Of a stretch of DNA of 39,240 nucleotides, positions 1 through 39,240 are shown piece after piece. Location of the stretch: the NCBI GenBank assembly GCA_945883775.1, contig CAMCYG010000008.1:1-39240 (forward strand), given 5' to 3'. The translations under genes and the position numbers were made by a program. The notes below the pieces were generated by a model. That model did not search any database, was not told the origin of the DNA, and was given only the letters and a program-made list of their open reading frames with translations. How positions within the stretch are numbered: the first letter of the stretch is position 1; the number at the start of each line of letters is the position of its first letter. This DNA is from Victivallis vadensis. Lineage in GTDB: Bacteria; Verrucomicrobiota; Kiritimatiellia; UBA8416; CAMCYG01.

Positions 1-1
1 T

Positions 2-142
2 TCATCCCGGCCTAAAGAGGCAAACACTGGGGATTTTGCTGAGTATATGCGTAAGCACGGCGAGACAGAAGAGCTCAAGGCGAAGAAGCAACGAGTGCAA
101 GAATACGAGGATCAGCGCAGGAAAGAAGGCCGGGAGTATTGA
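2..142 (+). CDS. C-terminal end of an unidentified protein (truncated by window start)
   Basis: Open frame from position 2 reads SSRPKEANTGDFAEYMRKHGETEELKAKKQRVQEYEDQRRKEGREY then TGA at 140-142; charged coiled-coil-like tail. Confidence 0.5.
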   Translation, partial: SSRPKEANTGDFAEYMRKHGETEELKAKKQRVQEYEDQRRKEGREY

Positions 143-163
143 TAGAGCCTGCGTTTTTCTCTT

Positions 164-3100
164 TTACTTCTTAAAGTCCTGCCAGCGCGGCTTCTCGCGT
201 GATGGTGAGATGGACTTGGTCGTCACGTAGACGCTCTTTTCGCCGAGAACATGTTCTATTTCCTGAGTGAATTTATCCGTTGCGGTAACCTTGAACTCCC
301 TGCCAGTGTCCATGAGGAGTTTTGTTCCGTCATCCAGTATGAGCCATATTCCCAGTGGGATGGGCCCGTTGTTGGATTTGATTATCCGGTCGACGGAAGA
401 AAACAGTTCCTCGTCCCTGGCTTGGGCCTCTGTGATGTGTATATGCATCTGGGCTGTCAGAAGTTCAGATGTTTTCTCTATGGGATATATATCCCGCGCG
501 ACGATCTTGGGCTTGCTGTCCTTGTAGTTAACTTCGCCCTGTACGAGAACAGCCCGTTCGGGCGTCAGCAGGTCACTGTATTGATCGTAAGTCTTGTTGT
601 AGACGGTAAGCTCGATGGAGCCGTCAAGGTCTTCAAGGAGAGCGGTGGCCCAGGTCTTCTGGGTTTCCTTGGTGACGCGTTTCTGAATAGATGAAATGAT
701 TCCGCCGATGGTGGTATAGACATGTTCACGTCCCTCGTTTTGTTCACGCTGTTCGATCAGCTGTGTCACGCTGGCGAGGTGGTACCGGCTTATCAGCTTC
801 GCGAATTTCTTGAGCGGATGTCCGCTCATGTACATGCCCAGCAATTCCTTCTCGGCCGTCAACATCTCGCTCTCGTGCATTGCCGGGCAGTCGGGGAGGT
901 CATCAGACTTGAACATCTCGCCAAAAAGTGAGCCTTGCCCGGTCGCTTTACCGATGCGATTCTCCTCTGAGCGTTTCATTGCGAAATCTATACCGTTGAA
1001 TAGTTTGGCACGGTTATTGTCGATGCTGCTGAATGCGCCGCATCGCACAAGGCTCTCAATTATTTTCTTGTTTGCTCCATGCGAGCCTAATCGTGAACAG
1101 AAATCCACCAGGCTTTTGTACGGACCATTCTTTTGTCGTTCCGTGCGAATTTCCTGCGAGATTCCTTCTCCCACATTCTTAATGCCTGCAAGCCCGAAAA
1201 TAACGCTGTTTTTCGCCGGCTTAAATCTCGTTTCGCTGATGTTCACATCCGGGGCCTGTACATTCAGGCCCATGTCCTCGGTTTCGGAGATAAAGACAGT
1301 CAGTTTCTCTGTATTGCCGATTTCACAGGAGAGCAGTGCCGACATGAATTCTTCAGGATAATTCGCCTTTAGATAGGCAGTCTGATACGAGATGATCCCG
1401 TAGCCTGCGCTATGGGATTTATTGAAGCCGTAGCCTGCGAATTTCTCCATGAGATCAAAGATGGTTCCGGCAAGTTCTTCCTTGATGTGTGTGGTGTTTT
1501 TACATCCGGCCACAAATTTGTCGCGCTCCAGAGCCATGGCTTCCTTTTTCTTCTTTCCCATGGCTCTGCGCAGGAGGTCGGCCTGTCCGAGCGAATAGCC
1601 GGCAAGTACGTTGGCAACCTTCTGCACCTGTTCCTGGTATACTATAACTCCGTGCGTCTCTTTTAGTATTGGTTCGAGAAGCGGATGCGGATATGTGAGC
1701 TTGGCCTTTCCGTGCTTGCGGTTAACGTAGTCGTCAATCATTCCGCCTTCCATAGGGCCTGGTCGGTATAGCGCTATCATGGCGATAAGGTCTTCGATTC
1801 TGTTAATCTGAACCTTTCTGATCAGCTCCCGCATTCCTGGACTTTCAAGTTGGAACACGCCGACTGTATCGCCCCTGCTGAGCAGGTCATATGTTGGCTT
1901 GTCTTCGTAGGGTATCTTTTCCAAATCAATGACTACGTTTCTGTACTGCTTGATCAGCTCCAGAGCCTCGTTGATCACGGTCAGGGTCTTCAGGCCGAGG
2001 AAGTCCATCTTGAGCAGGCCGATCTCGCCTAGCGGCTCCATGGAGTACTGGGTGATGATCTCCTTGTCTTTATCGCGTGCCAGCGGGACGATTTCTATGA
2101 GCGGTTTTTCTCCGATGACAACGCCGGCGGCATGAGTGCCGGCATTTCTGTACAGGCCCTCTATTACCATTCCGTGATCGATGATTTTGCGGTATTCCTT
2201 GTTGCTATCATATGCATCCTTGAACTCGGGACTGTCTTTCAATGCTGATTCAAGGGTGGTATCAGGCTTTCCTGGTATCATCTTTGCCAGTTTATCGCAG
2301 TCGGCAAAGGGTACTTCCAGTACCCTGCCCAGGTCACGGACCACCATTTTTGCGCCGAGCGATCCGAATGTTATGATCTGTGCTACGTTGTCGCGTCCGT
2401 ATTTCTGTTTTACGTACTCGATCACCTCTCCGCGTCTGGATTGGCAGAAGTCTATATCAAAGTCCGGCGGAGATACGCGTTCAGGATTAAGGAAACGTTC
2501 GAATATGAGGCCATAGCGCAGGGGGTCGATCGATGTTATGCCCATAAGGTATGCGGCCATACTGCCGCCACCTGATCCGCGCCCCGGCCCGACAGGGATA
2601 TTGTGATCTTTGGCGAACTTGATGAAGTCCCATACAACCAGGTAATAATTTATGAAGCCTGTCTTTTCTATGATGCCGGTCTCGTACTCGAATCTGGCTA
2701 CGATTTCTTTTTCCGCGGTATCTTTTGGCTTTTCGGGGTCTTTTATGCCGTAGTGATGCTTCATTCCTTCGTGGCATATCTTACGGAAATACTGCTTCTG
2801 CGTTGTCCCTTCCGGCAGCTTGTATATAGGGAAATGAAGCTTTCCGAATTCCAGTTCGACATTGCACCGTTCGGCTATCCGGAGTGTGATGTCGAGAGAG
2901 TCCGGCAGTTCCTTGAACAGGTGTTCCATCTCTGCGCGGGACTTCATGTAGAATTCGTTTGTGTGATAACACATCCGGGTCGGATCGCTCATCACTGTCT
3001 GGGTCTGGATGCAGAGCATCAGTTCGTGTGCTTCAGCGTGTTCTTTCTTGAGATAATGAACATCGTTGGTTGCGACGAGCGGTATTTTTGTTTTTGCCGA

Positions 3101-3685
3101 TACCTTGACCATCTGCTTGTTGACGTCCTTCTGCTCGGGCAGTGAATGATCCTGAAGTTCCAGGAAGAAGTTGTCTTTGCCGAGAATGTCTGCATATTCT
3201 CCTGCCGCTCGGACTGCTTCGTCGAAGTTGCCGTCTACCAGGTAAGATGCTACTTCGCCTTTGAGGCAGGCGGACATGCCGATGAGCCCCTTTGAGTATT
3301 GCGCAAGAAGCTCCTTGTCGATCCGCGGCTTGTAGTAGAATCCGTCAAGGTGCGCGGTGGAGATGAGTTTAACGAGGTTGGTGTATCCAACGTTGCTGGT
3401 TGCCAGAAGGACGAGATGGTTGATGCCTGCCCGCCCGCCTTCGGCCTTTCTGTCTTTGTGACTGCCGGGGGCGACATAGGTCTCGCATCCGATGATGGGC
3501 TTGATGCCCGCTTTAACCGCTGATTTGTAGAAATCCACTGCGCCGTACATTACGCCGTGATCGGTAATGGCGACAGCCGGCATGTTCATCTCGTTTGCGC
3601 CGTTCATGACATCCTCTACGCGGCATGCTCCGTCAAGCATGCTGTAGGCTGTGTGCAGGTGAAGATGTACGAAATTCTTGCTCAT
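164..3685 (-). CDS. dnaE: DNA polymerase III subunit alpha
   Basis: 1173 aa ORF; N-terminal PHP domain (FVHLHLHTAYSMLDGA), PDFDIDF and GPGRGSGGGS motifs, YQEQVQKVANVLAGYSLGQADLLRRAMGKKK typical of bacterial DnaE. Confidence 0.98.
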   Translation of the reverse strand: MSKNFVHLHLHTAYSMLDGACRVEDVMNGANEMNMPAVAITDHGVMYGAVDFYKSAVKAGIKPIIGCETYVAPGSHKDRKAEGGRAGINHLVLLATSNVGYTNLVKLISTAHLDGFYYKPRIDKELLAQYSKGLIGMSACLKGEVASYLVDGNFDEAVRAAGEYADILGKDNFFLELQDHSLPEQKDVNKQMVKVSAKTKIPLVATNDVHYLKKEHAEAHELMLCIQTQTVMSDPTRMCYHTNEFYMKSRAEMEHLFKELPDSLDITLRIAERCNVELEFGKLHFPIYKLPEGTTQKQYFRKICHEGMKHHYGIKDPEKPKDTAEKEIVARFEYETGIIEKTGFINYYLVVWDFIKFAKDHNIPVGPGRGSGGGSMAAYLMGITSIDPLRYGLIFERFLNPERVSPPDFDIDFCQSRRGEVIEYVKQKYGRDNVAQIITFGSLGAKMVVRDLGRVLEVPFADCDKLAKMIPGKPDTTLESALKDSPEFKDAYDSNKEYRKIIDHGMVIEGLYRNAGTHAAGVVIGEKPLIEIVPLARDKDKEIITQYSMEPLGEIGLLKMDFLGLKTLTVINEALELIKQYRNVVIDLEKIPYEDKPTYDLLSRGDTVGVFQLESPGMRELIRKVQINRIEDLIAMIALYRPGPMEGGMIDDYVNRKHGKAKLTYPHPLLEPILKETHGVIVYQEQVQKVANVLAGYSLGQADLLRRAMGKKKKEAMALERDKFVAGCKNTTHIKEELAGTIFDLMEKFAGYGFNKSHSAGYGIISYQTAYLKANYPEEFMSALLSCEIGNTEKLTVFISETEDMGLNVQAPDVNISETRFKPAKNSVIFGLAGIKNVGEGISQEIRTERQKNGPYKSLVDFCSRLGSHGANKKIIESLVRCGAFSSIDNNRAKLFNGIDFAMKRSEENRIGKATGQGSLFGEMFKSDDLPDCPAMHESEMLTAEKELLGMYMSGHPLKKFAKLISRYHLASVTQLIEQREQNEGREHVYTTIGGIISSIQKRVTKETQKTWATALLEDLDGSIELTVYNKTYDQYSDLLTPERAVLVQGEVNYKDSKPKIVARDIYPIEKTSELLTAQMHIHITEAQARDEELFSSVDRIIKSNNGPIPLGIWLILDDGTKLLMDTGREFKVTATDKFTQEIEHVLGEKSVYVTTKSISPSREKPRWQDFKK

Positions 3686-3796
3686 GGCGGATTATTGTAT
3701 AGCGCATCGGCTTGCATAAAGCGAGAGAAGAAACACAAAGAGAAATAAGTTGTTGTTGAAAAGGCGGTTAGGTTGTATATTTCAAAATATATTTAG

Positions 3797-4177
3797 GTGA
3801 GGAGGTTCTTAATGATGAAGACGGGTTCATATTTCGCTATATTGTTTATGTCGTTGGCATGTGTGATTCTTACGGTGGCTTTAGTGGTAATGGGGCACAA
3901 CAATCAGAAGCTGCAGCTTAAATTGCAGGCCCAGCAACAGGTTCTTAGCCAGGGAGTGTTGGGCCCTCAGGCGCAGCAGATCAGCGGTGCTTTATTGCAG
4001 ACTCTGGCTGAAGCGGCAGCAGATAATTTGGAAATACGCCAGATGATGGAGAAGCATGGATATCGCATCCCTGAGGCAAAGGCGTCAGCCTCGAAGGAGG
4101 ATAACAAAAAGGCTGTAAAGACGGCCGATAAGGGTAAACAAGCAGGTAAAGCTAAGTCTGCGGAGGTGAATCAATGA
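3797..4177 (+). CDS. Small single-TM hypothetical protein with Lys/Ala-rich tail
   Basis: N-terminal TM (YFAILFMSLACVILTVALVVMG) followed by Gln/Leu coiled coil; stop overlaps start of next gene (ATGA). Confidence 0.75.
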   Translation: MRRFLMMKTGSYFAILFMSLACVILTVALVVMGHNNQKLQLKLQAQQQVLSQGVLGPQAQQISGALLQTLAEAAADNLEIRQMMEKHGYRIPEAKASASKEDNKKAVKTADKGKQAGKAKSAEVNQ

Positions 4178-4518
4178 GTGACGCACCGGAAACAATCACA
4201 AACCAGTATACGGCATTCTGGCCGATTTTTCTGTTGGCTCTGAGTATTGGCATACTAATTACCTGGCAGGTGCTGCTTGCGGGGCAGCAGCATGTTAGCC
4301 TGCAGAGGGCGGCGGAGCAGCAGGCTCTCGCGACACAGCAGGCGGCTCAGGCTGAAGGCAGATTGCAAGCGATAATGATGGATCTGGTGGAGTTGTCTCG
4401 TGGTAATTCTGAGGCGCTGGCCATAGTAAAGAAATATGGCATCAAGATAAATCCTCCGGCAGATTCGTCCCCGGTTATGCCTTCTCCTGTGGGAGCTTCC
4501 GACAAGACAGGCAAGTAA
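4174..4518 (+). CDS. Small single-TM hypothetical protein, apparently paralogous to the upstream gene
   Basis: TM (FWPIFLLALSIGILITWQVLLAG) plus Gln/Ala-rich helix and LVELSRGNSEALAIVKKYGIKI tail; ATGA overlap with upstream ORF. Confidence 0.75.
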   Translation: MSDAPETITNQYTAFWPIFLLALSIGILITWQVLLAGQQHVSLQRAAEQQALATQQAAQAEGRLQAIMMDLVELSRGNSEALAIVKKYGIKINPPADSSPVMPSPVGASDKTGK

Positions 4519-4524
4519 GAAGAT

Positions 4525-5103
4525 TCAATATTTTCGGATCACTGTTTTTACGACGCCGGCTATTTCCAGCGAGTCTTTTGGGCGGATTGTTTGGTATTTA
4601 GAGTTGGCTGGCTCGAGGCGTACATTCTTACCGTCCCTGAAGTAATACTTGATAGTCCATTCACCGTCCACATTCGCGATAACGATATCGTTGTTTTTCG
4701 GCTGACATCCCCGTTCGATAAGGACAAGATCACCGGGATGGATGCCGGCGTTTATCATCGAATCGCCCGATACTTTAAGCATGAAAGTGGCATCAGGTTT
4801 GTCGATTAGGAATTCGTCGAGGCTGATAGTGTCGAGCAATTCCTCCTCGGCGGGTGAGGGGAAGCCTGCCTGTATTGCTCCGAGCAGGCGAACCTGTCCG
4901 GTTATTCGCCCTGAAAGAGAGATCTTCCGGCTTTTGATGCTTATGTACCCTTCAGATTCCAGGCGCCTTAGAAGGCCGTAGACGGCGTTCTTCGATTTAT
5001 AATTGAACAGCTTAAGCATCTCGTTATAGCCCGGAACGCGCCTCTCACGAGAGTAGAAGTCCTTCAGAGCTGACACTTTTTCGTTCTTGTTTGTTTTTCT
5101 CAT
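4525..5103 (-). CDS. lexA: LexA-like transcriptional repressor (S24 peptidase family)
   Basis: N-terminal winged-helix-like region, Ala-Gly cleavage site (GAIQAGFPSPAEE), catalytic Ser in VSGDSM, catalytic Lys region EWTIKYY. Confidence 0.88.
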   Translation of the reverse strand: MRKTNKNEKVSALKDFYSRERRVPGYNEMLKLFNYKSKNAVYGLLRRLESEGYISIKSRKISLSGRITGQVRLLGAIQAGFPSPAEEELLDTISLDEFLIDKPDATFMLKVSGDSMINAGIHPGDLVLIERGCQPKNNDIVIANVDGEWTIKYYFRDGKNVRLEPANSKYQTIRPKDSLEIAGVVKTVIRKY

Positions 5104-5336
5104 GCTTCATCCGCAGTTGGCTGATTGACAAGGTTTCATAAAGAATATTTCCAGGCACTTTGACAAACAAAACAGCATGAGGCAATCTTCAAGTGCGAGT
5201 CTGTCGCAGTTTTCAGCCCTGAGCCTTTCTTGTTGCAGCTGCGCCTGTGCAATGCGCCCCATGTCATATGCGCCGCTGAAAACGGCTGGCCATTCGGCTG
5301 TTGATTTGTTCGCGTGGCGGGCATACACTTTTTGCC

Positions 5337-6614
5337 ATGTCAACGGGAGAAACAAAAATGAATGCCACCGGGAATCGTTCATTCCACACCATGTGCAAGC
5401 CGCACGGATCAATCTGCAATCTGGATTGTTCATATTGTTTCTACCTGAGCAGGGAAGCTCTGTTAGGGTCAGAGAGTGGCTTCAGGATGGCAGATCGTGT
5501 TCTTGAGGAGTATGTAAGGCAGTATATCGGCGGGGTCGATACGCGGGAGGTGATTTTCTCATGGCAGGGCGGGGAACCCTCTCTCATGGGGTTGGACTTT
5601 TTCACCAGGGTAGTCGAGCTTCAGAAGAAATATGCAAAGCCTGGTCAGACGATTTTGAATGATCTGCAATCCAACTGCACTCTTCTTGATGATAAGTGGT
5701 GCGAGTTCCTGAAGGAGAATAACTTCCTTGTGGGCTTAAGCATCGATGGCCCGCGTGACTTGCATGACCGGTACCGTAAAGACAAGGGTGGTGGGAAGAC
5801 TTTCGACAGGGTGATGGCGTCGGTAAAGCTTCTAAGAAAGCATGGGGTCGAGTTCAACACCCTTACCTGTCTTAATAGGGCAAATGCAAGGGAGCCTCTC
5901 AGGGTCTATAAATTCCTGCGTGATGAGGTAAAATCCGAGAGAATACAGTTCATACCCATAGTCGAGCCGAATATATTCAAGACAGTCGCGCCGGGGCTTT
6001 GGGACAAGAAGGGGCTTCCCAAGCTTGGTTCTAAGGAGGCAAAGCCCGGGAAAGACGGATCTTATGTCCATGACTGGAGCGTGGATCCTGATGATTTCGG
6101 TGATTTTATGTGTGCAGTATTTGATGAATGGTACCGAAAGGATTTCGGTAAGGTGTTTGTCTATTTCTTCGAAACCGCCATTGCCCAGTGGATGGGCGGC
6201 ATGGCTTCGCTATGCGTGTTTGCGCCGTCGTGCGGGAGAGGCGTTATGCTTGAGCATGACGGCAAGGTTTATTCCTGCGACCACTATGGCTATCCGGAAT
6301 ACATGCTTGGCAGTATTATGGAAACGCCGCTGGACCAGTTGGTTGCCTGTCATAGACAGACCGAGTTCGGCAATGATAAGCACATGCGCCTGCCGCGATA
6401 TTGTCGTGACTGCCAGTATGTCTTTGCGTGTAATGGTGAATGCCCTAAGAACAGATTCCTTCTTGCGCCTGACGGCGCGCCTGGGTTGAACTATCTGTGC
6501 TCAGGCCTGAAGAAGTATTTTGCGCATATAGACTCGTATATTGACGAGATTATAAGGAGGTTGGACGCAAAGAGCCAAGAGGCGGGTAATCAGAAATTCC
6601 AACTTGGGTTATAG
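5337..6614 (+). CDS. Radical SAM/SPASM protein, anaerobic sulfatase-maturating enzyme family
   Basis: CNLDCSYCFYL (CX3CX2C), SWQGGEPSLMGLDFF, SPASM cysteines (CDHYGYPEYMLG..., CRDCQYVFACNGECPKNRF). ORF extends to 5301; ATG at 5337 or 5358 is more likely. Confidence 0.9.
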   Translation: MSTGETKMNATGNRSFHTMCKPHGSICNLDCSYCFYLSREALLGSESGFRMADRVLEEYVRQYIGGVDTREVIFSWQGGEPSLMGLDFFTRVVELQKKYAKPGQTILNDLQSNCTLLDDKWCEFLKENNFLVGLSIDGPRDLHDRYRKDKGGGKTFDRVMASVKLLRKHGVEFNTLTCLNRANAREPLRVYKFLRDEVKSERIQFIPIVEPNIFKTVAPGLWDKKGLPKLGSKEAKPGKDGSYVHDWSVDPDDFGDFMCAVFDEWYRKDFGKVFVYFFETAIAQWMGGMASLCVFAPSCGRGVMLEHDGKVYSCDHYGYPEYMLGSIMETPLDQLVACHRQTEFGNDKHMRLPRYCRDCQYVFACNGECPKNRFLLAPDGAPGLNYLCSGLKKYFAHIDSYIDEIIRRLDAKSQEAGNQKFQLGL

Positions 6615-6672
6615 CCAGAATAGTTGAGGAAAGACTTGGCATTCCGGTGGTGACTGCAGAGGGGAGACGAAA

Positions 6673-7452
6673 ATGATATTTGCTGGAATTGATGCCGGGT
6701 CAAGGGCGATAAAGATAGTGCTATTCGATTCGGATAAGAAGAGAGTGATAGGACACAGTATCTGTGACCAGTCTGCTAAACAGACGAAGGCGGCGAAGGA
6801 TCTGTTTGCTAAATTGCTTAAGAAGCACCGACTGAGGAGGTCTGATATTGCAGGTGTTGTGGCTACCGGCTATGGCAGGTCGGCAATCAATTTCGCGTCT
6901 GACGCCGTAACGGAGATAACATGCCATGCAAAAGGAGTGCGTTATTTTGTGCCGGATGCCGCCACGGTCATCGATATCGGCGGTCAGGACAGCAAGGTTA
7001 TTAAGATCGATAAAGCTGGATTGGTGTATGATTTCGCGATGAATGACCGGTGTGCTGCTGGGACTGGCAGGTTTCTGGAGGTCGTTGCCCAGCGGCTTGG
7101 TGTCGGTTTGGGTGATTATGGCCTGCTTGCAAAAAAAAGCACAAAGCCGGCACAGATAAGCAGTATGTGTGTGGTGTTTGCAGAGACGGAGATAATAAGC
7201 CTTCTGGCTTCAGGCAAGAAAGAATCGGATATAGCGGCTGGGATACAGCATGCAATAATCTCACGCGTGGTGTCGATGGCCGGAGGCGGCATGGCTGGGC
7301 CGATAATATTCACGGGTGGTGTGGCATTGGTCGGAGGAATGAAGGCGGCCTTGGAGAAGACTCTGTCCTCTCGCGTACAAGTGTGCGAAATGGCGCAATA
7401 TACAGGCGCCGTCGGGGCGGCACTGTTGGCTGTCGAGAAAAGAAAGTCTTAG
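6673..7452 (+). CDS. 2-hydroxyacyl-CoA dehydratase activase / BadF-BcrA-type ATPase
   Basis: GIDAGSRAIKIVLFD, VATGYGR, IDIGGQDSKVIKI, NDRCAAGTGRFLEVVA, CVVFAETEIISLLA: hallmark ASKHA activase motifs. Confidence 0.92.
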   Translation: MIFAGIDAGSRAIKIVLFDSDKKRVIGHSICDQSAKQTKAAKDLFAKLLKKHRLRRSDIAGVVATGYGRSAINFASDAVTEITCHAKGVRYFVPDAATVIDIGGQDSKVIKIDKAGLVYDFAMNDRCAAGTGRFLEVVAQRLGVGLGDYGLLAKKSTKPAQISSMCVVFAETEIISLLASGKKESDIAAGIQHAIISRVVSMAGGGMAGPIIFTGGVALVGGMKAALEKTLSSRVQVCEMAQYTGAVGAALLAVEKRKS

Positions 7453-7484
7453 TGAATATTGCACGCAAAGCGTGCAATATTCAC
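7452..7484 (+). terminator. Perfect 15-bp stem with AAA loop directly at the activase stop codon; possible terminator or mRNA-end structure (no clear U-tract)
   Basis: GTGAATATTGCACGC-AAA-GCGTGCAATATTCAC. Confidence 0.5.
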
Positions 7485-7986
7485 CATCAGGGCGGGAAAG
7501 AGCCTGTTCCTTCGGGCTCTACGGGGTTTAGCCACATAGTTTTGCACCTACATGGTGCAGAATTATGGTGATAAGCAGTTATCACGTGTTTAATATCGGA
7601 CGTGTAGGATTGTTCACGAAATATTTCTCGTAGCTTGCCGGCGCGGGGGGGGTGTTCATAACCTGTTTATAAGTTGTTGCTAACATTTAATTGACAGTCT
7701 GCCAGGTGGGGAGAATGGGTTGCTATTGGGAATGTCGGACGCGCTATGTCCTTCTGATGCATATGTTGTAACAATCACAACAGCAATACGTTACAAGATT
7801 AGTGAGCCGTGTCTGGCTTTGTCGAGTTTAGGGCTTGTAAGTAAAAACCCTACAAAACATTGCATTTATGGGGTTTTTGCTTGTCTTGTCAATACTAGTG
7901 AAAAGGCCTGTTCACTAGTCTGCAGTTCTCTTGAGATGGCCAATGAATACCTTGCATCGATATATCATGTTGGATATGGTAATTGC

Positions 7987-9816
7987 ATGAGTGTCTCGAA
8001 AATAAGAGTTCTTCCAATCAATGTTGCGAACAAGATCGCGGCAGGCGAAGTTGTTGAACGTCCGTCTTCGATCCTGAAGGAGCTTGTCGAGAATGCCGTA
8101 GATTCGGGAGCCAAGAGGGTGGATGTTGAGGTCGTCGATGGCGGCAGGAAGCTGGTGGCCGTTAGTGACGACGGATGCGGCATGACGAGGGATGATGCCA
8201 TTTTGTCTATTGAGCGACATGCGACCAGCAAGATCTCCGACGTGGATGACATCGAGAAAATAAACTCGCTGGGATTCCGGGGTGAAGCGCTGGCGGCAAT
8301 ATCGTCTGTCTCAAGGATGCGGCTGGTGACCTGTGCGCAAGGCGAAAAAGTTGGGACAGAGATTCTGATTTCTGCCGGAACAATCAACGATGTAAAAGAT
8401 ATTGGGTGCCCGAACGGGACAAGGATTGAGATCCGTGACATATTTTTTAACGTCCCTGTTCGGCGCAAATTCCTGCGTTCCCAGCAGACTGAACTTGCCA
8501 ATATCAAGAATGAGTTCATCATCCAGTCACTGTCACGTACAAATGTGGCGATGAGCCTGCTGATAGACGGGTATGAGACATACCGCCTGCCTGCCTGCGC
8601 TGATCTTGCGGATAGGCTCGTATCGCTGTTTGGAAGCGATTATGTGCGTAATCTGAAGAAGCTGGATTATTCTGGTGGCGAGGTGTCGGTTAGTGGCTAT
8701 GCAAGCCTGCCTTCTTTTAGCAGATCTGACCGCACAGAGCAGTATGTGTTCATCAACGGCCGTGCCACCAGCGCTGCTGTGCTCGCCTATGCGATCAGGG
8801 GTGGCTATCATACACTGCTTCCGCAGGACAGGCATCCTGTGGTTTTTCTTTTCATCGACATGCCTTTCGATAAGGTGGATGTCAATGTCCATCCCACCAA
8901 GAAAGAGGTGAGATTCCGGGAGCCTTCCGCTGTTCGCGATGCTGTTGTCTCGTGTGTAAAGCAGGCATTGACCACGCCTCAAACAGAAATACAGTCCAAA
9001 GACGTCTCGATCCATGGTTCAGCTGGGTCTGTGCCTGTGCATATAAATGTTATCCAAGAGCAGATGCTCATAAAAGACATGCCTGTAACGCAGGCCTTTA
9101 AATATCCGGGAATCCAGACGCTGGTCAGGTCCGGCGTTATACCAGCGGCATTGAACGACAGGTCTGATGCTCCGGAACGGTCAGGCAAGATGGCTGGCAG
9201 TACGACAGATCCATCTCCGTCGGGTTCTGTTGCTCCATGGTCCTGGTGCAGGGTGATGGGGCAGGTCGGTAATCTTTATGTCATCCTGGAAACAGAGGGT
9301 GGGATGGTCCTGATGGATCCGCATGCCGCTCATGAGCGTGTTCTTTATGAGAGATTTATGGCGGCTATTATTCATGGCTCGCTCCAAACGCAGGCGTTGC
9401 TGATGCCGGAAAATGTACAGATGCGCCCCAGGATGGCACAGGTTACCAGGGATAATATTGATATCCTGAAGTCTATGGGATTTGGAATAGCAGAGTTTGG
9501 TGGTGACAACTTTGTGCTGGACGTACTGCCTGCTGTATTGTCAGGGGCATCGGGGTTGGCATTGCTCGAGTCGATAGCGCTGGAGATCGAAGAGGTTGGT
9601 GCGCGTACCGGAAAAGAGGACGCAATCCGTGAGATTATTGCTAAATCCGCCTGTAAGGCCGCAGTGAAGGCTCAGGATAAATTATCAGTGCGGGAGATTG
9701 AACAGCTTGTTATAGATCTTGCATCAGTAAACATGCCTTATACCTGCCCGCACGGAAGACCTACGCTTATCTTCATGTCACTGCACGAGCTCAATAAAAA
9801 GTTCGGGCGCGAATAG
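7987..9816 (+). CDS. mutL: DNA mismatch repair protein MutL
   Basis: IRVLPINVANKIAAGEVVERPSSILKELVENAVDSGAKRVDVEV, SDDGCGM, LGFRGEALAAISSVS, GTRIEIRDIFFNVPVRRKFL; C-terminal ACKAAVKAQDKLS and CPHGRPTLI. ORF is open from 7720 but homology begins at MSVSKIRVLP. Confidence 0.97.
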   Translation: MSVSKIRVLPINVANKIAAGEVVERPSSILKELVENAVDSGAKRVDVEVVDGGRKLVAVSDDGCGMTRDDAILSIERHATSKISDVDDIEKINSLGFRGEALAAISSVSRMRLVTCAQGEKVGTEILISAGTINDVKDIGCPNGTRIEIRDIFFNVPVRRKFLRSQQTELANIKNEFIIQSLSRTNVAMSLLIDGYETYRLPACADLADRLVSLFGSDYVRNLKKLDYSGGEVSVSGYASLPSFSRSDRTEQYVFINGRATSAAVLAYAIRGGYHTLLPQDRHPVVFLFIDMPFDKVDVNVHPTKKEVRFREPSAVRDAVVSCVKQALTTPQTEIQSKDVSIHGSAGSVPVHINVIQEQMLIKDMPVTQAFKYPGIQTLVRSGVIPAALNDRSDAPERSGKMAGSTTDPSPSGSVAPWSWCRVMGQVGNLYVILETEGGMVLMDPHAAHERVLYERFMAAIIHGSLQTQALLMPENVQMRPRMAQVTRDNIDILKSMGFGIAEFGGDNFVLDVLPAVLSGASGLALLESIALEIEEVGARTGKEDAIREIIAKSACKAAVKAQDKLSVREIEQLVIDLASVNMPYTCPHGRPTLIFMSLHELNKKFGRE

Positions 9817-9860
9817 GCGGAATTTGGCTTCTGCAGTGCTGAACTAAAAATAGAATTTCT

Positions 9861-12800
9861 TTATCTGATTCTGGTCAGGCGGACTTCTGAAACGCTCATG
9901 TCGGCGTTACGGCTATAAAGGAATGTCATATAGAAGGGTATGTTTTCTTTCTGTTCAAAATCAACTACTGCCGGCTGGCCAGAAATCACTTTAACCCAGC
10001 TGTCATCATCATCATGCCTGTGTCGTATATTGATAGAGCCGAGCTCTATGCCGGCAGGAGATTTGGTGACGTATGACATCTCCAGTCTATAAAAGCCTTT
10101 CTCGATAGGCAGTTTTGGGCCATAGAATATCAGCGCTTCAGGTTCTCTGTTTTTACGGAATAGGACAGACTTCGTTTCCGGGTCATAACAGCCTGCGTGG
10201 AAGAATGCAAATGCAGGAATAGAGATGCTCTGGCCTGGCAGTGGTGATGTCCACTTGCCGCCCAATAGCTGAACGCAGTCGAGGTCGACTTGACCTGAAA
10301 CAAGCGCTAAAGTGATATGAATGTCATCGAAGTTGCCGCTCTTGGGTAAAGGGATTTCCTTCCAGCTCCATGCCTCGCTGTTTACTTCGATAGTTTCGGA
10401 TCCGGCCGATGTATTGTTAACAAACTGTTCGACCTTTGCGGCTCCTTTGCCTCTCAATCTCAATGACCAGCATTGGTCGGGTATGTATGCGGTGGTTTCT
10501 TTCGGTGGACGGACGATTGACGATGGATATTCGAGTCGGACGTAACTGCCGTAACTTGCTGTTTCGTCGGGGATTGTCGTTGTGTGTTTGGCTGAACAAT
10601 CCTCTGCTTCATGCTTGATGGACGGCATCAATACGGTTGGCGCTGGAATGATGTCTGCGGTCCCGCCGCTCTGGTCTGCAAGTATTCTGAATGCCCAGGC
10701 GCTGTCGTCTTTTGTTATGAACTTGAGGCTCTTGTTTGCGAACAGGTTCGACAGCGTGAAATTGATCGGGTAGGGGCTGACTTTCTCAGGAAACGCGTCT
10801 TCGTGAACAATGATATGCTGTACACCCATCTTCTTCAGCATCTCTATCTGCGAAGCATCCAGCTTTCCGAGGTTTACGCTATATAGTTTCTTGAAAACGT
10901 TTTCTACGTATTCGCGCTTCACTGTCGGATTGTAGCCGTTTACCATCCTTATGCCGTAAAGGCTGACGTAATACTCATATATAGAAGATTCGTGCGAGTC
11001 TCCCGGCCAGATCGGTACGCACAGAATGTGGGGATTTCTGCCCTGGGCCCGGGCTTCTTCCGCGGCAACCTTATAGGCATTCTGTTCTTTCTTCAATATG
11101 CAGATAGTCGCATCAGCAAGTTTTGAGCACTCTAAAAAAGATCCGGCAATGATTAGGAAGGCGAGCGTTCTTGTGGCAATCCGCCATTCTGCCATTCTGA
11201 ACAGCATCGCGAAGGTAAAAGCGCCGAAGAGGGCAAGCATAGTTGGCATGAAGCTGAAAACCTTGCCCGGCTGGCGTATCATGTCGAAATGCGGGATAAT
11301 GGCCCTGGCCAGCTTTACGGGCGCGGCATGAAATGGACCGTTTGTGCCCAGCGCTATGGTGGCGAGGGCAAGAACCGCTAGTCCGACAATTCCGAATGTA
11401 AAGAGCTTTATGTTCCTGGTGTTCTTTCTCGCAAGCAGTATCAGCCAGCAGGCTACACCGAGTACCAGAAGCAATACGGTGCTGTATCCGATAAATACCT
11501 GATTATTCAGTGCGGTTGAGTGTTGGTTGAGAAATCCTTGTAAAGCTGGGGAATAACGATTGAGTTCGTTGATGTTCCTGCCTCCTTCCATGATTGATCC
11601 CTCAGAACTCTGAATGCCATCGTAATAGCCTATGGCCAGCGCAAAAGAGCCGATGATAATGGCAGGAAGCAATGCTTTGAATGTCTGAATAAAATCTTTT
11701 TTTGTCTTCCATATGCCGTGATCACGTGTCAGCAGTGCAGTGATGCACCATATGGGTATTATGAGCGCTGAGAAAAAGAATACATGAGCGTCACAGAAAA
11801 ATGAGAAGAGGACGGAACATCCGGCAAGAAAACCGCCTAATGGTCTGTTGTCCCTGATGGCAAGGTCTACTCCATATAGGAGCATCGGAACAAAGGCCAT
11901 CGCAAAACCTGTTGGGCTGCCCATGTAAATGGTCAAAAGGCGATATGGCAGTACCAGCGCGAACAATGATACCAGAAAGGCCATCAGGCTGGATGTGCAA
12001 TAACGGCGCACAAGCAGTACCGTAAACAGATAGCCCATCCATAAAGAAGTGAATACTGTCAGATTCCAGCCGAAAGCGTGTCCGGCAATTCGCTCCCCTG
12101 CGGCGAATACCGCGCTCCATGGCAGATAGTAGGGGTTGACTTCGAATAGTTCGTCGTCATTGCCAGTGTTGAGTTCGTATACATTATGGTATGGCTTTGC
12201 TCCGCCTTTCAGCGCATCAGCAAACAGCCAGTATCTGTAAAGAAGCTGAAGATGATCACCGCTTATCATCATCCTGGCGTTATCTTTCTCGACGTTGCGT
12301 GATGACATGGTTATTCCATCAAACAGGTATTTTGGCAGTGGCCAGGTGATCAGGAACCATACTGCCATCGTTATAAACAGTGATAGGGCAATTATTGTGC
12401 CAGTCCTGATTGATTTACGTGCGTTGGTTGTGCAGCTGAGTGGCTCTTCCTTCTGATTTGTAGAGGACCATTCCTTGATGGTGATTTCCGAGGTGGCCCG
12501 GGCGGGGAGGCCTGCGGCTGATTTGCCTGCTTGGATGTCCTTTGTCACGACCGAATTATCACCGATGGAACAGCCGTCTCCGACTGTGCGTCCGTTCATG
12601 ATGACGACATCGGCGCCTATCCGTGCATTTGTGCCGACTATGGTTGGCTTGCAGTCGGACATTCCGTCCTGTTCACAGAAGGGAACACGGCTGGCGGTGT
12701 CGTATTCGCCGCCGCTGAGTATATGTGAGCGCTCTCCGATTATTGCATTATTTCCGATTTGAACCAGTTTCGAGGAGAAAATCATGCATTGTCTGGCAAT

Positions 12801-13229
12801 CTTCGCGCGATTTCCGATTCTTATGTCTCCACCTTTTGTGTAGATGAGCGTTCCGTCTCCAATTATGCTACCGGCTCCTATGGTGACGGCGTTTGTGTCT
12901 CCTTTTGCGTCTATGAGGCAATCGCGGCCGATTGCAGTGCCGCTGTCGATAGAAATCTTGTGAGGATGTCGAAAAGATACATTCTCTGAAATATTAACAT
13001 CGGCGCCTATCTGCTTGAAAAACGGCCGGTAGCAAATCCTGCGCAAGAAAGACCCAGCTGATGTCTTTATGCCGGAGAGCAGAAGAAATGTAAGTTCAGC
13101 CAGTAATGCTTTATGAAGCGACATGCTGCCATAGTTCAGGGCTAGATACATTCCGACTTTTGAGCTTATGCTCTGAGGTTTTGCAGTAAAGTCCTTGGTC
13201 TTGAAAGCGATGTTAGGTGTCTCGCTCAT
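9861..13229 (-). CDS. Fusion protein: N-terminal left-handed beta-helix (hexapeptide) acyltransferase, central polytopic YfhO/GT-C-like membrane domain, C-terminal extracytoplasmic beta-rich region
   Basis: Hexapeptide repeats (IGADVNISENVSF..IGRDCLIDAKGD..IGAGSIIGDGTLIY..IGNRAKIARQ..IGDNSVVTKDIQAGKSAAGLPAR) then many TM segments and a long soluble tail, in one uninterrupted ORF. Start chosen at MSETPNIAF, overlapping upstream stop (ATGA). Confidence 0.8.
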   Translation of the reverse strand: MSETPNIAFKTKDFTAKPQSISSKVGMYLALNYGSMSLHKALLAELTFLLLSGIKTSAGSFLRRICYRPFFKQIGADVNISENVSFRHPHKISIDSGTAIGRDCLIDAKGDTNAVTIGAGSIIGDGTLIYTKGGDIRIGNRAKIARQCMIFSSKLVQIGNNAIIGERSHILSGGEYDTASRVPFCEQDGMSDCKPTIVGTNARIGADVVIMNGRTVGDGCSIGDNSVVTKDIQAGKSAAGLPARATSEITIKEWSSTNQKEEPLSCTTNARKSIRTGTIIALSLFITMAVWFLITWPLPKYLFDGITMSSRNVEKDNARMMISGDHLQLLYRYWLFADALKGGAKPYHNVYELNTGNDDELFEVNPYYLPWSAVFAAGERIAGHAFGWNLTVFTSLWMGYLFTVLLVRRYCTSSLMAFLVSLFALVLPYRLLTIYMGSPTGFAMAFVPMLLYGVDLAIRDNRPLGGFLAGCSVLFSFFCDAHVFFFSALIIPIWCITALLTRDHGIWKTKKDFIQTFKALLPAIIIGSFALAIGYYDGIQSSEGSIMEGGRNINELNRYSPALQGFLNQHSTALNNQVFIGYSTVLLLVLGVACWLILLARKNTRNIKLFTFGIVGLAVLALATIALGTNGPFHAAPVKLARAIIPHFDMIRQPGKVFSFMPTMLALFGAFTFAMLFRMAEWRIATRTLAFLIIAGSFLECSKLADATICILKKEQNAYKVAAEEARAQGRNPHILCVPIWPGDSHESSIYEYYVSLYGIRMVNGYNPTVKREYVENVFKKLYSVNLGKLDASQIEMLKKMGVQHIIVHEDAFPEKVSPYPINFTLSNLFANKSLKFITKDDSAWAFRILADQSGGTADIIPAPTVLMPSIKHEAEDCSAKHTTTIPDETASYGSYVRLEYPSSIVRPPKETTAYIPDQCWSLRLRGKGAAKVEQFVNNTSAGSETIEVNSEAWSWKEIPLPKSGNFDDIHITLALVSGQVDLDCVQLLGGKWTSPLPGQSISIPAFAFFHAGCYDPETKSVLFRKNREPEALIFYGPKLPIEKGFYRLEMSYVTKSPAGIELGSINIRHRHDDDDSWVKVISGQPAVVDFEQKENIPFYMTFLYSRNADMSVSEVRLTRIR

Positions 13230-13978
13230 AAGAGGTCGCTCCTTCTGAAAGTCTCGATTACAGGCGAACCGAAGAGTCTGGTCAGACCTGTTGTTCTGCA
13301 AATAAACTCCATCAGACGGGAACAAGCGGTGCACTTCAGCGCTCTATGCAGGGCCATGGGCAGTGTGAACTGTTTTTTGACCAGCCATGGCTCGAATCCG
13401 TTTTTCTTGAATTCCTCGGTGATCTCGCGGCTGCTGAACATCCGCCATTCCCTTGTGTTCTTTTCGATCTTTTTCTTTGCCCCGAATAGCATGGGGGCGA
13501 TGATATTTATGCTCTTTGTTGTGGGATAGTCCACGATGACGGTCTTCCCTGCCGTTCTGCACAGCTCTTTTATGAGCACCTGCCATTGGCTACAGTGTGG
13601 CAGAAGCCGGAAACATATAGAGGTGTCGAAAGCTCTATCCGGGAAGGGCAGGGCTATTACATTTCCGACCTTAAAAATACATTTACCTGAGGAGACTATA
13701 TTCGTTATGCGTTTCTTGCATCCTTCATCGCTGGACAGGACTGTGACGTGTAACCCTTTGTTGCACAATGGTATGGCGAGTTGGCCATGTCCTCCGCCGA
13801 CATCAAGGATTGAGCTGGCTTTGGATTCTTGAGCCATTCTCATGGTGATATCCTCTTGAATAGAGAGCATCCATTCACCCACAGGACCGGCAAATCGAGA
13901 GGCGTAGTCGTCCGACGAAGTATCGATATCGGCCGTTTCAGCTTGCGGCATTTGACTCTTATTTTCTTGATCAATCAT
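13226..13978 (-). CDS. Class I SAM-dependent methyltransferase
   Basis: ILDVGGGHGQLAIPLCNKGLHVTVL (motif I), FPDRAFDTSICFRLLPHC, CRTAGKTVIVDYP. ORF extends to 14038; MIDQENKS start chosen. Confidence 0.82.
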   Translation of the reverse strand: MIDQENKSQMPQAETADIDTSSDDYASRFAGPVGEWMLSIQEDITMRMAQESKASSILDVGGGHGQLAIPLCNKGLHVTVLSSDEGCKKRITNIVSSGKCIFKVGNVIALPFPDRAFDTSICFRLLPHCSQWQVLIKELCRTAGKTVIVDYPTTKSINIIAPMLFGAKKKIEKNTREWRMFSSREITEEFKKNGFEPWLVKKQFTLPMALHRALKCTACSRLMEFICRTTGLTRLFGSPVIETFRRSDLL

Positions 13979-14200
13979 ACAATTGTATCGAATGTTTGGT
14001 CCCTTGAAATAGCCAGTGCGTGTAATACCAAGAGCCATTACTCACCGGCCGTATATAGTTATACTATGCGCAAAAAGATTTGCAATCCAATCCATAAGAA
14101 AATGCGAACGGCAATATGTTACCTCGGCAATATGTTAACTTGTCTCATGCTCTCGTTTGTGGGTATATTCCAGCCAATGTTTTTCAGGGGGGGGTGCTGT

Positions 14201-15085
14201 GTGAGAATATTTACAATGATTTTTTTTGTTGTCGGGTTGGGTGGTTCTTTGGCTTTTGGGGCTGACTCGTCTTTTCGTAATCTGGATAAACGTGAGTGCC
14301 CGATTCTTGATACGCCCTATAGAACATTATCCGGTCTAGAGATAGGTTATATATTCACAGCGCCTACTGACGCACCGGGATGGGGCGAAATTTCGGTTTC
14401 TGAAGTGGATGCCTGGGTCCGTTGCCTGGACATCGAAAATGATTCCGGAGGAGAGTTCGAGATTTGTGGGCAAATGAATGTTCTGACTCTTCAGTTAACC
14501 GAGGGATCTGAGATTTATCCCCTGATGCGCGCGGGATTCAACTTTCAATGGAATCAGCGTTTTGTCAATGGATTCGGAATGGAGCTAAATGCAACTCCTG
14601 GTTTGTATTCAGTGGTGGATCAGGTGGACGGTGAATCTTTCTCTGTTCCTTTTGGGTTGACTGGCATTATGGCTTTCTCGGGGGATAGTGCGGTCTATGC
14701 CGGAGTAAACGTTTATCCGAATTTCCAGCAGACGGTGGACCCGGTTCTCGGGTTCCGCTGGTCTGACAGGGATGATGTGGTGGTGCAGATAGGTTATCCG
14801 GAAACCCGCGTGGAATACAGTCCCTCCAGGGAATTTAGGTTAATAACTGGTGCGCAAATGGCGCTGTGGCCCGATTACAGCATGGGTGATGATGCGAGAG
14901 AGAGGATTCAGTATTCGGAAGGCCGTGGCTTTGGCCGAGTTGAGTTTGGGGTGACTGAGTTTACCATGCTTTCAATCGAAGGAGGGTATGCATTCGAGCG
15001 GACGATATCCTTTGCGAGTTCGAGTGATGACGTCGAAGTGGAAGGCGCTCCGTATGTGCGGTTCGGGATTCATGGAAGTATGTAG
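14201..15085 (+). CDS. Secreted / putative outer-membrane beta-barrel-like protein
   Basis: GTG start giving signal peptide (V)RIFTMIFFVVGLGGSLAFGA; alternating-hydrophobicity strands (MRAGFNFQWNQRFVNGFGMELNATPGLYSV..., FGRVEFGVTEFTMLSIEGGYAFERTI, PYVRFGIHGSM). Upstream ATGs (14066, 13829) also in frame. Confidence 0.6.
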   Translation: MRIFTMIFFVVGLGGSLAFGADSSFRNLDKRECPILDTPYRTLSGLEIGYIFTAPTDAPGWGEISVSEVDAWVRCLDIENDSGGEFEICGQMNVLTLQLTEGSEIYPLMRAGFNFQWNQRFVNGFGMELNATPGLYSVVDQVDGESFSVPFGLTGIMAFSGDSAVYAGVNVYPNFQQTVDPVLGFRWSDRDDVVVQIGYPETRVEYSPSREFRLITGAQMALWPDYSMGDDARERIQYSEGRGFGRVEFGVTEFTMLSIEGGYAFERTISFASSSDDVEVEGAPYVRFGIHGSM

Positions 15086-15130
15086 TGGCGGTGCTTTGAT
15101 TTAACAATCAATTAAGAAAAATATACGCAA

Positions 15131-15667
15131 ATGAATAAATGGATGATATTGCCGATAGTGTTGCTGGTGATGGGTTGCGAGGTGGAATTGCCGGATGCGG
15201 CAACTGGGCAGAATACAAACTCGACGGAGCAGGCCTCCGCAGAGGTTTCTTCTTCGTCCGGCGCTGCAACCGTAACTTCCTCGTCGGATGGGTTTGACTG
15301 GGGTGCGATTCAGTGGGGTGGAGAAGCTTTTCCTGGTGCAACCACAGTGGACATGACTCTTAGTTCTGCGAGAGTTAGTGGCAACAAGATCTATTTCTCC
15401 TTTACGATGAACGATTCATGGCCAACTCGTGACTGGGCTAATGCCATCGCATGCGCGTTTATGAAGCAAAGCGACGGGTCCTGGTACGGCGGAAAGTTCG
15501 ACTGGATTTCGACCGGCGGGCAATCTGTCAAGCTGACCGAGAACATTGATGAAGGCTATGGAGCTTTTGCTGGACACCACCCGTATTCTGGCCAGGAAAT
15601 GGCGTTTGCCTGGGTGTCCATTGATGGGAAGCGTCGCAGTAATGTTGCTTACACAACCTGGCAGTAA
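15131..15667 (+). CDS. Putative lipoprotein of unknown function
   Basis: Lipobox-like MNKWMILPIVLLVMGCEVELP followed by Ser/Ala/Thr-rich linker and Trp-rich globular domain. Confidence 0.75.
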   Translation: MNKWMILPIVLLVMGCEVELPDAATGQNTNSTEQASAEVSSSSGAATVTSSSDGFDWGAIQWGGEAFPGATTVDMTLSSARVSGNKIYFSFTMNDSWPTRDWANAIACAFMKQSDGSWYGGKFDWISTGGQSVKLTENIDEGYGAFAGHHPYSGQEMAFAWVSIDGKRRSNVAYTTWQ

Positions 15668-15865
15668 TCGGCAAAGATTGGGCTTCTATTGCTCGCCAAT
15701 CAACATGGCTTGACTATCTCAGGCGCACTGTTAAATTGAAATCAAAGGGTTCGGGATCTTTTTTGATCTTGCAGGGGATTTAAAAAATGGTCGGCTTGCC
15801 ATTTGTCAATAGTTCGGAGGTACGTCTTTGTGACATGCCACAATAGAATATTCGGTCGTTTTTTC

Positions 15866-17227
15866 ATGTATAAATCCATATTACACATTTTTCTGTCTGC
15901 TGTGCTGTCGGTCACAGGCTGTTCGGCTTCTGAAAATGTCAAACAGGTCAGGGACATAGCCGGTGCGCATGCCAAGGTGGTCTGGTGCCGGCAGATTCGA
16001 GGTGATGCCTCGGATGTTTTCGGAAAGGGTAATGAGCTGGTCCTTATGGGTATTGATACCGCAAAGGGGCGGGAATTCCCAGTAATCAATAAGCCTGGGA
16101 ATTATCACAAACCTCTTATAACTCCGGATGGCAATAACATCGTCTTCACCGATTGGCCGGCACGTAAGGTGTATAGGGTCGGCTGGGACGGAAAGGTGCT
16201 TAAGGAGCTTGTTCGCGGTGCGGCGGTAGAGGTCTGGGCCGATCCGGTAACGGGTGTAACATGGGTATATGCCCTGAGGGAAGTGTCGGATGACAGGGAT
16301 ACCGGCGGTCCGTTGTTCAGGTTTAATTTTGCTGATACATCCAGGCAGGAGACTGTTTGGGATAAAACAGACCTGACGGTCGACAATATACAGTTGTCTT
16401 TTGACGGTAAATCGGCTTGTGCGCTGACACCATGGCCGGATGCAGCACTACTGGATCTGAATGACAAATCATTAATCCGGTCCGGCAAGGGTTGTTGGAC
16501 AAGCATGTCTCCTGATAACAGCCGTTTAATGTGGGTGTTTGACGGTGCTCATCGCAATGTCGTTCTGCACGGCCCGGATGGTAAGAGAATGTTCGAGACG
16601 GCGATCAACGGCATCCCGGGCGGCGGTGGGCACGAGGTCTATCACCCGAGATGGAGCAACAGGAAAGATTTGTTCGTCCTGACTGGGCCTTATAAAGGCG
16701 GGGGTGGCTCGAACAGGATCGGCAGCGGTGGCAAAGGTGTTGAGGTCTATGCGGCGAAGTTCAGTGATGATCTGTCGAAGGTTGCAAAGTTTGTTCGGGT
16801 GACCAAGGACAAGTGTCTGGATATCTATCCGGATCTGTGGGTTGAGGGCGCTGATGCTGCGATTGCGTCAACCTCTCCCATCTCTCTGTCAGGATCCGGT
16901 CTTAACGCGGCTAAGCGCCCTCCTGTTGCCATCAGGGGTGTGCTCCTCAAGAAAACGGTGACCCCTGAGCTGAAGGACATTCTTCCCTACAGGCAGGTTC
17001 TTGTGGTGTTCCTTTACAAGACTTTGCCTGATAACCGATTGATAGGCGTGGCGCATTGGGGTATGCGTGAAGGCCGGAAGGTGCCGTTTGAGCGAGTAAT
17101 CGGTGAAGAATATGACATGAAGATTGTCGAGTATTCAGCCAGTCCTGAGTTGGAAGGGGAGCGGGTTGTCATGGATTTTGAGCAGGGCGATTGGCCTCTT
17201 TACTATTCATCCGAGGACGCTAAGTAA
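15866..17227 (+). CDS. Putative lipoprotein with TolB/WD40-like beta-propeller repeats
   Basis: MYKSILHIFLSAVLSVTGCSAS lipobox; repeated blades such as PLITPDGNNIVFTDWPARKVYRVGWDGK, IQLSFDGKSACALTPWP, TSMSPDNSRLMWVFDG. TAATG overlap with next gene. Confidence 0.7.
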   Translation: MYKSILHIFLSAVLSVTGCSASENVKQVRDIAGAHAKVVWCRQIRGDASDVFGKGNELVLMGIDTAKGREFPVINKPGNYHKPLITPDGNNIVFTDWPARKVYRVGWDGKVLKELVRGAAVEVWADPVTGVTWVYALREVSDDRDTGGPLFRFNFADTSRQETVWDKTDLTVDNIQLSFDGKSACALTPWPDAALLDLNDKSLIRSGKGCWTSMSPDNSRLMWVFDGAHRNVVLHGPDGKRMFETAINGIPGGGGHEVYHPRWSNRKDLFVLTGPYKGGGGSNRIGSGGKGVEVYAAKFSDDLSKVAKFVRVTKDKCLDIYPDLWVEGADAAIASTSPISLSGSGLNAAKRPPVAIRGVLLKKTVTPELKDILPYRQVLVVFLYKTLPDNRLIGVAHWGMREGRKVPFERVIGEEYDMKIVEYSASPELEGERVVMDFEQGDWPLYYSSEDAK

Positions 17228-18684
17228 TGGTATTCAGTTCTCATATATTCATCTTCTACTTTCTGCCTCTGGCGCTCATTCTGTATTTTGCCGCTCCGCG
17301 CCGGTTCAGGAATCTGCTTCTCGTCCTTGTGAGCTATGTGTTCTACGGGTGGGCAAATGCAGCGTTTGTCCTTGTCCTGCTGCTTTCCACCGTCATCGAT
17401 TACCTTGTCGGCATCGCACTTGTCGCCGGCTGTCCAAGCGATATACCAGGCCAGCTCCCGCAGTTGGAGCCTGGGACTCCCCGCACGCGCGGCCAGAGAA
17501 TAATGATCATCGTTAGCATTGCGGCCAATCTGTCTCTTCTTGGCTTCTTCAAATATTTCAACTTCTTCATTGATAACGTCTCTGCGGCTCTGCAGGCGAT
17601 GGGGCTGTCGGATGCATTGGTTGGTGGAATGATACGGGTGACGCTTCCTCTTGGAATCAGCTTTTACACATTCCAGTCCATGAGTTATACAATCGATGTT
17701 TACAGGGGTTATGCCCGGCCGCTCCGCAACTTCATTGACTTCGCCTGCTTCGTTTCAATGTTCCCCCAGCTTGTTGCCGGGCCCATCATCAGGTTCAAGG
17801 AGGTGTCGGAGCAGCTCGTGAACAGGGTGGTTACACTGCCTGGTTTCTCACGCGGAATAGCTTTTCTAACCGTTGGTCTTGCGAAGAAGGTCCTTCTGGC
17901 AAATCCATGCGGGAAGGTGGCCGACACCGTATTCGGGGCATCGTCGTCGACTTGCATAGATGCGTGGTACGGAGCTGTGGCATATGCTTTCCAGATATAT
18001 TTCGATTTCAGCGCATACTCGGATATGGCTGTAGGGCTTGGTTTGATGATGGGCTTCGTTTTTGCCAAAAACTTCGACAGCCCTTATAGCTCGAAATCCA
18101 TTACTGAGTTCTGGCGCAGATGGCATATATCGCTGTCAACCTGGCTGAAGGATTATCTTTACATCCCGTTGGGCGGAAACCGTATTTCGCCGCTGCGCAC
18201 ATATTTCAATCTTATGGCTGTAATGCTGATTGGCGGTTTTTGGCACGGCGCCGCGTGGAACTTCATTGCCTGGGGGGCCATGCATGGCACTCTGCTGTGC
18301 GCCGAACGGCTGCACGGGAAGCAGGGTTTCCTCAGCAATCTGCCTGATTTTATGAAAATAACCGGGACATTTGTGATGGTGCTTATAACCTGGGTGTTTT
18401 TCAGGGCCGACAGTCTTTCCTCGGCGCTTGAGTATCTGGGCAGGATGTTCCTCGGTGCCGGGGCTGGAAGCGCTGACGGTATTGTCACGGCATTGATTTA
18501 CAGGCCGTATTATTTGATTGCGATGATAGCCGGGGCCTGGGCGACCTGGCGTGGTGCGTGTTCCTGGGAATGGACCAGAGTGCTTACTTTCCGTAAGACA
18601 GTAGCCGTCATAGTGCTCTTCGTAATATCTTTAATAGTACTCACTACGCAGGAATATAACCCGTTCATTTATTTCATATTCTGA
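17227..18684 (+). CDS. MBOAT-family O-acyltransferase (AlgI-like)
   Basis: MVFSSHIFIFYFLPLALILYFAAPRRFRNLLLVLVSYVFYGW, SFYTFQSMSYTIDVYRG, QLVAGPIIRF, FWRRWHISLSTWLKDYLYIPLGGNR, IGGFWHGAAWNFIAWG. Confidence 0.95.
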   Translation: MVFSSHIFIFYFLPLALILYFAAPRRFRNLLLVLVSYVFYGWANAAFVLVLLLSTVIDYLVGIALVAGCPSDIPGQLPQLEPGTPRTRGQRIMIIVSIAANLSLLGFFKYFNFFIDNVSAALQAMGLSDALVGGMIRVTLPLGISFYTFQSMSYTIDVYRGYARPLRNFIDFACFVSMFPQLVAGPIIRFKEVSEQLVNRVVTLPGFSRGIAFLTVGLAKKVLLANPCGKVADTVFGASSSTCIDAWYGAVAYAFQIYFDFSAYSDMAVGLGLMMGFVFAKNFDSPYSSKSITEFWRRWHISLSTWLKDYLYIPLGGNRISPLRTYFNLMAVMLIGGFWHGAAWNFIAWGAMHGTLLCAERLHGKQGFLSNLPDFMKITGTFVMVLITWVFFRADSLSSALEYLGRMFLGAGAGSADGIVTALIYRPYYLIAMIAGAWATWRGACSWEWTRVLTFRKTVAVIVLFVISLIVLTTQEYNPFIYFIF

Positions 18685-20024
18685 TGAAGACTTTCGGACA
18701 AGATATCAGCAGGGAAGAAGCCGCACGGCAGGATGTGGAGGCGACGCGTATTTCGCGTGTTTCAGCTTGGGCTCTTGTCGTGTTCTTTGCTTTGATCATA
18801 ACGGCAATCCCTGTGGCTCAATGTCTGATTGATATCGCGGAGCATATGTCGGACAGGAGAGCAACGATGCTTCCTGACAGCCTGAGGATAGGGGAATGCA
18901 TACAGGAAGCCTGCACGGAAATGCACGCGGCAGATGTTGCATCGTTAGCGGACAGGGCTTTCCTGTTCAACAGGCTGTTGAACAGAAATATCAGGAAATA
19001 TGAGAGCGGACTGGAGGAGTCCTCGTTCTTGTCTGAGCTGTTGATCCCGCCGGCCCAGTTTGTGTTCAGCAGGGTGCTCAGGACCGGAAACGAGAAGGTG
19101 TATACAGGCCGGCGCGGCTGGCTGTACTACCGGGACGACGTGGATTATGTTACAGGGCGGGGTTTCATGGAGCCCTCGGTTCAGAAAATGAGGCGGAATT
19201 CCGACGGAGGAATGCCAGAGGCTGTTGAGCCTGATCCTTTCCCGGCGATCATCGAGTTTAGGGATTTTCTTCGGGCGCGCGGCATAGACCTTCTGCTCCT
19301 TCCTGTTCCGGTCAAGCCTTCTGTTCATCCTGAATACCTGGGCCGCAAAGCTGAAAAGACGGGGCAGATCCCCAATAACAGTTCATTCGAACAGTTCCTG
19401 GAGCGTGCAAAAGCCCAGGGAGTTGAGTGTGTACCATTGCATGGCTTAATGGCGTCATTGAAGAGGAAGTCAGACGCGCCGCTTTATCTTAAGACAGATA
19501 CACATTGGAGTCCGGAAACGATGACTGCTGTGGCGAAGCATGTTGCCGGAGTGATAAAGGGCAGATGCGGTCCTGCGGAAGCAGGGCGGTATTCCGTGGC
19601 GAAGGCCGAAGTGTATAATCAGGGCGATACCGCAAGGATGCATAATATGCCTGCCTGGGCGCTCAAGGAGGAGAAGGAAATGGCGGTGGTTGATATCGTG
19701 CTTTCCTCTGACGGCAGATCTGTCTGGCGGTCTGATCGGAATTCACCCGTCCTGGTCCTTGGCGATAGTTTTGCCAATATATACTCGATGCCGTCACTTG
19801 GCTGGGGGAAAAGCGCTGGACTGACAGAGCATATCAGCCTTCATCTCGGTCTGCCCGTGGACCGGATCCTGAGAAATGACGACGGTGCCTTTGCCTCCCG
19901 AGAAATGCTGTGGACTGAGCTGAAAGCTGATAAAGACCGGTTGAAGAGCACCAGGATCGTCATTTGGGAGTTCTCTGAACGGGAACTTATGAATGGGAAC
20001 TGGAAGAGATTAATGCTTAAATGA
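18684..20024 (+). CDS. AlgJ/AlgX-like SGNH-fold O-acetylation protein
   Basis: N-terminal TM, GRRGWLYYRDDVDYVTG, LLLLPVPVKPSVHPEYL, LKTDTHWSPETM, VLVLGDSFANIY; TGATG-coupled to MBOAT gene. Confidence 0.88.
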   Translation: MKTFGQDISREEAARQDVEATRISRVSAWALVVFFALIITAIPVAQCLIDIAEHMSDRRATMLPDSLRIGECIQEACTEMHAADVASLADRAFLFNRLLNRNIRKYESGLEESSFLSELLIPPAQFVFSRVLRTGNEKVYTGRRGWLYYRDDVDYVTGRGFMEPSVQKMRRNSDGGMPEAVEPDPFPAIIEFRDFLRARGIDLLLLPVPVKPSVHPEYLGRKAEKTGQIPNNSSFEQFLERAKAQGVECVPLHGLMASLKRKSDAPLYLKTDTHWSPETMTAVAKHVAGVIKGRCGPAEAGRYSVAKAEVYNQGDTARMHNMPAWALKEEKEMAVVDIVLSSDGRSVWRSDRNSPVLVLGDSFANIYSMPSLGWGKSAGLTEHISLHLGLPVDRILRNDDGAFASREMLWTELKADKDRLKSTRIVIWEFSERELMNGNWKRLMLK

Positions 20025-20030
20025 TAAATC

Positions 20031-21005
20031 ATGACGATGATGAGCATACTTATAACAAGTTCTGCGATTGCGATAGTGGTTTCATTCATGTGCTCGTTGG
20101 CCGAAGCACTGCTTCTCAGTCTCAACCCTTTAACCCTAAACCGACTGCAGGCTAAAAGCCCGCGTTCTGCGGAAGCATGGCGGCGGATGAAAAAGAATGT
20201 TGCCAGGCCTATAACTGCCATTTTGGTGCTGAACACGGTGGCGCATACCGGCGGAGCAATAGTGGCAGGCGGCGCATTTGCTGAAGTTTACGGTGAGCAT
20301 AACATATGGATATTCTCAGTGCTTTTTACGGTTGTAGTTCTTTTCGGAACAGAGATATTGCCAAAAATCATAGGGGTGACTTTCCGTAATCAACTGGCAC
20401 CTGTTGCAGGCCCGATACTTGATGGAATCACGACCATCATGACTCCATTCATAAAGATGAGCGAGTTCATGTTTAGGCGGTTGACCGCGGAAGGCGAGTC
20501 GGATCAGATAACGACTGCTGATCTGATCACTCTTGCAACGCTTGCCCGATCCGGCAAGGCAATAAACCTCAGCCAGGAGAACATTATCATAAATGCTGTC
20601 AGGTTGAGCCACACATTGATCGTGCGTGCAATGATACCGCCGGAGAAGATCAAGTTTGTAAGCAAAGGCGATACGCCTGAGACGGTGCTGGCGCTTGCAA
20701 GGGAAAGTGGGCATTCCCGTTTTCCTGTCAGCTCCTCTCGTGACGCAAGGGATATAAATGCTTTTATAACAATAAAGAAGGCGCTTTCTGCCTCAGGTGA
20801 GCATATCGCCGATCTTATGCTGCATGCCGCGCCGATCCACAGCGTCAAGCAGAGCGACACTCTTATGGCAGCTCTTCAGACGATGCTAGAGCGCAAGGAG
20901 CATCTGCTGTCCGTCGTTGATGAGCAAGGTCGCTGTGTCGGCATAGTCACACTGGAAGATATTGCCGGCGAACTTCTCAGCGCGGATATCGAAGACTTCC
21001 GGTGA
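20031..21005 (+). CDS. CNNM/DUF21-domain, CBS-domain transporter (HlyC/CorC family)
   Basis: SFMCSLAEALLLSLNPLTLNRL, LNTVAHTGGAIVAG, FGTEILPKIIGVTFRNQLA, and CBS pair (VSKGDTPETVLALARESGHSRFPV ... GIVTLEDIAGELLSADIEDF). Confidence 0.9.
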   Translation: MTMMSILITSSAIAIVVSFMCSLAEALLLSLNPLTLNRLQAKSPRSAEAWRRMKKNVARPITAILVLNTVAHTGGAIVAGGAFAEVYGEHNIWIFSVLFTVVVLFGTEILPKIIGVTFRNQLAPVAGPILDGITTIMTPFIKMSEFMFRRLTAEGESDQITTADLITLATLARSGKAINLSQENIIINAVRLSHTLIVRAMIPPEKIKFVSKGDTPETVLALARESGHSRFPVSSSRDARDINAFITIKKALSASGEHIADLMLHAAPIHSVKQSDTLMAALQTMLERKEHLLSVVDEQGRCVGIVTLEDIAGELLSADIEDFR

Positions 21006-21179
21006 TAAATTTCTCTGTTCGTGCTTTCTGAAAATCATAAGTATTTCTCCTGTTGCTGTTGACTAATCGTGTTATGTGAACTATTTTGCACTTATCAAAG
21101 GGTGCTTGGCTCTGTATGAGCCTTGCAGGCAACTAATGGTCGGGCCGCCATTACACAATTAATGTAATTGGAGGTCGCC

Positions 21180-21485
21180 ATGGAAAAGTCCGGAAGTTCC
21201 GGTTTGATAGGGTTTGTTGTAAGATTGATGTGGATGGCTGTGGTTCCGTTCTCGATATTCATAGTCGGAATCCGGCTTATTGAGCAGACAAGCCCTGATG
21301 CGATATCGATGGCCATATTCTGGCTTCTTGTGTCATTAGCTGCGATAACCCGCCTTGTCGATGTTGCCGTCTGCCATGGGGAGACTGTCTTTGGCGAAAA
21401 AGCGACTATGACCCACGTCGCCAGATATGCGGTCACATTGATTGTCCTGTCTGCATCATTCTTTGCTGTATCATTCATATTCTGA
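21180..21485 (+). CDS. Small membrane protein of unknown function
   Basis: GGAGG Shine-Dalgarno upstream of ATG 21180; multiple hydrophobic segments in 101 aa. Confidence 0.7.
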   Translation: MEKSGSSGLIGFVVRLMWMAVVPFSIFIVGIRLIEQTSPDAISMAIFWLLVSLAAITRLVDVAVCHGETVFGEKATMTHVARYAVTLIVLSASFFAVSFIF

Positions 21486-21698
21486 TGTCCCATACAAGAT
21501 TCTGTTTAAGACGGCGTCAACCATATGGGTGGGATTATAATGCGATTAGCTGAGCGCATGACGGGTCACGGGTATTCATGAATCTTAGAAAAGTCTGCGG
21601 GTTAATCCTTTAGCTTTGAAGGCAACTGATACTAGGTATGTAGTGGTTTATATTAAAGTAAGGCATGCGGAAATCCTGATGCTTTGCCGGGGAGGTTT

Positions 21699-23939
21699 AT
21701 GAAGAGATTATTGCTGCTTATATTGCCGGTGTTGATGATTGTTTCTATAGCATTTACCGTGCAGGGTGTCGTGCAGATCCGGAGCGAGCAGCGGAGGCTG
21801 GTAGATGAGGTAAGGAGGAAAGCCGTTGCTGTAAATGAAACGCTGGAGCTCTCCGCCAAGCAGATCCTACTGCAGAATGACACGAAGAGCGCTGCCCGTC
21901 TTGTGGAGATATTTCAGAAGAGGGAACGGCTGCAGGGCTGTGTGATCTACAATAAAGAAGGCAAGGTCCTTGCTGTTACCGAACGAATAGCAGCCTGGGC
22001 TGGCGAAGAGAAGGCTTATATCAAGGAAGCTTTTATAAAGAAAGCGCCCAGAGGGGCCATGGAGCAGTTCGGGACATACTCAGCTTATAGCCACATTCTG
22101 CCAATCAAGGACGATGAAGGTGATATGTTGGGCGTCACAGAAGTTGTGTATGACACTTCCTATATGCTTGTTTCCCTTAATGAAGGATGGAAAAGGCTGA
22201 GCATTACCCTGATCACGCTTCTGGTGGTCATCGTCCTTATCATGTTCCTGATACAGAGACAGATATTCACTCTGCCGGTAATCAGGCTAACTGAATGGTT
22301 CAAGAACTTTCAGCGTGGGGAAATCGACATATCGCATGCGCTCAGAGAATCAGATGAACTTGGGAAGTTGGCGAGTGAAGTTGAGCAAGTTGCGCTTAGC
22401 CTCAGGGTTGCGCGTAAGGCTTTCTCTGAGAAGGCTACTGAACGTGTTGAAAAAGACGAGTTGTGGACGGAGGCAAAACTCAGGGATACTGTACAGGCCA
22501 GGCTTGGAGAGAACTCCCTGTTCATAGTCTCAAATCGTGAGCCATATATGCACATCAAGAAGGAAGATGGTGTTAAACCGATATGTATCAGGCCTGCCGG
22601 AGGTGTTGTGACGGCGCTTGATCCCATTATGCGTGCATGCGGAGGGATGTGGGTAGGGCACGGTTCGGGAAACGCAGACCGCCAGTTTGTGAATTCAAAG
22701 GACAAGCTGGGTGTTCCGCCTGAGGATGACAGATATATACTTAAACGTGTGTGGCTGACCAAGGAAGAGGAGGAGGGTTATTATTACGGATTTGCCAACG
22801 AGGGTCTGTGGCCGCTCTGCCATATAACGCATACGCGACCAGTATTTCGTGAGACCGACTGGCAGGACTACAAAAAGGTTAACCAGAAATTTGCCGACAG
22901 TGTCCTCGCGGAACTACCAGCCACAAAGCCGTTTATTTTTGTTCAGGACTATCATTTCACTCTTATCGCCAAGATGATCAAGGAAAAGAGGCCTGATGCT
23001 TCAATTGCTCTTTTCTGGCATATTCCATGGCCCAATCCGGAAGTCTTCTCAACATGTCCCTATCAGGAGCAGATACTTGAAGGCATGCTTGCCTGTGACC
23101 TGATAGGTTTTCATATCCAGATGCACTGCAATAACTTCCTGGATACTGCCAACAGGCTTCTGGAATCGCGTGTGGATACGGAATCCTTCAAAGTCATACG
23201 CTTTGGTAAAGAGACATCCATCAAGGCATTCCCGATAAGTGTTGATGATAATGTCGAGATGCCTATCGCGTTTGACGAGTCTGCGAGAATTCAGGAAATT
23301 CGTAATGAACTGGGGCTTAAGGATGTGATAGTTGCCATTGGTGTAGACAGACTTGATTATACCAAAGGTATAACCGAGCGCATTATGGCCGTGGACAGGT
23401 TTTTTGAGAAGTATCCCGAATACAGGAATAAATTTACATTTGTTCAGCTTGCGGCTCCCAGCAGGACTCACATCAAGCGGTATCATGATTTTGCAGGAGA
23501 GGTGGATGAGCTTGTGGAGAAGACCAACTGGAAACATTCTGATGGGAGCTGGAAGCCGGTAATTTATCTTAAGCGCCACTTCTCGCAGGAAGAAATCCTT
23601 CCGTATTATCTCATGGCGGATATCTGTATAGTAAGCTCGCTGCATGACGGCATGAATCTTGTTGCCAAAGAATATATTGCTGCGAAAAGCGAACCGGCAG
23701 GTGTTTTGATTCTAAGTCGGTTTACGGGTGCGGCAAAAGAGCTTACCCAGGCCGTGCTTATCAATCCGTATGCAACCGAAGAATTTGCCGACAGTATCAA
23801 GGTAGCACTTGACATGCCCGACAGTGAAAAGAGGGCTCGTCTGGCCAGCATGAAGAATACGATCAAAGCGAATAACATTTATAAATGGGCAGGTAATATT
23901 ATTACCGAATTGACCGCGATAAGGGGAAAGGACGCGTAA
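21699..23939 (+). CDS. otsA: Trehalose-6-phosphate synthase (GT20) fused to N-terminal membrane sensor plus HAMP-like domain
   Basis: TM1 (LLLLILPVLMIVSIAFTVQG), extracytoplasmic region, TM2 (ITLITLLVVIVLIMFLI), HAMP-like LPVIRLTEWFKNFQRGEIDISHALRESDELGKLASEVEQVA, then GT20 (LFIVSNREPY, RPAGGVVTALDPIM, FVQDYHF, ALFWHIPWPNPEVF, GVDRLDYTKGITERI, SLHDGMNLVAKEYIA). Confidence 0.92.
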   Translation: MKRLLLLILPVLMIVSIAFTVQGVVQIRSEQRRLVDEVRRKAVAVNETLELSAKQILLQNDTKSAARLVEIFQKRERLQGCVIYNKEGKVLAVTERIAAWAGEEKAYIKEAFIKKAPRGAMEQFGTYSAYSHILPIKDDEGDMLGVTEVVYDTSYMLVSLNEGWKRLSITLITLLVVIVLIMFLIQRQIFTLPVIRLTEWFKNFQRGEIDISHALRESDELGKLASEVEQVALSLRVARKAFSEKATERVEKDELWTEAKLRDTVQARLGENSLFIVSNREPYMHIKKEDGVKPICIRPAGGVVTALDPIMRACGGMWVGHGSGNADRQFVNSKDKLGVPPEDDRYILKRVWLTKEEEEGYYYGFANEGLWPLCHITHTRPVFRETDWQDYKKVNQKFADSVLAELPATKPFIFVQDYHFTLIAKMIKEKRPDASIALFWHIPWPNPEVFSTCPYQEQILEGMLACDLIGFHIQMHCNNFLDTANRLLESRVDTESFKVIRFGKETSIKAFPISVDDNVEMPIAFDESARIQEIRNELGLKDVIVAIGVDRLDYTKGITERIMAVDRFFEKYPEYRNKFTFVQLAAPSRTHIKRYHDFAGEVDELVEKTNWKHSDGSWKPVIYLKRHFSQEEILPYYLMADICIVSSLHDGMNLVAKEYIAAKSEPAGVLILSRFTGAAKELTQAVLINPYATEEFADSIKVALDMPDSEKRARLASMKNTIKANNIYKWAGNIITELTAIRGKDA

Positions 23940-23976
23940 ATGAACTCTTGGAGCTTATAATGACAGGCGCTGGTTG

Positions 23977-24858
23977 ATGAAACATGCGCTAAGAGAATGG
24001 GCAGGGATAAGGAAGGTTCTGCGAAGGAGAACGATTCTTCTTTTCTTGGACTTCGATGGAACGCTTGCTCCAATAGTATCCATTCCCGCAAAGGCATGTC
24101 TCCCTCCTGGTGCACGCGAATTACTGAAGAGGTTGAGTCTTCAGTCGGAGATTCGGCTGATTGTTATAAGCGGCAGGGATATCGATGATGTCAGAAAGCG
24201 TGTGGCGGTGCCAGGCGCCGTATATGTTGGAAGCCATGGCTGCAGGATCTCCGGTCATGAAATAAATTGGGACCATGTTTTTCCTGTAGCATACAGGAGC
24301 AAGCTGCGGAGGCTGTTTAGAGAAGTGTCAGTGGCTATGAAGGATATATGTGGTGTACATATAGAGAGTAAGGATCTTTCTGTTGCGGTACATTACAGGA
24401 ATGTGAGAAATCGCGACCTGCCGGTCTTTTTTGACAGAATGGAGAGAATCTCTGCACCGTATATAGCGTCTTCATGTATCAAGAAAACAGAGGGAAAGAA
24501 GGTCGTTGAATTCTGTATGGCGACGACCTGGAACAAGGGCCGGGCGGTGAAGTGGCTTTTGCGCAGTATGAAGGGGGCAAAATGTCCTGCACCATGCATG
24601 CCTTTATACATCGGCGATGATAAAACTGATGAACACGCTTTTGAGGCTCTGAAGGGCAAGGGAGTCTCCATACATGTTGGAACCGGGAAGCAGACCGCTG
24701 CCGGCTACAGGCTAAAAAATACGGCCGAAGTCCTAGCGTTTCTGTGGAACATATATACATTTGGATTGGCAGATCTCCCGTTAGTAGGGCCAAAGCAAGT
24801 GCATGGTTGCATTCAGGGGCTATCCACGAATCGAACTTGGCCAGTTCTGTATCCATAA
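23977..24858 (+). CDS. otsB: Trehalose-6-phosphate phosphatase (HAD superfamily)
   Basis: LFLDFDGTLAPIV, LIVISGRDIDDVRKRV, YVGSHGCRI, WNKGRAVKWLL, YIGDDKTDEHAFEAL. Confidence 0.93.
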   Translation: MKHALREWAGIRKVLRRRTILLFLDFDGTLAPIVSIPAKACLPPGARELLKRLSLQSEIRLIVISGRDIDDVRKRVAVPGAVYVGSHGCRISGHEINWDHVFPVAYRSKLRRLFREVSVAMKDICGVHIESKDLSVAVHYRNVRNRDLPVFFDRMERISAPYIASSCIKKTEGKKVVEFCMATTWNKGRAVKWLLRSMKGAKCPAPCMPLYIGDDKTDEHAFEALKGKGVSIHVGTGKQTAAGYRLKNTAEVLAFLWNIYTFGLADLPLVGPKQVHGCIQGLSTNRTWPVLYP

Positions 24859-24877
24859 TATGAAAAAGGAAAACATC

Positions 24878-26287
24878 ATGAAAAAGAAATTCTATATGAC
24901 TTTAGTTGCACTCTTTTCAGTTCAATCAGTTTTTGCTTCGGGAGGTGGAGGTGATATTCAGGATCTGACACGAAGCGGCATGGGGATCTTTGCCCTAGTG
25001 CTGTTCATTATGGCTTATGCCTTGGTGATCATGGAGGAAAAGCTCCTCCTTCGCAAAAGCAAGCCGGTAATCGTCGCCGCCGGGATAATCTGGGTGCTGG
25101 TGGCTCTCTCCTATCAGGCGCTCGGCAAGCCGGACCATGCCCATGCAGCCATACTTCACAACCTGACCGAATACGCGCAACTTTTCCTCTTCCTGTTGGC
25201 GGCCATGACTTACATCAATGCTTTGGAAGAACGCAACGTGTTCAGCACACTGCGATCCTGGATGGTCAACAAGGGTTTTACCCTGCGTACGGTCTTCTGG
25301 ATGACCGGCCTGTTATCTTTTGTCATATCGCCGCTGGCAGATAATCTGACCACCGCTCTATTGATGGGGGCGGTCGCCATGGCGGTTGGGGGAAGCAACA
25401 AAAGTTTTGTGGTGGTTGCCTGCATCAACATCGTGGTCGCAGCAAACGCCGGTGGGGCGTTCTCGCCTTTTGGCGACATAACCACCCTGATGGTCTGGCA
25501 GAAGGGGAAGGTGAGCTTCTTTGAGTTCTTCGCCATCTTTATTCCGTCGGTCATAAACTGGATGATTCCGGCGGTCTGTATGAGTTTTGCGGTATCAAAG
25601 GAAAAACCGTTGGTCTGCGGTGCAGAAGTCAGCATGAAGCTCGGTGCGCGCCGCATCATGGCGCTATTTCTGTTGACCATTGCCACTGCAGTCTCGTTCC
25701 ACAACTTCCTGCATCTGCCGCCGGCGGTGGGAATGATGCTCGGACTGGGATATCTTGCCTTCTTTTCCTACTACCTGAAAAAGGTAGAAGGACGCCTGCG
25801 CAGCGGCGATAATCCTCTGGACCTAACCGGTCACAATCACTCCACCTTCGATCTGTTCAGGAAAATTGCCAAGGCCGAGTGGGATACATTGTTGTTTTTC
25901 TACGGTGTAATCCTTTGCGTTGGAGGTCTGGGTCAGTTCGGTTATCTGGCCGTGGTGTCCGGATTCTTGTACGATGGTCTGGGGCATACTACCTCCAATG
26001 TACTGGTAGGTCTTCTTTCAGCGGTAATCGACAATATTCCGGTCATGTTCGCGGTGCTAACCATGGATCCGCAAATGTCTCATGGTCAATGGTTGCTGGT
26101 GACGCTCACCGCCGGTGTTGGCGGCAGCCTGTTTTCCATCGGATCTGCCGCCGGAGTGGCCCTGATGGGCTCTGCCCGCGGTGTCTACACTTTTGGAGCT
26201 CATCTGAAATGGAGTTGGGCTATTGCTTTGGGGTATGCAGTCAGCATAGTGGCACATCTGCTGCTCAACGGGCGTTATTTTCATTGA
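24878..26287 (+). CDS. nhaD: NhaD-type Na+/H+ antiporter
   Basis: Multi-TM IT-superfamily protein; LLSFVISPLADNLTTALLMGAVAMAVGG, NIVVAANAGGAFSPFGDITTLMVWQKG, VGLLSAVIDNIPVMFAVL. AAGGA Shine-Dalgarno before ATG 24878. Confidence 0.92.
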   Translation: MKKKFYMTLVALFSVQSVFASGGGGDIQDLTRSGMGIFALVLFIMAYALVIMEEKLLLRKSKPVIVAAGIIWVLVALSYQALGKPDHAHAAILHNLTEYAQLFLFLLAAMTYINALEERNVFSTLRSWMVNKGFTLRTVFWMTGLLSFVISPLADNLTTALLMGAVAMAVGGSNKSFVVVACINIVVAANAGGAFSPFGDITTLMVWQKGKVSFFEFFAIFIPSVINWMIPAVCMSFAVSKEKPLVCGAEVSMKLGARRIMALFLLTIATAVSFHNFLHLPPAVGMMLGLGYLAFFSYYLKKVEGRLRSGDNPLDLTGHNHSTFDLFRKIAKAEWDTLLFFYGVILCVGGLGQFGYLAVVSGFLYDGLGHTTSNVLVGLLSAVIDNIPVMFAVLTMDPQMSHGQWLLVTLTAGVGGSLFSIGSAAGVALMGSARGVYTFGAHLKWSWAIALGYAVSIVAHLLLNGRYFH

Positions 26288-26366
26288 TGTGCCGGATGTC
26301 CAAATGGATCAATTCGTGTCGCATACATGTAAACCCTGGTAGGATATGGCTTGCAGTGACAAGGAG

Positions 26367-28196
26367 CTATAGTGGCAATATTGCCGGTCGCATTATTGCT
26401 GAGTCTGAAAGCCAGTTGTATTCTGTGCCTATCAGAAATATCGTCTGCAGAAGGGCGAGATGTGAATATCCCTGAGGGAAATTGCCGGTAAGCCTGCCTG
26501 TAACCGTATCAATCGCTTCGCTCATCAATCCAAGATGGTTGGCTTTCGACAGGATATTGCTAAACATTTCGTTTGCCTTGTCTTTCTCGCCGGTCAAGTA
26601 TAGCGCATTTATCATCCAGAATGTGCAGATTATAAAGGCGCTGGTAGGTTTTCCGAACGAGTCTGGCTGTGTATACCGCATGCAGTAATTGTTTTTTACA
26701 AGCCGGTCATACGATTGTCTGACAGTGCTTGTCATCATCTTGTCACTGGGGGGAAGGAATCCGTAGTGCAGCATCAAAAGATTTGCTGCATCCAGATTGT
26801 CGGAGCCGTAGTACATGCTGAAGGCCTCAATCTGCGGATTCCAGCCATGCTCGATGATGTCTTTCTTGATTTCTTCGGCAATTGACAGGCATTTGCGTGC
26901 ATATTTCCCCTTGTTCAGCATGGTGGCAATTTTTGATGCTTTGTTCATCGCTACCCAGGACATCAGTTTGGAGTGTACATAATGTCTGGGGCAATCCCTG
27001 AACTCCCATATGCCGTCATCAGGCTTTTGCCAAATATTTATTACATTATTAACCATCGCTCTGACGACAGTCCATAGCTCCTGGTCATGGTGCATCTCCT
27101 GCCCATGATTGGAGGTGAAATAGTTAAATATGGCAGACAACAGTTCACCATACAGGTCGTTCTGTGTCTGAGTAAAGGCGCTGTTGCCTATACGTACCGG
27201 CTTCGAATTTTCATAACCCTCAAGATGATCGAGAATCACTTCCTTGATGTCTTTCTCCCCATGGATCCCGTACATGACGGATATGTTCTCTTTTTTTAGG
27301 AGCATCCGGTTCAGTATAAAGTCCAGAAAGTGTTTGGCGAGGTTTGCGTGACCCATTCTCGCATACAGTTCGATTATCATCGAGGCATCCCTAACCCAGC
27401 TGTACCTGTAGTCCCAGTTCCTGTCCTTGCCTATGATTTCAGGGAGTGAGGTGGTGGGTGCTGCTATCACGGCACCGGTCTTGTTGTAAGAAAGAAGTTT
27501 GAGTGTTATGGCTGACCGCAGCGCCATATCTCTGTGCATATCCGGGAGGATAGTTCTGGCGCACCAGGCCAGCCAGTAGCTTTTTGTACGCTCATATTCT
27601 GTATAAATCCTGTCAGGGTCTACAGGCCTTATCTTCTCGTGATATGACAAAAGAATATAAGCGCTTTTGTTAATATGAAATGGTTTTCCGGTTTTGATGT
27701 AGTCCGTATCTATGTCGGTGTAGATGTAGTAACTGTTGTAATCACCATGTTTTGTCACGATCTTAAGATATTCTTCGTTCCATATGTATTCTGTGTCGGT
27801 TGTTGCATAATTGGGTCTGGCTGACAATTCAACCCTGATAATTGGGTCACCATCGGTAATCCTGATGCTTCTCTGGAGTTCTGACGGGCAGTAATGCTCG
27901 TTTCGCTGTGTCATGAAACGCGGCATGTAATCACGCACTTCAAAAACGCCTTCTGCAGTCCTGAATCTGGTAAGCAGGATTGCGGTGTGTCTGATATATG
28001 ACTGTTGTATGTCCAGTATGTTGTCGGCGGTTATCTTGAAGAAACCACCCTTGCCTGAGTCAAGTATACGAGCAAACAGTGAAGGCGAATCAAAATAAGG
28101 CAGACACAGCCAGTCAATGCTGCAATCGCTGGATATAAGTGCAGCACTGGTGCAGTTGCCAATAATCCCATAATCGTAATTTCTCACTATCCCCAT
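26367..28196 (-). CDS. GH15 family glycoside hydrolase (glucoamylase or trehalase type)
   Basis: IGNCTSAALISSDCSIDWLCLPYFDSPSLFARILD, IGKDRNWDYRYSWVRDASMIIELYARMGH, FTQTQNDLYGELLSA, FIICTFWMINALYLTGE. Start MGIVRNYDYG chosen; ORF open to 28298. Confidence 0.92.
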   Translation of the reverse strand: MGIVRNYDYGIIGNCTSAALISSDCSIDWLCLPYFDSPSLFARILDSGKGGFFKITADNILDIQQSYIRHTAILLTRFRTAEGVFEVRDYMPRFMTQRNEHYCPSELQRSIRITDGDPIIRVELSARPNYATTDTEYIWNEEYLKIVTKHGDYNSYYIYTDIDTDYIKTGKPFHINKSAYILLSYHEKIRPVDPDRIYTEYERTKSYWLAWCARTILPDMHRDMALRSAITLKLLSYNKTGAVIAAPTTSLPEIIGKDRNWDYRYSWVRDASMIIELYARMGHANLAKHFLDFILNRMLLKKENISVMYGIHGEKDIKEVILDHLEGYENSKPVRIGNSAFTQTQNDLYGELLSAIFNYFTSNHGQEMHHDQELWTVVRAMVNNVINIWQKPDDGIWEFRDCPRHYVHSKLMSWVAMNKASKIATMLNKGKYARKCLSIAEEIKKDIIEHGWNPQIEAFSMYYGSDNLDAANLLMLHYGFLPPSDKMMTSTVRQSYDRLVKNNYCMRYTQPDSFGKPTSAFIICTFWMINALYLTGEKDKANEMFSNILSKANHLGLMSEAIDTVTGRLTGNFPQGYSHLALLQTIFLIGTEYNWLSDSAIMRPAILPL

Positions 28197-28347
28197 GTTA
28201 CGCTTTATGTTTGGTTTGTACATGCATTTCTGTGTTTCGATGTCGCCTGATTTAAGTGCTTTAAATGTATGAGCGGGTCGGGTAATGTATGCCGACATTT
28301 TGGTGAGCGTAAGGCACGATAATGCATTGTGTCGTCAGGGGTCATGT

Positions 28348-28785
28348 ATGGAAATTAAGATAAACGGAAATGACAGAACAGCTGAGATTGGGAGACAGCT
28401 GACGGAGGCGTCTGCGAGGAGGTCAGCCGGTAAGTATGAGGAATTGGCCGCATGCGAGAATCCAGTTCTGGGTTTGGCTGGATCTGCGCGGAAGGGGACT
28501 TTACCGGATGACCATATGAAGCTTCTTCGTGCGAGGCTGGAAGTGGATTCTTCACTTTTCGCGGTTCCCTCTGCAGGATCTGGCCTTTTGGCCGGGCTGA
28601 AGCGCTGGCTGCGCGGTTTTCTGTGGACATTGCTCTCTTATCAGCATAACTGGTTTGCTTTCAGGCAGAACGCAGTAAATACTCAACTTTATTATCTCAT
28701 GGAATTCGAGCGGGCAGAATATTTGCGTAAGATAAATGATCTTGAGCAGAGGTTGAGGATGCTCGAAAATAAAGATGAGAAATGA
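28348..28785 (+). CDS. Hypothetical protein, probably linked to glycosyltransferase locus
   Basis: 145 aa; WTLLSYQHNWFAFRQNAVNTQLYYLMEFERAEYLRKINDLEQRLRMLE resembles the segment-plus-coiled-coil seen in proteins near O-antigen glycosyltransferases/methyltransferases. Confidence 0.65.
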   Translation: MEIKINGNDRTAEIGRQLTEASARRSAGKYEELAACENPVLGLAGSARKGTLPDDHMKLLRARLEVDSSLFAVPSAGSGLLAGLKRWLRGFLWTLLSYQHNWFAFRQNAVNTQLYYLMEFERAEYLRKINDLEQRLRMLENKDEK

Positions 28786-28831
28786 ATGGGCATAGACGCT
28801 TGGGTCAAAGAAAACGTGGAGTAAGCAGGCA

Positions 28832-29890
28832 GTGAAGATACACCAATTAGTTGCAGGATTTGCTGATGGGGACGCTATTTCTCGCGAGGCAAGTGAGATT
28901 GCCGCCGCTCTCCGGATCAGTGGATATGAATGCGGGATATATGCCCCGGAGAATTCTATAGGTCGTACTTTGTTGGGGCAATGCCAGTCGATGGAGTATA
29001 TGCAGGCGTCTGCTGATGATATAGTCCTGTTTCATTACTCAATAGATTCCTGCGCAAGTGAAGCTTATTTTGCCGCGAAATGCAGAAAGATAGTCAGATA
29101 CCACAACATCACACCTGCAGAGTATTTTCAGGGTTTTGATGACGCCGTGGCGGTGCAATTGGATAAAGCCAGGCATATGCTCAGGTCTGTTGCCGGAGAA
29201 GCTGACAGGGTGGTATGCGTATCTGAATATAATGCAGCAGAAGTCAGGGAGCTGGGCGTGAGCAATGTCGACGTGGTTCACCTTCTGGACGAGTATTTCC
29301 ACAAGTCCGGGACTAAACTGCCACAGCAGGTTCCCGCCCCGGACCGCAGGCTGACAAATATATTGTATGTGGGCAGGATTGCTCCCAATAAATGCATAGA
29401 GGAACTTATAAGTGCGTTTGGCCATTATCATAACGGTATTAACCGAAGGAGTCGGCTTCTCATTGTCGGTTCTGACAGGAGTTGTCCGAAATATTATGCT
29501 GTATTGCGGTTTATAGCTGCGAGGTTGGAATTGCAGAATGTTACGTTCTGCGGGTTTCTTGACGACGTATCGCTATCAGCTTTTTACAAGGCAGCAGATC
29601 TTTTTGTGTGTACGAGCCGGCATGAGGGCTACTGTCAGCCGATTATAGATGCCATGATTAGCGGTGTGCCTGTTCTCGTTCGTAACTGCGGCGGAATGCC
29701 TGAGGCAATGAACGGGGCAGGGGTGATGTACAATAACCTGCAGCCGAAAGTTCTTGCAGAGCTGATGGATAAGATGATTTCTGATGAAGGGCTTAGGAGG
29801 GAAGTGCTGGAGGCGCAGAGCTGTAGGGTCGAGCGGCTGAAGACGCGTGATCTGAAAGCTGATTGCCTGCGTATAGTGGGGTTGAAATGA
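28832..29890 (+). CDS. Glycosyltransferase family 4
   Basis: GTG start; ILYVGRIAPNKCIEELISAF, VTFCGFLDDVSLSAFYKAADLFVCTSRHEGYCQPIIDAMISGVPVLVRNCGGMPEAMNGAGVMY. Confidence 0.93.
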   Translation: MKIHQLVAGFADGDAISREASEIAAALRISGYECGIYAPENSIGRTLLGQCQSMEYMQASADDIVLFHYSIDSCASEAYFAAKCRKIVRYHNITPAEYFQGFDDAVAVQLDKARHMLRSVAGEADRVVCVSEYNAAEVRELGVSNVDVVHLLDEYFHKSGTKLPQQVPAPDRRLTNILYVGRIAPNKCIEELISAFGHYHNGINRRSRLLIVGSDRSCPKYYAVLRFIAARLELQNVTFCGFLDDVSLSAFYKAADLFVCTSRHEGYCQPIIDAMISGVPVLVRNCGGMPEAMNGAGVMYNNLQPKVLAELMDKMISDEGLRREVLEAQSCRVERLKTRDLKADCLRIVGLK

Positions 29891-30633
29891 GATTGATATT
29901 TGACTCTCATGTCCATGTTTATCCGTTTTACGACATACCTGCTTTGTTCACGGCTTTGGCCTGCAAGCTCGCGGAGCTGGATCCGGATGCACGGAAGATG
30001 GCTTTTCTCACAGATATTCAGGTTGGCAAGGCGTTTGAGGAGCTGTGCACGGTCGGAGTTCCAGGAATGACGCTAAAGCAGGTTGATACGCACTGTCTTG
30101 CAATCAAGGATGGCATGGGCAGGGAGCTGTTTCTGTTTAATGGGCGGCAGATTGTTACGGCAGAGCGACTGGAAATCCTTGCGCTGGTTTGCTCTATTGA
30201 TGTTGAAGGCAGGTTGCCTGCGGTAGATGTTGTTAAACAAATACATGCGGCCGGAGGTGTCGCTGTGATAGCGTGGGGTGTTGGAAAATGGCTTGGCAGT
30301 CGCGGCGATGTGGTTCGTGGACTGATTGATAATGATTCGCTTAAGCCCCTTCTGCTGGGTGATTCATCAATGAGGCCCTCATTCTGGGGAACTCCTGATC
30401 AAATGGAATATGGTCGCAATAAGGGGCTGAAGATTATCTGCGGTTCTGATCCATTGCCGTTCCGCGGCGAAGAGGGGGTTGCCGGGGCATATGCGACTTT
30501 GGCTGAATATGATTTCGATTTCAGTAATCCATCCGTCTCGGCTCGTGAAATGCTGATTTCGCCAAGTGTGCGATTTAATCCTATGGGTGAAAGGTCATCG
30601 CCCGTTAAGTGGCTGGCAAGGGTGCTGCGTTAA
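29887..30633 (+). CDS. PHP-like / metal-dependent hydrolase-like protein
   Basis: MRLIFDSHVHVYPFYD, AAGGVAVIAWGVGKW, IICGSDPLPFRGEEG; ATGA overlap with GT4 stop. Confidence 0.6.
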   Translation: MRLIFDSHVHVYPFYDIPALFTALACKLAELDPDARKMAFLTDIQVGKAFEELCTVGVPGMTLKQVDTHCLAIKDGMGRELFLFNGRQIVTAERLEILALVCSIDVEGRLPAVDVVKQIHAAGGVAVIAWGVGKWLGSRGDVVRGLIDNDSLKPLLLGDSSMRPSFWGTPDQMEYGRNKGLKIICGSDPLPFRGEEGVAGAYATLAEYDFDFSNPSVSAREMLISPSVRFNPMGERSSPVKWLARVLR

Positions 30634-31400
30634 CCGGCTTTCTTCTTGCTTGCTTCGATTTCCCATAGTTTGGCGTATTTAATGAAGACGCCAATAGCGC
30701 TGATTCGGGCGATTATATAACCTGCCATACCGTCAAGGAATCCATGCTTGATGAAATAACATTTGATGAATTTGTAAAATGGGCGTATCAGCAGATCTAT
30801 TAACATGAATCTTTTCCCTTTGTTATACATGCTGTTTGCTGATATCAGAGAAAAGTTGTTCAGTGTTGAGATCTGGTCGGAGATATCGTTGTAAGTGTAA
30901 TGATTAAGCTTGCCCTTCAGTCTTTTTACCGGGCCATGGACCGTCGTTTTGTCATGCGGTTCTTCTCCTCCGCAAGTGCCAAGTTCTTTTCTGAACAGTC
31001 TTAGTTTAACGTCGGGATACCAGTCGCCGTGTTTGATCCATTTTTGCATGAACCAGACCATGCGAGGGAACTCGTACCCTGCATATTTGTCAGTGTTTCC
31101 TGTCGTGAATTCATTGAGGATCTCATCTCTCAATTCAGCTGAAACTTCCTCGTCTGCGTCGATGAAGAGAATCCACGTGCCGGAGGCTAGATCTTTTATC
31201 AGGTTCTTTTGCCCGATATATCCTAGCCAGCGGTGTTGATATACCAGATTGGTGTATTCCCTGCAGATATTAGGGGTGTTGTCACGGCTGAAGCTGTCCA
31301 CTACTACTATCTCATCAGCCCATTTAACGCTGTTAAGGCAACGGCGTATATTGGCTGCTTCATTTCCAGCAGTAATACAAACTGATATTTTTTCTTTCAT
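30630..31400 (-). CDS. Glycosyltransferase family 2 (WaaE/KdtX-like)
   Basis: ISVCITAGNEAANIRRCLNSVKWADEIVVVDSFSRDNTPNIC, IGQKNLIKDLASGTWILFIDADEEVS. Confidence 0.92.
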   Translation of the reverse strand: MKEKISVCITAGNEAANIRRCLNSVKWADEIVVVDSFSRDNTPNICREYTNLVYQHRWLGYIGQKNLIKDLASGTWILFIDADEEVSAELRDEILNEFTTGNTDKYAGYEFPRMVWFMQKWIKHGDWYPDVKLRLFRKELGTCGGEEPHDKTTVHGPVKRLKGKLNHYTYNDISDQISTLNNFSLISANSMYNKGKRFMLIDLLIRPFYKFIKCYFIKHGFLDGMAGYIIARISAIGVFIKYAKLWEIEASKKKAG

Positions 31401-31484
31401 AAGAATAAATTAGAGACAAACACGGAAATAGTAAGCAGTAAGCCGTATTATGGCAAGCGAAAGGTTCATAAACCCGTCTAAGAG

Positions 31485-31559
31485 TGGAGCGGGAGAAGGG
31501 AATCGAACCCTCAACGTCAACCTTGGGAAGGTTGCATTCTGCCATTGAATTACTCCCGC
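31485..31559 (-). tRNA. tRNA-Gly(CCC), CCA encoded
   Basis: Minus strand GCGGGAGTAATTCAATGGCAGAATGCAACCTTCCCAAGGTTGACGTTGAGGGTTCGATTCCCTTCTCCCGCTCCA; 7-bp acceptor stem, anticodon stem CAACC/GGTTG with loop TTCCCAA, T-loop GTTCGATTC, U73-CCA. Confidence 0.95.
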
Positions 31560-31624
31560 GCAGGATCAATGTGCAGGCAATATAACAAATACTTGGAATC
31601 TTGCTAATACTAAATGATAATCTT

Positions 31625-32182
31625 TTACTTGGTCGAGAATCTTGAGAAATCCTGCGGTTCCGGTACGCACGGGTCGTGCTGGACGTAGACAAGCTTATCG
31701 GTGTCGAATCCTGCCTCCTTTGCTTTCTCGACTAATTGAGCCGTGATGTTCTCAGGTAGTGACGTCTGGCGTGCTATTATCCACAGAAAAGTCAGGTTTG
31801 ATCCGCAGACAAGGGCATAATTATAATCAGCTTTGTCCAGTTCGATGATGTTGTAGCTCGTAAAGTAGGGGCCAAAGAAGGAGACAAGGAGTTGGCCGAT
31901 CTGCGGTCTGGAGGCGAATTTTGCCTTGCCGATTGCTTTTCGCCACATCCGCTTCTCCGGATTATAGCCTTGGTTCAGTATCTTGATAAGTCCGTTGTCC
32001 ATCAGGTTGTATGTCGCGCTGGCGTTGATGAGGCCGCTCTCGAAAGAGTGGTCAAGTCGAGCGATCTCGTACCACTGGCCTGCGTATCGCTTGATGTCAA
32101 AATCGCCTATCACCTTGGCTTTGCCGGGTACGGTAGCCTTCCCCCCGGTGAGGAATGACAGGAATAAGGATGCATTACTCAT
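31625..32182 (-). CDS. Lipocalin family protein (Blc-like)
   Basis: IGDFDIKRYAGQWYEIARLDHSFE (GxW lipocalin motif), YNLMDNGLIKILNQGYNPEKRMWRKAIGKAKF, YALVCGSNLTFLWIIARQTSLP. Confidence 0.93.
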   Translation of the reverse strand: MSNASLFLSFLTGGKATVPGKAKVIGDFDIKRYAGQWYEIARLDHSFESGLINASATYNLMDNGLIKILNQGYNPEKRMWRKAIGKAKFASRPQIGQLLVSFFGPYFTSYNIIELDKADYNYALVCGSNLTFLWIIARQTSLPENITAQLVEKAKEAGFDTDKLVYVQHDPCVPEPQDFSRFSTK

Positions 32183-32252
32183 AAGGTGACTTTATACCGG
32201 ATGTTTCTTGCATCGCAACAGATAAGATTGCGCTGAAAGAAATATTTATGCC

Positions 32253-32432
32253 ACTTAATAAGGGCGTATTGCCGCTCTGCCGGGAACCCCTGCCGGCTTG
32301 ACCGGCAGGTGAACAAGACTGTTGGCAAATCAACCCCGAAGGTTAATTTGCTTTGGGCAACAGTCTTGTTCACCTGCGACACTAGGTCACAGGGGTCAAA
32401 CCCCGGCAGATCTGCAATGCGCCTACTTAATA
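32253..32432. mobile_element. MITE-like non-autonomous element: 164-bp palindromic body with imperfect TIRs and 8-bp target-site-duplication-like direct repeats
   Basis: ACTTAATA at 32253-32260 and 32425-32432 flush with TIRs AGGGCGTATTGCCGCTCTGCCGGG (32261-32284) and the reverse complement of CCCCGGCAGATCTGCAATGCGCCT (32401-32424); inner perfect 20-bp inverted repeat 32305-32324/32358-32377. Confidence 0.75.
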
Positions 32433-32475
32433 TGACTGCTTGAAAAACGACGCTCTTATGGTATATAAATCTTCC

Positions 32476-33423
32476 ATGCATATTCTTGTTACAGGCGGAG
32501 CGGGTTTTGTCGGGAGTCACCTTGTTGAGCGGCTGGCTGGTCGAGGTGATAGCGTTGTCATACTTGACTGCATGAATAACTACTACGATCCCAAGATCAA
32601 GGAGCGCAATCTTGCTTGCGCACTTAAGGCCGGTAAGGTCTCATTCGTTAAAGGCGATATACTTGATCTGTCCCTGCTGGATGACTTGTTTCTCGCCAAT
32701 AAATTCGACGTGGTTGTCCATCTTGCAGCCAGGGCTGGTGTTCGGCCTAGTATTGAACAGCCGCTCCTTTATGAGCAGGTGAACTGCCTGGGTACTCTGC
32801 ACATGCTTGAATCAATGAGGAAGCATGGCATGAAGAGGCTTGTGTTTGCGTCTTCTTCAAGTGTGTACGGCAATACCAAAGAAGTGCCTTTTAAGGAGAC
32901 TGCAGTGATTGATCGACCGGTGAGCCCTTATGCGGCGACAAAGGCGGCAGGGGAACTCTATTGCCACAACTATCATCATCTTTACGGGATTTCCAGTAAC
33001 GTTCTGCGCTTCTTCACCGTATACGGGCCGCGTCAGCGCCCGGATATGGCCATCCATAAATTCACAAAGCTGATTGACGGCGGCAAGCCGATCCCGTTCT
33101 TTGGTGACGGCAGTACGGAACGTGACTATACATATTATACCGATATTATTGAAGGGGTGGTTGCCGCCGTAGATCGTGATCTTGGGTTCGAGATATTCAA
33201 CCTTGGCGAATCGCGCACTACCAAATTAACCGAACTTGTGAAGTTTATCGAAGACAGCCTTGGCAAGAAAGCAGTTCTGGATCGCCAGCCGATGCAGAAA
33301 GGCGATGTTGTAATGACCAATGCCGATGTCAGCAAGGCTCGCAAACTTCTAGACTACAAGCCGACAACAAGTGTCGAAACCGGCGTCAGAAATTTCGTAG
33401 AGTGGTACAAGCAGATTAAGTAA
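32476..33423 (+). CDS. NAD-dependent epimerase (UDP-glucuronate 4-epimerase-like, SDR)
   Basis: HILVTGGAGFVGSHLVERL, DCMNNYYDPKIKERN, VVHLAARAGVRPSIEQP, SSSVYGN, YAATKAAGELYCHNYHHLYG, FFTVYGPRQRPDMA. Confidence 0.92.
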   Translation: MHILVTGGAGFVGSHLVERLAGRGDSVVILDCMNNYYDPKIKERNLACALKAGKVSFVKGDILDLSLLDDLFLANKFDVVVHLAARAGVRPSIEQPLLYEQVNCLGTLHMLESMRKHGMKRLVFASSSSVYGNTKEVPFKETAVIDRPVSPYAATKAAGELYCHNYHHLYGISSNVLRFFTVYGPRQRPDMAIHKFTKLIDGGKPIPFFGDGSTERDYTYYTDIIEGVVAAVDRDLGFEIFNLGESRTTKLTELVKFIEDSLGKKAVLDRQPMQKGDVVMTNADVSKARKLLDYKPTTSVETGVRNFVEWYKQIK

Positions 33424-33424
33424 C

Positions 33425-35260
33425 TTATTCTGATGTCTGTAGACCTTGATTGTTCTGAAGTAATTTCAGTAGCTGGCGATAGTTGTCTTTGTGGATCCAG
33501 ATGGCGTTCGCATGGTCTATATCTTCGCTCATGATCTCGGTCAGTGCCGTGTTGGCGTTCTGCCCCCAAATACAGTCTTTGCGATAAAACAGTGTTGGCT
33601 TTGTGACGCAAACTCCGGCGGTATCTGTCCAGGAAATGGTTTTTGGCTGGTAATGCGAAAAACAGAGCAGATGCATATATTCGTGTGCAAGGGCAGGTTC
33701 GTACATTTGACCAATTTCCAGCAAAATGGCGTTGGGAAATCTTGCCGGCTCGGTTATGCCGATATCGCCCAGCCATTTTTCCGGCACCAATCCCACGGCG
33801 ATATCCACCTGGCCCGGCTGGTATATTGATTGAAGTCGCGCCAGTAAGCCTGATCGTGTCTGGCCGGAGATCAATTCTCCCGGAGCGGACTCTGGCTTTA
33901 GCATTGTGGAAGTCCCATAGGTAATAACCTGGTCCGGCGGCAGTGGTAGCATTGAAGAGATGAATTCCCGCTGGGCGGTGACCGCGGATAGAAATTCGCC
34001 ATCATCCATCCGGTCTTTACCAGCCCATTCTCCTACTGCAATCGGCATGAAATGGAAACGGATGATTTTGCATCGTTCCTCTACATTGGCTTCAGCCGTC
34101 GCTTTTAATGTTTTGGCTGATTGCAGGGGTTTGCCGTCGACCGATAGAGGCGTTACTTCGGCGGAGATCTGAATTTTACCGGTTGTGCTCGGCGTGAAGA
34201 TTAGATTTGCAGTGTCTTGAGACAGCCGGTGCTTGGCAGCAGTTTTCTCTTTTGCAAAGAAAGACTGGAAGATGAATTTGCCATCGGCAGGGATGTTCAT
34301 TCCGCCAGCTCCGCCTGATAGAGGCTTGCCGTTACAGAAAAACTGCACTTTTGCTTCGACTTCACGTATCTTCGGGTCTTCCCATTCCAGTCCCGCTCGC
34401 AGGACCGCAGGTTTCCCTTTAATCCAGGTTTGGCAGAACGAAAGATCAATGACTTGTGATGGTTTGAATGTCAGCTTGAAAGGAGACGGAATCTCTCCGT
34501 TCCTCGGCAGACGGGCAATCATCTTTTCAACAATAGGCCTCATTTTGATCGGGGCGATGTTGAAGGCATTGCAAACGGCCAGGATGTGCACATTGCCGGC
34601 CTGAATAGAGAAACGGTTAAAAATCTGTTTGTCTTTTAGGTGATGCACCTCGAATTCAGTAAAGTGATGATTGTCCTGAAGAAACTTCTCCATGTCTGGG
34701 ACCCCAAGATTTGATTCGTAACGTGTGGTATAGCTCTTAATTATCTCTTCGGGCCATTTTTGATCGAGCAGTTTTACAGTCCAATTCTTCTTGTTTGCGA
34801 AGTCCCCATTGCCCACGCCGCGGCTGTCATCGTAGTCGCCAAGGGTTTGATTAAAGGCGGTGGTGTATTTATTAATCCATCCGCTAGCCATAAGTTCCGG
34901 CGTGTTGCAGTACTTAGGATTGGGGAAGTATCTGTAAACGTATAGGCTGATCCTGAGCGTTGTGCTGGGCGTTGATTTGTAGTTGGTCACTTCACCGTCC
35001 CAGAAGCTTTCTTCAGATTCATCATAAGTGCGGTGGATAGTCATTTTGAGCGGTACGGAGCATTCAGGGACTAGTTCGGCTGTGGTGCCTGTGAAATTGC
35101 CGAAGGTCATGGCGGCAGGATTTGGCTGGGCTGGTTCTTTATTTCCAGCTTCAGCGTTTGAGGTCGTACCTGCTAAAAGCGAAAAGGCAAAGCTGGCGAG
35201 AAGGCAAGCTTTGAGGAACGTGCTTGTTGGGCTGAAAAGAAAGGCGTTGAGTTTTATCAT
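33425..35260 (-). CDS. Large secreted protein of unknown family with HEXXH motif (putative metallopeptidase-like domain)
   Basis: Signal-peptide-like LKACLLASFAFSLLAGTTSNAEA; C-terminal ALAHEYMHLLCFSHYQ (HEYMH = HEXXH). Confidence 0.65.
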   Translation of the reverse strand: MIKLNAFLFSPTSTFLKACLLASFAFSLLAGTTSNAEAGNKEPAQPNPAAMTFGNFTGTTAELVPECSVPLKMTIHRTYDESEESFWDGEVTNYKSTPSTTLRISLYVYRYFPNPKYCNTPELMASGWINKYTTAFNQTLGDYDDSRGVGNGDFANKKNWTVKLLDQKWPEEIIKSYTTRYESNLGVPDMEKFLQDNHHFTEFEVHHLKDKQIFNRFSIQAGNVHILAVCNAFNIAPIKMRPIVEKMIARLPRNGEIPSPFKLTFKPSQVIDLSFCQTWIKGKPAVLRAGLEWEDPKIREVEAKVQFFCNGKPLSGGAGGMNIPADGKFIFQSFFAKEKTAAKHRLSQDTANLIFTPSTTGKIQISAEVTPLSVDGKPLQSAKTLKATAEANVEERCKIIRFHFMPIAVGEWAGKDRMDDGEFLSAVTAQREFISSMLPLPPDQVITYGTSTMLKPESAPGELISGQTRSGLLARLQSIYQPGQVDIAVGLVPEKWLGDIGITEPARFPNAILLEIGQMYEPALAHEYMHLLCFSHYQPKTISWTDTAGVCVTKPTLFYRKDCIWGQNANTALTEIMSEDIDHANAIWIHKDNYRQLLKLLQNNQGLQTSE

Positions 35261-35273
35261 CGGATATAATTCT

Positions 35274-35759
35274 TTACTGTTCTATAACTTCGATGCATTC
35301 GCGAGTTGTCTCAACTGCGGCCGCCTTGCCGATGATATCGACGTTGAGCATGACCTTGATATTGCCTTTAAGCGATGACACTTCCCCTTCAATGCCGGCT
35401 AATGGGCCGTTGATTATCCTTACCTTGGTTCCTTTCTTGATTTTCTCTGCTGCGCCCATTTCAGGATCAACCGTGATGGCGGTTTTAATTTGATTAAGGG
35501 TTTTCAGCAGGCTTTCTTCATTTTCCGGTGCGATGAATCTAAGGACGAAATCGCTTCTCTTTAGCCCGTCTAAAAGGGTGGGTTCGATGAGTGCGAAAAT
35601 GTAGCCGGGAAACAGAGGAATCATCGTTGTGACCTTGCGGCGCTGGAATACCTTGGTTTTCTTGCGCAAAGGGAGGTAATGCTCGATGTTCATGACCGAG
35701 CAGTATCTTGCCGTTTTTTTCTCAGTTTTTGGCCGTAAATATAAAACCTGCCAACCCAT
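35274..35759 (-). CDS. NusG-like transcription antitermination factor (RfaH/UpxY/LoaP-type specialised paralog)
   Basis: GWQVLYLRPKTEKKTARYC, PLFPGYIFALIE, C-terminal KOW motif GTKVRIINGPLAGIEGEVSSLKG. Confidence 0.85.
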   Translation of the reverse strand: MGWQVLYLRPKTEKKTARYCSVMNIEHYLPLRKKTKVFQRRKVTTMIPLFPGYIFALIEPTLLDGLKRSDFVLRFIAPENEESLLKTLNQIKTAITVDPEMGAAEKIKKGTKVRIINGPLAGIEGEVSSLKGNIKVMLNVDIIGKAAAVETTRECIEVIEQ

Positions 35760-35848
35760 GCGATGTACGGTACAGGATTTGTTATTGAAATCAATTGAAT
35801 TGTATGGATGAATAATGACTTCCGTTTATACCTCATTGAATTGCAACT

Positions 35849-36013
35849 ATGGCGAGTTGTTGTGTGGCTTTGCACTGGAAGGCAAATCTTGAAGCCCTTG
35901 GTCTCAAGGTGGAGGACATCAGGCTGGATGAGTACACGAAGCGGCGCTTCGTCTTTTTTGCCGATCCTGACGGACTGCCGCTGGAATTGTACGAATCAGT
36001 AGTGAGGGAATAG
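35849..36013 (+). pseudogene. C-terminal remnant of a VOC/glyoxalase-family protein
   Basis: Frame reads MASCCVALHWKANLEALGLKVEDIRLDEYTKRRFVFFADPDGLPLELYESVVRE*; only the last VOC strand-helix unit is present, no N-terminal part upstream. Confidence 0.65.
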
Positions 36014-36251
36014 GGGATAGCGAAATATTCCTATCTTAATGCTTGCATAAGACAGGCTATTATCATAGTTTCAGCCCCGTTTTGTTTGTCATGGAGTAAC
36101 TTGCGCCTGCGTGCCTGGGGGTACGATAAACAGGAAGCAATAATAATAACAACCTAACAAATTGCGGGAATCCCCGCGTCGAAAGGAATCCTCCCTGCGC
36201 TAAGCACTTAATGATGCTTTATGGCGTTTATAAGGGGCGGATACGTTAAAC

Positions 36252-38027
36252 ATGGAACAAACACAGAAAAAGAAGGTAAATCTCGATCCGGCGCAGTATG
36301 GCGCTGACAAAAGGGCCGAGATGCTCAAGATGTACGAAGAGACTCTCAAGAACTTCACTGAGGGTTCGATCGTGTCAGGTAAAGTGCTGGAAGTACGCTC
36401 AAACGAAGTGCTTGTAGACATTGGCTATAAGTCGGAAGGCGTAGTTCCCGGCAATGAATTTGCAAAATTATCCGAGGTCAAGCCGGGCGACATTCTCGAG
36501 GTCCTGCTAGCTGAGATAGAGGACGAGAACGGCATGGTCGTGCTGAGCAAGCAGAAAGCCGATCAGAAATTACGTTGGGACAAGATCCAGGCCAGTTGCC
36601 AGGAGGGCAGTGTGGTTGAGGGCACAGTGGTCACCAAGGTCCGCGGCGGTCTTATTGTCGATATCGACGGAGTCGAGGCGTTCCTGCCAGGTTCCCAGAT
36701 CGATGTCATACCCGTGCATAACATGGATCAATATGTCGGCAATCGTTACGAATTCAAGGTCATCAAGATCAGCCTTGAGCGCAGGAATATCATAGTTTCC
36801 CGCAGGGAGCTGATGGAAGAGCGCATCAAGGGCAAGCGCAAGGAATTGCTCTCGACCATCGAGATCGGTCAGACCCGCAAGGGCACGGTCAAGAATATCA
36901 CCGAGTTTGGTGTGTTCGTGGACCTGGTCGGTATGGATGGCTTACTGCATATCACCGATATGAGCTGGGGCAGGATCAAGCATCCGTCCGAGATGGTGAA
37001 GGTCGGACAGGAGATAGAGGTCGTTATCCTCGGCATAGATATCGAGAAAGAGCGCGTATCGCTTGGCTTGAAACAGAGAAGCACCAATCCTTGGGATGAT
37101 ATCGATATGAAGTTCCCTGTCGGCAGTCGTCTGCGCGGCAAGGTCGTAAATCTGGCTCCTTATGGCGCATTTGTCGAGATAGAGCCCGGAGTCGAAGGAC
37201 TGGTACACGTTTCCGAGATATCCTGGACGAAGCGTGTTGCAAGGGCGTCTGATGTGTTGTCGCTTGGAGATGAGGTGGATGTCGTAGTCCTCAGCATCAA
37301 CAAGGATGAGCAGAAGATAGCGCTTGGTATACGTCAGACAGAGTCCAATCCTTGGGACACGGTTCAGAACCGTTACCCGGTCGGCTCCAGAGTAACCGGC
37401 AAGGTTCGCAACTTCACCAACTATGGCGCATTCGTAGAGCTCGAGGATGGCATAGACGGTATGATACACGTCTCGGATATGTCCTGGACGCGTAAGGTAA
37501 ATCATCCGTCCGAGATCATCCAGAAGGGTGCTTCCGTCGATGCAGTGGTTCTCGAAGTCGATGCGGATAACAAGCGCATCAGTCTTGGACTCAAGCAGGC
37601 TTCGGACGATCCATGGAGTAACATTGCGAGCCGTTACAAGCCCGGCCAGATTGTGAAGGGCAAAGTTACGAAGATAGCTTCGTTCGGTGCCTTCATCGAG
37701 GTCGAGGAAGGGATTGACGGTCTTGTGCATATCTCGCAGATCAGCCCGGACCATGTGGAGAAGGTGCGCGATGTACTGCAGGTAGGACAGGATGTTGAGG
37801 CGCGAATCGTCAAGATTGATAAGGCGGCGAGAAGAATCGGCCTTAGCATCAAGGCGGCTTCACTGCCGGAAGAGGAATTCATCAAGCATCAGGACGAGAT
37901 GATCGCGTCCTTGAGGCCGGGTGAGGATATGGTAGATCTCGCGGGCGCTTTCGACGAGGCGTTCGGACTCGCGGGTGCCGAGGAAAGTCAGGGCGAGGAG
38001 TGGAGGCCTGGCGATAATAAGAAGTAA
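36252..38027 (+). CDS. rpsA: 30S ribosomal protein S1 with six S1 domains
   Basis: Six successive S1 motifs (GSIVSGKVLEV.., GSVVEGTVVTK.., GQTRKGTVKNITEFGVFVDL.., GSRLRGKVVNLAPYGAFVEI.., GSRVTGKVRNFTNYGAFVEL.., GQIVKGKVTKIASFGAFIEV..). Confidence 0.97.
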   Translation: MEQTQKKKVNLDPAQYGADKRAEMLKMYEETLKNFTEGSIVSGKVLEVRSNEVLVDIGYKSEGVVPGNEFAKLSEVKPGDILEVLLAEIEDENGMVVLSKQKADQKLRWDKIQASCQEGSVVEGTVVTKVRGGLIVDIDGVEAFLPGSQIDVIPVHNMDQYVGNRYEFKVIKISLERRNIIVSRRELMEERIKGKRKELLSTIEIGQTRKGTVKNITEFGVFVDLVGMDGLLHITDMSWGRIKHPSEMVKVGQEIEVVILGIDIEKERVSLGLKQRSTNPWDDIDMKFPVGSRLRGKVVNLAPYGAFVEIEPGVEGLVHVSEISWTKRVARASDVLSLGDEVDVVVLSINKDEQKIALGIRQTESNPWDTVQNRYPVGSRVTGKVRNFTNYGAFVELEDGIDGMIHVSDMSWTRKVNHPSEIIQKGASVDAVVLEVDADNKRISLGLKQASDDPWSNIASRYKPGQIVKGKVTKIASFGAFIEVEEGIDGLVHISQISPDHVEKVRDVLQVGQDVEARIVKIDKAARRIGLSIKAASLPEEEFIKHQDEMIASLRPGEDMVDLAGAFDEAFGLAGAEESQGEEWRPGDNKK

Positions 38028-38064
38028 GTGATGAACATACCGGTATCAATGATACCGTTTGCAG

Positions 38065-38098
38065 AGGGGCGCATCGCAAGATGCGCCCCTTCTGTTTT
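38065..38098 (+). terminator. Rho-independent terminator of rpsA
   Basis: AGGGGCGCATC-GCAA-GATGCGCCCCT followed by TCTGTTTT; 11-bp GC-rich stem with GCAA tetraloop. Confidence 0.9.
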
Positions 38099-38203
38099 AT
38101 TAGATCAGTCATATCTGTCTGGTCAGTCCGATCAGTCTGATCAGGGCCCCACCTTACAATTTCCTTGAGATGGCATAAGTAGTCAGGCTACTATGCCGCA
38201 CCA

Positions 38204-39240
38204 ATGAAGAACATCATCGAGATTTTGAGGGAACGTGGAATGTTAGAGGATGTTACCAGTCCCGAGCTGGAGAAGCGCCTGGCTTCCGGCTGTGTAACTC
38301 TCTATGCCGGATTTGATCCCACTTCTGACAGCCTGCAGGTAGGTAATCTGGTTACAATAATGGCGCTCAAGCATTTTCAGAACGCCGGGCATCGTCCCAT
38401 TGCCCTTGCCGGCGGTGCAACCGGGATGATCGGTGACCCATCAGGTAAATCAGCCGAACGGAACCTTCAGACGCCCGATCAGGTAGAAAAGAACCTCACA
38501 GGAATCAAAGAGAATCTTTCGAGGTTTCTGGACTTCAATCATCCTTCTGTGCCTGCGCAGATTGTTAACAATAATGACTGGTTCAAGGATTATACTTTTA
38601 TCGAGTTTCTTCGCGATGTGGGCAAGCATTTCAGGATGGGGACCATGCTGAACAAAGAGAGCGTCAGGAAGCGTCTCGATAGCGAGACGGGCATGAGCTT
38701 CTGCGAATTCAGCTATCAGCTTCTGCAGGCTTATGATTTTCTGAAGCTGTACGATGCAGACAAGTGCGTTCTACAGATTGGTGGCTCGGATCAGTGGGGT
38801 AATATAACCGCCGGCACCGATCTGGTGAGAAAACTGCGAGGCGTTGAGGCGTATGGTCTGACCATCCCTCTAGTCTGCGACAGCGCCGGCCAGAAATTCG
38901 GTAAAAGTGAGGGTAACGCTGTCTACCTCGATAGTCGTAAAACGTCCTGCTTTGCGTTTTATCAGTTTTTCCTGAGGACTGAAGATGCGGATGCCGTTAA
39001 GCTGTTGAAGATTTATACATTTCTGGGTATGGATGAGATTAGTGCCCTTGCTGAAACGATAAAAACAGCGCCTGAGAAACGTGAAGCACAGCGCAGGTTG
39101 GCCGAAGAGGTCACAAGGCTCGTTCATGGCGATGCCGGATTGAAGTCAGCCCAGAAGGCCAGCGAAGTCCTGTTCGGCGGCTCAGTTGAAGGCATGAAAG
39201 CGTCCGAGATACTTGACGTTTTTGCCGACGTCCCATCAGC
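38204..39240 (+). CDS. tyrS: Tyrosyl-tRNA synthetase, truncated by window end
   Basis: MKNIIEILRERGMLEDVTSPELEKRLASGCVTLYAGFDPTSDSLQVGNLVTIMALKHFQNAGHRPIALAGGATGMIGDPSGKSAERN; QIGGSDQWGNITAGTDL; KFGKSEGNAVYLD (KMSKS-equivalent). Confidence 0.96.
   Translation, partial: MKNIIEILRERGMLEDVTSPELEKRLASGCVTLYAGFDPTSDSLQVGNLVTIMALKHFQNAGHRPIALAGGATGMIGDPSGKSAERNLQTPDQVEKNLTGIKENLSRFLDFNHPSVPAQIVNNNDWFKDYTFIEFLRDVGKHFRMGTMLNKESVRKRLDSETGMSFCEFSYQLLQAYDFLKLYDADKCVLQIGGSDQWGNITAGTDLVRKLRGVEAYGLTIPLVCDSAGQKFGKSEGNAVYLDSRKTSCFAFYQFFLRTEDADAVKLLKIYTFLGMDEISALAETIKTAPEKREAQRRLAEEVTRLVHGDAGLKSAQKASEVLFGGSVEGMKASEILDVFADVPS

Follow-up and report, generated by a model that had tools for sequence, protein, structure and literature searches.

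A probable ISKra4-family MITE with a class-wide inverted hairpin pair as its core

A palindromic element of 163 bp in the window (the whole 39,240-nucleotide stretch that was analysed) is most probably, at a probability of about 0.88, a non-autonomous transposon (MITE) with ends of the ISKra4 family (p-MULT 4), whose core is a hairpin pair found elsewhere in the class and which would be moved in trans by an ISKra4-type DDE transposase. The sequence-only reading of the window had already proposed a MITE. That proposal is supported by many dispersed copies, by conserved ends with target-site duplications (TSDs) and by an insertion sequence (IS) with matching terminal inverted repeats (TIRs) in a relative. 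Added to it here are the ISKra4 class of the mobilizing IS, a source for the core and a bias towards divergent gaps. The element is ordinary in kind as a MITE; its core is unusual, and its preference for divergent 5' regions is marked.

The element occupies positions 32262-32424 as a near-complete palindrome flanked by a direct repeat (Table 1). Its limits were set by the other copies, which start with GGGC and finish with GCCC; in the window copy, a C-to-T change has altered the final base of the right end. The flush direct repeat described earlier holds, but not its stated form of 8 bp around a 164-bp element starting with A, as the copies show 9 bp around 163 bp. Because the other copies have 9-bp TSDs, the 8 bp and the terminal A are best taken as a 9-bp duplication that carries one change. 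The terminal repeats, tip hairpin, asymmetric bulge, local side hairpin and perfect 20-bp arm of the earlier description were all found in the sequence, the two halves of the arm pairing with each other. A second local hairpin, CCTGCGAC-actag-GTCACAGG (32373-32393), lies opposite the side hairpin, with one such hairpin on each arm of the element. Core hairpin A reads TTCACCTGCCGGTCAAGCCGGCAGGGG on the minus strand. Both sides of the palindrome arms have changed at four pairs, and in alignment A1 the column pair 59/121, in the right half of the 20-bp arm, shows a change from T-A to C-G. The element has no coding capacity; the sole open reading frame of at least 100 amino acids across it is an antisense 113-amino-acid frame without support.

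Table 1. Features of the window element and its right flank.
Feature	Position	Strand	Basis or remark
Left target-site duplication ACTTAATAA	32253..32261		8/9 identical to right copy; duplications of other copies 9 bp
Left terminal inverted repeat GGGCGTATTGCCGCTCTGCCGGG	32262..32284	+	Family consensus GGGCGCATTGCAGYTCTGCCGGG; ISKra4-type end
Core hairpin A with head, stem CCTGCCGG / CCGGCAGG, loop CTTGA	32287..32313	-	Class-wide hairpin pattern; covarying stem
Perfect 20-bp arm, left half GCAGGTGAACAAGACTGTTG	32305..32324	+	Fold and sequence check
Tip hairpin and bulge	32325..32357		Fold; subfamilies differ most here
20-bp arm, right half CAACAGTCTTGTTCACCTGC	32358..32377	+	Fold and sequence check
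Core hairpin B with head (TTCACCTGCGACACTAGGTCACAGGGG)	32369..32395	+	Class-wide hairpin pattern; covarying stem
Right terminal inverted repeat (AGGCGCATTGCAGATCTGCCGGG on minus strand)	32402..32424	-	Shared ends among copies
Right target-site duplication ACTTAATAT	32425..32433		Comparison of copies
Promoter-like site TTGAAA-18-TATAAA, upstream of epimerase	32440..32469	+	Predicted; matrix score 10.2

The copy-number search suggested by the sequence-only reading found the element dispersed over approximately 22 places in its own genome (an assembly of 2.66 Mb in 182 contigs, 89% complete), and not as a single copy conserved across species. The copies split into subfamilies. The window copy (L001) grouped with L002-L006, which are 89-95% identical to it, and a larger subfamily is 75-83% identical to the window copy and approximately 90% identical within itself. 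The copies at the end of contig C80 and the start of C93 share a flank and probably represent a single insertion on two overlapping contigs. When GGGCGCATTGCAG...CTGCAATGCGCCC are taken as the ends, direct repeats of 9 bp directly adjoin the element. Ten copies with both ends recognizable have a 9-bp TSD that matches at 7 or more of its 9 positions: all nine in L002, L009, L010, L013, L015 and L016, eight in L001, L011 and L012, and seven in L004. Alternative lengths of 7, 8 and 10 bp gave background values in those ten copies; in an eleventh, L007, 8 bp was the better fit (7/8). No empty site was recognized by joined flanks among the sequences compared, which included no genome of the same family, and a plasmid collection held no match to the element. 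A 98-bp relative of the MITE with the same type of ends and a rearranged hairpin interior also occurs in this genome (L167:491-588, G000:C106).

In the window, the neighbouring genes encode a lipocalin (PF08212) and an NAD-dependent epimerase (PF01370); these domain matches bear out the position given earlier for the element. These genes diverge, which puts the element in their shared 5' region. The epimerase ATG (32476) does lie 43 bp past the end of the 8-bp repeat, the distance given previously. The TTGAAA of the promoter-like site upstream of the epimerase is 15 bp past the right end of the element; a stricter consensus scan of the region did not list this site, and detected no consensus promoter and no terminator. 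Any effect of the window element on the expression of its neighbours is probably modest. Farther along the window, at 35274-35759 on the minus strand, a NusG-like protein (PF02357), possibly an UpxY-type antiterminator, is encoded near sugar-epimerase and glycosyltransferase genes.

A similar setting was found for most copies in the genome. With genes called by the same crude method around the copies and around 6000 random points in approximately 434 kb of the genome, 13 of the 18 intergenic copies had a divergent gene pair on their two sides and no copy had a convergent pair; of the intergenic bases, 25% belong to divergent gaps (p = 4e-5). This bias could reflect a preference at insertion or selection against other insertions, and the data fit both alike. 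Within 30 bp of the element, the best promoter-like score exceeded 8 in 6/11 copies, compared with 11% of controls (p = 0.003; p = 0.013 against random divergent points), with an E. coli-type matrix not derived from the host and p-values uncorrected over several distance windows. At a spacing of 13-17 bp, scores above 8 were obtained in two of the 11 copies, the window's included, versus 2.1% of controls, and the mean score did not differ from that of divergent controls (p = 0.25). Targeting at a fixed distance from promoters is thus unsupported for the copies as a whole. Leaderless promoters were considered as the reason for the short spacing to the ATG; 165 genes showed no such signature.

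The crowding of copies in divergent 5' regions could also be expected of a structured non-coding RNA or regulatory leader that was amplified and kept for its function, the TSDs and ends being a relic of past spread. The RNA-folding check proposed earlier is in keeping with this: as a single strand, 32253-32433 has a minimum free energy of -101.4 kcal/mol, far more stable than 200 shuffles (-54.1 +/- 4.1; z = -11.4). The arms altered on both sides at four pairs point the same way, but arm covariation has an alternative source, since template switching can also produce it in palindromes. In addition, there is no Rfam match at the gathering level, the region has neither terminator nor consensus promoter, and the window element would be absent from the epimerase transcript because the promoter-like site lies outside it. 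A functional RNA is accordingly considered unlikely.

The class of the mobilizing IS was approached through the ends. A TIR search of 347 genomes of the class, in which reversed control patterns gave no match, detected an inverted pair in G008, a genome of the same order, measuring 1976 bp end to end. This IS (C333:864-2839) is bounded by two perfect inverted copies of the 23-bp sequence GGGCGCATGGCAGTTCTGCGGGG, and the MITE terminal repeat GGGCGCATTGCAGYTCTGCCGGG matches these ends at approximately 20 of 23 bases. It encodes a 474-amino-acid transposase that matches the NCBI model for ISKra4, NF033572, at 206.7 bits, a narrow pass of the cut-off of 205, and PF06782 (UPF0236) at 27.7 versus a cut-off of 24.3. 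No clear TSD flanks this IS. It also carries a DUF6788 gene (PF20586; L159:915-1349, minus strand) on the strand opposite the transposase, overlapping the transposase start. The IS with matching TIRs called for by the sequence-only reading thus exists in a relative; in the MITE's own assembly, protein and HMM searches found no ISKra4 transposase. Repeated ISs are often missing from assemblies.

The ends and the transposase are joined by a second element, L101, of 186 bp, from Verrucomicrobia NC_groundwater_1112 (G058). It has the same ends as the MITE and the G008 IS, and almost directly after its left end come the codons for the transposase C-terminus, EAFLALITLHRNNRWSQLFP, which stand roughly as far from the right end as they do in the G008 IS. 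L101 is an internal deletion derivative that bridges the MITE ends and the ISKra4 transposase. Related loci in the same genome, such as L099:488-881, make up a second non-autonomous family of approximately 390 bp with the same ends. The ISKra4-like transposase of CSMAG_166 (G009), a genome of the same order through which the organism of the window is placed, indirectly, in the PVC group, was rejected as a partner, as its element has different ends. Lentisphaerota CSMAG_166 (G057 = G009) also has the same ends as the MITE on a different element with an inner TAATCC/TAATCG repeat (L096, L098, L100 and L102); two of its contigs break approximately 200 bp into that element, as expected of a repeated element that was left unassembled.

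The ISKra4 group is a prokaryotic Mutator-like group, p-MULT 4, with inverted repeats of 18-39 bp that have a conserved terminal C, and with duplications of 8 or 9 bp (Guerillot et al., 2014, PMC3942029). The 23-bp repeats, GGG...CCC ends and 9-bp duplications of the MITE agree with this description. TSD length by itself does not single out ISKra4, and a DDE-type MITE mobilized by an IS from outside ISKra4 whose family also makes duplications of 8-9 bp (e.g. IS256, IS1 or IS1595) would also accord with an assembly in which the ISKra4 transposase was not found. The TIR match to the G008 IS and the bridging derivative L101 speak against this, and an IS1595 partner was rejected because no IS1595-type transposase is present in three genomes; mobilization by another family is very unlikely.

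The interior of the MITE contains no recognizable transposase remnant. Searches for relatives of the element returned short matches only, nearly all within its hairpins. A hairpin pattern with a free inner stem, TTCACCTGCNNNNNNNGNNNGCAGGGG, with one mismatch allowed, occurred at 43 places in the MITE's own genome, each of them within or at a TIR-bounded copy or a fragment of one, and in 10 of 56 genomes of relatives, at 1-13 places each; the control gave none. Across 33 distinct hairpins 97% of the cells pair, and at the three free inner pairs the number of cells with changes on both sides, 39, was reached by none of 500 shuffles and by no slid control. The core of the MITE is an inverted pair of these hairpins, which is found in other genomes of the class without the MITE ends. 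In the four relatives richest in hairpins (G014, G019, G026 and G047), which have no ISKra4-type TIR with two mismatches allowed, up to four hairpins per set, two and two inverted and approximately 65 nt apart, form palindromes of approximately 320 bp, and the MITE core matches the inner pair of these sets. The palindromes (L254, L257 and L260-L265) have 8-bp stems with 5-nt loops, CTYGY and RCRAG, and neither a RAYT nor ISKra4-type ends were found with them.

The least probable alternative, a REP/REPIN-type element with incidental terminal repeats that is moved as single-stranded DNA by a RAYT (Y1), has in its favour the inverted hairpin doublet, as in REPINs (PMC3116915), and the Y1 transposases present in this genome and its relatives, but is highly improbable given 9-bp TSDs and 23-bp TIRs that indicate a DDE transposase, a head that reads TTCACC with no GTAG or CGTC tag, a single such hairpin near only one of 18 Y1 loci scanned, the confinement of all 43 own-genome matches to MITE copies or their fragments, and mostly divergent placement, opposite to that of REPs, which lie mostly between unidirectional and convergent genes (PMC3733652). 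A RAYT was also rejected as the mover of the core, and the label REP is unwarranted for the class hairpins, because no RAYT gene has them on both sides.

Under the preferred reading of an ISKra4-type MITE, a DDE transposase supplied in trans would bind both ends, excise or copy the element and insert it with a 9-bp stagger, preferably in upstream regions near promoters. The interior would be an inverted hairpin pair taken from, or common to, the hairpin repeat dispersed in the class, and its joining with the ends would let the whole element fold as one long hairpin. The window copy would leave the promoter-like site of the epimerase, beyond its right end, intact. As a tentative extension, the four-hairpin palindromes may be an undescribed mobile or structural element whose inner pair was captured by ISKra4 ends in the lineage of the window, the hybrid then spreading by DDE transposition and settling between divergent promoters.

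No description of ISKra4-family MITEs was found in the open-access papers searched. The present family offers a clear link from TIR to transposase and an intermediate formed by internal deletion. Full ISKra4 elements are known to target sites near promoters, and the family's preference for divergent 5' regions is in line with this, here in a tiny passenger of many copies. As the combination of its ends and a class-wide hairpin repeat in one hybrid suggests, DDE ends can pick up and amplify independent palindromic repeats.

Like other bacterial MITEs, such as MITEAba12 (PMC6382973), the element is short, non-autonomous, IS-derived, present in many copies and presumably mobilized in trans. It differs from MITEAba12 in its ends and in an interior that is a hairpin doublet, an independent repeat in the class, and not a recognizable IS remnant. 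With the ISKra4 ISs it shares GGG...CCC ends, near-identical inverted repeats, duplications of 8-9 bp and insertion upstream of genes, near promoters (PMC3942029). Several members of that group, although not all, have near-perfect repeats and go in at 13-17 bp from a sigma-A promoter, to either side of it (PMC3942029); for the MITE a fixed spacing of this kind is not supported, and it lacks a transposase gene and measures 163 bp versus at least 1.1 kb. The likeness to REPINs (PMC3116915) and to GTAG/CGTC REPs (PMC3733652) consists in an extragenic, inverted doublet of short hairpins that folds into a long hairpin. Unlike both, the MITE has DDE-type TIRs and TSDs, has no GTAG/CGTC tag and no flanking RAYT, and is biased to divergent rather than convergent or unidirectional gaps.
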